From positions 639,930 through 703,929 of the forward strand of contig NZ_LSKU01000001.1 in NCBI RefSeq assembly GCF_001561915.1: 64,000 bases of DNA, written 5' to 3'. This document shows, one piece after another, positions 1 through 64,000 of the stretch (within the stretch, counting starts at the first letter, position 1; the number at the start of each line of letters is the position of its first letter). Source of the stretch: Tepidibacillus decaturensis (GTDB taxonomy: Bacteria > Bacillota > Bacilli > Tepidibacillales > Tepidibacillaceae). The position numbers were made by a program, and so were the translations under genes. The notes beneath the pieces were generated by a model that was not told where the DNA came from, searched no databases, and saw only the letters and a program-made list of their open reading frames with translations.

Positions 1-54
1 TGGCCAGCCTCCTACCCGATTCGTCATTTAGTTGACCATAGAATAGGTGAATAG
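1..54 (+). CDS. C-terminal end of an unidentified upstream gene (partial)
   Basis: Frame 1 is open from the window edge to a TAG at 52-54 and encodes a 17-residue tail (WPASYPIRH...IGE). The other two + frames stop within about 35 bases. The stop lies 2 bases before the relA ATG, and the probable relA ribosome-binding site (AGGTGA, 43-48) lies inside this tail, as expected for tightly packed operon genes. In B. subtilis the genes before relA are recJ and apt, but the tail is too short to assign. Confidence 0.4.
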   Translation, partial: WPASYPIRHLVDHRIGE

Positions 55-56
55 AT

Positions 57-2228
57 ATGGAATTAGAATTGGCAATAGAACAATTGGTTAAAAAAGCAAG
101 TAAATATATGTCTGACAAAGATATTGATCTAATTAAAGATGCCTATTTCTTTGCCAAAAAAGCACATGAAGGTCAAACAAGGCGTTCAGGAGAACCTTAT
201 ATTATTCATCCAACAAAGGTAGCTGAAATCTTAGTTGATCTTCAATTAGACATGGTAACGGTTATTTCTGGACTTCTTCATGATGTCGTAGAAGATACAG
301 AGGTAACCTTAGAACAAATAACAGAAAGATTTGGCCAAGAAGTTGCAAGATTAGTAGATGGGGTTACTAAATTAGGACGTATTAAATACAAGTCAAAAGA
401 AGAACAACAAGCTGAAAATCATCGAAAAATGTTTGTTGCAATGGCAAAGGATATTCGTGTCATATTGATTAAGTTAGCAGACAGGCTACACAATATGCGG
501 ACACTAAAACATCTTCCTGAAGAAAAGCAACGGCGCATTGCAGATGAAACATTAGAAATATTTGCACCTTTAGCTCATCGTTTAGGAATATCTACGATCA
601 AATGGGAACTAGAAGATACCGCATTACGTTATCTAAACCCACAGCAATATTATCGGATTGTCCACCTGATGAAGAAAAAAAGAGCAGAGCGGGAAGATTA
701 TCTTAATAAAGTCATCGAATCCATTCAAAATAAAATGGAAGATGTGGGCATTGAAGCAGAAATCTCTGGAAGACCCAAACACATCTATAGCATTTACCGC
801 AAAATGGTAAAACAAAATAAGCAATTTAATGAGATATATGATCTGTTAGCCGTACGCGTGATTGTCGAAAGTATTAAGGATTGTTATGCTGTTTTAGGGA
901 CGATTCATACGCTATGGAAACCAATGCCTGGCAGATTTAAAGACTATATTGCTATGCCTAAGGCAAACATGTATCAATCCCTGCACACCACTGTCATTGG
1001 ACCAAAAGGGGAGCCTTTAGAGGTTCAAATTCGTACCTATGAAATGCATCACACTGCTGAATTTGGTATTGCTGCCCATTGGGCTTACAAAGAGGGGAAA
1101 ATACATTCTGAGCATTCTTTTGAGGACAAGCTTTCTTGGTTTAGAGAAATTCTTGAGTACCAGAATGATTACCGGGATGCAAGAGAATTCATGGAGTCCC
1201 TAAAGATGGACTTATTCTCTGATGTGGTCTTTGTTTTTACCCCTAAGGGAGATGTGATAGAATTACCTCAAGGTTCAGTACCTTTAGACTTTGCTTATCG
1301 CATCCATACTGAAGTTGGAAATCGTTGTATCGGTGCAAAGGTGAATGGAAAGATTGTACCACTTGATCATCAATTAAAAACAGGTGACATTGTAGAAATC
1401 CTCACCTCCAAACATAGCTATGGGCCAAGTCAGGATTGGCTAAAGATTGCCCAGTCTTCTCATGCAAGAAGTAAGATAAAGCAATGGTTTAAGAAAGAGA
1501 AACGGGAAGAAAATGTAATAAAAGGTCGAGAAAATATCGAGAGGGAATTAAGAAGACAAGGTTATGACCCGATTCAATACATGACTTCTGATTTACTAAA
1601 GGAGATAGCAGCAAAATTTAACTTTAATGACGAAGAAGACATGATGTCGGCCATTGGTTATGGTGGGATTACAGCAGCCCAAATCGTAACTCGTTTAACA
1701 GACAAGGGTAAAAAATTAAGTGATGAAGATACGATTAAAAATTTTGATTTACGTCAGCCCACAAATACTGTTAAGAAAAAAATGGCTGCAGGGGTTAAAG
1801 TTAAAGGGATCGATAATCTCCTCATACGTTTTTCCCGCTGTTGTAACCCTGTACCAGGTGATGAAATTGTAGGTTTTATTACTAGAGGACGAGGAGTTTC
1901 CATCCATCGTAAAGATTGTCCAAATATCCAAATCCCTGAAGATAAAGAACGATTAATAGAGGTCGAATGGGATAATGTTCAAGAACATTCTTATAATGTA
2001 GATATTGAAGTGATTGGAATGGATCGTCGAGGCTTGCTCAATGAAGTCTTACAAGCAGTTTCTGAAACAAAAACGAATATGACAGCAGTTACTGGCAAAT
2101 CAGACAAAAATAAGATGGCTTCTATTTTAATGACCATCTTAATTCATAATACAGAACATTTACATTCTGTGGTAGAGCGGATAAAAAGGGTTAAGGACGT
2201 TTATACCGTTCGTAGAATTATGCAATAG
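57..2228 (+). CDS. relA: bifunctional (p)ppGpp synthetase/hydrolase RelA/SpoT (Rsh)
   Basis: Long RelA-SpoT homologue of 723 aa, the usual length for Firmicutes. It makes (p)ppGpp from ATP and GTP/GDP on amino-acid starvation and also hydrolyses it, in the cytosol at the ribosome. The N-terminal HD hydrolase has H51, H75-D76 with E79-D80, and DRLHN at 142-146, so hydrolysis should be active. The synthetase follows, with RFKDY near 293-297, YQSLH at 306-310 and EVQIRT at 322-327. A TGS domain lies at about 400-450 and a C-terminal ACT domain at about 650-723. The ATG at 57 is preceded by AGGTGA. dtd follows after 27 bases, as in B. subtilis. Confidence 0.97.
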   Translation: MELELAIEQLVKKASKYMSDKDIDLIKDAYFFAKKAHEGQTRRSGEPYIIHPTKVAEILVDLQLDMVTVISGLLHDVVEDTEVTLEQITERFGQEVARLVDGVTKLGRIKYKSKEEQQAENHRKMFVAMAKDIRVILIKLADRLHNMRTLKHLPEEKQRRIADETLEIFAPLAHRLGISTIKWELEDTALRYLNPQQYYRIVHLMKKKRAEREDYLNKVIESIQNKMEDVGIEAEISGRPKHIYSIYRKMVKQNKQFNEIYDLLAVRVIVESIKDCYAVLGTIHTLWKPMPGRFKDYIAMPKANMYQSLHTTVIGPKGEPLEVQIRTYEMHHTAEFGIAAHWAYKEGKIHSEHSFEDKLSWFREILEYQNDYRDAREFMESLKMDLFSDVVFVFTPKGDVIELPQGSVPLDFAYRIHTEVGNRCIGAKVNGKIVPLDHQLKTGDIVEILTSKHSYGPSQDWLKIAQSSHARSKIKQWFKKEKREENVIKGRENIERELRRQGYDPIQYMTSDLLKEIAAKFNFNDEEDMMSAIGYGGITAAQIVTRLTDKGKKLSDEDTIKNFDLRQPTNTVKKKMAAGVKVKGIDNLLIRFSRCCNPVPGDEIVGFITRGRGVSIHRKDCPNIQIPEDKERLIEVEWDNVQEHSYNVDIEVIGMDRRGLLNEVLQAVSETKTNMTAVTGKSDKNKMASILMTILIHNTEHLHSVVERIKRVKDVYTVRRIMQ

Positions 2229-2255
2229 CAAACATGCTAGAAGGAGAGTCTTGCT

Positions 2256-2693
2256 TTGAGAATTGTGGTTCAACGGGCAAAAAAAGCCAAGGTTATCGTA
2301 AATCATCAGGTAGTAGGCGCCATTGATTATGGTTTAATGATCTTAGTAGGCGTTACTCATGATGATGGAGAAGAAGATCTTCAATTTATGGCAGATAAAA
2401 TCGTGAATTTACGTATTTTTGAAGATGAAGAAGGGAAAATGAACTTATCTCTTCTTGATATCAAAGGAAGTGTTTTATCTGTCTCCCAATTTACTTTATA
2501 TGGAGATGCTAGAAAGGGGCGTCGCCCCAACTTTATGAATGCAGCAAAGCCTGAAATAGCTAGAAAAGTTTACGAACGATTAAATGAACTGATTCGTGAA
2601 AAAGGCGTTCATGTTGAAACAGGTGTATTTGGTGAGATGATGGATGTAGAGTTTACGAATGATGGGCCAGTGACCATCCTCTTAGAGACCTAA
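2256..2693 (+). CDS. dtd: D-aminoacyl-tRNA deacylase
   Basis: 145-aa DTD that cleaves D-amino acids (and glycine mischarged on tRNA-Ala) from tRNA. The two family motifs are visible: [10 protein letters not shown] (SxxQFT, about residues 76-85) and the C-terminal NDGPVT with the Gly-cisPro pair. Start is TTG at 2256 with AAGGAGAG (2241-2248) just upstream. It forms the conserved relA-dtd pair. Confidence 0.96.
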
Positions 2694-2726
2694 ATATGAT
2701 CAGGTAGGTAGTGTCCCTTAACTTTT

Positions 2727-2775
2727 TCTATTCTTAGGATTGAATGAAGAAAACTTTGGAGAAACTAAGGATAGA
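2727..2775 (+). other. long-loop stem in the dtd-hemZ spacer
   Basis: A 10-bp arm beginning CTATTCTTAG is matched downstream by CTAAGGATAG (one G-U pair), with a loop of about 28 bases. No T-run follows, so it is not a standard terminator. It sits just before the small reading frame at 2796. Function unknown. Confidence 0.35.
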
Positions 2776-2795
2776 AGATGAGTGGAGGGATTTTC

Positions 2796-2951
2796 TTGCA
2801 TCAATCAAAGAAAGAAGTATTAGCAAGACAATGGAACCAGAAGGTTTCTTTAGATTTGTGTGATCAAATTGAAATCGACGAAGCCAAGATGAATGAAATG
2901 ACTAGAGATATTGGAAAGGATACATCTTCTCGTTTGCACCGTCATTCATGA
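2796..2951 (+). CDS. small hypothetical protein, 51 aa
   Basis: Short reading frame starting TTG at 2796, with GGAGGG at 2784-2789, a good SD and spacing. An in-frame ATG at 2778 would give 57 aa but has no SD. The product is hydrophilic, rich in K, D, E and Q, with one Cys and a His/Arg-rich tail, and has no membrane segment. It ends 25 bases before the hemZ ATG, so it should be co-transcribed. I do not recognise a family. Coding is supported only by the SD, the open frame and the position. Confidence 0.5.
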   Translation: MHQSKKEVLARQWNQKVSLDLCDQIEIDEAKMNEMTRDIGKDTSSRLHRHS

Positions 2952-2976
2952 TTAAAAGGTGGGAGAGGCTAGATAC

Positions 2977-4476
2977 ATGAAGATCATATGGCAACAAAAA
3001 GATCATCCATTTAAAAGAGAGATTGAAATGATTTTTGATTTATTTAAAACGGAAACTGATCAACTCCTCTTTGAAGAAAAGGCTGAGGAAGAAGCTTATC
3101 TGGTCAATATAGATGAACAATATGGTAAAGATTTTGTCTTAGTAAAGGGTGAAGTGATAAAAAATCAACAAGCCACATCCTATACCTATGAACGAAGCGT
3201 TTCTATGAATCTAACAGAAGAAGAAAAGCGAAAGGTCGCAAAACAAGCGGTAAAGCATCTTTGGCTTAAAATCTTAGAAGATATCACAGGTGAAAAACAA
3301 GATTGGGGAATTCTTACAGGGATAAGACCAACTAAGCTTTACCATCAATTGCTGCAAGAGATGACAATGGACCAAGTGGATCAATTTCTGGAGAAGGAAT
3401 ATTTATTAAGGCCAAACAAAATCGCTTTGTTAAGAGAGATTGTTCAAAGACAATTGAAAGTAATCCCTGACCTATACGAGATTAATCAGGAAGTCAGCCT
3501 TTATATAGGTATCCCGTTTTGCCCAACAAAATGTGCTTACTGTACATTTCCTGCTTATTCAATTAAAGGGAGGAATGGAACCGTTGATGGTTTCCTAAAA
3601 GGCTTACATTTAGAGATTGAAAAAATAGGGAAATGGTTAAAAGAATCAAGTCGTAAGGTGACAACCATTTACTTTGGAGGAGGAACACCTACAAGTATAG
3701 AAGCCGAACAATTAGATCAAATCTTTGCGCAATTAAATCAATGGATTGATTTAGCAGATCTTCGTGAAATTACTGTTGAGGCAGGTAGACCTGATACGAT
3801 TACCCTTGATAAAATCAACGTGTTAAACAAATGGAAGGTAGACCGGATTAGTATTAATCCGCAAACATTTACGCAAGAAACATTAGACCTCATTGGCCGC
3901 CATCATACAGTAGAAGAAACGATTGAAAAGTTTCACTTAGCAAGAAAAATGAAGATTGACAATATCAATATGGATTTAATTATTGGTTTACCTGGGGAAA
4001 GAACGGAACAACTTCAGTACTCACTTGATCAACTAACAAATTTACAACCGGAATCGATTACTGTTCACACCATGGCTTTTAAAAGAGCTTCTTATTTGAC
4101 AAAGAATAAAGCAGAATATGATATCATTGATAAAGATGAAATTAGAAAAATGATGGATCTAGCTAGCCGATGGGCAAGAGAACATCATTATCATCCCTAT
4201 TATTTGTACCGTCAAAAAAATATGCTAGGTAATTTAGAAAACGTAGGATATGCTTTAGAAAACAGAGAAAGCATTTATAACATTCTTATTATGGAAGAAA
4301 AACAAACGATTATTGGTTTAGGGTGTGGAGCGGTAAGCAAATTGATACCGCCAAATTCAAATATAGTCATACGGTTCCCAAATCCGAAAGAACCAAAAGT
4401 TTATATTGAAACGATTGAAACGCAAATTGACTTAAAGATAGAGAAACTAAATGAAATTTTTCAAGTGGTAGCTTGA
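2977..4476 (+). CDS. hemZ: radical SAM coproporphyrinogen III dehydrogenase-like protein HemZ
   Basis: 499-aa radical SAM protein of the HemZ subgroup, linked to oxygen-independent coproporphyrinogen III oxidation in haem synthesis. The cluster motif is the CxxxCxxC in PFCPTKCAYCTF near residue 175, followed by FGGGTPTS and the family's VDRISINPQTF and DLIIGLPGE segments. The HemZ-type N-terminal extension of about 160 aa separates it from HemW, which occurs at 60143. The ATG at 2977 is preferred because GGGAGAGG (2961-2968) precedes it; a GTG at 2959 would add six residues but overlaps this SD. The stop overlaps the -35 box of the hisS promoter. Confidence 0.9.
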   Translation: MKIIWQQKDHPFKREIEMIFDLFKTETDQLLFEEKAEEEAYLVNIDEQYGKDFVLVKGEVIKNQQATSYTYERSVSMNLTEEEKRKVAKQAVKHLWLKILEDITGEKQDWGILTGIRPTKLYHQLLQEMTMDQVDQFLEKEYLLRPNKIALLREIVQRQLKVIPDLYEINQEVSLYIGIPFCPTKCAYCTFPAYSIKGRNGTVDGFLKGLHLEIEKIGKWLKESSRKVTTIYFGGGTPTSIEAEQLDQIFAQLNQWIDLADLREITVEAGRPDTITLDKINVLNKWKVDRISINPQTFTQETLDLIGRHHTVEETIEKFHLARKMKIDNINMDLIIGLPGERTEQLQYSLDQLTNLQPESITVHTMAFKRASYLTKNKAEYDIIDKDEIRKMMDLASRWAREHHYHPYYLYRQKNMLGNLENVGYALENRESIYNILIMEEKQTIIGLGCGAVSKLIPPNSNIVIRFPNPKEPKVYIETIETQIDLKIEKLNEIFQVVA

Positions 4477-4501
4477 CATTCCTTATTTAGCAAAGTATGA
4501 T
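4473..4501 (+). promoter_or_regulatory. sigma-A promoter of the hisS-aspS T-box transcript
   Basis: A perfect -35 TTGACA (4473-4478), a 17-base spacer and a -10 TATGAT (4496-4501). The -35 overlaps the hemZ stop codon, so the T-box transcript has its own start. Confidence 0.85.
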
Positions 4502-4544
4502 AAAGATCGATAATAATACATGATGATTATATAGCATGTGACAT

Positions 4545-4816
4545 ATGATTTAATAAGGATCCTGTGAAGGGAAGAGTAGTTAGGAAACGGATAGCCAGAG
4601 AGGGGATGAATAGGCTGAGATCATCTCTCTATTACGACCTAAGGAAAGACATCCTAGAGGACTCTTGGTGAAAATGTTTGGAAGTAACCAAGTAGCGTTT
4701 ACCAACGTTAATGGGAATGAAGTGGGATTTTATCCAAAAAGGGTGGTACCACGGGTGATCTTCGTATCTCTCGTCCCTGATGAAAGAAAAACATCAGGAG
4801 AGGGATTTTTTTATTG
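4545..4816 (+). promoter_or_regulatory. T-box riboswitch leader of hisS-aspS
   Basis: Contains the conserved T-box sequence GGGTGGTACCACGGGT at 4741-4756. A terminator follows, CCTGATG/CATCAGG with an added CTCT/AGAG pair and a T-run (about 4769-4813). An upstream stem I pairs AGAGAG...GATGA with TCATC...CTCTCT. Uncharged cognate tRNA should pair with the specifier and the T-box bulge and prevent termination. In the expected specifier strand (around 4631-4643) I see GAC (Asp, 4636-4638) or ACG, but no clear His codon. Confidence 0.93.
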
Positions 4817-4872
4817 GTTTCAATCTTTTCATTCAGGAAAATATAAACAAGAATTTTGTAAGGAGGAGCGTT

Positions 4873-6141
4873 ATGAAGTTTCATGTTCCAAGAGGTACAG
4901 CTGATGTTTTACCTGGAGAAACAGAATTGTGGACATATGTCGAACAAAAATCAAAAGATATTTACAAGCGCTACAATTATAAGGAGATTAAGACTCCCAT
5001 CTTTGAGCATACTGAGTTATTTCAACGTGGTGTTGGTGAGACAACAGATATTGTTGAAAAAGAGATGTATACTTTTAAAGATCGAGGGGATCGTAGTTTA
5101 ACCTTACGCCCAGAAGGAACAGCTTCTGTTGTTCGTTCCTTTGTGGAAAACAAACTTTTTGCAAATCCAGATCCTACTAAACTTTACTATATTGGGCCGA
5201 TGTTTCGCTATGAAAGGCCTCAGTCAGGAAGAACACGTCAATTTACACAAATCGGTGTTGAGGTATTAGGAAGTAGTGATCCAAGTATTGATGCAGAAGT
5301 GATTTCGATGGCGATGCGTCAGTTTGAAGAAATGGGGCTTAATGAACTTCGCTTAGAAATCAATAGTGTAGGTTGTTCAGTCTGTCGTCCAGTCTATAGA
5401 GAAAAGCTTGTGAACCATTTACATGGAGTTGAAGATCATTTATGTAAAGATTGTCAGTCGAGAATCGACCGCAACCCAATGAGGGTGTTAGATTGCAAAA
5501 ATGAAACCTGTAAAGCAGTCACAGAAGATGCACCGACGATCGATCAGTATTTATGTGAAGATTGTAGAATTCATCATCATAAAGTGAAAGAATACTTAGA
5601 TCAGATGGGAATCCAATATGTGGAGAATCCAAGATTAGTACGTGGTTTAGATTACTACACACAAACGGCTTTTGAAATCATGTCAGAAGGTATTGGAGCT
5701 GTAGGAACCCTGTGTGGAGGTGGCCGTTACAATAGGCTTGTAGCTGAAATTGGCGGTGATGATGTTCCCGGTATTGGTTATGCCTTTTCCATGGAGAGAA
5801 TCACCCTGGCATTGAAATCAAAAGAAGTGGCATTAGATCTTGATCAAGGAATCGATGTTTATCTTGTCACTCTAGGGGAAAATGTACAAGCTGTTAGCAT
5901 GAAGATTTTAGATGAATTACGTGAAAAAGGAATCTCTGCAGAAAAAGACTATCTGAATCGAAAAATGAAAGCTCAAATGAAAGCTGCTGATCGACTACAA
6001 GCAAAATTAGTCTTGATTTTGGGGGATGATGAGTTAAATCAAAATAAAATTGTTGTCCGCAATATGAAAACAGGGGATCAAGAGGAAGTATCTTTATCAA
6101 CGATTGTTGAGATAGTTAAAAGTAAACTTAAAGAGGAATAG
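4873..6141 (+). CDS. hisS: histidyl-tRNA synthetase
   Basis: 422-aa class II synthetase that charges tRNA-His. Seen: the N-terminal FHVPRGTADVLP, motif 2 region FRYERPQSGRTRQF, and the histidine-specific RGLDYYTQTAFE and GGGRYN motifs, then a C-terminal anticodon-binding domain (about 325-422). It also carries Cys pairs (CSVC, CKDC, CEDC) near 170-245. The ATG at 4873 follows AGGAGG (4861-4866). The frame stays open upstream to 4780, but that part is the T-box terminator. It is co-transcribed with aspS 12 bases downstream. Confidence 0.97.
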   Translation: MKFHVPRGTADVLPGETELWTYVEQKSKDIYKRYNYKEIKTPIFEHTELFQRGVGETTDIVEKEMYTFKDRGDRSLTLRPEGTASVVRSFVENKLFANPDPTKLYYIGPMFRYERPQSGRTRQFTQIGVEVLGSSDPSIDAEVISMAMRQFEEMGLNELRLEINSVGCSVCRPVYREKLVNHLHGVEDHLCKDCQSRIDRNPMRVLDCKNETCKAVTEDAPTIDQYLCEDCRIHHHKVKEYLDQMGIQYVENPRLVRGLDYYTQTAFEIMSEGIGAVGTLCGGGRYNRLVAEIGGDDVPGIGYAFSMERITLALKSKEVALDLDQGIDVYLVTLGENVQAVSMKILDELREKGISAEKDYLNRKMKAQMKAADRLQAKLVLILGDDELNQNKIVVRNMKTGDQEEVSLSTIVEIVKSKLKEE

Positions 6142-6153
6142 GAGGAAAGAAAG

Positions 6154-7929
6154 ATGTTACTACAAAGAACTCATCAGTGTGGAACACTTAATACAGAACA
6201 TATAGGTGAAGAAGTTGTATTAAGTGGTTGGGTTCAAAAAAGGCGTGACCTTGGGGGACTCATTTTTATCGATTTAAGGGATCGAAGTGGAATTGTTCAA
6301 TTGATCTTCAATCCAGAAGCTTCAAAAGATGCTCATGAGATTGCGGATAAAGCAAGAAACGAATATGTTATTGCTGTAAAAGGGATGGTTGTTAAAAGGG
6401 ATGAAGCAACGATTAACCCAAATATAGCGACAGGAGAAATAGAAATTGATGTAAAAGAGATCCAAATCATCAATGAAGCAAAGAATCCACCCTTTTTCAT
6501 TCAAGATCATATAGATATTGATGAGACTTTGCGTCTAAAATATCGTTACCTTGATTTAAGGCGAAATGAAATGCAAAAAACACTGATATTGCGCCATCAA
6601 GCTATGATCTTTATTCGTAATTTTTTGGATAAACATGGCTTTCTAGATATTGAGACACCGATGCTTACCAAGAGTACACCAGAGGGTGCAAGAGACTATC
6701 TTGTTGCCAGTCGAAAACATCCAGGTCATTTTTTTGCCTTGCCCCAATCCCCACAGTTATATAAGCAACTTTTAATGGTGTCTGGTTTTGAACGATACTA
6801 TCAAATTACACGTTGCTTTAGAGATGAGGATTTGCGTGCAGACCGACAACCTGAATTTACACAAGTGGATATTGAGATGTCCTTTATGCCGTTACAAGAA
6901 TTTCAAGATCTTATGGAAGAAATGATGGTTGGCTTATTCCAAGAAACCATCGGCTACAAAGTTGAGCGTCCTTTTTTACGCATGACTTACCAGGAAGCCA
7001 TGGATCGATATGGTTCAGATAAGCCAGATATTCGCTTTGGTTTAGAATTAAAAGACTTATCTGAGGTCTTAAAAGATAGTGAGTTTAAAGTGTTCAAAAA
7101 TACGATTGAAAACGGGGGGCAAATTAAAGCGATCAATGCAAAGGGTTGTGCCCATTATAGTAGAAAAGAGATTGATCAATTAACAGAATTTGTTACTCGT
7201 TTTGGTGCTAAGGGTCTTGCTTGGCTTGCTTTTAAAGAAGGTGAGGTCAAAGGCTCGATTGCTAAATTTGTGACAGAAGAAGAATTAAAACAAATGAAAG
7301 CCATCCTTGAAGTAGAAAATGGCGACTTACTACTCTTTGTTGCCGATCAAAAGAAAGTGGTGGCGGATGCATTAGGAAATCTGCGTCTTAAATTAGGTAA
7401 AGATTTAAACTTAATACCTCATGATGTTTATCAATTTTTATGGGTGACTGAATTTCCTCTACTTGCTTATGATGACGAAGAGGGAAGATACGTAGCAGAA
7501 CATCATCCATTTACCATGCCAAAAAACGAAGACATTCCATTGTTAGATTCAGACCCAGCTAAGGTGAGAGCTCAAGCTTATGATATGGTGTTGAATGGGT
7601 ACGAATTAGGTGGAGGAAGTATGAGGATTTATAAAAAGGAGATCCAAGAGAAGATGTTTCAGACTTTAGGATTCTCCAAAGAAGAGACTTGGGAAAAATT
7701 TGGCTTTTTATTGGAAGCTTTTGAATATGGAACTCCACCCCATGGAGGAATTGCCTTTGGGTTAGACCGAATCATTATGCTTCTAGCCAAACGAAGCAAT
7801 CTGAGAGATACCATTGCCTTTCCAAAGACAGCTGGAGCCAATTGCTTATTAACAGGTGCCCCAACTCTAGTTGATAGAAAACAGCTAAATGAGCTTCATT
7901 TGCAGATTGAAAAAGATGGCCAAGAATAG
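6154..7929 (+). CDS. aspS: aspartyl-tRNA synthetase
   Basis: 591-aa bacterial-type AspRS: an N-terminal OB fold for the anticodon (about 1-105), the class II core with [12 protein letters not shown] and [14 protein letters not shown], a GAD insertion (about 290-410), and motif 3 near [15 protein letters not shown] sits at 6141-6146 before the ATG. Second gene of the T-box operon. AspRS of organisms lacking AsnRS or with a Gln/Asn amidotransferase may also charge tRNA-Asn; this cannot be judged here. Confidence 0.97.
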
Positions 7930-7967
7930 ACAAGTTAGATTGGTAAAGATTTTGTAACAAAGCCCAC

Positions 7968-7997
7968 TTGATTTTCGGCTTATCCATATGGTAACAT
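7968..7997 (+). promoter_or_regulatory. probable sigma-A promoter of 6S RNA
   Basis: TTGATT (7968-7973), an 18-base spacer and TAACAT (7992-7997), placed to start transcription just ahead of the 5' arm of the 6S RNA. Confidence 0.5.
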
Positions 7998-8007
7998 AAA
8001 ATTACAA

Positions 8008-8205
8008 GTTAACAATAAGAGCCCTAAGTTGTACGTGAAGTACCGACAGTTTTGAGCCAACACCTTTTTTACGGGAGTTCGGGTTCTTTGGTGGATAAGA
8101 AGCCATGATTTATCTTGGACCTATGAAATCAAAGACAGGACACCCACCTGCGAGAGCAGGTTCAAAACCTAGGAAACACGGCATACCCGGGGCTCTTTTT
8201 TTGCT
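8008..8205 (+). ncRNA. ssrS: 6S RNA (SsrS, BsrA type)
   Basis: About 190-nt RNA between aspS and tcdA, the same locus as bsrA in B. subtilis. The closing stem pairs AAGAGCCC (8017-8024) with GGGGCTCTT (8189-8197), which runs into a T-run terminator. Internal arms are interrupted by a large central region, the shape that mimics an open promoter and sequesters sigma-A RNA polymerase in stationary phase. Identified from position, length and terminal pairing, not from a covariance search. Confidence 0.85.
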
Positions 8206-8222
8206 TTTTCTTCAAAAAAAGG

Positions 8223-8256
8223 CATGGATGACGGAGCTTGTTGTAATATACATTTC
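8223..8256 (+). repeat. 34-bp intergenic element, copy A
   Basis: Matches the copy at 16227-16260 at 27 of 34 positions without gaps. The shared core is GGATGACGGAGC followed by AATATACA. It lies between the 6S RNA terminator and tcdA. Nature unknown; it could be a promoter-like or dispersed structural element. Confidence 0.6.
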
Positions 8257-8338
8257 ATCTGAATTTACATAGTATCAAATTGATAAATTAAATGAAAAAG
8301 ATTGATGAGTATAACGAATTTGAGAAAGGAAATCGTTC

Positions 8339-9076
8339 ATGTTACATGCGTTTTCAAGGTTAGAATTAGCAATTGGATCAGAAAATCTTCAAATTCTGAA
8401 AAATAGTACTGTGGTCGTATTAGGAGTTGGTGGGGTAGGTTCTTATGCTGCAGAGGCATTAGCTCGCTCAGCTATTGGAAAAATTATTCTAGTTGATAAG
8501 GATGTTGTCGATATCACCAATATCAATCGACAAATCCATGCTTTAACTTCCACTGTAGGAATGTCAAAGGTAGAGCTGATGGTAACAAGAATCAAAGAGA
8601 TCAACCCTGACTGTGAAGTGATTCCTTTACATATGTTTTACAATGAAGAAACTTCAGAGGAGATTTTTTCTCATCAGCCTGATTACATCGTTGATGCGAT
8701 TGATACGATGACATGTAAGATCCAAGTTATTCTTGAAAGTAAAAAAAGAAATGTCCCTATTATTTCCTCCATGGGTGCTGCCAATAAAATGGATCCTACC
8801 CAGTTTGTCGTTACAGATATCTCCAAAACACATACAGATCCAGTTGCTAGAGTAATTCGACAACAGCTAAAAAAACATGGAATTCACAAAGGAGTACAAG
8901 TGGTTTTTTCTCCAGAAAAACCAATCGCACTTCAAGAAGATCTTTATCAAGTGGTCGGCAAAAAAACAAGTGAAATTCGCAAAGAAAAAAGACCTCCAGC
9001 CAGCAACGCATTTGTTCCACCAGTTGCGGGTATGATTTTAGCTAGTGTGGTTGTGCGTGAACTTATTCAATCATAA
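8339..9076 (+). CDS. tcdA: tRNA threonylcarbamoyladenosine dehydratase
   Basis: 245-aa E1-like enzyme (YrvM/TcdA) that cyclises t6A37 of ANN-reading tRNAs to ct6A using ATP. It has the nucleotide-binding GVGGVGSYAAEALARS near residues 30-45, DKDVVDITNINRQ for the adenylation site, and the C-terminal PPVAGMILASVVVRELI. Length is typical. The ATG at 8339 follows AGGAAA, and the protein begins with the family's LHAFSRLELAIG. Conserved neighbour of aspS and rarA. Confidence 0.93.
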   Translation: MLHAFSRLELAIGSENLQILKNSTVVVLGVGGVGSYAAEALARSAIGKIILVDKDVVDITNINRQIHALTSTVGMSKVELMVTRIKEINPDCEVIPLHMFYNEETSEEIFSHQPDYIVDAIDTMTCKIQVILESKKRNVPIISSMGAANKMDPTQFVVTDISKTHTDPVARVIRQQLKKHGIHKGVQVVFSPEKPIALQEDLYQVVGKKTSEIRKEKRPPASNAFVPPVAGMILASVVVRELIQS

Positions 9077-9079
9077 AAA

Positions 9080-9118
9080 TAAAGGAATTAAGCGATTTTT
9101 GCTTAATTTCTTTATTTT
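9080..9118. terminator. bidirectional terminator, tcdA / sdpI
   Basis: 13-bp stem AAAGGAATTAAGC / GCTTAATTTCTTT (one G-U pair) with a 7-base loop, a T-rich flank on the right and an A-rich flank on the left. It serves the convergent genes tcdA and sdpI. Confidence 0.8.
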
Positions 9119-9129
9119 GGTTTTTTCAT

Positions 9130-9792
9130 TTATTTCCCCTTTATTTCCTTTTGATATTGTAGGTATGAATATAAAGTGATTACCCCTACTGAGATGAGAA
9201 GGGAGCCAATTAAAAGGATAAAAGCAATCATACCTTGGAAAAGGCTACCGATGATACCTAATATCCCTGTGATCACAAATAACTTTCCTGCCAGACGATG
9301 AGTTTTGTACCAGACCTCTTTACTACATAATGTCCAAGGTGTACGTATACCGATAAAATAATTGTCCTTAATCTTTCCGGAATAGTTGCCAATAATAATA
9401 AATAACACAGAAACAAGAAATGGAACGATAAAACCAACTCGTAGATAATTAGGGATCTGGTCTGCTCCTTTGATTGCATATAACAAGGTTAAGAGATAGA
9501 TCAGAGCAAGGAACAAATGAATACTCCATCGGAAAACAATGTAAACCCCAGCAAATTTAGCATAACTCTCTTTTCTTGGATCAATTTTCGGTGTGACGAA
9601 AAACAAGAAAAATAAAAACAAATTCAAACCAGGGAAAAGCAATATCGCCTGCCATTTTTCACCATAGGAATCGACTTCTCCTTGTATATTCCAATGGGTT
9701 GGGATTTGATCTGGAAGTTGAGGAGAAAGAATAAGACCAATGGCAAACGTAGACAAAATAATGGCTAATAAAAACCAATCTGATTTTTTCAT
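9130..9792 (-). CDS. sdpI: SdpI-family membrane protein (DUF1648 plus SdpI domains)
   Basis: 220-aa membrane protein with about six hydrophobic segments. The N-terminal part has the DUF1648 signature PDQIPTHWNIQGEVD; the C-terminal part has the SdpI-type NYFIGIRTPWTL. In B. subtilis SdpI protects against the cannibalism toxin SDP and sequesters the repressor SdpR at the membrane. The ATG at 9792 has AAGGAG eight bases upstream; a GTG at 9801 would add three residues. The start region overlaps the end of sdpR, so the two are coupled. The toxin genes sdpABC are not in this window. Confidence 0.85.
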   Translation of the reverse strand: MKKSDWFLLAIILSTFAIGLILSPQLPDQIPTHWNIQGEVDSYGEKWQAILLFPGLNLFLFFLFFVTPKIDPRKESYAKFAGVYIVFRWSIHLFLALIYLLTLLYAIKGADQIPNYLRVGFIVPFLVSVLFIIIGNYSGKIKDNYFIGIRTPWTLCSKEVWYKTHRLAGKLFVITGILGIIGSLFQGMIAFILLIGSLLISVGVITLYSYLQYQKEIKGK

Positions 9793-9797
9793 GATTT

Positions 9798-10076
9798 TCA
9801 CTCCTTGATTTTTTGATCGGTTAAATCGATCATCCAGCTCATAATATCTTGAAAAACAGTCGTATTCAGCTGATAAAGAATAAATTGCCCCTGTTTTTCA
9901 TCCTGAATCATATCTGCTTGTTTCAGGATATTTAAATGATGGGAGATGCTTGGCTTTGTCATTGCAAATTGATCGGCGATTTCTCCAGCCGTTAATGGCT
10001 TTTCTTTTAATAATTGAATAATCTTTCTTCTCGTCGGATCTGATAAGGCCTTAAATGTATGATTAAATGATGACAT
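9798..10076 (-). CDS. sdpR: ArsR-family autorepressor, SdpR-like
   Basis: 92-aa winged-helix regulator. FKALSDPTRRKIIQLL, TAGEIADQF and KPSISHHLNILKQADMI are typical of SdpR within the ArsR/SmtB family; no metal-binding cysteines are present. By analogy it represses its own sdpRI operon until SdpI binds it at the membrane. The ATG at 10076 is followed by a complete domain. Confidence 0.85.
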   Translation of the reverse strand: MSSFNHTFKALSDPTRRKIIQLLKEKPLTAGEIADQFAMTKPSISHHLNILKQADMIQDEKQGQFILYQLNTTVFQDIMSWMIDLTDQKIKE

Positions 10077-10133
10077 GAATACACACCTGCCTTTCCACTA
10101 TTATTCTTGGGGCAAATCAAGGTTAGTTTAATG

Positions 10134-10151
10134 TTTAGATAAATTTCTAAA
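10134..10151. promoter_or_regulatory. candidate SdpR operator
   Basis: Inverted repeat TTTAGA-TAAATT-TCTAAA about 60 bases before sdpR, in an AT-rich stretch where its promoter should lie. ArsR-type repressors bind such 6-6-6 palindromes. Assigned by position and symmetry only. Confidence 0.4.
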
Positions 10152-10290
10152 TATCTAATTAAAGTATACCCTATCTTTTAAAAAATAAAAAGCCCAAAAA
10201 AATGTGCAGAAAAATGTAGATTTCATTTATGAATGATTTAAAGAAGTGATATAGTAAATAAAGTAAAGAGATTATGTCGGAGGGAATTGT

Positions 10291-10862
10291 ATGAGACTTG
10301 GTATTGATATAGACGGAACGATTAAACAAACACAAAGAACAGCGATTCAATTGTATAATGAAGTATTGAATCGCGATGTAAAAGAAGATGAAGTCACAAC
10401 CTTTTATTTAGATGAACCGTATGGATTATCTGAAGAAGAAGGGAGAAGAATTTGGCGCAAACTTGAAGCCAAAATTTACACAGTTGGAATCCCACTTGAA
10501 CATGCACCTGAAGCATTACAACAATTAAAGAGAGAAGGAAATTTGATTTATTTTATCACTGCAAGGCCTGATACGGATCGGATTAGAAAGATTACAATCG
10601 AGTGGCTAAAAAAACATAATTTTCCATATAATGGAGAAAATCTTTTTATGAATGCACATGATAAAGGAACCGTTGCTAATCAATTAGGAATTGATCTTTT
10701 TTTGAGGATGACCCTGAGCATATCAATAACCTTTTAGCAAAAAAGATACACACCATCATCATGGATGCCAAGTATAATCAGGATTATCCTGTTGATATTC
10801 CGAGAATTAAAAACTGGCAGGAAGGAATTGAATATATTCACCAATTTGAAAAAGCGCTATAA
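10291..10862 (+). pseudogene. YqfW-like HAD-family 5'-nucleotidase, frameshifted
   Basis: HAD hydrolase with the nucleophile motif GIDIDGT (residues 4-10) and the second motif FITARPD. It resembles YqfW/NT5C-type putative 5'(3')-deoxyribonucleotidases. The frame that starts with ATG at 10291 reads through about residue 137, then shifts at a T7 run (10697-10703) and stops at 10737. Adding one T restores FFEDDPEH (the third HAD motif with its acidic pair) and continues to a TAA at 10862, giving about 190 aa, the family length. So one base is missing: a real mutation or a sequencing error. The SD GGAGGG precedes the start. Confidence 0.8.
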
Positions 10863-10924
10863 ACAGAAGCCACATGGTGATATGATATTTTTTAAAAGAA
10901 TTAATTCTGGGAGAGTGAGACAAG

Positions 10925-11971
10925 ATGATCGATTTACGAAGTGATACTGTAACAAAACCTACTCAAGAAATGCGTGAGGCAATGTATCATGCAGAAGTAG
11001 GTGACGATGTATATGGCGAAGACCCAACCGTTACAAAACTGGAAACTCTTGCTGCTGAAATGCTGGGGAAAGAGTCAGCCTTATTTGTAACAAGTGGTAC
11101 ACAAGGGAATCAAATTGCTGTCTTAACTCATGGCAAGCCAGGGGATGAAATCATTCTAGAAGCTGATTCACATATTTTTTATTATGAAGCTGGAGCAGTA
11201 GCTGCCCTTGCTGGGGTACAAACAAGAACGATTCAAGGTGAAAGAGGAAGAATGCCGCTTGATAAAATTCGGGAAGCGATTCGTGAAGAAGGAGATATTC
11301 ATCTTCCGCAAACGGCAATGATTGGCTTAGAAAATACACATAATCGTGCAGGAGGAGTCGTTATTCCACCTGATTATATGAAAGCAGTTTACCAGTTGGC
11401 ACAAGAAAAGGGCATACCTGTTCATTTAGATGGAGCTCGTTTATTTAACGCAGCGATAGCATTAGATGTAGGTGTCAAAGAATTTACCAAATATGTAGAC
11501 ACTGTTCAAGTCTGTTTATCTAAAGGGTTAAGTGCACCAATGGGTTCTATTTTAGCCGGGCCAAAAGAATGGATAGAACGGGCTAGAAAATGGCGCAAAC
11601 GTCTTGGTGGAGGAATGAGACAGTCTGGTTTAATGGCTGCACCTGGAATTGTTGCTTTAACCAAGATGGTTGATCGACTCGCAGAAGATCATCATCGTGC
11701 AAAAGATTTGGCAAAAGGGATTAATGAAATTGAAGGAATTCAGATTGACCTTGAACATGTTGAAACTAATATTGTTTTAATCAATATAAAACAGTTGGGC
11801 ATTACAGCCGTTCAGTTTTTAAATGAATTAAAGGAATTTGGTATCCTTGGAAGTGCATTTGGAGAATATTTAATCCGTTTAACCACTCATCGCGAAATTC
11901 AAGATGAGGATATTACACAGACTGTAAATATTTTTACGAAAGTGGTACAACAATTAAGGAAACGAGGATAG
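10925..11971 (+). CDS. low-specificity L-threonine aldolase
   Basis: 348-aa PLP enzyme of the GLY1/LtaE family (fold type I), cleaving L-threonine or L-allo-threonine to glycine and acetaldehyde. Seen: the N-terminal IDLRSDTVTKPT, GDDVYGEDPTV, HLDGARLFNAA, and the PLP-lysine region VCLSKGLSAPMGS (near residue 200), then RKRLGGGMRQSG. The ATG at 10925 follows a purine-rich SD (GGGAGAG). rarA follows 9 bases downstream. Confidence 0.93.
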   Translation: MIDLRSDTVTKPTQEMREAMYHAEVGDDVYGEDPTVTKLETLAAEMLGKESALFVTSGTQGNQIAVLTHGKPGDEIILEADSHIFYYEAGAVAALAGVQTRTIQGERGRMPLDKIREAIREEGDIHLPQTAMIGLENTHNRAGGVVIPPDYMKAVYQLAQEKGIPVHLDGARLFNAAIALDVGVKEFTKYVDTVQVCLSKGLSAPMGSILAGPKEWIERARKWRKRLGGGMRQSGLMAAPGIVALTKMVDRLAEDHHRAKDLAKGINEIEGIQIDLEHVETNIVLINIKQLGITAVQFLNELKEFGILGSAFGEYLIRLTTHREIQDEDITQTVNIFTKVVQQLRKRG

Positions 11972-11980
11972 TGCTGATTC

Positions 11981-13276
11981 ATGTATGATTTATTTTCTTC
12001 AACAACGAACCAATTTTCTCCGCTTGCTGATCGTTTACGTCCTAGAAATCTAGATGAATATATTGGTCAAAAGCATATTGTTGGTAAGGGAAAACTTCTT
12101 CGTCGTGCGATTGAAGCAGATAGGATTTCATCGATCATCCTATATGGCCCTCCGGGTACAGGAAAAACTAGTCTTGCTTATGTGATTAGTCAAGTGACAC
12201 AGAGTGAATTTGTTCGCCTTAATGCTGTAAGTGCAGGGGTCAAAGAGGTGAGAGAAGTAATCGAAAAAGCTTCTGAACAAGTTAGACTTTACGGAAGAAA
12301 AACGATACTTTTTTTAGATGAGATTCATCGTTTTAACAAAGCACAACAAGATGCCCTTCTTCCTTCTGTTGAAAAGGGCGATCTGATTTTAATTGGGGCA
12401 ACGACTGAAAATCCCTTCTTTGAGGTAAATTCAGCCCTATTATCTAGAAGTCAATTATTTCGACTAGAACCTTTAATAGAAGATGAAATGAAAGAAGCCT
12501 TAGAAATGGCTTTAACAGATAAAGAACGCGGACTAGGTAATGAGCCAGTTGAGATGGAAGATGAAGCTTTGCAACACATCATCTATACGGCAAACGGAGA
12601 TTTAAGGAAGGCTCTAAATGCTCTTGAATTAGCGGTAACCACGTCCCCTCCAGATGCGGATGGAAAAATTAGAGTAACTTTGGCTATTGCTGAAGAGTCC
12701 ATTCAACAACCTGCGATTCGTTATGATACAGGGGATGCACGCTATGATATGATGAGTGCCATGATTAAATCAATTCGGGGTAGTGCAACAGATGCAGCTC
12801 TATATTGGATGGCTAGAATGCTGGAAGCAGGTGAGGATCCCAAACTGATTGTCCGAAGACTCATTGTCCATGCGTCAGAAGATATCGGCATGGCAAATCC
12901 TAATGCGTTAGAACAAGCTATTGCGACCCTACATGCCCTTCAAGCTGTTGGATTGCCTGAAGCGAGAATAAACATAGCTCAATGTGTGATTTACTTATCA
13001 GAAAGTCCTAAATCAAATTCGGTGATTCAAGCTATAGATTCAGCTCTTTCCGATGTGAGAAAGGGAATGCTAGGTCAGGTTCCATCTCATTTAAGGGATG
13101 CTCATTACAAAGGAGCAAAACAGCTAGGTCATGGCATAGGATATAAATATCCTCATAATTATCCCAATCATTTTGTAGAACAACAATATTTGCCAAATGG
13201 AATGTCTGAAACACAGTATTACTTTCCAAGTGATCAAGGGATGGAAGCAAAATTGCAACAAAGGAAAAGAAAGTAA
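11981..13276 (+). CDS. rarA: replication-associated recombination protein A (AAA+ ATPase)
   Basis: 431-aa RarA/MgsA, an AAA+ ATPase that acts at stalled replication forks with SSB. Seen: the RarA N-terminus [17 protein letters not shown], Walker [10 protein letters not shown] near residues 56-64, Walker [11 protein letters not shown], sensor 1 ATTEN, and the C-terminal tetramerisation part ([12 protein letters not shown], then [19 protein letters not shown]). Length and start are typical. In B. subtilis cymR comes next; it is absent here. Confidence 0.96.
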
Positions 13277-13341
13277 CAATAATATTTAATAAGTGAATTG
13301 TAAATTGTAGAGAGAGAATGTGTTGGTTGAGGAGAGGTAAA

Positions 13342-13959
13342 ATGAGCAAACATGAATGGTTCATACGTATGATTATATTTTTTATGGGGATCATTGTGAT
13401 GAGTTTAGGCATCTCATTGATTATTGAAGCCAATTTAGGGGTTTCTGCTTGGGACGTTCTCCATATTGGATTATATAAAACACTTGGTTTAACAGTTGGT
13501 ACATGGTCACAAATTGTGGGAATCGTCGTGATTGCAGTAAGTTATTTGATGGATAAAAAAATACTTGGGATTGGTACCGTTCTTAATATGGTTTTTGTTG
13601 GCTGGTTTCTTGATCTCTTTTTGTATCTGTTACCAACCATGAAAATGATCATTCCTCAAATAACGTTTCTATTTCTTGGTATTATTTTTATGGGCATGGG
13701 ATCTGGTATGTACATTACTTCAAAATTGGGGCCAGGCCCTAGAGATGGTTTGATGCTTGTTTTATCTGAACGTTTTCATTGGGGTATAGGTAAAATAAAA
13801 ACGATGATGGAAATGATTGCACTCCTCATCGGTTGGGTTTTGGGTGGTCCTGTCTTTATTGGGACTGTAATTGCTTCTGTCATGATAGGACCTGTCATGC
13901 AATTTTTTATCCATTTATTTAATGTGAGGATTAATAAAGAAAGGGAGAAATTAGTATGA
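13342..13959 (+). CDS. YczE/YyaS/YitT-type integral membrane protein
   Basis: 205-aa protein with about five or six membrane segments and the family's GVSAWDVLHIG and LGPGPRDGLM motifs. Function is not established for the family. The ATG at 13342 is preferred over an upstream in-frame start because GGAGAGG (13331-13337) precedes it. Its stop overlaps the start of the cysteine desulfurase (ATGA at 13956), so translation of the two is probably coupled. In B. subtilis this slot holds cymR, the cysteine-metabolism repressor. Confidence 0.82.
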   Translation: MSKHEWFIRMIIFFMGIIVMSLGISLIIEANLGVSAWDVLHIGLYKTLGLTVGTWSQIVGIVVIAVSYLMDKKILGIGTVLNMVFVGWFLDLFLYLLPTMKMIIPQITFLFLGIIFMGMGSGMYITSKLGPGPRDGLMLVLSERFHWGIGKIKTMMEMIALLIGWVLGGPVFIGTVIASVMIGPVMQFFIHLFNVRINKEREKLV

Positions 13960-15095
13960 ACGATATTTATTTGGATCATGGAGCAACCACACCTGTTCAT
14001 CCAAAGGTCTTTGAAAAAATGACTCCTTTTTTACAGGAGCGTTTTGGCAATCCATCAAGCCTCCATTCCAAAGGTAAAATTGCAAAGATACCCATAGAAG
14101 ATGCAAGAGTTTACGTAGCAAAAGCATTACATACGCATCCGACAAGAATTGTGTTTACCAGTGGGGGGACTGAAAGCGATTATACGGCTATCGTAGGAGC
14201 TGCATTAGCTCAACGCGAGAAGGGAAAACACATTATCATCTCGGAAATTGAACATTCAGCTGTCTTTGAAGCAGTCGATTTTTTAAAGCAGTTTGATTTT
14301 GAAATCACCTATTTGCCTGTCAATTCACAAGGAATAGTCGAAATAGATCAATTGAAACAAGCGATCCGAAACGACACCATTTTAATTAGTGTAATGTATG
14401 TGAATAATGAACTTGGAACGATTCAGCCAATTCAACAAATTGGAGATATTGCCCGAGAAAAGGGGATTCTTTTTCATACGGATGCGGTACAAGCCTTTCC
14501 TGTGATGGATATAGATGTTTCTACATTGCCTGTCGATTTATTAACGGTTTCCTCCCACAAAATTAATGGTCCTAAAGGAGTAGGTGCTTTATATATTCAT
14601 AAAGATGTGAAAATAAGACCTTTAATTGGGGGCAATCAGGAAAGGAATAGAAGAGGTGGTACGGAGAATGTACCAGGAATTGTTGGGTTTGGAGAGGCAG
14701 CAAAAATTCTTACTGAGACAAGAGAAGAAAAATGGCAAAAAGCGCAACAATTTAAAAATCGAATGATTAAAATATGGAAGGAAAAGTTAGGGGAAGAGGA
14801 GTTTTTTATCAATGGGGACCTTCATGGTGTTCCTAGTATTCTTAATATAAGTTTTCCATCCGTTGATACGCAAACGATGATTGTAAGTCTAGATATGAAA
14901 AAGATCGCAATATCAGGTGGATCAGCTTGTGCAGCAGGTTCCATTGATGTAACCCGTGTTATTAAGGCATTGCATCTTCCTGATCCTATCGCTAAGTCTG
15001 CCATTCGAATTAGTTTTGGTTATGGAAATACCCTTGAAGATATAGAAAGAGCTGCCAAAGAAATTGTTAACATCGTAAATCGAAAACGTAAATAA
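13956..15095 (+). CDS. cysteine desulfurase (YrvO/NifS/IscS family)
   Basis: 379-aa PLP enzyme that removes sulfur from cysteine to give a persulfide for tRNA thiolation or Fe-S assembly. Seen: YLDHGATTP at the N-terminus, the HTDAVQAF region, the PLP lysine in SSHKINGPKGVG near residue 200, and the catalytic cysteine in SGGSACAAGS near residue 325. In B. subtilis the matching gene yrvO is followed by mnmA (tRNA 2-thiouridylase); here mnmA is not next, so the sulfur acceptor is not obvious from context. Confidence 0.93.
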   Translation: MNDIYLDHGATTPVHPKVFEKMTPFLQERFGNPSSLHSKGKIAKIPIEDARVYVAKALHTHPTRIVFTSGGTESDYTAIVGAALAQREKGKHIIISEIEHSAVFEAVDFLKQFDFEITYLPVNSQGIVEIDQLKQAIRNDTILISVMYVNNELGTIQPIQQIGDIAREKGILFHTDAVQAFPVMDIDVSTLPVDLLTVSSHKINGPKGVGALYIHKDVKIRPLIGGNQERNRRGGTENVPGIVGFGEAAKILTETREEKWQKAQQFKNRMIKIWKEKLGEEEFFINGDLHGVPSILNISFPSVDTQTMIVSLDMKKIAISGGSACAAGSIDVTRVIKALHLPDPIAKSAIRISFGYGNTLEDIERAAKEIVNIVNRKRK

Positions 15096-15139
15096 GCGTA
15101 TACTAACTATATCCCTTATATAAGGGAGGGAAGGTTAAT

Positions 15140-15652
15140 TTGCGGAAAACAGAAGATGTTATAGGTCTACCTGTTATTGATCTTAGTTCTGGCAAAAAAA
15201 TTGGCGTTACAAAAGACGTGTATTTTGATGAAAATGGAGAACTTAAAGGAATTGCAGTTGAGTCCGATGGCCTATTTGGAAAAAGGCAATATTTAGCATT
15301 TGAACACATTGGTGCCATTGGGGATGATGCAATTACGGTAGGCACAAAACGCTTTCTAACTTCCTTAGATCTGATTGAACAGTACTTCGGGATCTATTCT
15401 GGGAAAAAACGTTATAAAGGATTACCTGTTTTTACGACGAATGGTCATGAATTAGGACAAATTCAAGATGTTTATTTTATGGAAGAAATGGGGAAAATAT
15501 TAGGGTATGAATTATCTGATGGATTCCTTACCGATGTAACAGAGGGTCGAAAAGTTATTCAATACCCAAAAAGAATGGTGCTTGGAGAAGATGCAATGAT
15601 TGTACCCCAAGATGAAGTTCAAGACGTTATTATGGATGAGGAATCAATTTAA
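15140..15652 (+). CDS. PRC-barrel domain protein (YrrD-like)
   Basis: 170-aa protein with two PRC-barrel repeats (about residues 5-75 and 90-160). Each begins with a motif like LPVIDLSSGKKIG or LPVFTTNGHELG. PRC barrels bind RNA or protein partners; the role of YrrD is not known. Start is TTG at 15140 after GGGAGGGAAGG. The SD region overlaps a 14-base palindrome (CCCTTATATAAGGG, 15113-15126), which could fold and limit translation. Confidence 0.82.
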   Translation: MRKTEDVIGLPVIDLSSGKKIGVTKDVYFDENGELKGIAVESDGLFGKRQYLAFEHIGAIGDDAITVGTKRFLTSLDLIEQYFGIYSGKKRYKGLPVFTTNGHELGQIQDVYFMEEMGKILGYELSDGFLTDVTEGRKVIQYPKRMVLGEDAMIVPQDEVQDVIMDEESI

Positions 15653-15666
15653 GGGGGAAGTTTATT

Positions 15667-15864
15667 TTGTTAACCTGTCCTAATTGCCATCGTCGTAATA
15701 TAGGGAAGATCGCAAATAACCAGTATTATTGCTGGGATTGTTTTATTGAATTAGCTGTTGAAGGAGACCGTCTTACCACCTATCAGGTAGAAGAGGATGG
15801 CAGCCTAAGTTCTCTAGATGATTTATTCACGGAAGATGAGTTAAGAATCCAAGAATCACTCTAA
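15667..15864 (+). CDS. small zinc-ribbon-like protein, 65 aa
   Basis: Two CxxC pairs (C4-P-N-C7 and C22-W-D-C25) form a likely zinc ribbon, followed by an acidic tail. Start is TTG at 15667 with GGGGGAAG upstream. It lies between yrrD and another small gene with 14-base gaps on both sides, so all three are probably one transcript. Function unknown. Confidence 0.7.
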   Translation: MLTCPNCHRRNIGKIANNQYYCWDCFIELAVEGDRLTTYQVEEDGSLSSLDDLFTEDELRIQESL

Positions 15865-15878
15865 AGGAGGTTGAATCT

Positions 15879-16073
15879 ATGGGTCGCTTAGCACAAATCA
15901 TGATTATAGGTGGACTCGTTGCGGCAGTAACAAGGATGATGCGGCGTTCATCTAAAACAGAGCGTATGATGAATCAAGCAATGAATATGATGATTAATAT
16001 GATGGGTAGACTAGGTTTATTCCGTTTGATTGGCACATCGAGAATGTTTCGCAGAATGGTTAGAACCAGATAA
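15879..16073 (+). CDS. small basic Met-rich protein, 64 aa
   Basis: Begins with AAAGGAGG and an ATG at 15879. The N-terminal 17 residues are hydrophobic (MGRLAQIMIIGGLVAAV). The rest has many Met and Arg residues (for example MNQAMNMMINMMG) and the C-terminus is strongly basic. It could be membrane-associated or nucleic-acid-binding. No family recognised. A strong terminator follows 13 bases after the stop. Confidence 0.65.
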   Translation: MGRLAQIMIIGGLVAAVTRMMRRSSKTERMMNQAMNMMINMMGRLGLFRLIGTSRMFRRMVRTR

Positions 16074-16085
16074 AGTGGTGATATT

Positions 16086-16120
16086 AGAACGAAGTTTGCA
16101 TAGCAAACTTCGTTCTTTTA
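16086..16120 (+). terminator. intrinsic terminator after the small gene cluster
   Basis: Perfect 14-bp stem AGAACGAAGTTTGC / GCAAACTTCGTTCT with a 3-base loop, then TTTTAT. Confidence 0.9.
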
Positions 16121-16157
16121 TCTAAAGAAAGTTCTACTTTCATCCGCTATTTATTGG

Positions 16158-16267
16158 GGTTTGTATATTCCATAAGCAGCGACCTTTAGAAGTGCCCTTC
16201 TCTCCGTATCTTTATTCATAGAAGGGCACGGATGACGGAGCGTGATGGAATATACAAACCTTTTTTT
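16158..16267. repeat. large double palindrome containing element copy B and a T-run
   Basis: The outer 16-bp perfect arms are GGTTTGTATATTCCAT (16158-16173) and its complement (16245-16260); the inner 10-bp perfect arms are GTGCCCTTCT (16192-16201) and AGAAGGGCAC (16220-16229). A second option pairs CTCCGT (16202-16207) with ACGGAG (16235-16240). A T7 run follows at 16261. The right half (16227-16260) is a copy of the 34-bp element also seen at 8223 and 29305; the left half is a degenerate inverted copy. It could end transcription, encode a structured RNA, or be a MITE-like insertion. Confidence 0.75.
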
Positions 16268-16331
16268 ATGCGTAAAAACAGATAAAACAACATATACTTG
16301 TCTATAGAAAGGGACAGAAAGGGGGAAAAGA

Positions 16332-17414
16332 ATGGACAAACAAATGGAAAATTGGCCTCACAAAAAATTATTCTTTTTTCTCACACTAACGATACTTTTC
16401 CTTTTAGCTATTCTTTTACTTGTAAAACTAAGTCCTGTAATTGCTGCAATTTTCTTTTTCTTAAGTCATCTTTTATTGCCCTTTTTTATTTCAGTCATCA
16501 TCTCTTATTTATTACATCCAATCGTTACCAAATTGCATCAAAGAGGTGTACCAAGATCGATTGCAGTATTATTGATCTATATTGTGTTTTTTGGGTCTTT
16601 GGCCATCATTCTTTTTCATGCCTTTCCTTTGATGATTACACAAATGAAAGAACTGAGTGAGTATCTTCCTAACATGGTTAGCAAGCTGGAAGGTTGGCTT
16701 GAAAATATTAGACATAATCATGAGTATCCAATTCCCGATTCATTTCAAGATGGAATCGATTCAACACTTGAAAATCTTGAAAAGAAAATCTCGACAGGTT
16801 TTACCAATGTTACGGATTGGATAAGTAATACAATAGGCGTTCTTTTTACGATTTTTTTGGTACCGTTTGTTACTTTCTATATCTTAAAAGATTTTAAGTT
16901 GATTGAAAAAACGGTAATTACTTTTGTACCCAAAAAACGAAGAAAAGAAATGATTCGTTTAGTTAAAGATATTGATGAGGCATTAGGAAATTATATTCGA
17001 GGTCAATTATTAGTGGCTTCAATTGTAGGGATTATGGCTTATATTGGTTATATGATCATTGGCTTACCCTATTCCCTATTCCTTGCTTTTATTGTGGCGA
17101 TCACCGATATTATCCCTTACCTTGGACCTTTTTTGGGTGCTGCTCCAGCGATTATAGTGGGATTAAGTATCTCTTGGAAAATGGGATTGACCGTCTTAGC
17201 AGTCAATCTGATGGTTCAGGCCCTTGAAAGTAATGTATTTGCTCCACAAATAGTTGGAAAATCTTTACATATTCATCCACTCTTTATTATTCTTTCCTTA
17301 TTAGTGGGAGGAGAAATAGGAGGGATTGCAGGACTGATTTTAGCTGTTCCTATTTTTGCAATATTGAAGGTGATTTTTCAACATATTGGGCTATACTATT
17401 CTTCAAGACATTAG
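16332..17414 (+). CDS. AI-2E family transporter (YrrI-like)
   Basis: 360-aa polytopic membrane protein (PF01594-type). Seven or eight hydrophobic segments flank a soluble part at about 105-165, and the C-terminal half has the family's ALGNYIRGQL, AITDIIPYLGPFLGAAPA and GGEIGGIAGLILAVP. Members export autoinducer-2 or act as ion antiporters; the substrate here is unknown. The ATG at 16332 follows GGGGGAAAAG. In B. subtilis yrrI also lies just before alaS. Confidence 0.88.
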   Translation: MDKQMENWPHKKLFFFLTLTILFLLAILLLVKLSPVIAAIFFFLSHLLLPFFISVIISYLLHPIVTKLHQRGVPRSIAVLLIYIVFFGSLAIILFHAFPLMITQMKELSEYLPNMVSKLEGWLENIRHNHEYPIPDSFQDGIDSTLENLEKKISTGFTNVTDWISNTIGVLFTIFLVPFVTFYILKDFKLIEKTVITFVPKKRRKEMIRLVKDIDEALGNYIRGQLLVASIVGIMAYIGYMIIGLPYSLFLAFIVAITDIIPYLGPFLGAAPAIIVGLSISWKMGLTVLAVNLMVQALESNVFAPQIVGKSLHIHPLFIILSLLVGGEIGGIAGLILAVPIFAILKVIFQHIGLYYSSRH

Positions 17415-17443
17415 TTGACTTTCTTCTTAACGGTCGATATAAT
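17415..17443 (+). promoter_or_regulatory. sigma-A promoter of the yitT-alaS T-box transcript
   Basis: TTGACT (17415-17420), a 17-base spacer and a perfect -10 TATAAT (17438-17443), directly after the AI-2E gene stop. Confidence 0.88.
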
Positions 17444-17454
17444 ATTGCCAAAAT

Positions 17455-17712
17455 GAAAAGTTTTGATATCGATGACGGATCCAGTAAATCATAGACCATC
17501 TGTAAGAGAGAAGGTTCCTTAGGCTGAAAGAACTTTTAGATGAAGGATGATTGAAAGCTAATCCTGAGATGAACTTCGGGTCATCCCGTTAATGATGGAA
17601 AGAGCGACTTATGGTTAAACGATTTTAACGTTTTGCCTAAGTAAGCAGGGTGGTACCGCGTAAGTGAAGACAACACTTTCGTCCCTGATTGGGATGAGGT
17701 GTTTTTTTTATG
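17455..17712 (+). promoter_or_regulatory. T-box riboswitch (alanine) ahead of yitT-alaS
   Basis: The T-box sequence AGGGTGGTACCGCG lies at 17648-17661 and is followed by a terminator (AACAC...CCC / GGGATGAGGTGTT with T8, ending near 17710). In the specifier region, GAAAGCTAATCC supplies GCT (Ala) followed by a purine. The leader should allow readthrough when tRNA-Ala is uncharged. The first gene after it is a YitT-family gene, with alaS second. Confidence 0.93.
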
Positions 17713-17741
17713 GAAAGAAGTGGAGGCGAACAAGAAGAACG

Positions 17742-18587
17742 ATGCAAGAGAAGAAACATTGGTGGAAAATGATCATTGAAGTGGCTGGGGTGTTGATGGG
17801 AACAGCGATTCTGGCGTTTAGCATTAATTCATTAATCGTACCTTCCCATTTAATCTCTGGTGGTGTTACTGGGATTGCAATTTTACTTTACCATTTATTT
17901 GGGTGGTCTGTAGGCATTCAAAACGTAGTTTATAATATTCCATTACTGATATTGGGATATAAATTTTTAGGAAAAAAATTTGTTGGGTATACCGCACTTA
18001 GTGTTGCCTCTTTAGCTTTTTTCCTGCGTGTGATCCCTGTTCATTATATCTGGACTGATAATATTCTACTCTCTGCTATTTTTGGGGGAATTATTTCCGG
18101 AATTGGGATTTCGATCGTTTTAAGACTAGGTGGTTCTACAGGCGGAATCGATATTGTATCTAGGGTAGTTGCAAAATATTTTGCTTTGAATATTGGCCGG
18201 ATCACATTAGTGATTAATTCACTTATTGTGCTGGCGTCTGGTTACTTTTTTGACCCCCAAATTGCAATGTATACATTGATCTCTATCTATGCAACCTCTA
18301 GGACTTATGATGTGTTATTAAACCATGTAGGAAGAATTACTGTTATGATTGTAACCAGTAAAGGGGAACAAGTAGCAGAGGCGATTACAAAGACGATGAA
18401 AAGAGGGGTTACTTTTTGGAACGCTAATGGTGCGTATACCCATTCAGATAAACAAGTTCTATTTTGTGTCATCGTTAATGTCCAATGGTCTACTTTAAAA
18501 AAGACCATTTTATCTGAAGATGAAAAAGCTTTTATCAGTGTTATTCCAACGCAAAAAATCGTAGGTAATTTTAATCAAGTCTGGTAA
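17742..18587 (+). CDS. YitT-family membrane protein (DUF161 plus DUF2179)
   Basis: 281-aa protein with five or six N-terminal membrane segments (motifs SHLISGGVTGIA and GGSTGGIDIV) and a C-terminal soluble DUF2179 domain (about 215-281, with KRGVTFWNANGAY). Function of the family is unknown. The ATG at 17742 starts the recognisable protein; the frame opens earlier, but that part lies in the T-box terminator. The SD is weak (GGAGG 15 bases upstream). It is read from the alanine T-box, and alaS follows 39 bases later. Confidence 0.88.
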   Translation: MQEKKHWWKMIIEVAGVLMGTAILAFSINSLIVPSHLISGGVTGIAILLYHLFGWSVGIQNVVYNIPLLILGYKFLGKKFVGYTALSVASLAFFLRVIPVHYIWTDNILLSAIFGGIISGIGISIVLRLGGSTGGIDIVSRVVAKYFALNIGRITLVINSLIVLASGYFFDPQIAMYTLISIYATSRTYDVLLNHVGRITVMIVTSKGEQVAEAITKTMKRGVTFWNANGAYTHSDKQVLFCVIVNVQWSTLKKTILSEDEKAFISVIPTQKIVGNFNQVW

Positions 18588-18626
18588 ACATCAATTATTC
18601 ACAATATAAAAATGGAGGACTGTTTT

Positions 18627-21275
18627 ATGAAAAAAATGAGTTCACATGAAATTAGACAAAGATTCTTAGATTTTTTTATCTCTAAAGGACATAAGATTGA
18701 ACCAAGTGCTTCACTTATCCCTTATGATGATCCAAGTTTATTATGGATCAATAGTGGGGTTGCAACGTTAAAACCATACTTTGATGGTCGTAAAACCCCA
18801 GAGAATCCAAGAATCACGAATTCACAGAAATCAATCCGTACCAATGATATTGAGAATGTGGGTAAAACGGCTAGACACCATACCTTTTTCGAAATGTTAG
18901 GTAATTTTTCGATTGGTGATTATTTTAAAAAGGAAGCCATTCATTGGGCATGGGAGTTTTTGACAGATGAAAAATGGATGGGATTTGACCCAAACAAACT
19001 CTCTGTAACCATTCACCCTGAAGATGATGAGGCTTACCAAATCTGGCATCATGAGATAGGTATTCCTGATGAACGTATTGTTCGTCTTGAAGATAATTTC
19101 TGGGATATTGGGGAAGGACCTAGTGGACCAAACACGGAAATTTTCTATGACCGTGGTGAGCATTACTGTGATTCATCTGATCCAGAATGCTATCCAGGAG
19201 GGGAAAATGAACGTTTTCTCGAGATTTGGAACCTGGTATTTTCTCAATTTAACCATAATCCTGATGGCAGTTATACTCCATTACCAAGAAAGAACATTGA
19301 TACTGGAATGGGGTTAGAAAGAATGGCTTCTGTAGTGCAAGAGGTAGAAACAAACTTTGATACAGATCTATTTCTTCCCATTATTGAAACAGTTGCAAAT
19401 CTGGCAGGGGTAACTTACCATAAAGATCGGGAAACAGATGTAGCCCTTAAAGTGATTGCTGATCATATTCGTACGATCGTTTTTGCTATCGGAGATGGTG
19501 CTTTACCTTCTAATGAAGGTAGGGGCTACATTATTCGAAGACTTCTTAGGAGAGCAGTTCGCTACGGGAAAACCATTGGAATTGAAAAGCCATTCTTATA
19601 TTCCATTACTTCACTTGTTGGAGAAATCATGAAACACTATTATCCTGAAGTCTTAGATAAGAAAGAATTTATTGAAAAAGTGATCCGAACTGAGGAAGAG
19701 CGTTTCCATGAAACATTGACTGAAGGACTAAGTATATTAGAACAAATGGTTAAAGAAGCCAAAGAACAAGGACGTAAGGTGATTAGTGGAGAAGAAGCAT
19801 TTAAACTTTATGATACTTACGGTTTTCCACTAGACTTAACAGAAGATTTTGCAGCAGAGCATCAATTAAGTGTGGATCAACAAGGCTTTGAAGTACAAAT
19901 GGAGCAACAACGTGAACGGGCAAGAGCAGCTAGGCAGGACGTTGATAGTATGCGTGTTCAAGGTGGGGTTTTAGCAGATATTAAGGATAAGAGTGAGTTT
20001 GTTGGTTATAATGAATGGGTAGTGAATGATACAATAATAAGTCATCTGCTTGTCCAAGATCAACTTGTGGATTTTGTAACGGAAAACCAAAAAGCTCAAG
20101 TGTTACTTACAAAAACTCCTTTTTATGCAGAAAGCGGTGGTCAGATTGCTGATCAAGGTCTGATCAAAGGTAAAAATGGGGAATTGATGAAAGTACTCGA
20201 TGTAATGAAAGCTCCAAATGGCCAGCACCTTCATCATGTGGAAGTTGTCAAAGGCTCATTTAAAACAGGTGATCAAGTTTTAGCAGAAATTGATCGCGAA
20301 GCTAGAAGGAGTATCGTAAAAAACCATACAGCAACTCATTTATTACACCAAGCATTGAAAGATATCCTTGGTGGACATGTGAATCAGGCTGGATCTTTGG
20401 TTGCAGCAGATCGTTTGCGTTTTGACTTTTCCCATTTTGGAGCTATTTCTGAGAAAGAATTAGCTGAAGTAGAACAAAAGGTTAATCAACAAATCTGGGC
20501 TAACCAAGGTGTAAATGTGATGATTAAACCTATCCAAGAGGCTAAAGAAATGGGGGCTATGGCATTATTTGGTGAAAAATACGGCGAAGTTGTACGTGTT
20601 GTCCAAGTAGGGGATTATAGTCTGGAATTATGTGGTGGCTGCCATGTAAACAATTCTGCAGAAATCGGCTTATTTAAAATTATTTCTGAAAGTAGTATTG
20701 GGGCAGGCATTAGACGTATTGAAGCAGTGACAGGTAAATACGCATATGAATATTTAAATGGGCAATTAGCCACTTTAAAATCATTAGCAAAAGAGTTAAA
20801 ATCAACTCTATCTGATGTACCACAAAAAGTAGAAGGGTTACAGCTTACAATTAAAGAACTTCAGAAGGAAAATGAATCTTTAAAAGCAAAACTAAGTCAT
20901 ATTGAAGCCAAAAACCTAGCAGACCGGTTAGAAAACATCGATGGTATTCAATTATTACGGGTCAATGTATGGCCAATGGATATGAAGAGCTTGCGAAATC
21001 TCCTTGATGATTTAAGAACAAAAATAGTTTCAGGTATTTTGGTTCTTGCTTCTGTCCAAGATGATAAGGTAAACCTTGTTGGTTCTATAAGTGATGACTT
21101 GGTGAAAAAAGGCTTCCATGCAGGTCAATTGATTAAAGAACTAGCAAGTATAGTTGGTGGCGGCGGCGGTGGCCGACCTGACATGGCGCAAGCAGGTGGA
21201 AAAGATCCAGAAAAATTACAAGAAGCATTGAATTACGTGACTGAATATATAAAATCGGTTACAATAAAATTATAA
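18627..21275 (+). CDS. alaS: alanyl-tRNA synthetase
   Basis: 882-aa class II AlaRS. The N-terminal catalytic part has the class II motifs ([21 protein letters not shown]). The editing domain has the zinc motifs HTATHLL (about 570) and CGGCHV (about 670), and the C-terminal C-Ala domain has a Gly run ([15 protein letters not shown]). The ATG at 18627 sits eight bases after GGAGG; an in-frame ATG at 18612 overlaps that SD. It is controlled through the alanine T-box at 17455. Confidence 0.97.
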
Positions 21276-21319
21276 TAGAAATAGAGATCTATTTTGTAAA
21301 ATCGAAAGAGGTGTTGTTG

Positions 21320-21583
21320 ATGAACTCGATGGATCATACCATGAAATTTAATGTTAGATCGGATGATGTGGAGATTGAGGCTAGAGAAGTCTTATTTCTC
21401 GTTCATGAATCATTGAAAGAAAAAGGGTACAATCCAATTAATCAAATCGTTGGGTACCTATTATCTGGTGACCCTGCCTACATTCCTAGACATAATAATG
21501 CAAGGAATCTCATCAGAAAAGTGGAACGGGATGAACTCATCGAGGTATTAGTAAAATCGTACCTAAAGCAACACCATGAATAA
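21320..21583 (+). CDS. ireB: IreB-family regulatory phosphoprotein
   Basis: 87-aa UPF0297/IreB (YrzL) protein. In Enterococcus it is phosphorylated by the kinase IreK on N-terminal threonines and tunes cephalosporin resistance. The family core is complete: [21 protein letters not shown] followed by [13 protein letters not shown]. The ATG at 21320 follows AGAGGTG; a GTG at 21311 would overlap it. Conserved alaS-ireB-ruvX order. Confidence 0.93.
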
Positions 21584-21589
21584 GCATAT

Positions 21590-21610
21590 GGGGGATCATG
21601 TCCCCCTTTT
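21590..21610 (+). terminator. intrinsic terminator between ireB and ruvX
   Basis: GGGGGA / TCCCCC stem with a 5-base loop, followed by TTTT. It may be partial, because ruvX starts 34 bases later in a normally co-transcribed cluster. Confidence 0.7.
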
Positions 21611-21643
21611 AAATTTGATCATTTCTAACATTAGAGGTAAAAT

Positions 21644-22054
21644 ATGAGAATCATGGGTTTAGATGTTGGCGAAAAAACGATAGGTATTGCTATGAGCGAT
21701 GAATTAGGTTGGACTGCCCAAGGGGTAGAGGTTCTTCGCCGAACAAGTTTGGAACGAGATATCACCCGTTTGCAACAAATCATTAGCGAATATCAAGTAG
21801 AGGAAATTGTGGTAGGACTTCCTAAGAATATGAATGGCAGTTTAGGACCAAGGGCAGAAATGATTAAAGAATTTGCAGAGATTTTACAACAAACTTTTCA
21901 ATTACCGATTCGTTTTTGGGATGAACGTCTAACGACTGTATCAGCGGAAAGAACTTTAATTGAAGCAGATGTAAGTCGAAAAAAGAGAAAACAAGTGATT
22001 GACAAAATGGCAGCTATGCTTATATTACAAGGCTATTTAGATCTTAAGAGGTGA
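21644..22054 (+). CDS. ruvX: Holliday junction resolvase-like protein RuvX/YqgF
   Basis: 136-aa RNase H-fold protein of the YqgF family, implicated in 16S rRNA 5' processing and, by homology, Holliday-junction cleavage. The first acidic residue lies in [15 protein letters not shown], the second in [14 protein letters not shown], and the third region in [12 protein letters not shown]. The stop (TGA, 22052-22054) overlaps the SD of the next gene. Confidence 0.94.
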
Positions 22055-22056
22055 AA

Positions 22057-22338
22057 ATGATGAACAAAGAAGTGGATGATAGAGAGTTTATTTTTATTCC
22101 TGATGAGGATGGAAATGAGGAAAAATTCGAGATCCTTTATCAATTTGATGTCGAGGATAAACACTATATCCTAGTCGTTCCTACTGATATCCCAGATGAT
22201 GAAGAAGAAGCAGAGGTTTATGCTTTTCGCTATGAAGAAAATGGAGAAGATATGACATTGTTTACGATACAGGATGAAGAAGAGTGGGATCTTGTTGAAG
22301 AGGTATTTAACACTCTTGACCATGAATTTAATGTATAG
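22057..22338 (+). CDS. DUF1292 protein (YrzB-like), copy 1
   Basis: 93-aa acidic protein of the DUF1292 family; EEEAEVYAFRYEENGEDMTLFTIQDEEEWDLVEEVF fits the domain. Start ATG 22057 or 22060 after AAGAGGTG, with the upstream ruvX stop inside the SD. Function unknown. In B. subtilis yrzB occupies this position; here it is followed by a related second copy. Confidence 0.85.
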   Translation: MMNKEVDDREFIFIPDEDGNEEKFEILYQFDVEDKHYILVVPTDIPDDEEEAEVYAFRYEENGEDMTLFTIQDEEEWDLVEEVFNTLDHEFNV

Positions 22339-22352
22339 CGGAGGCGTATAAG

Positions 22353-22646
22353 ATGAAAAGTGGAAAAGCAAAGGAAGTACATCTATTAAAAGAACAACTT
22401 GGTTCTGAAATAACTCTTTATGACGAAAACGACCAAGAACATGTTTTTCAATTACTTTTAGAATTGATCGTGGATAATACTCATTATGCTTTCTTTCAAT
22501 CCCCAGATGATGAAAAAGGGGATATCGAAGTGCTAAAGGTCGTTAAAGATGAAAATGGTAAGCTTGAACTAGAATATATTGAAGATGATGATGAGTGGGA
22601 AGAAGCTGCTGAATTATTTGATGAGTTAACTTTTCACGAAGATTAA
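22353..22646 (+). CDS. DUF1292 protein (YrzB-like), copy 2
   Basis: 97-aa acidic protein with the same architecture as the preceding gene (LGSEITLYDENDQEHVF; DDDEWEEAAELFDEL). It probably arose by tandem duplication followed by divergence. ATG at 22353 with GGAGGCG upstream. A strong terminator follows immediately. Confidence 0.82.
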   Translation: MKSGKAKEVHLLKEQLGSEITLYDENDQEHVFQLLLELIVDNTHYAFFQSPDDEKGDIEVLKVVKDENGKLELEYIEDDDEWEEAAELFDELTFHED

Positions 22647-22650
22647 AGAA

Positions 22651-22689
22651 ATGAGAGAGGGATATTTTTCCTCTCTCATTGTTTTTTTA
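22651..22689 (+). terminator. intrinsic terminator after the alaS-DUF1292 cluster
   Basis: 10-bp perfect stem ATGAGAGAGG / CCTCTCTCAT followed by TGTTTTTTT. Confidence 0.9.
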
Positions 22690-22758
22690 TCTTAATTATG
22701 CTAATTTTATAAGGTTAATAGATGTATGAACGATTGCAAAATGGAGGAGAAACCTGAT

Positions 22759-23787
22759 ATGAATAGAAAATGGGGCATTTCAATCGTTGGCTTCGTATTG
22801 GTAATTGGCATCTTTTTAATCGGTTACATCAATTCTCAATTACAGCCTGTTCAACCTAACGCTCAAGCTAATCAACGAGTGATCGAGATCCCAAAAGGAA
22901 GTCATCCTAACCAAATCGCCAAAATTCTTAAGGAAAATCAGTTAATTAAAAGTGAGTTCTTTTTTAGATGGTATGTAAGGTATACTGGGGAAGCCCCTGG
23001 GCTTAAGGCGGGAAAATATGAATTGTCTAATAATATGTCATTAAAGGAAATCGTACAAGCTCTTGTAGAAGGAAATGCTATTCTAGATATTGTTCGTTTC
23101 ACTGTTCCTGAAGGCTATACCGTTGAGCAGATCGCTGCTAATTTATCAGAACAAGGAATCATCAATAAGGAAAAATTTTTACAATTGGCAAAAATAGGAT
23201 CTGTAGCAGATGATTTTTTTAAACAGATCCCAAGTAATCCAGATGTCAAATATAAATTAGAGGGATACTTATTTCCAAAAACCTACGAAGTAAAAAAAGG
23301 AGCCACAGAAGAAGAAATTATTAAAGTAATGTTGGAGCAATTTAAAAAAGAGTGGAAACCTGAATGGACAACAACGATAAAGAAAAGAAAAATGGATATG
23401 GGTCAAATTATCACACTTGCTTCAATTATCGAAAGGGAAGTCGTCGTAGATAAAGAGAGACCTATTGTTGCAGGGGTTCTATACAATCGTTTAAACGATC
23501 ATTGGAATCTACAAGTTGATGCTACCATTCAATATATTTTAGGCAAACAAAAAGAACGTTTAACTTATAATGACCTGAAGATCGATAACCCATACAACAC
23601 GTATATCTATCCTGGTTTACCTCCTGGACCAATTAGTAATCCAGGAATAAAATCGATTGAAGCAGCAGTTTCTCCAACCAATAATCCTTATTATTTTTAT
23701 GTAACCAAAAAAGATAACACAGGTGAACATTATTTTTCCAAGACGTTTGCAGAACACCAAAAAAATGATGCGAGATCAAGAAAATAA
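22759..23787 (+). CDS. mltG: endolytic murein transglycosylase
   Basis: 342-aa MltG (YceG/YrrL). It has one N-terminal membrane anchor (about residues 7-25), a LysM-like segment (IEIPKGSHPNQIAKILKEN), and the YceG catalytic domain with the glutamate in ASIIEREVV followed by NRL and VDATIQYIL. It cleaves nascent peptidoglycan strands. The ATG at 22759 has GGAGGAG nine bases upstream; an earlier in-frame start at 22726 lacks an SD. Confidence 0.94.
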   Translation: MNRKWGISIVGFVLVIGIFLIGYINSQLQPVQPNAQANQRVIEIPKGSHPNQIAKILKENQLIKSEFFFRWYVRYTGEAPGLKAGKYELSNNMSLKEIVQALVEGNAILDIVRFTVPEGYTVEQIAANLSEQGIINKEKFLQLAKIGSVADDFFKQIPSNPDVKYKLEGYLFPKTYEVKKGATEEEIIKVMLEQFKKEWKPEWTTTIKKRKMDMGQIITLASIIEREVVVDKERPIVAGVLYNRLNDHWNLQVDATIQYILGKQKERLTYNDLKIDNPYNTYIYPGLPPGPISNPGIKSIEAAVSPTNNPYYFYVTKKDNTGEHYFSKTFAEHQKNDARSRK

Positions 23788-23870
23788 AATAAATAAACTT
23801 ATTCAAATTAACACTATCAATATGTTATTATATAGAACGTAGTGTGAAAAATTAGAGGTGAAAACATCCA

Positions 23871-24506
23871 ATGAGTTTTATAAATGAGGAAGTGGAACAG
23901 TACCTGACTCAATTAATGCCGATTGAAGATCCACTCCTTTACAAGATACAACAAGAAGGATTAGCGCAAGAAATCCCGATTATTCAGGTTCCAAGCATCC
24001 GTTTAATTCAGCTTTTTCTGCAAATGATTAAACCTAAGACCATTATAGAAGTTGGGACGGCGATTGGTTTTTCTACGATTTGGTTAGCTCAAGCGGCGCC
24101 AGATGCAACCATTCACACGATTGAAAGAAAAGCGAGCATGGCGGCCAAGGCTCGAGAGCATTTTCGACAAATGAAGTTAGATAAACAGATTATCCTACAT
24201 GAGGGAGAAGCCATACAAGTCATACCAACTTTGCCACAGGCAGATTTTATTTTTATCGATGCCGCAAAAGGGAAGTATAAGGAATTTTTCCATTTAACCT
24301 TTCCGTTATTAAAGGTGGGGGGAGTTTTTGTTTTTGATAATGTCCTTTTTAGAGGATATGTGGCTGATCCAACAATCGCTGAAACAAAACCAATGTTAAG
24401 AAAGATTCGCGACTTTAATGATTTTATTGCTACTTTTCCCAAACTATCCACATCGTTTATTCCCATTGGTGATGGATTGGCAGTATGTTATAAAACGGAG
24501 GAATAA
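23871..24506 (+). CDS. trmR: tRNA 5-hydroxyuridine methyltransferase (YrrM)
   Basis: 211-aa SAM-dependent O-methyltransferase of the COMT-like family. Motif I is IIEVGTAIGFST (about 58-69) and the metal/active region is DFIFIDAAKGKYKEF. In B. subtilis TrmR methylates 5-hydroxyuridine-34 to 5-methoxyuridine in tRNAs for split codon boxes. The two following genes encode the hydroxylation enzymes, which supports this role. Confidence 0.88.
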   Translation: MSFINEEVEQYLTQLMPIEDPLLYKIQQEGLAQEIPIIQVPSIRLIQLFLQMIKPKTIIEVGTAIGFSTIWLAQAAPDATIHTIERKASMAAKAREHFRQMKLDKQIILHEGEAIQVIPTLPQADFIFIDAAKGKYKEFFHLTFPLLKVGGVFVFDNVLFRGYVADPTIAETKPMLRKIRDFNDFIATFPKLSTSFIPIGDGLAVCYKTEE

Positions 24507-24511
24507 ATGAG

Positions 24512-25435
24512 ATGCAAACGATCAAAAAACCAGAACTGTTAGTGACCGCAAAGGATCTTGATGAATTGCAACAGTTAATCCAAGCAGGAGCTGATGCTAT
24601 TAATATAGGTGGAGAAGCCTATGGATTAAGACTTCCTGGGGATTTTTCTTTAGAGATGATCCAACAAGCGGTGGAGATCGCTCATAATCAAAATGTGAAG
24701 ATCTATGTTTCAATGAACGCTCTTTTTCATAATCAGGCTCTTATAGGTCTAGAGGATTATATAATAAAACTTTCTGAAATAGAAGTAGATGCTATTGTTT
24801 TTGGTGATCCTGCTGTACTAATGACTGTAAAAGAGGTGGCACCTGACTTAGCCTTGCATTGGAATACGGAAACCACTTCTACCAGCTATGAAACGGCAAA
24901 TTATTGGGCAAGCAAGGGGGCTACAAGAGCTATTTTAGCTAGAGAGCTTTCTTTACAAGAAGTGATTGCGATCAAACAACACGTCAATATGGAAGTCCAG
25001 GTGCAAATTCATGGGATGACCTGTATCTTCCATTCGAAACGAGAATTGGTATCAAGTTATTTGAATTATACAGGTTCTGAGAAAAAGAAAGATACTTCAA
25101 AGGAAAGTAATTTATTTTTAAGAGAGCATAAACGACCTGATGAGCAATATCCAGTGTTCGAGGATCTACATGGTACGCATATCATGAGCTGTGATGATAT
25201 TTGTATGATTGAACATTTAGGTTTATTTATTGATGGTGGAATCGATAGCTTAAAGATTGAAGGGCTCTTAAAGACAACCGATTATCTAGTTAAAGTAACG
25301 GCTCTTTATCGAAAGGCTATTGACGAATATGTAGAAAATAAGTCGACATCCGTATCGATTGAAGAGGTCGAAAAATTACAAACAGATCAAAGACCATTAA
25401 CTACTGGATTTTATTTCAAAGAGCAGTATTATTAA
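24512..25435 (+). CDS. trhP1: peptidase U32-family tRNA hydroxylation protein TrhP1 (YrrN)
   Basis: 307-aa U32-family protein, the short partner of the pair that makes 5-hydroxyuridine at tRNA position 34 from prephenate. It has the family start (PELLVTAKDLDELQQLIQAGADAINIGG) and the repeat LARELSLQEVIAIKQ. It lacks most of the Cys cluster seen in its larger neighbour: only the Cys in HGMTCIFHSKRE remains of the first pair. ATG at 24512; trmR lies five bases upstream. Confidence 0.88.
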   Translation: MQTIKKPELLVTAKDLDELQQLIQAGADAINIGGEAYGLRLPGDFSLEMIQQAVEIAHNQNVKIYVSMNALFHNQALIGLEDYIIKLSEIEVDAIVFGDPAVLMTVKEVAPDLALHWNTETTSTSYETANYWASKGATRAILARELSLQEVIAIKQHVNMEVQVQIHGMTCIFHSKRELVSSYLNYTGSEKKKDTSKESNLFLREHKRPDEQYPVFEDLHGTHIMSCDDICMIEHLGLFIDGGIDSLKIEGLLKTTDYLVKVTALYRKAIDEYVENKSTSVSIEEVEKLQTDQRPLTTGFYFKEQYY

Positions 25436-25463
25436 AATGGTATAGAAAGAGGGGAAACAACAA

Positions 25464-26729
25464 ATGAGTACGATCATGCAACCTCAAATTTCAATAAAAA
25501 AACCGGAGCTCCTTGCTCCAGCAGGTAATTTGGAAAAACTTGAATTTGCGGTTCGCTACGGCGCAGATGCCGTATATATTGGTGGACAACAATTTGGTTT
25601 AAGAGCAAAAGCCGGAAACTTTACCTTTGAGGATATGGAAAAAGGGGTTAACTTTGCTCATCAACGCGGTGCCAAAGTATTTGTTGCGACAAACATTATT
25701 GCTCATAATGATGATTTAAAGGGACTTGAGAGCTATTTAAAAACATTAGAAAATATTGGTATTGATGCGATAATCGTTGCTGACCCATCGATCATACAAA
25801 CGGCAAAACAAATCGCACCAGGTTTAGAAATACATTTAAGTACTCAGGCTTCGACAACAAACTGGCAATCTGTAAAGTTTTGGAAGGAAGAAGGAATTGC
25901 CCGTGTCGTTTTGGCTCGTGAAGTTTCCTTAAAAGAAATTCGCGAAATTAAACAGCATGTAGATGTAGAAATTGAAGCATTTATACATGGTGCGATGTGT
26001 ATTTCTTATTCGGGACGATGCGTATTGTCCAATCATATGACAAGCCGGGATGCTAACCGTGGGGGATGTGCCCAATCTTGTCGCTGGAAATATGATTTAT
26101 TTGAAGATGGTATGATGGACAATGATTCGGTGGATAATAAACAGGAAATTCCTTTATTTAATCCAGAAGATGATTCCTACACGATGAGTTCAAAAGACTT
26201 ATGCATGATCGAATCGATTCCAGATATGATAGAAACTGGTGTAGATTCTCTTAAAATTGAAGGAAGAATGAAAAGTGTCCACTATGTAGCAACAGTGGTG
26301 AATGCTTATCGTCAAGCGATTGATGCTTATTTTGAAGATCCACAAAATTATACCTTTAATCCTGCTTGGTTGGACGAAATTGAAAAAGCAAGCCACAGGC
26401 CACTTACAAAAGCATTTTATTATACCACCCCAAATCAAGAGGATCAAATTTATGGGAATGAGCCTAAAATGCGAAAATACGATTTTGTTGGTTTGGTTTT
26501 AGACTATGACCAAACAACAGGCATAGCAACGATTCAACAAAGAAATAATTTTATGGTAGGTCAAGAAGTAGAGTTCTTTGGTTCGAATACCAAATTTATA
26601 CAAAAAATTGAACAGATAGAAGATAAAGATGGCAATCTACTAGATGCAGCAAGACATCCACTTCAAATTGTGAAGGTAAAAGTAGATCAGCCCGTTTACC
26701 CTTATGATATGATGCGGAAGGAGAATTGA
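25464..26729 (+). CDS. trhP2: peptidase U32-family tRNA hydroxylation protein TrhP2 (YrrO)
   Basis: 421-aa U32-family protein with the conserved cysteines that bind an Fe-S cluster (MCISYSGRCVLS, then GGCAQSCRW) and a C-terminal beta-barrel-like part (about 340-421). With TrhP1 it supplies ho5U34 for TrmR. It starts PELLAPAGNLEKLEFA, the U32 signature. udk follows three bases after the stop. Confidence 0.92.
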   Translation: MSTIMQPQISIKKPELLAPAGNLEKLEFAVRYGADAVYIGGQQFGLRAKAGNFTFEDMEKGVNFAHQRGAKVFVATNIIAHNDDLKGLESYLKTLENIGIDAIIVADPSIIQTAKQIAPGLEIHLSTQASTTNWQSVKFWKEEGIARVVLAREVSLKEIREIKQHVDVEIEAFIHGAMCISYSGRCVLSNHMTSRDANRGGCAQSCRWKYDLFEDGMMDNDSVDNKQEIPLFNPEDDSYTMSSKDLCMIESIPDMIETGVDSLKIEGRMKSVHYVATVVNAYRQAIDAYFEDPQNYTFNPAWLDEIEKASHRPLTKAFYYTTPNQEDQIYGNEPKMRKYDFVGLVLDYDQTTGIATIQQRNNFMVGQEVEFFGSNTKFIQKIEQIEDKDGNLLDAARHPLQIVKVKVDQPVYPYDMMRKEN

Positions 26730-26732
26730 TTT

Positions 26733-27371
26733 ATGCAAAGACCCGTTGTAATCGGAGTGGCCGGTGGAACGGGATCAGGAAAGACGACTGTTGCCAGGCG
26801 CATTATCAAGAGTTTCCCTGATCAGAAAGTTCTTATGATTGAGCAAGATGCCTATTATAAAGACCAATCTCATTTATCGTTTGAAGAAAGGGTAAAAACC
26901 AATTACGATCACCCTTTTGCTTTTGACAATGATTTGTTTATTGAACACATTAACAGATTGCTCAATTATCAACCTATACAAAAACCGATATACGATTTCT
27001 CAATTCATAACCGAAAAGCTGAAACTAATCGAGTCCTACCTAAGGATGTGATAATCTTAGAAGGGATTCTGGTATTAGAGGATAAAAGACTAAGAGATTT
27101 AATGGATATTAAAATATTTGTTGATACAGATGCTGATGTAAGAATCATTAGAAGAATGGTTAGGGATATTCGTGAACGCGGAAGAACTATCGAATCCGTC
27201 ATTGACCAATATCTATCTGTCGTCAGACCGATGCATTTACAATTTATTGAGCCGACAAAACGATATGCAGATATCATTATCCCCGAAGGGGGTAAAAATA
27301 AAGTTGCGATCGATCTTTTGGTAACCAAAATAAAAACGATTCTTCAAGAAAGAGAAGCCAAGCTCGTGTAG
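26733..27371 (+). CDS. udk: uridine kinase
   Basis: 212-aa P-loop kinase that phosphorylates uridine and cytidine in pyrimidine salvage. Walker [10 protein letters not shown] lies at residues 10-18, the nucleoside site includes EQDAYYKDQ and YDHPFAFDN, and the lid contains [12 protein letters not shown]. Length is typical. In B. subtilis greA follows; here a terminator and pbpI follow instead. Confidence 0.96.
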
Positions 27372-27386
27372 CTAATGGCTTCTTTT
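27354..27386 (+). terminator. terminator overlapping the udk stop codon
   Basis: GAAGCC / GGCTTC stem with an inner AGCT/AGCT extension, then TTTT. The left arm lies in the last udk codons. Confidence 0.75.
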
Positions 27387-27389
27387 CGT

Positions 27390-27446
27390 TTATCCTCCTG
27401 AGAATCTGGCAAAAATGGTAATAATATTGCCAAAAGTGGAGGATAA
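27390..27446 (+). promoter_or_regulatory. inverted repeat that can mask the pbpI ribosome-binding site
   Basis: TTATCCTCC (27390-27398) is a perfect complement of GGAGGATAA (27438-27446), which holds the SD of the gene starting at 27449. Inside lies a second stem TGGCAA / TTGCCA. If transcribed as one leader, the hairpin would hide the SD. Confidence 0.55.
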
Positions 27447-27448
27447 TT

Positions 27449-29224
27449 ATGGCTCACCCCTCAAGAAATAAACGAAGAATGTTTCAAGTTCTCATTTTAC
27501 TATCTATGTTATGGGTTGCATTACTAGGTAGATTATCTTGGATTCAAATCATTGCAACTCGAGATTTTTCATCACATCATATTGATTTGATCACAAACTC
27601 AATACGCCAAAGAAAACAAGAATTTATTTTGTCCAATGGGCGAGGAAACATTTATGATCGGAATCAACAATCTTTATTAGGACAAAAAGAAATCAGGACT
27701 GTGATTATTTTTCCTTTTATCAAGCAGGAGATCAATACTGAAAATATCAAAACATTAGCGGACATCCTTAACCTCAATTTAACTTTTCTAACCAACAAAA
27801 TGAGTAAAATGAAATCACCTAACTATTTGGATATTGATGGAAATCCAATTGAAATCACCTTTGAACAACAAAAGAAAATAGAGGCATTAAATATGCCTGG
27901 CATCTTAGCAACGACTTATACCTTTCAAGATGCTGAACAAGTCCTTGCAAAGCATGTCATTGGGTTCTTAGGTCAGGCTCCAAAAGAGATTTTAGAAAAT
28001 GAAACGTATCAGGACTTTTTGAAACGAGGGATATTAAAAAAAGATAGTTTAATCGGTCGTTCCGGACTACAAAAGTCTTTTCAGGAGTTGTTGATGGGAG
28101 TGGGTGAATCAAAGATTGCCTATTTTGTAGACAATCAAAGAAAACCATTAAATGGACTAGCTTCAAAATACCAGATACCAGAAGATCCTTATTACCCTTT
28201 ATCATTAGTCACAACAATCGATAAAGAGGTTCAATCTTTCGCAGAAAAAGAATTAAGAAAATATGGGATTGAAGATGGAAGTGTTGTCGTGTTAGATGCG
28301 AAAAATGCCGACATATTAGCCATGGCAAGTGCACCAGATTTCCAATTAGACCGAGTGAACCCTACATCAACGGATTGGAACAACAAAGCTGTACAAGTCA
28401 TTGAGCCAGGTTCCATTTTTAAAACCGTTGTAGCGATTGCTGGATTAGAAGAAGGTGTTGTTACACCGCAAGAGAAATTTGCTTATCAAGGCGAATATGA
28501 TTTTTACCATTTCTCTGTTGACCAAGATTCAGAAGAAATGACTTTTTCTGATGGTTATGCCGATTCGATCAATTTTATTTTCGGAAAGGTAGCAGAATGG
28601 TTAGGCCCTGAAAAAATAGAGGAATATGCAGATAAGTTAGGATTGGTTGGGCAAGTTGGTTGGAGAGGCCGTTTTTTTAACAATGAATCCTTTCAACAAA
28701 TCGATAATGAACAAAAGAATCGGGTATTTCATGAGAATACAAATAAAAAAGATCTTGGCTCCATATTAAGGACAGCTATTGGCCAACAGGATGTAAGAAT
28801 CTCACCACTAGCTGCGGCTAATTTGGTAGTTACCGTTTTAAACGATGGGGAAGTGTACCAGCCACGATTAGTAGAAAAAGTCGTATATAAAAATGGAGCA
28901 GATTATTATCAATTCTCTATTCATAAGAACGAAGAAAAAGTAGGAAGTCCAAGGACTTATGAGGAAATGAGAAAGATGATGGAAAAAGTCGTCGAGGAAG
29001 GGACAGGGAAAATTTTAAGACAAGCAAAATGGAAATTGGCAGGTAAATCAGGAACAGCAGAAACAGATAAAACCAAAAATAATCAATGGTTTATCGGTTA
29101 TGGGCCTGTTGAAAGTCCCAAATACGCGGTCGCGGTAGCAGTAAAAAATGTTTCTACTTCAAAACCATTAGCCAAGCAAGTGTTTATGGGGATTATGGAC
29201 GATCTAGCCGATTATGAGGATTAA
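27449..29224 (+). CDS. class B penicillin-binding protein (PbpI/YrrR-like transpeptidase)
   Basis: 591-aa class B PBP: an N-terminal membrane anchor (about residues 12-32), a dimerisation domain, and a C-terminal transpeptidase with SxxK in EPGSIFKTV (about residue 325), SxN in ADSINF, and KSGTAET near residue 533 in place of KTG. It cross-links peptidoglycan outside the membrane. The RG.IYDRN segment is typical of FtsI/SpoVD-type proteins, but no PASTA domain is present. In B. subtilis PbpI is produced during sporulation. ATG at 27449 after GGAGG. Confidence 0.92.
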   Translation: MAHPSRNKRRMFQVLILLSMLWVALLGRLSWIQIIATRDFSSHHIDLITNSIRQRKQEFILSNGRGNIYDRNQQSLLGQKEIRTVIIFPFIKQEINTENIKTLADILNLNLTFLTNKMSKMKSPNYLDIDGNPIEITFEQQKKIEALNMPGILATTYTFQDAEQVLAKHVIGFLGQAPKEILENETYQDFLKRGILKKDSLIGRSGLQKSFQELLMGVGESKIAYFVDNQRKPLNGLASKYQIPEDPYYPLSLVTTIDKEVQSFAEKELRKYGIEDGSVVVLDAKNADILAMASAPDFQLDRVNPTSTDWNNKAVQVIEPGSIFKTVVAIAGLEEGVVTPQEKFAYQGEYDFYHFSVDQDSEEMTFSDGYADSINFIFGKVAEWLGPEKIEEYADKLGLVGQVGWRGRFFNNESFQQIDNEQKNRVFHENTNKKDLGSILRTAIGQQDVRISPLAAANLVVTVLNDGEVYQPRLVEKVVYKNGADYYQFSIHKNEEKVGSPRTYEEMRKMMEKVVEEGTGKILRQAKWKLAGKSGTAETDKTKNNQWFIGYGPVESPKYAVAVAVKNVSTSKPLAKQVFMGIMDDLADYED

Positions 29225-29233
29225 AAATAAAAA

Positions 29234-29259
29234 GGGCCGTTTTTACGACCCAATTTTTA
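29234..29259. terminator. bidirectional terminator, pbpI / DASS transporter
   Basis: GGGCCG / CGACCC stem with TTTTTA in the loop. An AATTTTT tail follows on the + strand and a T-rich tail on the - strand (complement of TAAAAATAAAAA). A second hairpin (GGGAAAGT / ACTTTC) follows to 29285. Confidence 0.75.
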
Positions 29260-29304
29260 TAGGGAAAGTATAACTTTCTTCCCCATTTTTTATTAATAGA
29301 AATA

Positions 29305-29338
29305 CACGGACAACGGAGCGCGTTGGAATATACAAACC
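29305..29338 (+). repeat. 34-bp intergenic element, copy C
   Basis: Matches the copy at 16227-16260 at 30 of 34 positions without gaps, including ACGGAGCG and TGGAATATACAAACC. It lies just past the 3' end of the - strand transporter gene. No inverted partner is seen here. Confidence 0.65.
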
Positions 29339-29342
29339 TATT

Positions 29343-31103
29343 CTATTTGGGTTGAAAAACTGCCCAATCAGGTAAAACATTCGGATCAAAATTCCATACG
29401 ACTGGGATGTAATAATAGGCTAACAAGGTTATAAGAAGAACTCCAAAGATATTTAGCCAAAAACCTGCTTTTGCCATTTGGGGGATTGTAATATATCCTG
29501 TTCCAAAAACAATGGCATTTGGTGGAGTCGCCACTGGTAACATAAATGCAAAGCTTGCTGCTACGGCTGCAGTTATTAGGAAACCATATGGATGAGCATG
29601 CATTGCCATTGCTAAAGCGGCCATAACTGGCATCATCATGGTTGCTGTTGCGGTATTCGAGGTCATTTCGGTTAAGAAAATCACTAGGGTGGTCACCGCC
29701 AACATCAAAACAAGGGCTGGAACATTTTCTAGTGCTTGAAGTTTTAAAGCAATCCATTCAGCTAAACCTGTATCAGCCATCGCATCTGCTAGCGATAGTC
29801 CACCACCAAATAGAAGTAAAATCCCCCATGGTACCTTTTTAAAAGCATCAATACTTAATAAAAATTGGTTATTTTTTAAACTGACAGGGATCACGAATAA
29901 AAGAATGGCAGCAAACATGGCTATCGTTGTATCGTTAATTTTATCAAACGTATGAATATCTATCGATTTAAACCAATCAATAGCAAACGTTCGAATGATC
30001 CAAAGAAAAGCTGTTAATGAGAAAATCACCAAGACTTGTTTTTCCTGCTTTGACATCCTTCCAAGTTTCCGAATTTCGTTATTAATGACTTCAATACCAC
30101 CAGGTAGAGACTTAATTTGCGTTTTAAAGGCGATCTTCGTTAAATACCACCATGTAAAGAGCAAACTTACCACGGCAATGGGAACCCCAAATACCATCCA
30201 CTGGCCAAAGGAAATTTGTTTATCATAAGTTTCATTAATAAAAGCGACTAGGACTGTATTAGGCGGTGTACCAATAATCGTTGCCACACCACCAATCGAA
30301 GCACTATAAGCAATCCCTAACATCAGTGCAGTTCCTAATGGGAATTTACCCTGTTCAGTGTTAATATTGATCTGCTTTTCTTTAAATAGATCTGCGATTT
30401 GATAAATAACCGCTAAACCAATGGGAAGCATCATCATCGATGTAGCTGTATTAGAAATCCACATCGATAGAAAACCAGTAGCTACCATAAATCCTAGAAC
30501 TAATCCATCTAGATTTTTGCCAAACATTTTAATAACATGTAGAGCAATACGACGGTGTAAATTCCATTGTTCAATAGCAATTGCTAATAAGAATCCGCCT
30601 AAATAAAGATAAATGAGATCATTAGCATAAGGAGCAGTAGCAGCCTTGGAACTTACAGCACCTGTTGCCGGAAATAAAAGAATGGGTAATAACGAAGTCA
30701 GTGGAATGGGTACTGCTTCTGTAATCCACCAAGTTGCCATCCATAATGCAATGGCAGCTACAGACTTTCCTTCATTAGTAAGGCCTTCTAATGTAGGAAA
30801 TAATAAAGTAAGTAAAAATAATAGTGGTCCTAAAAATAAACCAATCTTTTGTCTTGTAGAATATTTGTCATGTTGGTCTTCAGGTTCTTGTTCAGAGTAG
30901 GAATGCTTTGAACTCGAAGAAGGATATTCTTGTGCTTCAGCAGTTTGCTCAGCAAAAAGAAATATCGAATGAACCTTACTTTCTTTTTGACTCTTTTCTA
31001 AGATCATACCATCTGTTGCAAATAAAGGCTTTAAGCGAAGCAATTGTTTCATCTGGTCATGATATTGCCACATCAAACGCCAAACCCTCAAAAAAATACT
31101 CAT
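29343..31103 (-). CDS. DASS-family sodium:dicarboxylate/divalent-anion symporter (SLC13)
   Basis: 586-aa transporter with about 11-12 membrane segments. The two SNT signatures are visible (WISNTATSMMMLP and EMTSNTATATMMMPV), as is the GGVATIIGTPPN region, typical of Na+-coupled dicarboxylate, citrate or sulfate carriers. An unusually long hydrophilic N-terminus of about 85 residues, rich in Ser, Glu and Gln, comes before the first helix. The ATG at 31103 follows GGGGGA; the frame extends to 31118. The exact substrate cannot be told. Confidence 0.9.
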   Translation of the reverse strand: MSIFLRVWRLMWQYHDQMKQLLRLKPLFATDGMILEKSQKESKVHSIFLFAEQTAEAQEYPSSSSKHSYSEQEPEDQHDKYSTRQKIGLFLGPLLFLLTLLFPTLEGLTNEGKSVAAIALWMATWWITEAVPIPLTSLLPILLFPATGAVSSKAATAPYANDLIYLYLGGFLLAIAIEQWNLHRRIALHVIKMFGKNLDGLVLGFMVATGFLSMWISNTATSMMMLPIGLAVIYQIADLFKEKQININTEQGKFPLGTALMLGIAYSASIGGVATIIGTPPNTVLVAFINETYDKQISFGQWMVFGVPIAVVSLLFTWWYLTKIAFKTQIKSLPGGIEVINNEIRKLGRMSKQEKQVLVIFSLTAFLWIIRTFAIDWFKSIDIHTFDKINDTTIAMFAAILLFVIPVSLKNNQFLLSIDAFKKVPWGILLLFGGGLSLADAMADTGLAEWIALKLQALENVPALVLMLAVTTLVIFLTEMTSNTATATMMMPVMAALAMAMHAHPYGFLITAAVAASFAFMLPVATPPNAIVFGTGYITIPQMAKAGFWLNIFGVLLITLLAYYYIPVVWNFDPNVLPDWAVFQPK

Positions 31104-31224
31104 TTTATGTTCCCCCATTTGATTTTTAGTATTTGTATAATTATATTATAATACAAAATATTCTTATTTTTATAGATTTTTCAGAAAAAAACAATATTGT
31201 GAAGTATAAAAGTTTTATGGTACA

Positions 31225-31256
31225 GGCACGGTAACTCTCCTTTGCTGCATATACTA
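31225..31256 (+). promoter_or_regulatory. candidate sigma-E/sigma-K promoter of sigK
   Basis: The -10-like CATATACTA (31248-31256) fits the sigma-K pattern CATAnnnTA and also the sigma-E pattern CATAyAnT. A GGCAC box lies 18 bases upstream. In B. subtilis sigK is transcribed by sigma-E and then by sigma-K itself. Not proven here. Confidence 0.45.
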
Positions 31257-31293
31257 TAATAGTTTTCCTTTTCGATGCCTAGGAGGTGACAAT

Positions 31294-32001
31294 GTGTCTG
31301 GCTTATTTACCGCACTTGCAATACTGCTTAAAGAGTTAACTTTATTTGTTTCTTATGTTAAAAATAATGCTTTTCCTCAACCACTGAGTGAGAAGGATGA
31401 AGAAAACCAAATCACCTTATTACTAAGGGGGGATCAGCAAGCAAGAAACAAATTGATCGAACATAATTTGCGACTGGTGGCCCATGTTGTAAAGAAGTTC
31501 GAGAATACTGGAGAGGACACAGAAGATTTAATCTCGATTGGAACGATTGGACTGATTAAAGGTATTGAAAGTTATCAAGCCAATAAAGGCACAAAATTGG
31601 CTACATATGCAGCTCGTTGTATTGAAAACGAAATTCTCATGCACCTACGTTCATTAAAGAAAACCAAGAAAGACGTCTCCTTGCATGATCCAATTGGTAC
31701 GGATAAAGAAGGAAATGAAATTACCCTAATTGATGTACTAGGAACGGAACTGGATGATGTCATTGATGAAGTACAATTAAAAATTGAAAAAAGCAAAATC
31801 TATAACTTTCTTCATATTTTGGATGATCGAGAAAAAGAAGTGATCATTGGACGGTTTGGATTGATAGATGGAAACGAACGCACCCAAAGGGAGATCGCCA
31901 AAGAACTAGGGATTTCCCGTTCGTATGTTTCAAGAATAGAAAAAAGAGCACTGATGAAGTTATTTAATGAGTTTTATCGAAGTGGAAGGAAGAAGGGGTA
32001 G
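31294..32001 (+). CDS. sigK: RNA polymerase sigma-K factor (mother-cell sporulation)
   Basis: 235-aa pro-sigma-K. The hydrophobic N-terminal pro-sequence (about 20 residues, [19 protein letters not shown]) is the part removed by SpoIVFB. Region 2 ([33 protein letters not shown]) and region 4 ([26 protein letters not shown]) follow. The gene is uninterrupted, with no skin-type insertion. Start is GTG at 31294 behind a perfect AGGAGGTGA; the overlapping ATG at 31292 is out of frame. It drives late mother-cell coat and cortex genes. Confidence 0.96.
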
Positions 32002-32233
32002 AAGGATAAAAACGGTGAAGAAGTAAAGAAAACATTTGATCGAATCGGTTTTAAATACTTGTAAATTTTTGATCCATGTTCCTTCCTCCTTTTATATACT
32101 CTAATATTAGGATACATGAAATTTAACCGTCATGATGTGATTCATCTCACATCCATAATATTCCAGTATTCAAAAATCATAAAAGATGGTGTATTGTATG
32201 ATCATATATTCTTTCATAGATTGGGGAGAGAAG

Positions 32234-33136
32234 ATGCAACAGATCTACTATTTTTTATTACTACTTACAAGTATGTTATGGGCAGGCAATTTTGTAGCGG
32301 GTAAATTTCTAGTTGGCCATGCTTCTTTTTTGACTTTAACTTCCATTCGTTGGTTTATTGCTATCCTATTTCTTTTTCCATTTGTTAGGTTCAAAGAAAA
32401 ACAGTTACTTCCACCTAGAAAGGCTCTTTTTCTTTTGTTTTTAATGGGAGTGACTGGTGTAGATTTCTTTAATATTTTTATGTTTCTTGCATTGGAAAGA
32501 ACGAGCGCTGATAATGTAGGGCTGATCTCTGCCTTAAATCCAATCGCGATTGCCATAGCATCTTTTTTCATTCTCAAAGAGAAAATGAGTAGACGCCAAA
32601 TCTTAGGAATGACTCTTTCATTACTAGGTGTTTTCATTGTCATATCTGAAGGAGAATGGCAAAAACTTTTAAGATTTCATTTCAACACAGGCGATTTATT
32701 CATGTTAGCTGCAGTTGGTTCTTGGGGACTTTATTCTGTAGTAGGTAGAAAAGTGATGCATCAGGTTTCACCTTTAATGTCTACTTTATGGGCAGGCATA
32801 TTTGGAGTTCTTACTTTGTTACCTTTTAATTTGTTCACATTTTATGTGATCGATCCGAATTTTTCTTTTTGGATGGCTACTGCTTATGTTAGTATAGGTG
32901 CAACAGTGTTAGGAATGGTCTTTTGGAATATAGGGGTACAAAAGGTTGGAGGGACAAAATCGGGGATGTTTCTTAATTTTAATCCGATCTTTACTGCTTT
33001 CTTTGCATACTTTTTCTTAGGTGAACATATTACTTTTGTACAGTTGATTGGAACAGTAACAGTGATTATCGGGGTTTATATTTTTACGTTAAGAGCTAAT
33101 TCGATTTCTAAACAAGCAACATTGATGAACGAATAA
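32234..33136 (+). CDS. DMT-superfamily (EamA) transporter
   Basis: 300-aa protein with about ten membrane segments made of two EamA repeats: the first ends near ERTSADNVGLISALNPI, the second near VGGTKSGMFLNFNPIFTAFFAYFFLGE. Such proteins export amino acids or metabolites; the substrate is unknown. The ATG at 32234 follows GGGGAGAG and is preferred over an earlier in-frame start at 32186. The 232-base gap before it holds no other gene that I can support. Confidence 0.87.
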   Translation: MQQIYYFLLLLTSMLWAGNFVAGKFLVGHASFLTLTSIRWFIAILFLFPFVRFKEKQLLPPRKALFLLFLMGVTGVDFFNIFMFLALERTSADNVGLISALNPIAIAIASFFILKEKMSRRQILGMTLSLLGVFIVISEGEWQKLLRFHFNTGDLFMLAAVGSWGLYSVVGRKVMHQVSPLMSTLWAGIFGVLTLLPFNLFTFYVIDPNFSFWMATAYVSIGATVLGMVFWNIGVQKVGGTKSGMFLNFNPIFTAFFAYFFLGEHITFVQLIGTVTVIIGVYIFTLRANSISKQATLMNE

Positions 33137-33163
33137 AATACGATTAGAACTAAATTTAAGGAC

Positions 33164-33191
33164 TTGTTCAATGCTTGAAATGATGTATAAT
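33164..33191 (+). promoter_or_regulatory. probable sigma-A promoter of the cobalamin operon
   Basis: TTGTTC (33164-33169), a 16-base spacer and TATAAT (33186-33191), placed about 30 bases before the riboswitch. Confidence 0.55.
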
Positions 33192-33217
33192 AGAACACAT
33201 AATTGAATAGCATGTAT

Positions 33218-33382
33218 GAATAGGTTCTTTTAAGTCATGACTTAAAAGATGAAAAGGGAAGTTCGGTGAAATCCCGACGCGGTCCCGCCACTGTAAATTG
33301 GAAGCATTTCGTGTGATGCCACTGTCATTAAGATGGGAAGGTGCGAAATTGCATTGCCATAAGCCAGGAGACCTGCCTATTC
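33218..33382 (+). promoter_or_regulatory. cobalamin (B12) riboswitch
   Basis: Contains the B12-box core (GACGCGGTCCCGCCACTGTAA near 33277-33297, and AGCCAGGAGACCTGCC near 33362-33377). The closing stem pairs GAATAGG (33218-33224) with CCTATTC (33376-33382). Adenosylcobalamin binding should promote the downstream terminator (33466-33502) and shut off the btu genes. Confidence 0.95.
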
Positions 33383-33465
33383 ATAGAGGAAGCTTATCCT
33401 TCGAGGAAAAGGAAGGCGCCGAGAAAACGTAAATTCTTCATAACGTTTTTCAGCACCATACATAC

Positions 33466-33502
33466 AACCTTTTTTGTCCTTAGGATAAAAAGGGTTTTTT
33501 TA
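33466..33502 (+). terminator. riboswitch-controlled terminator
   Basis: AACC-TTTTT-GTCC / GGA-AAAA-GGGTT stem followed by T7. A second hairpin, GAAAACGT / ACGTTTTTC (33423-33452), precedes it and may act as the antiterminator side. Confidence 0.8.
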
Positions 33503-33564
33503 ATGGTAGGGTACTTTTGTGGATTTTTATTCCTCGACATGCAAAAAAAGAAGGAGAGAAGAGC

Positions 33565-33825
33565 ATGTTGAAAAAAAGTCTTGTCTGGTTGTCAGGATGT
33601 GGAATTGCGAATGATGTATCATCAAAGCAACCTGAAGTACAAACTCCAGCCAACTCAGTATCTAGCATCACAAATTATCCTTCAACGATTACTGATGATT
33701 CAGGTACACAGACTGAAACTTTATTTGCTCTCGGCATCGTTTTAGGAGCACATCGCATTATTGATGGCCTAGAAAGTATTGTCAATGCATTATATCCAGA
33801 TTTGCTAGAGTTGGTTATGGTATGA
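33565..33825 (+). pseudogene. remnant of a BtuF-like B12-binding lipoprotein, 86 codons
   Basis: The reading frame keeps recognisable pieces of an ABC substrate-binding protein in the right order: a basic start with an LSGC lipobox but almost no hydrophobic core, a Ser/Pro linker, NYPSTITDDSG, TETLFALG, and LESIVNALYPDLLEL. The normal protein is about 300 aa; the stretches between these blocks are gone, and the whole domain after the last one too. The deletions keep the frame. The SD AAGGAGAG is good and the stop overlaps the btuC start, so it may still be translated and help start btuC. Confidence 0.7.
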
Positions 33826-34856
33826 ACATGAATAAAAAAATCCTTTTATGGGTTGGAGGGCTTATTCTCCTACTCATGTTTTCCATGATCTTAAGTTTAA
33901 TGATCGGTTCTGTTTCTGTACCACCCAAATTAACCGTGCGAATACTACTTAATCATCTACCATTTTTAAATTTAGAGCCTAATTGGTCAATTGGCCAAGA
34001 ATCTATCGTATGGAATTTACGATTACCAAGAGTTTTCTTAAGCCTGTTAGTTGGAGCAATGTTATCTGTTGCTGGAGTTGCATTCCAAGGGGTTTTACGT
34101 AACCCTTTAGCAGATCCATATATACTGGGTGTTTCGTCTGGGGCTGCACTAGGAGCAGCAATGACCATATTATTTGGACATCAAATCGGATTCCTTGGTC
34201 AATTCAGCCTTCCCCTTTTTGCTTTTATTGGAGCGATTATCTCACTAGGTCTAGTCATTTTATTAACCTCAACTCAGCATATTCGTTCAAATGAGATACT
34301 AATTTTAGCAGGGGTTGTTATTCAAGCTTTTTCGGGAGCAATATTAACTTTTTTAATTGCGTTGTCTGGTGAAAAAATGCAATCGATTATCTTTTGGATG
34401 ATGGGAAGTTTAGCCAACCATGATTGGATAGATGTAAGGATCCTTTTGCCTTATTTTCTAGTTGGTTTATTGTATTTAGGCACGCAATACCGAGAATTAA
34501 ATATATTGGCTTTAGGTGAACAAGCTGCAACACATTTGGGGATCGAAGTAGAGAAGAAAAAGTTTTATATTTTAACCGTTGCTTCATTACTTGCTGCAGC
34601 AGCAGTATCGATTGTTGGTATCATCGGATTTGTTGGTCTGATTATCCCTCATCTTATTCGCTTATTAACTGGACCAAACCATCGGATTTTGCTTCCTATT
34701 TCTACTTTAGCAGGGGCGTTGTTTTTATTGTGGGCTGATACTATAGCTAGAACAATTATTCCTTCAAGAGAAATTCCAATCGGTGTAGTTACAGCAATGA
34801 TCGGTGCACCTTTTTTTGCTTATTTGCTTCGAAAGGGAATAAGGAGAGAACATTAA
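33822..34856 (+). CDS. btuC: cobalamin ABC transporter permease (FecCD family)
   Basis: 344-aa permease with about ten membrane segments. FecCD motifs are present: LRLPRVFLSLLVGAMLSVAG, NPLADPYILGVSSGAALG, and the EAA-like GIIGFVGLIIPHLIRLL. It forms the channel for B12 with the ATPase downstream. B12 specificity is inferred from the riboswitch, since the family also carries iron-siderophores. Start ATG 33822 overlaps the remnant's stop; an ATG at 33828 is also possible. No strong SD, which fits translational coupling. Confidence 0.92.
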   Translation: MNMNKKILLWVGGLILLLMFSMILSLMIGSVSVPPKLTVRILLNHLPFLNLEPNWSIGQESIVWNLRLPRVFLSLLVGAMLSVAGVAFQGVLRNPLADPYILGVSSGAALGAAMTILFGHQIGFLGQFSLPLFAFIGAIISLGLVILLTSTQHIRSNEILILAGVVIQAFSGAILTFLIALSGEKMQSIIFWMMGSLANHDWIDVRILLPYFLVGLLYLGTQYRELNILALGEQAATHLGIEVEKKKFYILTVASLLAAAAVSIVGIIGFVGLIIPHLIRLLTGPNHRILLPISTLAGALFLLWADTIARTIIPSREIPIGVVTAMIGAPFFAYLLRKGIRREH

Positions 34857-35632
34857 TGAAGATTTTTGAGTTGCAAAGCTTATCTTTTAAATATGGAACA
34901 AAGGAAATTTTGTCAGGGATTTCCTTTGAGATAGAACCAGGTGAAAGTTTTGGAATCATTGGGCCTAATGGAAGTGGAAAAAGCACTCTTTTACGAGCGA
35001 TGAGTGGGCTTTTATCAAAATTTGCTGGCGATATTTTTTTACAGGGTAAATCTATTCAATATTACAGCAAGAAGGAACTTGCAAAAGTTATTGCCTTTGT
35101 TGGCCAAGAAGGAACCCCTCCTCTTCCTTTTACTGTACATGAAGTCGTGACCATGGGGAGATATCCTTGGTTAAAACCATTTGCTAATCTCTCTGCTAAA
35201 GATGATGAAGTGATCAAAAACGCGCTGATTTTGATGAATCTCTGGGAAAAAAGAAACAGTCTCATTCAAACTTTATCTGGTGGGGAACGGCAATTAGTGG
35301 CTTTAGCCCGCGCAATGGTACAGGAACCTAAGATTCTTTTTTTGGACGAACCCACCACTTATTTAGATATTGGTCATCAAGTATTGGTATTGCAACTAGT
35401 CAGGAAATGGCAGGAGGAAAAAGGCTTAACCGTGGTCATGGTATTACATGATTTAAATCTGGCGGCACAGTATTGCGATCGGTTATTGCTTATGAAACAG
35501 GGAAATATACAAAGAATCGGCACAGTTGTTGAAGTTCTGAGAAAAGAACATATAGAAGAGGTTTATCAAACAAAAACAATTATGGTGAAACATCCAGAAC
35601 TGGGAATTCCACAGGTTCTGCTACCAAATTAA
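34856..35632 (+). CDS. btuD: cobalamin ABC transporter ATP-binding protein
   Basis: 258-aa ATPase with Walker A GPNGSGKST (about 37-45), Q-loop VGQEG, signature LSGGERQ, Walker B ILFLDEPTTYLD, and the H-loop VLHDLNLA. FepC/BtuD type. Its ATG overlaps the btuC stop by one base (TAATG). A good SD (AAGGAGAG) lies in the end of btuC. Confidence 0.93.
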   Translation: MKIFELQSLSFKYGTKEILSGISFEIEPGESFGIIGPNGSGKSTLLRAMSGLLSKFAGDIFLQGKSIQYYSKKELAKVIAFVGQEGTPPLPFTVHEVVTMGRYPWLKPFANLSAKDDEVIKNALILMNLWEKRNSLIQTLSGGERQLVALARAMVQEPKILFLDEPTTYLDIGHQVLVLQLVRKWQEEKGLTVVMVLHDLNLAAQYCDRLLLMKQGNIQRIGTVVEVLRKEHIEEVYQTKTIMVKHPELGIPQVLLPN

Positions 35633-35705
35633 TCATTCTAACAGTTTTAAAATTTTTATAAAATAGATATAAAGGAATCAAAATTAAAGAAAGGGGATGT
35701 TCTTA

Positions 35706-36008
35706 ATGGCGATTGTTGAAGTAACGATTACTCCACTAGGTACTGGAACACCAAGTGTTAGTCATTATGTAGCGGAAGTACATAAGGTTTTGGAGCAAGC
35801 ACCTGAAGCGCTTAAATATCAATTGACTCCTATGAGCACGATTATTGAAGGAGAGCTACAGGATATTTTATCCGTCATTCAAAGAATGCATGAGGTTCCT
35901 TTTGAAAAGGGAGCCTTAAGAGTATCTACTTCAATCAAAATCGATGATCGTCGTGATAAAAAAGCATCGATGGAGCAAAAGCTAAAATCTGTTCAAGAAA
36001 AACTTTAA
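35706..36008 (+). CDS. MTH1187-family thiamine-binding protein (UPF0045)
   Basis: 100-aa protein starting AIVEVTITPLGTGTPSVSHYVAEV, the signature of the MTH1187/YqgV family, which bind thiamine-like ligands in crystal structures. Role unproven. The ATG at 35706 follows AAAGGGGATG. It has a 73-base gap from btuD, so co-transcription with the B12 operon is possible but uncertain. A terminator follows at 36041. Confidence 0.87.
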   Translation: MAIVEVTITPLGTGTPSVSHYVAEVHKVLEQAPEALKYQLTPMSTIIEGELQDILSVIQRMHEVPFEKGALRVSTSIKIDDRRDKKASMEQKLKSVQEKL

Positions 36009-36040
36009 TTTTCAATAGAAATAAAAGCCTAATCATAGAG

Positions 36041-36072
36041 GAAGACTACTTTATAAGTAGCCTTCTTTTTTA
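36041..36072 (+). terminator. intrinsic terminator
   Basis: GAAG-CTACTT / AAGTAG-CTTC stem (one A-C mismatch) followed by TTTTTT. Confidence 0.85.
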
Positions 36073-36117
36073 TGATAAAGTTTACATTAACTTATCTTTT
36101 CATTTCTAATATTTTTT

Positions 36118-36147
36118 TTGCAGAAAACAGGATAAATATGGTATAGT
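36118..36147 (+). promoter_or_regulatory. probable sigma-A promoter of the yqeG operon
   Basis: TTGCAG (36118-36123), an 18-base spacer and TATAGT (36142-36147). It follows the terminator at 36041 and lies about 40 bases before yqeG. Confidence 0.65.
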
Positions 36148-36187
36148 TATTTTTCAGATGAAGGGATAAGAAGGAGAATAATCATTC

Positions 36188-36706
36188 ATGTTTTTAGATA
36201 AATTCGCTCCCAATTTGCATGTGAAATCGATATATGATATTGATCTACAAGCCTTGAAAAAAGCTGGAATCACCTCGATCATCACTGACTTGGATAACAC
36301 ATTGGTTGAAGCTGATTCACCAGAGTATACGCCAAAGTTAGTGAAATGGCTAGATGACTTACAAGAAATGGGTTTTAAGGTGATGATCGTGTCCAATAAT
36401 AATAAGACAAGAGTTTCTGAATTTGCCGATCCTTTAACTGTTCCTTATATCTATAAAGCAAGGAAACCGTTTAAAAATGCATTTCATAAAGCATTAGAAC
36501 TTTTAGGTTCGACCGTGAATGAAACGGTTGTAATTGGTGATCAATTACTAACAGATGTACTTGGTGGCAATCGGATAGGCCTTTATACCATTTTAGTTGT
36601 TCCTATCTCCAAAAAGGAAGGATTAGGAACAAAAATCAACCGTTTCTTCGAAAGACGAATCTTAACTTGGATGAAAAAACGGGGAATGATGTCATGGGAG
36701 GATTAG
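36188..36706 (+). CDS. yqeG: YqeG-family HAD IIIA phosphatase
   Basis: 172-aa HAD phosphatase: nucleophile motif TDLDNTLVEAD (about 37-47), motif II VSNNNKTR, and motif III VIGDQLLTDVLGGNR. Substrate unknown. First gene of the conserved yqeG-yqeM cluster. ATG at 36188 behind AAGGAGA. Confidence 0.93.
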   Translation: MFLDKFAPNLHVKSIYDIDLQALKKAGITSIITDLDNTLVEADSPEYTPKLVKWLDDLQEMGFKVMIVSNNNKTRVSEFADPLTVPYIYKARKPFKNAFHKALELLGSTVNETVVIGDQLLTDVLGGNRIGLYTILVVPISKKEGLGTKINRFFERRILTWMKKRGMMSWED

Positions 36707-36712
36707 CTTAAA

Positions 36713-37822
36713 ATGACGGAGATTAAATATTGCGAAGGTTGTGGAGTGGCCTTACAGACGGAAGACTCAAAAAAGGCGGGCTATATTCCTACCTCTACAT
36801 TAAATAAAGAACATTTAATTTGCCAAAGGTGTTTTCGTATTAAACATTATAATGAAGTACAACCGATACAAATAGATGAAGATGAATTTCTGCAAATTTT
36901 ACATAATATAAGCAATACGAAAAGTCTTGTCATTCAAATTGTAGATTTGTTTGATATTGATGGGACTTTTATCCAAGGATTACCTCGTTTTATTGGTCAT
37001 AATCCTTTTATCATGGTTGCTAATAAAATCGATTTATTTCCTAAGTCTACAAATAGGGACAAGGTCAAAATTTGGTTAAAACAATACGCTAGAGAACATG
37101 GGCTTTCTCCAGAAGAGATTTTCCTCATTAGTGCTGAACATAATCTTGGTATATTCGAAGTAGTAGACTTTATTCAATCTTATCGAAAAGATCAGGATGT
37201 TTTTGTCGTGGGTGCAACCAATGTGGGTAAGTCATCATTTATAAATCGAGTGATTCATGAATTACAAGATGAAACACAAGTGGAACTTACCACTTCAAGA
37301 TTTCCAGGCACTACTCTTAACGAGATACGTCTTCCATTAGAAGATGGTCATTACCTAATTGATACGCCAGGAGTAGTAAACCGTGATCGTTTGAGTGAAT
37401 GGGTCTCTCCACATACATTAAAAGTAATTTCACCTAAAAAAACCGTGAAACCTAAGGTTTATCAATTAAATGGTCAGCAAACTCTATTTTGGGGTGGATT
37501 GGCTCGAATCGATCAAAATGGGGATTCAACTAATACTTTTGTTTGTTATATTTCTAATGAGCTGCCTATTCATCGAACAAAAAGGAGTCAGGCAGAAGAG
37601 ATTTATCAGAAACATCTAGGAGAACTACTTAGCCCTCCTACAAAGGAAGAGATTGGAGCTTTACCAAATTTGATGAAACATTCCTTTAAAGTTTCTGGAA
37701 AAGAAAAAATGGACATTGTGATCTCAGGTTTGGGATGGATAAGTGTTGGAGGAGAATCGACCAATGTAGATGTTTTTGTGCCGAAGGGAATAGGGGTACA
37801 CATTCGTAAAGCATTGATCTAA
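36713..37822 (+). CDS. yqeH: ribosome biogenesis GTPase YqeH
   Basis: 369-aa circularly permuted GTPase needed for 30S assembly. The N-terminal zinc finger has CEGCG and CQRC. Permutation is seen directly: G4 NKID (about residue 102) comes before G1 GATNVGKSSF (about 168) and G3 DTPGV. The C-terminal RNA-binding domain follows. Six bases after yqeG. Confidence 0.95.
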   Translation: MTEIKYCEGCGVALQTEDSKKAGYIPTSTLNKEHLICQRCFRIKHYNEVQPIQIDEDEFLQILHNISNTKSLVIQIVDLFDIDGTFIQGLPRFIGHNPFIMVANKIDLFPKSTNRDKVKIWLKQYAREHGLSPEEIFLISAEHNLGIFEVVDFIQSYRKDQDVFVVGATNVGKSSFINRVIHELQDETQVELTTSRFPGTTLNEIRLPLEDGHYLIDTPGVVNRDRLSEWVSPHTLKVISPKKTVKPKVYQLNGQQTLFWGGLARIDQNGDSTNTFVCYISNELPIHRTKRSQAEEIYQKHLGELLSPPTKEEIGALPNLMKHSFKVSGKEKMDIVISGLGWISVGGESTNVDVFVPKGIGVHIRKALI

Positions 37823-37881
37823 TCTTTATATTTTATAGGTAAATGAAACTTTAAAGGAAGTATTTTTTGGGAGAGTTTGAT

Positions 37882-38724
37882 ATGGTAAATAGTGAAACAG
37901 GGATCATCGGGTTAATTGGTCATCCAGTCGCCCATTCCAAATCCCCACAAATGCATAATGCCAGTTTAAGGAATTTAGGTTTGAATGATATCTATTTAGC
38001 ATTTGATGTAAAACCAGAGAATTTAAAAGATGCCATTCAAGGAATGAGAGCCTTATATTTTAAGGGATGCAACGTAACGATTCCCCATAAAGTAAATGTA
38101 ATTCCTTTTTTGGATGAAATATCTGAAGAGGCAGCAAGAATTGGCGCAGTCAATACCATCGTTAACAAAGATGGAAAACTGATTGGCTACAATACAGATG
38201 GAGAAGGATATCTTCGATCACTAAAAGAAGAAACGGGATTTCAACTTCATGGGAAACGGATCATGATTTTGGGGGCTGGGGGTGCTTCTAGGGCGATTAG
38301 TTATACCTTATCTCATCAACCAATTGAGGGGATAGTTCTAGTTAATCGTGATCTGAATAAGGCAAACGCATTATTAAACGAGCTAAAGCAGACTGATTTT
38401 CATAAAGCGATTACATATCATGAGCTTCCATATGAAATGGAACAAGTAGATCTTATCATCAATACGACATCGATAGGGATGTATCCCAATATAAAGGAAA
38501 CACTTATAAAAAAAGAATGGATTCAACCTCATCATTTAGTTAGTGATATTGTTTATAATCCTCTTGAAACCAAGTTATTGCAAGATGCCAAGGCTCAAGG
38601 AGCAAAGATTCATTCTGGTTTAGGAATGTTTATTTATCAAGGCGTGATTGCCTTTGAAAAATGGACCGGAATCACTCCAGATACAAATATTATGAGACGT
38701 GTAGTATTAGATTCTATCGTTTAG
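37882..38724 (+). CDS. aroE: shikimate dehydrogenase
   Basis: 280-aa NADP-dependent enzyme of aromatic amino-acid synthesis. Substrate site GHPVAHSKSPQMHNA, catalytic Lys in GCNVTIPHKVN, nucleotide loop GAGGASRAI, and the C-terminal GLGMFIYQGVIAFE. The ATG at 37882 follows GGGAGAG; a TTG at 37867 would overlap that SD. Confidence 0.95.
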   Translation: MVNSETGIIGLIGHPVAHSKSPQMHNASLRNLGLNDIYLAFDVKPENLKDAIQGMRALYFKGCNVTIPHKVNVIPFLDEISEEAARIGAVNTIVNKDGKLIGYNTDGEGYLRSLKEETGFQLHGKRIMILGAGGASRAISYTLSHQPIEGIVLVNRDLNKANALLNELKQTDFHKAITYHELPYEMEQVDLIINTTSIGMYPNIKETLIKKEWIQPHHLVSDIVYNPLETKLLQDAKAQGAKIHSGLGMFIYQGVIAFEKWTGITPDTNIMRRVVLDSIV

Positions 38725-38738
38725 GAAGGAAGAAAAAC

Positions 38739-39032
38739 ATGTTAACAGGAAAACAAAAAAGATATTTACGTTCACTTGCACACCATCTTGATCCTATTTT
38801 TCAAGTAGGTAAAGGTGGGGTTAATGAAAACATGGTGAAACAAATCAATGAGGCTTTAGAAGCAAGAGAACTGATTAAAGTTTCTGTATTAAAAAATAGC
38901 CTAGAGGATGCTGATGAAGCAGCAGCTGCCATTGTAGAAGGTACCAATGCAGAATTGGTTCAGATTATTGGCCATACGATCGTGTTATATAAGGAATCAA
39001 AGGAAAATAAAGAAATTGAATTACCGAGGTAA
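38739..39032 (+). CDS. yhbY: ribosome assembly RNA-binding protein YhbY (YqeI)
   Basis: 97-aa CRM-domain protein that binds pre-50S particles. LTGKQKRYLRSLAHHLDPIFQVGKGG and the G-x-x-x-VLYKES end are typical. ATG at 38739 behind AGGAAGG. Its stop overlaps the nadD start (TAATG). Confidence 0.92.
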   Translation: MLTGKQKRYLRSLAHHLDPIFQVGKGGVNENMVKQINEALEARELIKVSVLKNSLEDADEAAAAIVEGTNAELVQIIGHTIVLYKESKENKEIELPR

Positions 39033-39628
39033 TGATGAAAAAGATTGGAATACTTGGAGGAACCTTCGATCCGCTTCATATTGGACATCTTGTCATGGCG
39101 GATCAAGTATTGTTTTATGCAAAGCTTGATGAAATTTGGTTTATACCAGCGCCGATACCTCCCCATAAAAGTGAGGAAAAAATCACACCGATTCAACATA
39201 GGGTAGAAATGTTGAAACAAGTGATGAACATCGATCAACGATACAAGCTCTGTACGATTGAATTAGAACGTTCTGGACCATCGTACACCATTGAAACGAT
39301 AAAGGAATTGAAAAGAAGGTATCCAGATCATCTTTTCTATTTTATAATTGGCGGGGACATGGTTCAATATCTACCGAAATGGGTTGGAATCGATGAATTG
39401 TTATCATTGGTTCAATTTATTGGTTTAGAAAGACCAGGATATCAGCTTGCTCCACAGTCACCGACTATGGAAAAAATCTATAAACAGGTGCAAATGCTGC
39501 CAATGCTACAATTAGATATCTCATCCACTCAAATTCGGGATTGGGTAAAGATGGGGAGAACGATCCGTTATGTCGTTCCCGATGTTGTGGAACAATATAT
39601 TAAGGAGCATCATCTTTATGAAGATTGA
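39032..39628 (+). CDS. nadD: nicotinate-nucleotide adenylyltransferase
   Basis: 198-aa enzyme making deamido-NAD from NaMN and ATP. The nucleotidyltransferase motifs are GGTFDPLHIGHL (about 9-20) and ISSTQIRD (about 165-172). ATG at 39032 or 39035. It overlaps the start of yqeK by 11 bases. Confidence 0.95.
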   Translation: MMKKIGILGGTFDPLHIGHLVMADQVLFYAKLDEIWFIPAPIPPHKSEEKITPIQHRVEMLKQVMNIDQRYKLCTIELERSGPSYTIETIKELKRRYPDHLFYFIIGGDMVQYLPKWVGIDELLSLVQFIGLERPGYQLAPQSPTMEKIYKQVQMLPMLQLDISSTQIRDWVKMGRTIRYVVPDVVEQYIKEHHLYED

Positions 39629-40229
39629 TTTAACATGGTTAAAATCCGAATTAAAACAACAAGTAACAGAGCATCGTTATATTCATTCATTAGGTGTAGC
39701 GGAAACTGGGAAACAGTTAGCCAAAGGATACGATGCAGATCCTGAAAAAGTTGAGCTAGCCGGCATTTTACATGACTTTTGCAAATTTTGGTCAAAAGAG
39801 GAATTGGGTAATGAAATAAGAAGACATGCAGTATTAGCAAATGATTTGTTAGATTACAATGTAGAATTATGGCATGGGCCAGTTGCTTCTGTCATTGTGC
39901 AAGAAAGGTTTCAAATCGATGATGAGGATGTAATTATGGCGATTCGTTATCACACTTCTGGAAGAGAACAAATGTCAACGATTGAAAAAATTGTTTGCTT
40001 GGCTGACTATATTGAACCCTCTCGACAATTTCCAGGAGTTGAGGAAATTCGGAAATGGGCAGAAAAAGATTTAGACCAAGCCTTATTAGCCGCAATCGAC
40101 GGTACAATTCAATTTTTGATCAAGAAAAAAATGAAGATTTATCCTTTAACAGTTAGAGCAAGAAACGATTTAATTGACCAGATAGAAAAGAAAAGAAAAA
40201 AGGAGGATGAAAATGGCATTATCGGTTAA
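39618..40229 (+). CDS. yqeK: YqeK-type HD phosphohydrolase (Ap4A hydrolase family)
   Basis: 203-aa HD-domain protein. Members split diadenosine tetraphosphate to ADP. The metal ligands are in HRYIHSLGV, LAGILHDFCK, HGPVA and RYHTSGR. The ATG at 39618 lies within the end of nadD; upstream in-frame ATGs fall inside nadD coding sequence. Confidence 0.93.
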   Translation: MKIDLTWLKSELKQQVTEHRYIHSLGVAETGKQLAKGYDADPEKVELAGILHDFCKFWSKEELGNEIRRHAVLANDLLDYNVELWHGPVASVIVQERFQIDDEDVIMAIRYHTSGREQMSTIEKIVCLADYIEPSRQFPGVEEIRKWAEKDLDQALLAAIDGTIQFLIKKKMKIYPLTVRARNDLIDQIEKKRKKEDENGIIG

Positions 40230-40572
40230 AGAAATTGCCGAGTTGGCTGCACAAACAGCTAGTAATAAGAAGGCAAAAGATGTTGTCATTTTGGATATTA
40301 GAGGATTATCAGTGATCGCTGATTACTTTGTTATTTGTAGTGGTAATTCTGAAACACAAGTACAAGCTGTGGCCAATGAGATTAAGGACAAAATGCATGA
40401 AGTTGGTGTTTTAGTAAAAGGGTCTGAGGGCATGGATCAGGCAAGATGGATCCTTATCGATCTTGGTGATGTTGTTGTCCATATCTTTCATAAGGAAGAA
40501 AGGGAATTTTACCATTTAGAACGTTTATGGGGAGATGCACCCCGAATTGAATTTGAGGAGAATACAGAATGA
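40213..40572 (+). CDS. rsfS: ribosomal silencing factor RsfS
   Basis: 119-aa RsfS/YqeL, which binds uL14 and keeps the ribosomal subunits apart in starvation. The family core is present: VILDIRGLSVIADYFVICSGNSETQVQAVA and the WILIDLGDVVVHIFHKEEREFY region. The ATG at 40213 lies six bases after AGGAGG and overlaps the yqeK end. Confidence 0.95.
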   Translation: MALSVKEIAELAAQTASNKKAKDVVILDIRGLSVIADYFVICSGNSETQVQAVANEIKDKMHEVGVLVKGSEGMDQARWILIDLGDVVVHIFHKEEREFYHLERLWGDAPRIEFEENTE

Positions 40573-41459
40573 GTTTACAAACAGGTATGTACTATGTATT
40601 AAAGGTGGAAAGAGAGTCTCCATTTGGTTATTTTTTAAGTGATGGAACAGAAGATGTACTTCTTCATTTTTCTGAGACTAATCAGCAAAAGTTTGAACTA
40701 GGGGATCAGATTGAAGTCTTTTTATATAATGACCATAAAGGAAGAATAGCTGCAACGTTGCATACCCCAAAAATTGTTATGGGTGAAATTGGTTTTTTAA
40801 CTGTAGATGGATATGAAACAAGAATGGGTTTTTTTCTAGATAATGGAATTAGTAAGCAAGTTCTTTTACCTATATCTGAATTGCCAGAAGAAAAGAAAAT
40901 TTGGCCAAAACCTGGTGATCAATTATTAGTCAAATTGGTTCATGATAAGCAAAAACGCTTATTGGCCCATTTGGTAGATGATGAACAGGAAATAAAGAGT
41001 TTCATCGATCAACAATTAGATGGTCATTTGCCAGATCCTATAAAACAAACCCAATTTGTAAAAGGGATTGTACTTCGTCATATAAGTGTAGGCGCACATG
41101 TTTATTTGGAAAATCATCAAATTGGTTTTCTCCATCGTATGGAACAAATACATGAACTAAGATTAGGGGAAAATGTACAGGTAAGACTTACGTTTGTTCG
41201 CGATGATGGTAGAGTAAATCTCTCAATGAAACCATTAAAGCAAACCAGTAGAATAGAAGATGCAGACCGTATTTTAGAGGTATTACATGAACGGGGAGGG
41301 GCTATGCCTTATTGGGATAAAACCCCACCAGATATTTTACAAAAGAAATTTAATTTAAGTAAAGCAGCATTTAAACGAGCATTAGGAAAGTTGATGAAGG
41401 ATGGAGTCATTTATCAAGAGGAAGGATGGACTTATTTAAAGAATCGAGATGAATTATAA
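40569..41459 (+). CDS. cvfB: S1-domain RNA-binding protein CvfB (YitL-like)
   Basis: 296-aa protein with three S1-type OB domains and a C-terminal winged helix (FNLSKAAFKRALGKLMKDG), the CvfB architecture. In Staphylococcus CvfB affects virulence gene expression by binding RNA. Overlaps rsfS by four bases (ATGA) and yqeM by 11 bases. In B. subtilis it does not lie in this cluster. Confidence 0.87.
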   Translation: MSLQTGMYYVLKVERESPFGYFLSDGTEDVLLHFSETNQQKFELGDQIEVFLYNDHKGRIAATLHTPKIVMGEIGFLTVDGYETRMGFFLDNGISKQVLLPISELPEEKKIWPKPGDQLLVKLVHDKQKRLLAHLVDDEQEIKSFIDQQLDGHLPDPIKQTQFVKGIVLRHISVGAHVYLENHQIGFLHRMEQIHELRLGENVQVRLTFVRDDGRVNLSMKPLKQTSRIEDADRILEVLHERGGAMPYWDKTPPDILQKKFNLSKAAFKRALGKLMKDGVIYQEEGWTYLKNRDEL

Positions 41460-42195
41460 AAAATTTGCCTATGTCTATGACCAATTGATGAAAGATGCCC
41501 CATATGACCAATGGATAAAAATAACGGAGATGCTCGTTAAAAAATACAACCTTCATCCTTCACAGATCATTGATTTAGGCTGTGGTACTGGGAATATCGC
41601 AATTCCTTTAAGTAAACAGGGCTACCAAATGATCGGGGTTGATTTATCCGAAGAAATGTTGTCCATCGCTTTTGACAAGATGTTAGAATCACATGTTTCT
41701 TTTCCTCTTATTCAACAAAACATGATGGAGTTAGATATTGATCAAAAGGTTGGACTTATCATAAGTTATTGCGATTCATTTAATTACTTACACGGAATCG
41801 AAGAGGTAAAAAAAGCATTTATTCAAGTGAATAAACACCTTGAGGACGGGGCATACTTTATATTTGATATGCATTCTCCTTACAAATTTAGGGAAGTCTT
41901 CCATGGTCAAACCTTTGCTTGGAATGATGAGGATATTTCTGTGATTTGGCAAACAGAGGTAGATATCGATCAATTGATGGTAAACCATGATCTAACTTTT
42001 TTTGTGAAGCAATCTGAGCGTTGTTATGAAAAGTTTCAAGAAACTCATATTCAGCAAACATATTCCATGGAAATGGTAAAACAAGGCTTAGAAGAAACGG
42101 GTTTTGAATTAGAGGAAGTTTTTGGTGATTTTCAATTGCAACCAGTTCAAGAAAATACTGAGCGGATTTTTTACGTTGCAAGAAAACAATCTTAA
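41449..42195 (+). CDS. yqeM: SAM-dependent methyltransferase YqeM
   Basis: 248-aa class I methyltransferase. Motif I is IIDLGCGTGNIAIPL (about 38-52), and the motif III/IV region is IISYCDSFNYLH. Substrate unknown. Last gene of the yqeG cluster before the leuS T-box. Confidence 0.9.
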   Translation: MNYKKFAYVYDQLMKDAPYDQWIKITEMLVKKYNLHPSQIIDLGCGTGNIAIPLSKQGYQMIGVDLSEEMLSIAFDKMLESHVSFPLIQQNMMELDIDQKVGLIISYCDSFNYLHGIEEVKKAFIQVNKHLEDGAYFIFDMHSPYKFREVFHGQTFAWNDEDISVIWQTEVDIDQLMVNHDLTFFVKQSERCYEKFQETHIQQTYSMEMVKQGLEETGFELEEVFGDFQLQPVQENTERIFYVARKQS

Positions 42196-42201
42196 TTTCT
42201 A

Positions 42202-42231
42202 TTGACATTTTACGACAAGATTGCATATAAT
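42202..42231 (+). promoter_or_regulatory. sigma-A promoter of leuS
   Basis: Perfect TTGACA (42202-42207) and perfect TATAAT (42226-42231) with an 18-base spacer. Confidence 0.9.
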
Positions 42232-42249
42232 CATAAATAATCTGATCTA

Positions 42250-42506
42250 GTACAAAAGTAATGCAAAGGAGTAGTAACAAGCCATAGATTTTGAGAGAGT
42301 CGGTGGTTGGTGAGAACCGATAATCAAAAGCTTGCGAACTCGCCTTTAAACTGTAGATAGGAAAGCAAAGTACTCTCTACCGTACCTCTGCGTTAAAGAG
42401 CTCGAGTGGTATTTATGGTTGAGTAGATATCATTAGGGTGGTACCACGGGAAATGTAACCTAACCTCTCGTCCCTAGCACATGCTTTGGGGTGGGAGGTT
42501 TTATTA
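42250..42506 (+). promoter_or_regulatory. T-box riboswitch (leucine) of leuS
   Basis: The T-box sequence AGGGTGGTACCACGGG lies near 42434-42449. A terminator with CCTCTCGTCCC paired to GGGGTGGGAGG and a T-run follows (to about 42505). The specifier strand holds GAACTCGCC, giving CTC (Leu) at 42339-42341. Stem I shows the usual CGGTGGTTGGTGAGAACCG arm. Confidence 0.95.
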
Positions 42507-42526
42507 TTTTTTAGGAGGTTTTTACC

Positions 42527-44998
42527 ATGAATGAACAGGTTTATCAACCTAGAGAAATTGAACGAAAATGGCAACAAATCTGGGAAGAAACAGATGCACA
42601 CAAAACCAATGAAGATGAAAAAAAACCCAAATTTTATACCTTGGAGATGTTCCCATACCCTTCTGGCGAAGGATTACATATGGGTCATGTCCGTGTTTAT
42701 ACCATTGGTGATGTGATTGCTCGTTTTAAACGAATGAAGGGATATCAAGTCCTTCATCCAATGGGTGCTGATGCGTTTGGATTACCTGCAGAAAATGCCG
42801 CAATCCAAAGAGGAGTCAATCCAAGAGAGTGGACCCTAAACAATATGGAAAGGATTCGTAATGAACAAAAACGTTTAGGTGTTTCATATGACTGGGATCG
42901 TTATGTAGCCACCTGTTTACCTGATTATTATAAATTCACCCAATGGCTCTTCTTGCTTTTCTATGAAAGAGGGTTAGCTTACAAGAAAAAAGCAGCAGTT
43001 AACTGGTGTCCTACCTGTAACACGGTATTAGCAAATGAACAGGTCGAAGATGGGAAATGTTGGCGTTGTGATAGCGAAGTGACCAAAAAAGAATTAAACC
43101 AATGGTTCTTCCGTATCACTGATTATGCGGAACGCTTACTTCAAGATTTAGACCAATTAGAGGGTTGGCCTGATAAAGTAAAAATGATGCAAAAAAACTG
43201 GATTGGTAAAAGTGAAGGAGCAGAAGTGGTTTTTACTGTTCCAGCACTAGAGGATACGAAGATTTCAGTGTTTACAACTCGCCCAGACACTTTATATGGT
43301 GTAACCTATATGGTTGTTGCACCAGAACATCCTCTTGTCCCCCAATTGATTGCAGGGAAAGAGAATGAAAAGGCAATTCTTGAATTTATTGAAGAATTGA
43401 AAAAGGTAAATGAAATTACCCGTACCTCTACTGAAGTGGAGAAAGTGGGTTATTTTACTGGAACCTATGCCAAACACCCGTTAACAGGGGCAGATATTCC
43501 AATCTGGGTAGCTAACTATGTGTTAATGGATTATGGTACAGGGGCTGTTATGGGAGTTCCTGCTCACGATGAGCGTGACTTCTTATTTGCAAAAAAATAT
43601 CAACTTCCCATTAAAATTGTGGTTCAGTCTAAAGAGGGTGAACCTTATACACTAGAACAAATGACTGGGGCATTTACAGAGGATGGAGTTCTTGTTAATT
43701 CAGATCAATTTAATGGTTTAAACAATAGGGAAGCGATTCGAACAATTGGTGAATATCTTGAAAAAATAGGTAAAGGAAAATTAACTGTATCTTATCGTTT
43801 ACGTGATTGGCTTATTTCTCGTCAACGTTACTGGGGAACACCTATTCCAATGGTGTATTGTGAAACATGTGGAAATGTACCCGTTCCTCTTGAGCAATTA
43901 CCTGTTATTTTGCCAGAAGACGTAGTGTTTAACGGTAAAGATAATCCTTTAACCACTTCAGAAGCATTTGTTCATACGACTTGTCCGAAATGTGGGGGTC
44001 CTGCTCACCGAGAAACAGATACGATGGATACATTTATTGATTCATCATGGTATTACTTCCGTTACGCAAGCCCTCATGAAGAGATCAAACCATTTGATTC
44101 AAGACAGGTAAATAAATGGCTTCCAGTTGATGAATATATTGGTGGAATTGAACACGCTGTATTACATCTACTCTATTCGCGTTTCTTTACAAAAGTATTT
44201 TATGATGCAGGTCTTATTTCATTCCAAGAGCCTTTTAAGTCCCTTCTTACTCAAGGAATGGTACTTAAAGACGGAGCAAAAATGTCCAAATCAAAAGGGA
44301 ATGTCGTTAGTCCAAATGAGATCATTGAAAAATATGGTGCTGATACAGGGCGTCTATTTATCCTATTTGCTGCACCACCTGATCGAGATCTAGATTGGAG
44401 CGATTCAGGAGTAGAGGGAAGTCATCGCTTCTTAAATCGTGTGTGGAGAATGGTACAACAGCATCTAGAAATCCTTACACAGACTTATCCATATCAAGTG
44501 GAAACTGATGCGGAAAAAGAGCTTCGCCGAATGATTCATCTTACCATCAAACGAGTGACTGAAGATATTGATGAAAGAGATAACTTTAACACAGCGATTA
44601 GCGCAATTATGGAGTTAGTGAACAAAATTTATGTTTATCCAGAGGATGGCAATAAAGGGTTGCTAAAAGAAGCGATTGAAACCACTGTCATTCTACTTGC
44701 TCCGATGACACCACACCTGGCAGAAGAATTGTGGCAAATGATTGGACAAAGGGAAAGTATTCATAAAGAAAAATGGCCAACATATCAAGAAGAGTATCTA
44801 GTGTTAGATGAAGTGGAAATTGCAGTACAAATCAATGGAAAAATCAAAGGAAAAATGGTTGTCCCAACTTCCTATTCCAAAGAGGAGTTAGAAAAGGAAG
44901 TTCTTTCTGATCCAAGATTAGAAGATTGGAAGGCTGGTAAAGAAGTCCGTAAAGTGATTGTCGTTCCAGGAAAACTGGTCAATATTGTTGTTGGCTAA
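42527..44998 (+). CDS. leuS: leucyl-tRNA synthetase
   Basis: 823-aa class I synthetase. HMGH (of HIGH) lies near residue 51, the CP1 editing domain is in the middle (TRPDTLYG and [15 protein letters not shown]), zinc-type CxxC pairs are CPTC and CPKC, and KMSKSKGN lies near 585. The C-terminal anticodon and tail domains are complete. AGGAGG precedes the ATG at 42527. Confidence 0.98.
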
Positions 44999-45013
44999 TA
45001 AATAAATCATAAG

Positions 45014-45046
45014 AAAGACTACTGGACAAACCAGTAGTCTTTTTGT
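45014..45046. terminator. intrinsic terminator after leuS
   Basis: 12-bp perfect stem AAAGACTACTGG / CCAGTAGTCTTT with a 5-base loop and a T-run. It can also serve the - strand gene at 45082. Confidence 0.9.
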
Positions 45047-45081
45047 ACAAAAAGCAGGAAATTTATGCTTTTTGTCAAATA

Positions 45082-45351
45082 TTAGGAATGTGTTTTCATT
45101 TTATTCGCATATGCTGTGAACATTTCCATTGTTACTTCTTTTCGAGAAGGAAGCTGATTCTTTAGTGCGTATCGATTCATTTCATTAGTCCATTGATTTA
45201 ACTTAGTTAAATCTACATTTTTTCCTATTTTATATTCGGTTAGTAATTCATCTATAATCCGTTCACGCTGCTGATCCATTTGTTTATATACTTCGATGGC
45301 ATGAACTTTTTCATTTACTTTTTTTGATATTTCCAAATGAACGCTATTCAT
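45082..45351 (-). CDS. small hypothetical protein, possibly YpbS/DUF2533-like
   Basis: 89-aa soluble, helical and charged protein (MNSVHLEISKKVNEKVHAIE...; LPSRKEVTMEMFTAYANKMK). The start NSVHLEISK and the C-terminal pattern recall the DUF2533 (YpbS) family of Bacillales, but this is from memory and weak. An AGGTTGAGGTG-type SD precedes the ATG at 45351. It is the only - strand gene between leuS and comEA. Confidence 0.65.
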   Translation of the reverse strand: MNSVHLEISKKVNEKVHAIEVYKQMDQQRERIIDELLTEYKIGKNVDLTKLNQWTNEMNRYALKNQLPSRKEVTMEMFTAYANKMKTHS

Positions 45352-45428
45352 TTTATCACCTCAACCTTTTGATTCTATTATTTTATATCAATAATTAAAA
45401 AAATGCAGTAGTAGAAAGGGGAAGAAGA

Positions 45429-46073
45429 ATGGGAAGTCTCCCAAATATACGGTTTACAAAAAGAGAAAAAGTCTTACTCGGACTGTTGATTATTTTTTTA
45501 CTTATCATCATTAGTCAATACATCTCTTATCATCAAAAACAGCCACCTACGTTTGCGGATGAACCTTTAGCTGAGTTATCCACCGAAAAAGGGGATACCC
45601 CACAAGGAGAAGTAAAGCAAACGGAAATGACAAATCCTAAGAAGATAGTAGTTGATGTGAAAGGAGCAGTAGCAAAACCAGGAATCTACCAATTAACAGA
45701 GGGGTCAAGGGTAAAAGAAGCGTTAGATCTTGCTGGAGGGACCTTAGCAAATGCAGATTTAAACCAAGTCAATTTAGCTCAAAAAATCGCAGATGAAATG
45801 GTCATTTTTGTCCCTGTTCAAGGAGAAACTCTAAATGGTGTATCTTCTGGATTAGGTGTATCTTTTGAATCAAATGCTGAAACAATTTCCATCAACCAAG
45901 CAAGTGAAAAAGAGCTGATGCAATTAGATGGAATTGGTCCTGCTAAGGCAAAAGCTATTATAGAATACCGAACAAAACAAGGTAAATTTCAGACGATTGA
46001 AGATCTGATGAATGTGCCAGGAATCGGCCAAAAAACTTTTGAACAAATAAAAGAAAAAATTTCAGTGCATTAA
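45429..46073 (+). CDS. comEA: competence protein ComEA (DNA receptor)
   Basis: 214-aa membrane-anchored DNA receptor for transformation. It has one N-terminal transmembrane segment (about 17-34), a SLBB/oligomerisation domain (VVDVKGAVAKPGIYQL), and two C-terminal helix-hairpin-helix motifs (LMQLDGIGPAKAKAIIEYR and LMNVPGIGQKTFEQIK) that bind DNA outside the cell. SD GAAAGGGG. Unlike in B. subtilis, comEB does not follow directly. Confidence 0.93.
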   Translation: MGSLPNIRFTKREKVLLGLLIIFLLIIISQYISYHQKQPPTFADEPLAELSTEKGDTPQGEVKQTEMTNPKKIVVDVKGAVAKPGIYQLTEGSRVKEALDLAGGTLANADLNQVNLAQKIADEMVIFVPVQGETLNGVSSGLGVSFESNAETISINQASEKELMQLDGIGPAKAKAIIEYRTKQGKFQTIEDLMNVPGIGQKTFEQIKEKISVH

Positions 46074-46113
46074 CAGAATAATGTGTTATAATATTTTACA
46101 ATTACATAATAAA

Positions 46114-46218
46114 CTCTTATCCAGAGTGGCGGAGGGACTGGCCCGAAGAAGCCCGGCAACCCCACAAGTTAATTGTGAAGGTGCTAATTCCAGCAGACGA
46201 AAGTCTGAAAGATAAGAG
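46114..46218 (+). promoter_or_regulatory. SAM-I (S-box) riboswitch of metY
   Basis: Classic S-box: P1 CTCTTATC (46114-46121) with GATAAGAG (46211-46218), plus the conserved AGAGTGGCGGAGGGACTGGCCC, GAAGCCCGGCAACC and GGTGCTAATTCCAGCAG blocks. SAM binding should allow the terminator just downstream to form. Confidence 0.97.
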
Positions 46219-46232
46219 AATTAGGTTTTACA

Positions 46233-46267
46233 CCTCTTTCTCTTTGAAAGAGGTTTTATTTTTTTCT
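46233..46267 (+). terminator. SAM-riboswitch terminator
   Basis: 8-bp perfect stem CCTCTTTC / GAAAGAGG with a TCTT loop, followed by TTTTATTTTTTT. Confidence 0.9.
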
Positions 46268-46282
46268 AAGGAGGAATTAAAA

Positions 46283-47569
46283 ATGACAGAATTAAGGAAA
46301 GAAGAGAAAGGACTAGCAACATTAGCAATTCATGGAGGGTATACTGCAAGTAAACACTTAGGGGCGACAAATGTTCCAATCTATCAAACGGCAGCCTACC
46401 AATTTGAGAATTCAGAGCATTCTGCTGCCCTGTTTAATATGGAACAAGAAGGTAATATTTATAGCCGAATTAGTAACCCAACAACAGATCTATTAGAACA
46501 ACGTTTGGCAGCTTTAGAAGGAGGAGTAGGTGCCTTAGTTACTGCTTCTGGACAATCGGCAGCATTATTATCTATTCTTAATATTGCTGAAACTGGAGAT
46601 GAAATCATTGCTTCCAAAAACTTGTATGGGGGTACCATCACCTTATTTACATATACATTACAAAGATTAGGAATTACGATTCATTTTGTAGATCAAAATG
46701 ATTTAGATCAATGGCAAAAGCATGTGAATGAAAGAACGAAAGCCTTTTATATTGAGTCCATTAGTAATCCTTCTTTAGATGTTCCAGATATAGAGGAACT
46801 AGCTAATTTAGCACATCAAAATGGAGTTCCATTGATTGTGGATAATACATTTGCAACCCCTGTATTATTACGTCCATTTGAGTTTGGGGCAGATCTTGTG
46901 ATCCATTCCACAACCAAATATATTGGAGGGCATGGTAATACGATCGGGGGAGTTGTCGTAGATAGTGGAAAATTTCCATGGGACAATGGGAAATTTAAGC
47001 GATTAAGCGATCCAGATCCTGCCTACCATGGACTAAGCTATATAGAACATGTCGGGGAACAGGCATATATTACAAAATTAAAGGCACAATTAAATCGGGA
47101 TATTGGTGCAACCATGGCACCATTTAATGCATTTCTGTTAATTCAAGGGTTAGAAACGCTTTCTCTTCGCATGGAAAGACATAGTACAAATGCGTTAGCT
47201 GTAGCAAACTTTTTATCTCAGCATCCGCAAGTTGAATGGGTGAATTATCCTGGTTTAGAGAATCATTCAACCTATACCTTAGCCAAGAAATATTTAGATC
47301 ATGGGCAAGGAGGTATCCTGACCTTTGGTGTAAAAGGTGGATATGAAGCAGCAAAACGTTTCATCGATAAGGTTCAATTATTTACCCATGCTGCAAATGT
47401 AGGTGATGTTAGATCCTTAGTTATCCATCCAAGTAGTTCAACTCATCACCAGTTAACAAACGAACAAAAGATAGCTGCAGGTGTATCAGATGATTTAGTT
47501 CGAGTATCTGTTGGAATCGAAGATATTAATGACTTATTAGCTGATCTTGAACAGGCTCTAGCAGAATAA
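46283..47569 (+). CDS. metY: O-acetylhomoserine sulfhydrylase (homocysteine synthase)
   Basis: 428-aa PLP enzyme of the Cys/Met metabolism family, long (MetY) type. It makes homocysteine from O-acetylhomoserine and sulfide. Seen: IYQTAAYQFENSEHSAALF, NIYSRISNPTTDLLEQRLAALEGG, DNTFATP, and the PLP lysine in HSTTKYIGGHG (about residue 210). The SAM riboswitch supports a methionine role. ATG at 46283 behind AAGGAGG; the riboswitch-terminator region upstream is also open in frame. Confidence 0.95.
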   Translation: MTELRKEEKGLATLAIHGGYTASKHLGATNVPIYQTAAYQFENSEHSAALFNMEQEGNIYSRISNPTTDLLEQRLAALEGGVGALVTASGQSAALLSILNIAETGDEIIASKNLYGGTITLFTYTLQRLGITIHFVDQNDLDQWQKHVNERTKAFYIESISNPSLDVPDIEELANLAHQNGVPLIVDNTFATPVLLRPFEFGADLVIHSTTKYIGGHGNTIGGVVVDSGKFPWDNGKFKRLSDPDPAYHGLSYIEHVGEQAYITKLKAQLNRDIGATMAPFNAFLLIQGLETLSLRMERHSTNALAVANFLSQHPQVEWVNYPGLENHSTYTLAKKYLDHGQGGILTFGVKGGYEAAKRFIDKVQLFTHAANVGDVRSLVIHPSSSTHHQLTNEQKIAAGVSDDLVRVSVGIEDINDLLADLEQALAE

Positions 47570-47632
47570 TTATTGACTTATTCCTAAGAAATACAATATT
47601 GTATAGGTAAATGATAAAAAGGGGAGCTTTCC

Positions 47633-48046
47633 ATGAGTCTTTTAACTACAAATGAACAAATCAAAGAACTGATTCAAGAAACAAAACGTATCGCAATTGT
47701 AGGATTATCCAATAAACCTGATCGTGATAGCTATAGAGTGGCTGAGTATTTATTAAATCATGGTTTTGAGATTATTCCAGTCAATCCAACCATCGATGAA
47801 GTATTAGGAGTAAAAGCTGTTGCCTCCTTAAAAGAAATTAAAGGGACAGTCGATATGGTTGATGTATTCCGTCGTGCTGATCAAGTCATGCCTGTTGTAG
47901 AAGAGGCGATTGAAATCGGAGCAAAATCAATTTGGTTCCAATTAGGTGTGGTTAATGAAAAAGCGGCCAAGGTAGCTTCTGATAAAGGTTTAAAAGTGGT
48001 TATGGATCGCTGTATAAAGATTGAACATGGAAGATTATTCTTTTAA
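47633..48046 (+). CDS. CoA-binding domain protein (YccU/YneT-like)
   Basis: 137-aa Rossmann-fold protein: IAIVGLSNKPDRDSYRVAEYL binding loop, VNPTIDEVLG, and the C-terminal VVMDRCIKIEHGRL typical of the family. Binds CoA in structural studies; its cellular role is unknown. SD GGGGAGC. It overlaps or abuts comEB. Confidence 0.88.
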   Translation: MSLLTTNEQIKELIQETKRIAIVGLSNKPDRDSYRVAEYLLNHGFEIIPVNPTIDEVLGVKAVASLKEIKGTVDMVDVFRRADQVMPVVEEAIEIGAKSIWFQLGVVNEKAAKVASDKGLKVVMDRCIKIEHGRLFF

Positions 48047-48050
48047 AGGA

Positions 48051-48563
48051 ATGAAGTTTAGGATGGGAAAAGAAAAAGAACAAAAAGATCAGCATTACCG
48101 TAAAAGCTGGGATGAATATTTTATGGATTTGGCCTTTACCGTCGCTGAAAGAGCAACTTGTCCGAGAAGACATGTAGGAGCAATCCTTGTTAAAAACAAG
48201 AAATTGCTGGGTACAGGCTACAACGGAAGCCCCTCAGGGGTCGCTGATTGCTATGAACAGGGGTGTCTAATCGAACACTATCATGAAAATGGTGTAGAAA
48301 AAGAAAGATGTATTCGAACCATTCATGCAGAAGTAAATTTAGTTTTGTTTACCAATCGCGAGGATCGAGAAGATGCTACTGTTTTTGTAACGGATTCCCC
48401 TTGCTATAACTGTGCGAAGATGTTAGCAAATAGCGGTATCAAAGAAGTTGTATATGAGCGAGTCTATGAAAAAGACCATCCTAAAGTTTCTGCCCTTTTT
48501 AATGAAGCAAAGATTCAATATCGACAATATTTAAGAAATAGTGTGCCAGCCCTTCCTCAGTAA
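48051..48563 (+). CDS. comEB: dCMP deaminase ComEB
   Basis: About 170-aa zinc deaminase converting dCMP to dUMP. Zinc ligands: HAEVN (His plus the catalytic Glu) and PCYNC. ATCPRRHVGAILV and GYNGSPSGV are typical of the dCMP/ComE family. Start is uncertain: ATG 48051 or 48063; neither has an ideally spaced SD (AAAGGA lies at 48045-48050). It is named for its locus; in B. subtilis it is not needed for DNA uptake. Confidence 0.9.
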   Translation: MKFRMGKEKEQKDQHYRKSWDEYFMDLAFTVAERATCPRRHVGAILVKNKKLLGTGYNGSPSGVADCYEQGCLIEHYHENGVEKERCIRTIHAEVNLVLFTNREDREDATVFVTDSPCYNCAKMLANSGIKEVVYERVYEKDHPKVSALFNEAKIQYRQYLRNSVPALPQ

Positions 48564-48582
48564 TGATGGAGGGTTTTTTTCA
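48550..48582 (+). terminator. intrinsic terminator after comEB
   Basis: Stem CCCTTCCTCA / TGATGGAGGG (one mismatch, one G-T pair), loop GTAA, then T7. The left arm lies in the comEB 3' end. Confidence 0.75.
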
Positions 48583-48660
48583 TGATAAAAAAGGAAGGGA
48601 AACAAGGAAATAGAGAGAATTATCTATAGGAATCATGTAATGTGAGGTAGATGTTTCCTG

Positions 48661-51137
48661 ATGCAAAGGTATCCTTTATTCTTATTATCATTATTTTGGC
48701 TTACTGGTCTTTATCTTGGCTATTATCAGATTGACCTATCCCTATTTATTTGGGTTATTGGCTTAGGTTTAGGTTTCTTATTAGTAGCCTTATCAATTGG
48801 CTCTTACTATAGAAAGTCAAAATATAGGCTAGTATGGTTAATATTTGCTGTTATAATTTTTGCATTTTTTCGAATGACTCTGTATCAAGATCAACACCAG
48901 ACACAACTCTCAAATGAATTTGTACAAGAGGATCAAGAGATTGGAATCCGAGGCTATATTGCTTCAACACCAATGATTGATGGTGATTTAGTTAAATTGA
49001 TGGTAAGTCCCATCTCCTATCAATGGGATCAAAAAGAAGTTCCAATCAATTCTAAAGAAAAAGTCCTTGTTTACATCTATCTTAGAACAAAATCTGAACT
49101 GCAGAAGGTTCATGAGTGGGAAAATGGCATGGGCATCATGTTGTATGGAAAGTTGGAAAAGCCACAAACTGCCAAAAACCCGGGACAGTTTGATTATCGC
49201 AACTATTTAGAAAAACGTGGGGTCTATTGGAAGGTGGAAGTAGACCAGCCATCTACGATAAAGGTGTCAGATCGATTTAGCTTGTTGGCAAGCCTAAACC
49301 GTGTGAAAGATAAATTAACGTTACAAATCGATCAGTTGTATACAGAACCTAATGCTGGTTTTTTAAAGGCCTTACTATTAGGAGAAGACCAGCAAATCTC
49401 TGAGGAACTTAAAGAGGATTTTTCTATTCTTGGGCTTAGCCATCTTTTGGCGATTTCAGGCTTACATTTATCCATGATCACCTTTGTTATTTTCTGGCTT
49501 TTAACAAAGATTGGCTTGACACGTGAACATATCGCTATAACTGCAGGATTTGTCTTAATTGGATATATGTTTTTAACAGGAGCAAGTGCTTCTGTTGTTC
49601 GAGCCACTTTAATGGCTTTATTGATGTTTTATGGTCTTATTTATAAACGTGCTTTATTTTCCCTACAATCGTTAGCAACTGCTTTTATACTAATGACATT
49701 TTATCAACCGATGTGGATTTATGATATAGGATTTCAATTATCATTTGTTGTCACCCTTACCTTAATCTGGGGATATTCTAGAGTGGAGAAACGGATTCCG
49801 ATTAAGCAAAGGTGGTTAAGGTCTACCTTGACTGTGCTAATCATCACACAATTCGCTTCATTTCCATTGGCCTTCTATTATTTTCACCAGTATTCGCTGC
49901 TATCATGGTTAGGCAATTTTCTTTTTGTGCCGATCTTTAGCATGGTGATACCGGTTAGCTTTGCTTTGCTCTTTTTTAGTTTTTTTCTTTCAATCTTATT
50001 GAACCGCTAGCAAGTATTTTAAACTGGACATTAAGTCAGTTATTTGAGGTTATTCACCTATTTTCTAAACTCTCTGTATTTCATTTTTATGGCTATTTTC
50101 CCTTTATAAAAGTTGTTTTACTCTATACCCTGTTTTTTTGGATACTGATCAGAAACGAAGTGAAGAATGCTTTTATTTCCTATGATCTGAAAAAGAAAAT
50201 CTTTCTACTTGAGAAAATAAGTATATTATTATTGGTTGTTGCGCTTATCATTCCAGTTTTTTTGCCAAAGCAAGGTATTGTCACTTTTATTGATGTTGGT
50301 CAAGGGGACAGTATTCTGATTCAGACTCCAGGGAATGATCAAGTGCTTATTGATGCTGGAGGAACACTAACCTTTCAAAAAGAAGATTGGCAAAAAAGAA
50401 AGAATCAATTCGACACAGGTGAAGACATCATCTTACCATATTTACATTATATGGGAATTGATGTTTTGGATATGGCGGTTTTAACCCATGAAGATCAAGA
50501 TCATATAGGTGGGTATCTTTCCTTAGTCGACCAACTAGAGATTCGAACATTCGTCGTAGGCAAAGAGTTTCCTAGGACTGAATTGGGCAAGGAACTTCAA
50601 AAGAAGTTAATAGAAAAGAAAATAAAAATCATTCACGTTAATCAGATCCAACATGTTAAACTAGACAATGAGTCAGTCTTTACTTTTATTCCAATCGATA
50701 TCTCTGGTTCTTTAAAAGAAAATGATCATATGTTAGTGGCCTTTTTAAAACTTTACGATACATCAATAGCACTAGCCGGGGATTTAGAAGAAATAGGCGA
50801 GTACAAGATATTAGATACTTATCATGTGAAGCCTATTGATATTTTGAAAGTTGGACATCATGGAAGTAAAACCTCTACATCAGATCCTTGGTTACAAACA
50901 CTAGAGCCAAAAGAAGCGGTCATATCTGTGGGAGAAAATAACTTGTATCGCCACCCTTCTAATGAGGTGGTTCAACGATTACAAGAGCAAAACATTAACA
51001 TATGGAGAACAGACCAAGATGGAGCCATCATGATTTATATCAATAATGATGGATTTCGGATTGAAAAAAAGATAAAAAATGATGAAATTCAGCAACAAAA
51101 TATAACGAAGATTCGTCAATTGAGAGAGGAGGACTAA
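48661..51137 (+). pseudogene. comEC: ComEC DNA-uptake channel/nuclease, split by a frameshift
   Basis: The full ComEC architecture is present but in two frames. 48661-50010 encodes the N-terminal OB-like domain (DUF4131) and the multi-spanning Competence domain (LAISGLHLSMITF, TGASASVVRATLMAL). The second frame continues through 50160-51137 with the metallo-beta-lactamase domain (FIDVGQGDSILIQTP, LTHEDQDHIGG, KVGHHGSKTSTS). The frames join if one T is added to the T7 at 49980-49986; the second frame is open from before this point. Corrected length is about 825 aa, close to the family. Either the gene is inactive or the base is a sequencing error. Confidence 0.9.
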
Positions 51138-51143
51138 GGCATC

Positions 51144-51692
51144 GTGAATCATATAGAATTAGTTCAACTAGCAAAAACAGGAAATCAAGCGGCACTTATA
51201 GATTTACTCAAAAGCATAGAGCATTCCATTTACAAAACCGCTTATTATTTTATGGGAAACGAACACGACGCAAAGGATGTCGCTCAGGAAGCTCTCATTA
51301 AGGTATATACTAAATTAAGTACGTTTGAAGAAAAAGCTCAATTTCATACCTGGGTCCAACGTATTACCACCAATATTTGTATGGATAAATATCGGAAAAA
51401 TAAAAAGGAAGTTTCGATTGATCTTTTTGAGATGAAATTAACGAATCATTCAAATATAGAGACAGAAATTGAAAACAAGATGATGGTGGAAGAATTACTA
51501 GCTCATATGAATCAACTACCCAATAAAATTCGATCAGTGATGATATTAAGATATCTACAAAATTTTTCTTATCAGGAGATCGCTGAGACATTGGATTTGC
51601 CATTAAATACTGTGAAATCCTATCTTTTCCGTGGTAGAGACCAACTGCAAGCGTTAATAAATCAAACTCAACAAGGAGGTGTTCAACGTTGA
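51144..51692 (+). CDS. ECF-family RNA polymerase sigma factor
   Basis: 182-aa ECF sigma: region 2 (YFMGNEHDAKDVAQEALIKVYTKLSTFEEKAQFHTWVQRI) and region 4 (LPNKIRSVMILRYLQNFSYQEIAETLDLPLNTVKSYLFRGRDQL), SigW/SigX-like. Start is GTG at 51144, six bases after comEC, with GAGGA upstream. The next gene encodes its likely anti-sigma factor, overlapping by four bases. Confidence 0.93.
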   Translation: MNHIELVQLAKTGNQAALIDLLKSIEHSIYKTAYYFMGNEHDAKDVAQEALIKVYTKLSTFEEKAQFHTWVQRITTNICMDKYRKNKKEVSIDLFEMKLTNHSNIETEIENKMMVEELLAHMNQLPNKIRSVMILRYLQNFSYQEIAETLDLPLNTVKSYLFRGRDQLQALINQTQQGGVQR

Positions 51693-52681
51693 TTCGTTGT
51701 GAAGAGGCTAAAGAATGTATACAGCTACAATTAGATCACGAATTAGATGAATCAAATCAGGTATTATTACAAGAACACCTAACATCTTGCAGTGCTTGTC
51801 GTGATTATCATGAGAAAATGAATCAGTTACATTTACAATTAAGCCAAATGCCGAAACCCACCCTTCATGGAAGCCTTGTCGATCAACTGTTTCAAGCAGA
51901 TACAAATCAGGTACAAATACCTGTATTTAAGAATAAATCAAGATGGTTTAAAGGATCTTTAAAGAAACCATTGATTGGTGTTGTGGCTGCATCCATTCTT
52001 ATCGGGTTATGGTTTCCGGTCTCAGGTTTATTTGTGAGCAATCAGTCGTCTTCTAGTGACAAGGGACAAATTGCAGTTTTTGATGCGCCGATAAACCAAA
52101 ATGTAGGTCAAACAGCATTCGTTCAATCTAATGTAAAAGAAAGTAAATCAGAGCAAGAAGGAAATCTTGGCAAAGAATTAAATAAAGAACCAAATAATAA
52201 AGAAACAAGTAATAAACCAACTGATGAATATCAAAAGAAAAAAATGATTGATCAAGAAAATAATAGATCAGTCTCTTTAAAGGATCCAATTCAGGAAGAA
52301 CAGCCTCAAAGTGATAGAAGCTTAACAAAAGATCCATCTGAATCACCAAAGGAAGATGACGCTTTTACTGCAGATGAAAATGGGATGCTAATATCGATAA
52401 CAGGTACAGAAATTCCTCCTTTTCCTTATCAGATTAAAGAAGAAGACCGACAATTAGTGATCTATGACCAGAATCATATTGAGATCTATCGTACCCATCA
52501 ATGGGAGGAAGGATTTTCTGTTCAATGGATTGTGGAGAATGAGAATCTAATTAATTATCAACTTTTTGATCAGCAAGGCCAGCTTATAGCAAAATACCAA
52601 ATCAATATCATAGAGAAGAAAGAAGAAAAGATAGACCAAAAAGATGAAACAGTTAAGAAAATAGAAGAAACAATTGAATAG
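51689..52681 (+). CDS. zinc-finger anti-sigma factor, membrane-bound
   Basis: 330-aa protein: an N-terminal ZAS domain with the zinc ligands in HLTSCSACRDYH (HxxxCxxC, about 30-41), one transmembrane segment near residues 93-113, then about 215 residues outside the cell. The outer part has a long Lys/Glu/Asn/Ser-rich linker and a compact end (about 225-310). It should hold the ECF sigma factor and release it on an envelope signal. Start TTG at 51689 behind AAGGAGGTG. No known sensor domain is evident outside. Confidence 0.9.
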   Translation: MIRCEEAKECIQLQLDHELDESNQVLLQEHLTSCSACRDYHEKMNQLHLQLSQMPKPTLHGSLVDQLFQADTNQVQIPVFKNKSRWFKGSLKKPLIGVVAASILIGLWFPVSGLFVSNQSSSSDKGQIAVFDAPINQNVGQTAFVQSNVKESKSEQEGNLGKELNKEPNNKETSNKPTDEYQKKKMIDQENNRSVSLKDPIQEEQPQSDRSLTKDPSESPKEDDAFTADENGMLISITGTEIPPFPYQIKEEDRQLVIYDQNHIEIYRTHQWEEGFSVQWIVENENLINYQLFDQQGQLIAKYQINIIEKKEEKIDQKDETVKKIEETIE

Positions 52682-52734
52682 AGTGTCACACATCAGCAGG
52701 AACTTGCGTATAGTGTAATACGACCATTGCTTCC

Positions 52735-52776
52735 CGCCCAATGGGAAGATCCTAGGCCTTTTCATTGGGCGTTTAC
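52735..52776 (+). terminator. intrinsic terminator after the anti-sigma gene
   Basis: 9-bp perfect stem CGCCCAATG / CATTGGGCG around a 19-base loop, then GTTTAC; the T-run is short. Confidence 0.65.
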
Positions 52777-52796
52777 ATAAGTGTGATTGGACGATA

Positions 52797-52822
52797 AAAC
52801 CGTGGAATTCCACGGTTTTTGT
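52797..52822. terminator. bidirectional terminator
   Basis: A perfect 22-base palindrome, AAACCGTGGAA and its complement, with TTTTTG on the right and AAAA on the left, between two convergent genes. Confidence 0.85.
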
Positions 52823-52828
52823 TTTATG

Positions 52829-53833
52829 TTACTTTAAATTATTTTTATAGAATAAAAATAAGGTATCTGCGTATTCGCGGACATAGATGAAAATATGATA
52901 CAGATGAGCTCGATCAACAAACTCTTCACGGGTTTTCGGCAATGGAGAGTTGGCGTAATGATCATTTAATTGATTTAATAATTCAGACATTTCTTTAAAA
53001 GTCTCTATTGGGTTTAAGCTTGGATTTTTTTGCATTTTAGAAAGTTGTTGTAAAGCTCCTGCAATACTTTTTGAATGTATGCGTGTAGATTGAAGGTGTC
53101 CAACTTGGAAAGTTAATTCTTCTAATAGAGTAATCAACTTTTTATATAGTTTTAGCATCGTGATATATTTAGTATAGATATTGATTTCCTCCGAAAGTAA
53201 AGCATTTTCTTTGCTAATTTCAGCTTGATCCAACAAGACTTTGATTTGTTTTCTACATTCATAATACTCATCTTGTGTTGGAATAGATCTCAACTCAGGA
53301 TTCTTTACGTTTGCTGCCATTCGTTCAAAAAAAGTAGAAAAACGAGTATTAAATTCTTCTATATTCTCTTTTAATAGCGCATCATACTTTTGGGGAACAA
53401 TCAAGTTAACTAGAACGCTAACAACAATTCCTATTCCAATGACTGCTATCTCTTTTAAGGAAAATGAAACAAATTGTTTTCCTGTGATCGGCATCGCATC
53501 AAGAACATGATAGACTACAATTGTGGCTAAAATAATACCATCGGCCAATTGAAGTCTTACAATGAGTGAAAGTGCGAGAATTGTTCCGATACCAAAGGCT
53601 ATTACCGATTTACCCAAAAACACTCCTAAAATCAGTCCAATAATCACTGAAAGTAAGCTACCTAAAAAGAGGGTAACTCCATATCGAATCGTTCGTTTAG
53701 ATGTTTCTTTCATGGCTATTAAGGCAACAACACCAGAAAAAGTGGTTGTAAATCCTAATGCATGAGCCAATCCAATGGATAAAGAAACAGCAATTCCGGT
53801 TTTTATTATCCGCTTCCCAATTTTATACTTCAT
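52829..53833 (-). CDS. aromatic acid exporter-family (DUF939/FUSC-like) membrane protein
   Basis: 334-aa protein: an N-terminal half with five or six membrane segments (KTGIAVSLSIGLAHALG; GVVALIAMKET) and a C-terminal helical cytosolic half. Fits the ArAE_1 (YqjA-type) family. Substrate unknown. A GGAGGT SD lies upstream of the ATG at 53833. Confidence 0.85.
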   Translation of the reverse strand: MKYKIGKRIIKTGIAVSLSIGLAHALGFTTTFSGVVALIAMKETSKRTIRYGVTLFLGSLLSVIIGLILGVFLGKSVIAFGIGTILALSLIVRLQLADGIILATIVVYHVLDAMPITGKQFVSFSLKEIAVIGIGIVVSVLVNLIVPQKYDALLKENIEEFNTRFSTFFERMAANVKNPELRSIPTQDEYYECRKQIKVLLDQAEISKENALLSEEINIYTKYITMLKLYKKLITLLEELTFQVGHLQSTRIHSKSIAGALQQLSKMQKNPSLNPIETFKEMSELLNQLNDHYANSPLPKTREEFVDRAHLYHIFIYVREYADTLFLFYKNNLK

Positions 53834-53952
53834 AAATTTACCTCCTCTTCCTTAGTAATTATACCTGAATAAATTTAGCATTTATTAAAAAACAAGAGCT
53901 AATGTTTTACTCTTATTATAGTATAATGAAGGTTGTTAAAGGAGGGTGGAGC

Positions 53953-54948
53953 ATGTCTAAACGGATTTACTTATTCTATGGAACAGAAAGTTTTCTTATA
54001 GAGAATAAAATTAAAAACATCATACATAAATCTATTCCCGAAGACCAAAGGGATATGAATGTGATTACTTACGATTTATTAAACACTCCGATTGAAGAGA
54101 TCATCCAAGATGCGGAGACACTACCTTTTTTGGCTGACCATAAAATTGTAATTGGGAAAAATGCGTTCTTATTTACAGGCCAAAAAGTCCCACAAAAGAT
54201 CGAACATCAAATAGATCGCTTAGAACAATATCTAGAGCAACCCGTTGATTTTAGTACTTTAATTTTTTGGGTACCTGTTGACAAATTAGATGAACGGAGA
54301 AAAATAGTGAAACAAATGAAGAAGTTTGCTCAGGTGGAATCATTCTCTTCTCTTTCTGATGCTTCTTTATTAGATTGGCTGACTGAGATTGCTAAAAAAG
54401 AAGGGGTAGAAATTCTACCAGAAGCTGGTCAGTTGCTTATTCATTTGGTTGGTCAAGACTTACAATTACTAAATCAAGAAATAATAAAAATGGCTACCTA
54501 TGTTGGGAAAAGTGGACTCATCGATGAAAAAGTCGTTCAAGAATTAAGTGTGCGGACGATAGAACAAGACATTTTTGCATTGATTGATCAAGTTGCGAAT
54601 TTACAAATTGAAGTGGCTTTTCAAATCTTCTATGACTTATTAAAAAATAAAGAAGATCCAATCAAAATGGTGGCATTACTAGCTCGTCAGTTTCGGCTGA
54701 TCTTGTACTCAAAAGAATTACAGCGAAAAGGCTATTCTGCACAACAAATCGCTTCTCAATTAGGTACCCATCCCTATGCAATACAAATTGCCTTAAAACA
54801 ATCAGTCAAATTTAATGAACAACAATTACAAAATATCTTAATCAAATTAGCAGAAATCGATTATGAAATCAAAACGGGACTGAAGGACAAGGTATTAGCA
54901 TTAGAGATGTTTTTCTTTTATTTGAAGAATCCCACTTTCTTCCCATAA
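53953..54948 (+). CDS. holA: DNA polymerase III subunit delta
   Basis: 331-aa clamp-loader delta subunit (YqeN), which opens the beta clamp. N-terminal YLFYGTESFLIENKIKNI, central TLPFLADHKIVI, and a C-terminal collar domain with DPIKMVALLARQFRLIL. The ATG at 53953 follows GGAGGGTGG; an earlier in-frame ATG at 53902 lies in the promoter region. Confidence 0.94.
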   Translation: MSKRIYLFYGTESFLIENKIKNIIHKSIPEDQRDMNVITYDLLNTPIEEIIQDAETLPFLADHKIVIGKNAFLFTGQKVPQKIEHQIDRLEQYLEQPVDFSTLIFWVPVDKLDERRKIVKQMKKFAQVESFSSLSDASLLDWLTEIAKKEGVEILPEAGQLLIHLVGQDLQLLNQEIIKMATYVGKSGLIDEKVVQELSVRTIEQDIFALIDQVANLQIEVAFQIFYDLLKNKEDPIKMVALLARQFRLILYSKELQRKGYSAQQIASQLGTHPYAIQIALKQSVKFNEQQLQNILIKLAEIDYEIKTGLKDKVLALEMFFFYLKNPTFFP

Positions 54949-54950
54949 AA

Positions 54951-54984
54951 AAAGCGACCCTTATATGTATGGGTCGTTCTTTTT
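54951..54984. terminator. bidirectional terminator, holA / rpsT
   Basis: GCGACCC / GGGTCGT stem with a 10-base AT loop, a T-run to the right and an A-run to the left. Confidence 0.85.
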
Positions 54985-54995
54985 ATCCTTATTTA

Positions 54996-55274
54996 TTAAG
55001 CAGTTACATTGGATGAAAGTGAATTAAATTTTTGAGCAAGACGTGATTTTTTACGAGAAGCAGCGTTTTTATGAATAAGCCCTTTAGTTACCGCTTTGTC
55101 CAATTTTTTGGTTGCATTCAAGAGAGCGGCCTTTGCAGCTTCTACATCATTATTTTGAACAGCTACTTCAAATGTTTTAATTGCAGTTCGAAGAGCTGAT
55201 TTTTGAGCAATGTTTCTTGCATGTCTTGTTTCAGTCGTTTTTACACGCTTAATTGCAGATTTAATATTTGGCAT
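54996..55274 (-). CDS. rpsT: 30S ribosomal protein S20
   Basis: 92-aa S20, starting [20 protein letters not shown], basic and helical. The ATG at 55274 has GGGAGGTGAAC just upstream on the - strand; the frame opens at 55283. Opposite orientation to holA and gpr, as in B. subtilis. Confidence 0.97.
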
Positions 55275-55437
55275 TACGTTCACCTCCCTTGGTGCAACAA
55301 ATAAATAAAGAATTCCAAATACAACATGAAATATTTTAACATGCTCTTATACATATTGCAAGATTTAATCGAATCTGTATAAAGAAACCAATTGGTAAAA
55401 GAATAAAAATATCTATAGAAGAAGGAGAAGATTGAAC

Positions 55438-56490
55438 ATGAAGAAAGGACATGATATTGATTTAAGCCCATACCAAGTACGAACCGATCTTGCATTAGAA
55501 AGTCATTTAATGGCTGTAGAACAACAAGGCAATATAATTTCTGGGGTCGAGGTTGATGAACAACAATTAGAGGGTATACATATTACAAAACTATATATTT
55601 CAACAGATGAAGGAGCACGTACATTAAATAAAAGGAAAGGGAACTACTTAACTTTTGAAGCTCCTGGGTTAAAGAATCATGATTCAGCATTACAAGATGA
55701 AATGACAAATGTTTTTGCAAAGGAGTTTAAGCAATATCTTCAACAGCTACAAATTGCCGACAATGCCAAAGTATTAGTCATTGGGTTGGGAAATTGGAAT
55801 GTAACTCCTGACGCGGTAGGGCCTATGGTTGTAGAAAATTTACTGATCACCCGCCATCTTTTTGAACTGATGCCAGATCAGGTAGAAGAAGGTTTTCGGC
55901 CAGTCAGCGCATTAGCTCCAGGGGTTTTAGGGATTACTGGGATAGAAACGAGTGAAATTGTTCAAGGGGTTGTAGAAAGGAGTTGCCCAGATTTGGTAAT
56001 TGCTATCGATGCACTTGCTTCACGTTCACTTGAACGAGTGAATTCTACAATACAAGTAGCAGATACTGGAATCGCACCTGGTTCGGGGATTGGCAATAAA
56101 CGAAAGGCATTAGATAAAGAAACATTAGGTGTTCCTGTGATTGCCATTGGGGTACCAACCGTTGTTGACGCGGTCTCAATAACAAGCGATACCATCGATT
56201 ATATTTTAAAATATATGGGAAATCAGATGGATATTCGAAATCCATTTGGCAAACCCTCAAAGAATCCTAAACATCGTGAAAAATTCCTAGGGTTAATTGG
56301 AACACTTGAAGAACGAGAAAAACGTCAACTGATTCATGAAGTTTTAGCACCTTTAGGTCACAATTTGATTGTCACCCCAAAAGAAGTGGATACCTTTATA
56401 GAAGACATGGCTAACATAATTGCTAGTGGGTTAAATATGGCATTACACCATGCAGTTAATGATGGGAACATAGAATCTTATACTCATTGA
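55438..56490 (+). CDS. gpr: germination protease GPR
   Basis: 350-aa aspartic-like protease that degrades SASP at spore germination. Made as a zymogen in the forespore. Seen: [14 protein letters not shown] near the start, [48 protein letters not shown], and the C-terminal [12 protein letters not shown] at 55438 with AAGGAGA upstream. Confidence 0.96.
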
Positions 56491-56575
56491 ACGAAAAAAT
56501 GAAAGGTTGTTCTAATTCTCCTTTTCCTTGCATAGATTGGTGGTAAAGACTGTAATGAGGAGAAAGGATGAAAAT

Positions 56576-57721
56576 ATGAGACAACCTTCTATCCAAAAAA
56601 TATTTATGTCCCTTTCTTTAGGAACAGCTTTATTGTTTTTGCTATTTAGTATTGTGTTATTACAATTTTCACCAAAGCAACAACAAAATTTAAATTGGTG
56701 GAATCAATACACAGTGAAATGGTCTACCAAACAAATTCTTCAAATGTTTGAAATAGAAATTCCTTTTTTCCAAATGAATGTACAAGCTCTCACTGAGAAT
56801 GAGGGCGAAGAAAAAGAAAGTTCATTATTAAGTTTTCTACCTTTCTTCACCCCAAGCCATCCTAATGATTTGATCAAACAGGAGATTCCAGGTTTTTCCG
56901 TAATGGATCTCCAACAACTCACAGCATCTAATATTACGGATATTGACCATGAACTAATTGAATCAACTCCTCCGGAGGAATTTTTGCAAGAGGAAAAATT
57001 GGACGACCCTGATTCAGCTCAACAAGAAGCATTAAAAACAATGGTTTCAAACAAAAAATTAGTGTTTATTTACCATACACATGATACAGAAGCTTATATC
57101 CCAGAGGTAAGAAAAAAAGAACCAGAGATCAAAAAAGAATCTGATATGTATTACAACAGTTCAGTGAATGTGACCCAAGTTGGGAAGAAATTAGGCGAGG
57201 AATTAAATAAATTAGGGATTAAATCTGTTGTTTCCACAAAAAAGTATAATCCTGAAAAGTTTAGTTTATCCTATTTAGAATCAAGAAAAACAGTAAAAGC
57301 AGCATTGCAGCAGAATGATTACGAATTTATTTTTGATATCCATCGTGATTCGCAACGCCGTGAAGATACGACGGTAAAAATCAATGGAAAAGATTATGCA
57401 AAAATTGCTTTTGTTATTGGAACAGGAAACAAAAATTATGAACAAAACAAAGCATTTGCCTTAAAACTTCGAGCTGCGATTGAAAAGCGTTATCCGGGTC
57501 TAACAAAACCAATTATCGCAAAAGAGAAGACAAAAGGTGTGAATGGGGAATATAATCAATCCCTTTCACCTAACCTATTGGTGATTGAAGTTGGGGGTAT
57601 TGATAATACATTTTCGGAAACTGATAGGACAGCAAAAGCACTTGCTGAGGCGGTGGCAGATCTTTATTGGCAAGCTGAACAAGTGGATGCAAAACCACAA
57701 AGCAATTCAAGTAAGGAGTGA
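56576..57721 (+). CDS. spoIIP: stage II sporulation protein P (SpoIIP)
   Basis: 381-aa membrane-anchored amidase/endopeptidase of the engulfment complex SpoIIDMP. It has an N-terminal signal anchor (about 15-35) and the catalytic domain with FIYHTHDTEAY, FDIHRDSQRR and LLVIEVGGIDNT. The ATG at 56576 follows AGGAGAAAGG. Conserved gpr-spoIIP-yqxA order. Confidence 0.94.
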   Translation: MRQPSIQKIFMSLSLGTALLFLLFSIVLLQFSPKQQQNLNWWNQYTVKWSTKQILQMFEIEIPFFQMNVQALTENEGEEKESSLLSFLPFFTPSHPNDLIKQEIPGFSVMDLQQLTASNITDIDHELIESTPPEEFLQEEKLDDPDSAQQEALKTMVSNKKLVFIYHTHDTEAYIPEVRKKEPEIKKESDMYYNSSVNVTQVGKKLGEELNKLGIKSVVSTKKYNPEKFSLSYLESRKTVKAALQQNDYEFIFDIHRDSQRREDTTVKINGKDYAKIAFVIGTGNKNYEQNKAFALKLRAAIEKRYPGLTKPIIAKEKTKGVNGEYNQSLSPNLLVIEVGGIDNTFSETDRTAKALAEAVADLYWQAEQVDAKPQSNSSKE

Positions 57722-57726
57722 ATCCA

Positions 57727-58107
57727 TTGGTTAGATTTACGATTCGTTTTATCTCTATCGTTGTGATCTTAATGTTTGGAATATTGATCGGCATGAATAT
57801 GGCTGAGAAGGGGATATACCGAGTTGCTGGTAATCCTAATCTTCCGACAGATAGTTTAAATATTGCTCAAAAAAATCAACAGGTAGAAGTAAAAGTTTTA
57901 GGAAAAACGTATACAACAACGATCCCAAAAACAACGAAAACAGAAAAAGATACTTCCCCGAAAGAAAAAGAAGAATCTACGCAAAAGGTGCCTTCCTCTA
58001 ATCAAATGAGTTTATTAAGCAAGGTAGGAAATGCTTTAAGTATAACCCTGCAAAAAGGAGCAGAGAAAGGATTGGAAATATTAGCCAATTTCATTCACAA
58101 TTCTTAA
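57727..58107 (+). CDS. yqxA: YqxA (DUF3679) protein
   Basis: 126-aa protein with one N-terminal membrane segment (FISIVVILMFGILIGMNMAEKG), a Thr/Lys-rich linker and a C-terminal amphipathic helix. Its position after spoIIP and its sequence fit YqxA, of unknown function. TTG at 57727 is eight bases from AAGGAG; a GTG at 57718 overlaps the SD and the spoIIP stop. Confidence 0.8.
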   Translation: MVRFTIRFISIVVILMFGILIGMNMAEKGIYRVAGNPNLPTDSLNIAQKNQQVEVKVLGKTYTTTIPKTTKTEKDTSPKEKEESTQKVPSSNQMSLLSKVGNALSITLQKGAEKGLEILANFIHNS

Positions 58108-58108
58108 G

Positions 58109-58132
58109 AGAGCTATAATGGCTCTTTTCTTT
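58109..58132 (+). terminator. weak intrinsic terminator after yqxA
   Basis: AGAGC / GCTCT stem with a 7-base loop and a T-rich tail (TTTCTTTTTT). Confidence 0.65.
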
Positions 58133-58215
58133 TTTGATTCCTGATTGTTTCTATATTGGATAATTGTTATAATATTATGCAGTGTATTTGTCTACGGTTG
58201 TAGGAGGAATTTATC

Positions 58216-60027
58216 ATGAGCGATCTTGACAGACAAAAAAGGATTCGAAACTTTTCCATTATCGCCCATATCGATCATGGAAAATCTACATTAGCTGATC
58301 GAATATTAGAATATACAGGTGCTTTAACAAAGAGGGAAATGGAAGATCAAGTTTTAGATCAAATGGAACTTGAACGGGAACGTGGAATTACCATTAAACT
58401 TCAAGCTGTACGTCTAAATTATAAAGCAAAAGATGGGGAAGAATATCTTTTGAATTTAATCGATACCCCAGGACATGTAGACTTTACTTATGAAGTTTCT
58501 AGGTCTCTAGCAGCTTGTGAAGGGGCTATCCTTGTCGTGGATGCAGCTCAAGGAATTGAAGCTCAAACATTAGCAAACGTTTATCTTGCTTTAGAAAACG
58601 ATTTAGAAATTATCCCAGTGGTTAATAAAATTGATTTACCAAGTGCTGAACCGGAACGAGTAAAACAGGAGATCGAGGATGTTATTGGTTTAGATGCATC
58701 AGATGCAGTACTAGCTTCGGCAAAGGCTGGGATTGGGATTGAGGAAATTTTAGAGCAGGTCGTTCAAAAGGTTCCTGCACCTATTGGCTCGAAAGATGAG
58801 CCGTTACAAGCCCTGATCTTCGACTCTCACTATGACCCATATAAAGGAGTGATCACTTATATCCGTGTAGTCAATGGAACGATTAAACCGGGTATGAAAA
58901 TAAAGATGATGGCCACAGGTAAGTCCTTTGAGGTAACAGAAGTGGGTGTCTTTAAACCAAAAATGACACAAGTTGATGAATTAACAGTTGGCGACGTAGG
59001 CTTTGTCGTTGCAGCAATCAAAAATGTAAAAGATACCCGTGTGGGAGATACGATTACAGATGCCAAAAGACCTGCAGCAGAACCATTGCCAGGTTATCGT
59101 AAAGTCAATCCAATGGTATTCTGTGGATTGTACCCTGTTGAAACACAGGATTATAATGATTTAAGAGATGCATTAGAGAAGCTTGAATTAAATGATGCAG
59201 CCTTAAAATATGAACCTGAAACGTCAACAGCATTAGGTTTTGGTTTCCGTTGTGGATTTTTAGGATTACTCCATATGGAAATCATTCAAGAACGACTTGA
59301 ACGTGAATTTGGAATCAATTTAATCACAACAGCTCCAAGTGTGGTTTATCATGTAACAAAAACCAATGGAGAAAAATTGGTCATAGATAACCCATCTAAT
59401 TTGCCTGAGCCAGTTCATATTGAATATATTGAAGAACCATATGTAAAAGCAGGGATCATGGTTCCAAATGACTATGTCGGAGCAGTGATGGAACTTTGTC
59501 AGGGAAAACGGGGAGAATTTGTCGATATGCAATATTTAGATACCAATCGTGTTACCTTGACATATAATATGCCTTTATCTGAAATTGTCTATGATTTCTT
59601 TGATCAATTAAAATCGGGAACCAAAGGGTACGCTTCCTTTGATTACGAGCTAATTGGATATAAAGCCTCTAACTTAGTAAGAGTAGATATTTTACTCAAT
59701 GGAGAAAAAGTAGACGCACTCTCGTTTATCGTTCATAAAGACAGAGCATATCACAAAGGAAAGCAGATTGCAGAAAAACTAAAACAATTAATTCCTAGAC
59801 AAATGTTCGAAGTTCCAATTCAAGCTGCCATTGGCAATAAAATTATTGCTAGAGAAACGATTAGTGCGATGAGAAAAAATGTATTAGCAAAATGTTATGG
59901 TGGAGATATTTCGAGAAAAAGAAAGCTTTTAGAAAAGCAAAAAGAGGGTAAAAAACGAATGAAGGCCGTAGGAACTGTTGAAGTTCCCCAAGAAGCCTTT
60001 ATGGCTGTTCTAAAAATGGACGAATGA
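58216..60027 (+). CDS. lepA: elongation factor 4 (LepA)
   Basis: 603-aa translational GTPase. G1 [14 protein letters not shown]2 region RERGITIK, G3 [12 protein letters not shown] and G4 NKIDLP are present, followed by EF-G-like domains and the LepA-specific C-terminus ([25 protein letters not shown]). AGGAGG precedes the ATG. Confidence 0.98.
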
Positions 60028-60058
60028 TGAATGAATAGGAAAAATAAAAAGAATATCG

Positions 60059-60091
60059 AAACCTGCACTGAGGTGTAGGTTTTCCTTGTTT
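60059..60091 (+). terminator. intrinsic terminator after lepA
   Basis: AAACCTGCAC / GTGTAGGTTT stem (one G-T pair) with a short loop, then TTCCTTGTTTTT. Confidence 0.75.
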
Positions 60092-60142
60092 TTAACAGAT
60101 GGAAATAGGCACTTTTGCGGGGGAATGAAGGAGGGATAAAGC

Positions 60143-61284
60143 GTGGCAAATGCAGTCTATATTCATATACCGTTTTGCACGAATAAATGTCATTATTGTG
60201 ATTTCAACTCATATGTTGTAAGTGGTCAACCTGTCATGGAATATTTAAAAGCCCTCGACTTAGAAATGGAAAAAACGGTTGAGCTATTTCCAACTGGAGA
60301 AATCAAAACGATTTTTGTTGGCGGTGGAACGCCAACGGTTTTAACTCCAAAAGAAATGGAGGTTTTTTTGACTTCTGTTCGCAAGCATTTCCCTCATTGG
60401 AACGAGGAGATTGAATTTACGATGGAAGCTAATCCAGGAACTGTGGAATTAGATAAATTAAAAATGATGAAGGAATTCGGAGTCAATCGGATTAGTATGG
60501 GTGTTCAAGCCTTTCAAGATGATTTATTATCATTTATTGGACGAATACATTCTGAAAAAGAAGTTTATCAGAGTATAGAGAATGCTCATCACTTAGGGTT
60601 TAAAAACCTTAGCATCGATTTAATGATCGGTTTACCAAATCAAACGATTGAGATGGTTAGAGAGAGTCTGAAAAAGGCAATTCAACTTCAATTACCTCAC
60701 TTCTCTGTATATAGCTTAAAAGTAGAACAAAATACATTATTTCATACATTTTATCAAAAAATAGATTACCCTTACCTCCTGAAGAAGATGAATTAAATAT
60801 GTATTTAATCACCATGGAGGAAATGGAAAAACACGGATACCATCAATACGAAATTAGTAATTTTGCAAAACCAGGGTATGAAAGTAAACATAATATCACC
60901 TATTGGAAAAACGAAGATTATTTCGGATTGGGTGCTGGCGCTCATGGGTATATTCAAGGCAGAAGACATGCGAATATCAAAGGGATACGACCCTATATTG
61001 ATCATCTATTAATGGAAAATCAATTACCAAGATTCGAAGAATTTGAGGTCTCACTGCAGGAGAAAAAAGAAGATATGCTGATGTTAGGTCTACGAATGCT
61101 TGAAGGGGTCAAATTTAGCGACTACGAAAAAGAGTTTAATGAAGAGATGTTGAGCCGATTTAGAGCGCAAATTGAGAAATTAGTAAATCTTGGGCTATTG
61201 ATGAAGGAAAAAGACCGAATCAAACTCTCTCAAAAAGGACTGATTTATGGTAATGAAGTCTTTGCGGAATTTATTTCCGTATAG
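60143..61284 (+). pseudogene. hemW: HemW radical SAM haem chaperone, frameshifted
   Basis: Starts GTG at 60143 after GGAGGG. The radical SAM cluster CTNKCHYCDF (C12, C16, C19), FVGGGTPT and VNRISMGVQAF are intact. The frame breaks near residue 206 at an A6 run (60756-60761) and stops at 60796. With one A added the text reads YQKNRLPLPPEEDELNMYL and joins the second frame, which has YHQYEISNFAKPGYESKHN and ends at 61284. Corrected length is 380 aa, normal for HemW. Conserved lepA-hemW-hrcA order. The base loss may be a sequencing error. Confidence 0.9.
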
Positions 61285-61287
61285 GAA

Positions 61288-61317
61288 TTGACAAGACAGG
61301 GTAGGATTTGATATCTT
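61288..61317 (+). promoter_or_regulatory. sigma-A promoter of the hrcA heat-shock operon
   Basis: Perfect TTGACA (61288-61293), an 18-base spacer and TATCTT (61312-61317), just upstream of CIRCE. Confidence 0.75.
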
Positions 61318-61328
61318 TTAAATAGATT

Positions 61329-61355
61329 TTAGCACTCGTCAAAGGTGAGTGCTAA
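61329..61355. promoter_or_regulatory. CIRCE operator (HrcA binding site)
   Basis: A perfect match to the consensus: TTAGCACTC, nine bases, GAGTGCTAA. Repressor HrcA binds here under non-stress conditions and is released when GroEL is titrated. Confidence 0.98.
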
Positions 61356-61372
61356 TAATGGAGGTGGATGGT

Positions 61373-62416
61373 TTGCTGACAGAAAGACAGAAAAAGATAT
61401 TAAAAGCTATCGTCACTCATTATATTGAATCTGCTGAGCCGGTTGGTTCTCGGTCAATTTCTAAGCGGCAAGATATTGGTTTTAGTTCTGCAACCATCCG
61501 TAATGAAATGGCTGATTTGGAAGAAATGGGTTATTTAGAACAACCACATACTTCAGCTGGTCGGGTTCCATCAAATAGAGGATATCGTTATTATGTCGAT
61601 CATTTAATGAACCCAGAAGATTCGATTATTTCAAAAGATATTTTGACGAATATTAGCAAAGTATTTACAGATCAATTTAATGAATTTGAACAATTGATCG
61701 AACAAACTGCGATCATTTTGTCGCAAATTACAAATTACACAAGTATTATTTTGGGTCCAGAGATTTATCATACTAAACTGAAGAATATTCAAATCGTGCC
61801 GATTACAGATGAAAGTTTAGTTGTGATACTGGTAACCAATACAGGTAAAGTAGAACATAAGATGTTAACTATACCACAAGGGGTTTCCATCAATGAGATT
61901 GAAAAAATGGTTCGTTTTTTGAATCATAAATTATCGGGAATACCGTTGTATCAATTGAAATCAAAAATATTTATGGAAATAAACAAGGAATTTCAACGCA
62001 ATTCTTATGAATTTGAGCAATCGATGAAGATGATTGATCAGATCCTTTTAAACCTTGATGAAACCACTTTAGATAATAAAATCTATATGGGTGGCACAAC
62101 GAATATCCTTAATCAACCTGAATTTAGCGATATCAATACTATTAAAGATCTTCTCACTTTGTTTGAAAAAACAGATACCATTAGACAGTTAGTGAGCTCT
62201 AATCATAAAGGAATTGAAGTGAAGATCGGAACTGAAAATGAGATTGAGATTGCAAGTAACTGTAGTATTATTACTGCCACCTATGAATTCGAAGGTAAAC
62301 CTTTGGGAACAATCGGTATCTTTGGTCCTACCCGTATGGATTATGGGCGTGTGATTCGTATCTTAGAATTTTTAACAAAAGATTTATCGGAATTTATTTC
62401 CCGCTTATATAAATAA
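61373..62416 (+). CDS. hrcA: heat-inducible transcription repressor HrcA
   Basis: 347-aa repressor: an N-terminal winged helix (LTERQKKILKAIVTHYIESAEPVGSRSIS, then SSATIRNEMADLEEMGYL) and a GAF-like core. Start is TTG at 61373, five bases after GGAGGTGG, giving the family N-terminus; the longer frame from 61349 would begin within CIRCE. It controls itself and the genes downstream. Confidence 0.96.
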   Translation: MLTERQKKILKAIVTHYIESAEPVGSRSISKRQDIGFSSATIRNEMADLEEMGYLEQPHTSAGRVPSNRGYRYYVDHLMNPEDSIISKDILTNISKVFTDQFNEFEQLIEQTAIILSQITNYTSIILGPEIYHTKLKNIQIVPITDESLVVILVTNTGKVEHKMLTIPQGVSINEIEKMVRFLNHKLSGIPLYQLKSKIFMEINKEFQRNSYEFEQSMKMIDQILLNLDETTLDNKIYMGGTTNILNQPEFSDINTIKDLLTLFEKTDTIRQLVSSNHKGIEVKIGTENEIEIASNCSIITATYEFEGKPLGTIGIFGPTRMDYGRVIRILEFLTKDLSEFISRLYK

Positions 62417-62430
62417 AATGTTTTTTGGAT

Positions 62431-62464
62431 AGCCACCACTTTAACAGTGGGGCTTACGCTTTTT
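62431..62464 (+). terminator. hairpin after hrcA, possible weak terminator
   Basis: AGCC-CCACT / AGTGG-GGCT stem with one bulged A and a 5-base loop, then TACGCTTTTT. The T-run is six bases away from the stem, so termination may be partial. Confidence 0.5.
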
Positions 62465-62511
62465 GAATATTAAAGAAGATATAACTTTCTTTTCATTATT
62501 ATAATGAGATC

Positions 62512-62561
62512 CCGCAAAAGTAACCGGAAATATCTTTTCAAGGAAGGCGGCACTTTTGTGG
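62512..62561 (+). other. long hairpin between hrcA and the chaperonin gene
   Basis: CCGCAAAAGT (62512-62521) pairs with ACTTTTGTGG (62552-62561), one G-T pair, around a 30-base loop. It could act as an mRNA processing or stability element, as has been described for the hrcA-grpE junction in B. subtilis. Confidence 0.45.
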
Positions 62562-62599
62562 ACTTTCTTAAATTGTACTTTGTGTTGAAAGGATGCTGA

Positions 62600-64000
62600 A
62601 TGATGAATCATCACAGCAATCAATCCCATCAAGAAACCGATGATCGACTAACTGCACTACATAGTAATACAAATGCCATTAGGGCTATTGCTTCAGCAGT
62701 GGAAGGTACTTTGGGTCCTAAAGGTTTAGATACGATGTTGGTCGATACTACAGGCGAAGTTGTGATTACCAACGATGGGGTAACCATTTTAAATAAAATG
62801 GAAGTAAATCACCCTGCAGCAAAAATGCTTATACAAGTGGCTCGTTCCCAACAAAATGAGATTGGTGATGGAACAACGACAGCCACGATTCTATCAAGTG
62901 AATTATTGTCTTTAGCAGTTAACCAAGTAGATAGAGGCGTTCCCATTCCTAAGGTGATAATGGGTTTAAAACAGGGAATTCGACTTGCAATCCAATTTTT
63001 GAAACAACATGTAAGGCCTGTAGAAGATTTAAATAAGGATTGGATTCATCAAATTGCTTTAATTGCGGGTCGAGAGCATGAAGATGTTGCTGAGCTTATT
63101 GTAGAAGCTGCCAAATTAGTGGGGAAGGAAAAGTTATTAGATTCCCAGTTCAAATTTGCAGATACGATTTTGGCATATGAAGGTTCAGAAAATGAATTAG
63201 TCTCAGGCCTCATTTTGAAAAAGAAGAAAATGAATCCTGATATGCCTCAAAAGATAGAAAACGTGAAGCTACTAGTCATACAGGATGCTTTTGAACCTGA
63301 AGAGATTGATGATGAAGCATTAGGAACGGAAATAGGGTTTAGCAAGTACCTAGAATATAAAGAGATCTTTAAGCAAAATCTAGATAAAGTAGAACAATTA
63401 GGAATTAATCTGATCGCGGTTCATCGTGGGATCGATCCTATGGCAGAAGAATTTTGTGTCGACCATGGAATTATGATGATTCAGCGTCTTTCTAGTGAAG
63501 ATATGAAGCTTTTAGCTGAACATACTGGTGCCAAAATGATGAAACGTTCAGGTTTAAATAAAGAGCTTGAAGAGTTAAAATCCTATTTGGGATATGCTCA
63601 ACTTGTCTATGAAGATGAAAAACTTGAAAAAGTAAGAGTAGTTGGAGGAAAAGGTAAACCGACGGCTACGATTCTAGTAGGTGCATCTACTGGCGAAATT
63701 GTAGAAGAAAGAGAGAGAATTGCAAAGGATGCTGCCTCGTCAGTTCAAGCTGCCATTCGTTCAGGTTATGTACCTGGAGGAGGGGCAGTTGAAATGGCCA
63801 TTTCCAAGGAAATCGAAAGAATACGGGAACAGACTCGTGGTATGGAAGGCTTTGGACTTGAAGCTGTTGCTCAAGCTTTAACAAAGCCAATGGCCCAAAT
63901 CGTATTAAATGCTGGATTTAACCCATTAGAAAAATTAGATGAGGTAAAAGTGGCCCAAATCGAACAGCAAAGTGATGCCATTGGTATTAATACAGACACT
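62600..64000 (+). CDS. thermosome-like (group III) chaperonin, partial at right edge
   Basis: Open from ATG 62600 (or 62603) to the window end, at least 466 codons; the family runs to about 520-550. Unlike GroEL it has the TCP-1/thermosome signatures: [14 protein letters not shown] (35-48), [11 protein letters not shown] (53-63) with D58, HPAAKML (70-76), [15 protein letters not shown] (88-102), GIDPMAEEF in the apical domain, and VPGGGAVE near 390-397. A built-in lid (helical protrusion) region is present. SD AAAGGATG is modest. It lies 183 bases after hrcA, so CIRCE/HrcA should control it. Bacterial group III chaperonins are known from a few Firmicutes, in the hsp70 operon. Confidence 0.95.

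Follow-up and report, generated by a model that had tools for sequence, protein, structure and literature searches.

BtuF, a lipoprotein of the PF01497 family, is the substrate-binding subunit of the three-part BtuCDF importer. For neighbouring genes read in the same direction, an overlap of 4 nt is the most frequent spacing, and reinitiation by ribosomes that have terminated on the upstream gene falls steeply with distance, with coupling gone within some 20 to 40 nt (PMC10666635, PMC6728339). We searched the literature for btuF pseudogenes and for pseudogenes kept for the sake of coupling, and found nothing on point.

The locus described here lies on the forward strand of a 64,000-nucleotide stretch of DNA from Tepidibacillus decaturensis, referred to below as the window. 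In the place of btuF, it carries an open reading frame of 86 codons directly ahead of btuC, which is, judged from its sequence and surroundings, the decayed remnant of the operon's native btuF. Taking the account as a whole, we consider it probable that this btuF was displaced by way of a shared cob cluster and that its relic has been kept open for coupling to btuC.

The reading frame between the riboswitch and btuC

The initial annotation had described an intact cobalamin riboswitch, followed by a gutted gene for the B12-binding protein that still kept its frame, its Shine-Dalgarno (SD) sequence and an ATGA overlap with btuC, and all of these points were borne out. The riboswitch aptamer (33205–33394) matches the full RF00174 model, from position 1 to 189, with 118.6 bits, and it is followed by a terminator-like hairpin, AACCUUUUUUGUCCUUAGGAUAAAAAGGGUU, and a T/U run (33465–33507), which would make up the expression platform (RNA fold of 33395–33565, z = −2.6). 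A strong SD, GAAGGAGA (33551–33558; −9.3 kcal/mol with the anti-SD), precedes the ATG of the relic at 33565, and the 86 codons are open up to a TGA ending at 33825; the end first given for the feature, 33856, falls inside btuC. The TGA and the ATG of btuC overlap as ATGA (33822–33825). Both of the following genes are intact: btuC (33822–34856, with 33828 as a possible alternative start) encodes a permease of 344 aa (PF01032, E 5.5e-100), and btuD (34856–35632) encodes an ATPase of 258 aa (PF00005, E 3.3e-33). A gene for a thiamine-binding family protein (PF01910) is located 3′ of btuD, at 35706–36008. Other Rfam matches over the cut-off in the window are two T-box leaders, a SAM riboswitch and 6S RNA (4555–4781, 42252–42478, 46114–46218 and 8018–8197).

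For comparison, we used four genomes of the same family (G001 to G004, with the present genome as G000), each of another genus. A cobalamin riboswitch precedes the btu operon in all four, and in G001, G003 and G004, btuF lies directly between this riboswitch and btuC, split over two contigs in the case of G003. In G002, the riboswitch adjoins btuC and the operon btuF is completely gone; the PF01910 gene is found beside btuCD in this genome also.

The homology of the relic to BtuF was established from its position and its ordered blocks, and not from a profile match. These blocks (MLKKS, LSGC, NYPSTITDDSGT, TETLFALG, IVLGAH and RIIDGLESIVNALYPDLL) are collinear with the orthologues of G001, G003 and G004 at the same syntenic place, and likewise with the orphan copies described below. 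The four motifs listed in the initial annotation, LSGC, YPSTITDD, TETLFALG and LESIVNALYPDLL, are thus all present in the order of the relatives' full-length BtuF. A further block had been overlooked: IVLGAH (33736–33753), which comes from the middle of BtuF, corresponds to VILGAH in G004 and VLLGAH in G001 (P about 3e-4 for a random 6-mer). It is followed by the C-terminal block RIIDGLESIVNALYPDLL (33754–33807), whose counterpart in the orphan BtuF of this genome is RIIDGLESIAKALYPDLM. Since IVLGAH lies between the two largest deletions, the loss that had been noticed is real, but it amounts to four internal deletions and not to three missing blocks. Calculated from the block positions, these took out about 10 codons (the signal-peptide core), 17, 44 and 168 codons, and all four kept the frame.

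The truncated lipoprotein signal, LVWLSGC (33580–33600), retains its lipobox and has lost about 10 residues of the hydrophobic core, so that only about 6 can be read in the sequence; from Met to the lipobox Cys, there are 12 residues, compared with 21 to 24 in the operon BtuF of G001, G003 and G004. The other three deletions remove nearly all of both lobes, and the 86-aa product has no Pfam match even at E 10 and no NCBIfam match, in contrast to the orphan BtuF (PF01497, 1.3e-35).

The 3′ end of the gene has changed as well. When the btuF/btuC junctions of G001, G003, G004 and the present genome are aligned, AAG TAG in G001 and G003 falls on GAG TTG in the relic, and in a G001-like ancestor, the change from TAG to TTG alone would let translation continue as far as the TGA within that ATGA. 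The loss of the ancestral stop therefore created the overlap with btuC and added the last residues of the relic, a read-through tail of L V M V and the stop codon (33811–33825). In a wider survey of 110 btuC loci, a full-length BtuF is encoded upstream in 90 and is missing in 20, and a shrunken relic of btuF was found in no other genome.

The btuF of the cob cluster

The initial annotation had predicted that BtuCD would need a binding protein encoded elsewhere, and a genome search indeed gave exactly one PF01497 protein, a full-length BtuF-like lipoprotein precursor of 334 aa (G000:C1:2120247-2121248). Its gene lies 1.45 Mb from btuCD, directly 3′ of cobQ, as the last gene of a cob cluster that is led by a cobalamin riboswitch of its own. 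Its nearest solved structures include the B12-binding BtuF chains 5ysc and 1n2z, and the best-scoring one is 4m7o, named as an iron-binding protein. A genome-wide family search also returned a single FecCD protein, the BtuC of the window, so neither protein has any other partner of its type in the genome. From the family, the riboswitch-led cob cluster and this absence of other partners, we infer that the orphan BtuF binds B12 and docks on the resident BtuCD.

Between the present genome and G002, a block of 20.7 kb that holds the cob cluster, btuF included, has 90–94% nucleotide identity, and the btuF stop codon marks the end of the similarity. We took the background divergence of the two genomes from syntenic stretches and from YqeH, which has 68% amino acid identity. 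The btuCD neighbourhood shows 65–78% nucleotide identity overall, with 64.7% for btuCD and 72.5% for the adjoining 8.9 kb. The similarity of the cob block across genera is thus far above the genome background, which implies horizontal sharing of the cluster, with a xenologous btuF arriving as part of it. In G003, cobQ has 72% amino acid identity, without any btuF found next to it, and in G001 and G004 there is no true cobQ match. The branching order within the family in the BtuF tree has support of 0.0 to 0.73.

Several other features of the cluster deserve mention. At its head in G002, two divergent cobalamin riboswitches lie close together (L159, G002:C19, 5811–6005 on the minus strand and 6174–6368 on the plus strand), and the same region has a fluoride riboswitch at 851–915. 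Mobility at the edge of the shared block is perhaps hinted at by a fragment of a group II intron (L121, G002:C19, 11613–11652), which lies at the end of the contig in G002, some 0.75 kb beyond the orphan btuF. In the present genome, the sequence past the orphan btuF is wholly different from that of G002. Just past the stop, on the minus strand, are the remains of a UbiE-like methyltransferase gene (L120, about 7940–8240), which seems, from its sequence, to have been deleted internally out of frame and might offer a contrast to the relic within the same genome. A masked stretch of 2.1 kb, which reads as N (G000:C1:2129790-2131898; L120/L158), interrupts the cluster about 8 bp before a cbiA-like start, at the exact place where G002 is continuous. 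It looks like an insertion and may cut cobQ-btuF off from the promoter under riboswitch control; because of it, the expression of the distal cob genes, including btuF, is not certain.

With these observations, the most likely sequence of events would be as follows. A cob cluster with a full-length btuF as its last gene would have been shared between the genus of the present genome and the sister genus of G002, and the cob-cluster BtuF, if it was able to serve the resident BtuCD, would have made the operon btuF dispensable. In the present genome, the dispensable gene would then have shed the core of its signal peptide and the greater part of the two lobes, as the comparison with the intact genes indicates. 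Displacement by the btuF of the horizontally shared cluster is, on the sequences compared, very probably the cause of the relic, and the native gene was most likely lost separately in the two genera.

The open frame and the translation of btuC

It had also been suggested that selection keeps translation running into btuC, a proposal that is consistent with the in-frame deletions, the weak SD of btuC and the ATGA overlap. At −4.9 kcal/mol, compared with −9.3 for the relic, the SD of btuC is near the weak end among those of the 43 long ORFs of the window, for which the best start was chosen per ORF, a choice biased towards strong values. Where relatives have btuF, the SD of btuC ranges from −3.8 to −5.4 kcal/mol, and in G002, without btuF, it reaches −6.7, with the differences being small and coming from few genomes. 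As for spacing, 19 of 58 distinct btuF-btuC pairs have a 4-nt overlap, like the ATGA of the present locus, and 43 of the 58 are spaced between −8 and +15 nt. On this view, the remnant would still be translated from its old, strong SD, and ribosomes terminating at its TGA would begin anew at the ATG of btuC that overlaps it. Deletions that shift the frame would lower btuC expression and be purged, while those in frame would survive. That all four deletions are in frame, which would happen with a chance of about 1/81 if their lengths were random (a post hoc count in one genome), suggests selection for an open frame. Of the mechanisms considered, the likeliest is that the frame was retained for translational coupling to btuC, and from the sequence features we hold this with roughly even confidence. 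Slightly short of an even chance, we place the more specific possibility that the dead gene acts as a ribosome loader, with selection on its start signals, open frame and ATGA junction and not on its product, so that the riboswitch-controlled btuC stays translated. It was also considered that the btuC start might be hidden by RNA structure, but the relic RNA is not unusually structured (fold z 0.03), and this idea is unsupported.

The strongest competitor is neutral decay, in which the native btuF was replaced in the same manner, the open frame is a matter of luck and recency, and btuC uses its own SD. We regard this as quite possible, if short of an even chance. The decay does look recent, with the retained blocks conserved as in intact genes; relatives that have btuF also have a weak btuC SD, so −4.9 kcal/mol may suffice; and the ordinary structure of the relic mRNA fits as well. 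The retained blocks show no raised nonsynonymous rate, so the decay may have been too recent for stops to arise, and frame retention in a single genome, with the figure of 1/81 counted after the fact, is weak evidence. Nevertheless, neutral decay does not readily account for four in-frame deletions out of four, for a relic in which no stop has arisen, or for the loss of the old stop having given a perfect ATGA overlap, and it is odd that a very recent neutral decay should have brought four distinct deletions and only a few point changes.

The remaining explanations are far less probable. The initial annotation offered a small peptide with a new role. This might be, for instance, a membrane-anchored accessory of BtuCD, and the retained start, SD and lipobox, together with the low dN of the retained blocks, could be taken in this sense. 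We think this very improbable, as a hydrophobic core of this length probably falls short of what a normal lipoprotein signal needs, the two lobes are almost entirely lost, no profile matches, the 110 btuC loci contain no similar relic, and G002 manages without one. Slightly less credible still is the notion that the relic arose by a recent duplication of the cob-cluster btuF, followed by decay, and is not the native operon gene, even if its retained blocks have their top amino acid identity, 79.5%, to the orphan copies, and its KKSLxWLS resembles the orphan of G002. Relative to both orphans, the synonymous sites of the relic are saturated (ps 0.84 and 0.74), with a dN of about 0.13, while the orphans of the present genome and G002 differ from each other by a ps of only 0.25; the saturation together with the low dN points to an old native gene that decayed recently, and not to a copy of an orphan. 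The position and riboswitch of the relic also fit the ancestral operon, and the native btuF would, from these rates, have been long under purifying selection before its recent decay. Finally, an assembly or sequencing artefact concealing an intact btuF is extremely improbable, since assembly errors do not commonly take the form of four separate in-frame deletions, the assembly of 3 contigs reaches 99.3% completeness, and the loss is already explained by the orphan BtuF.

Relation to described systems

We see this locus as a clear case in which one subunit of a transporter has been displaced by a horizontally shared homologue, and as a reminder that the lack of a binding-protein gene beside btuCD need not mean that the importer is broken. 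The resident btuF was lost in two genera with two end points, namely complete loss in G002, where the SD of btuC is slightly stronger, and an in-frame relic in the present genome, and the pair provides a natural experiment to test if pseudogenes in operons stay open for the sake of translational coupling. If the relic does load ribosomes for btuC, it would be a pseudogene selected for its frame and its ends.

In relation to what has been described, the case is a good example of known processes and not a new kind of system. It resembles BtuF in its ordered blocks, operon position and riboswitch control, but with about 240 of some 320 codons gone, the relic cannot form a two-lobed binding protein. 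It resembles xenologous gene displacement in that a cob cluster with 90–94% identity across genera carries btuF and the resident gene was lost in both genomes; it differs in that one subunit of a three-part transporter was displaced and the new copy is far from btuCD. As in termination-reinitiation at ATGA overlaps (PMC6728339, PMC10666635), there is a −4 nt overlap with a weak downstream and a strong upstream SD; here, however, the upstream partner of the putative coupling, read from the sequence, is a pseudogene relic.
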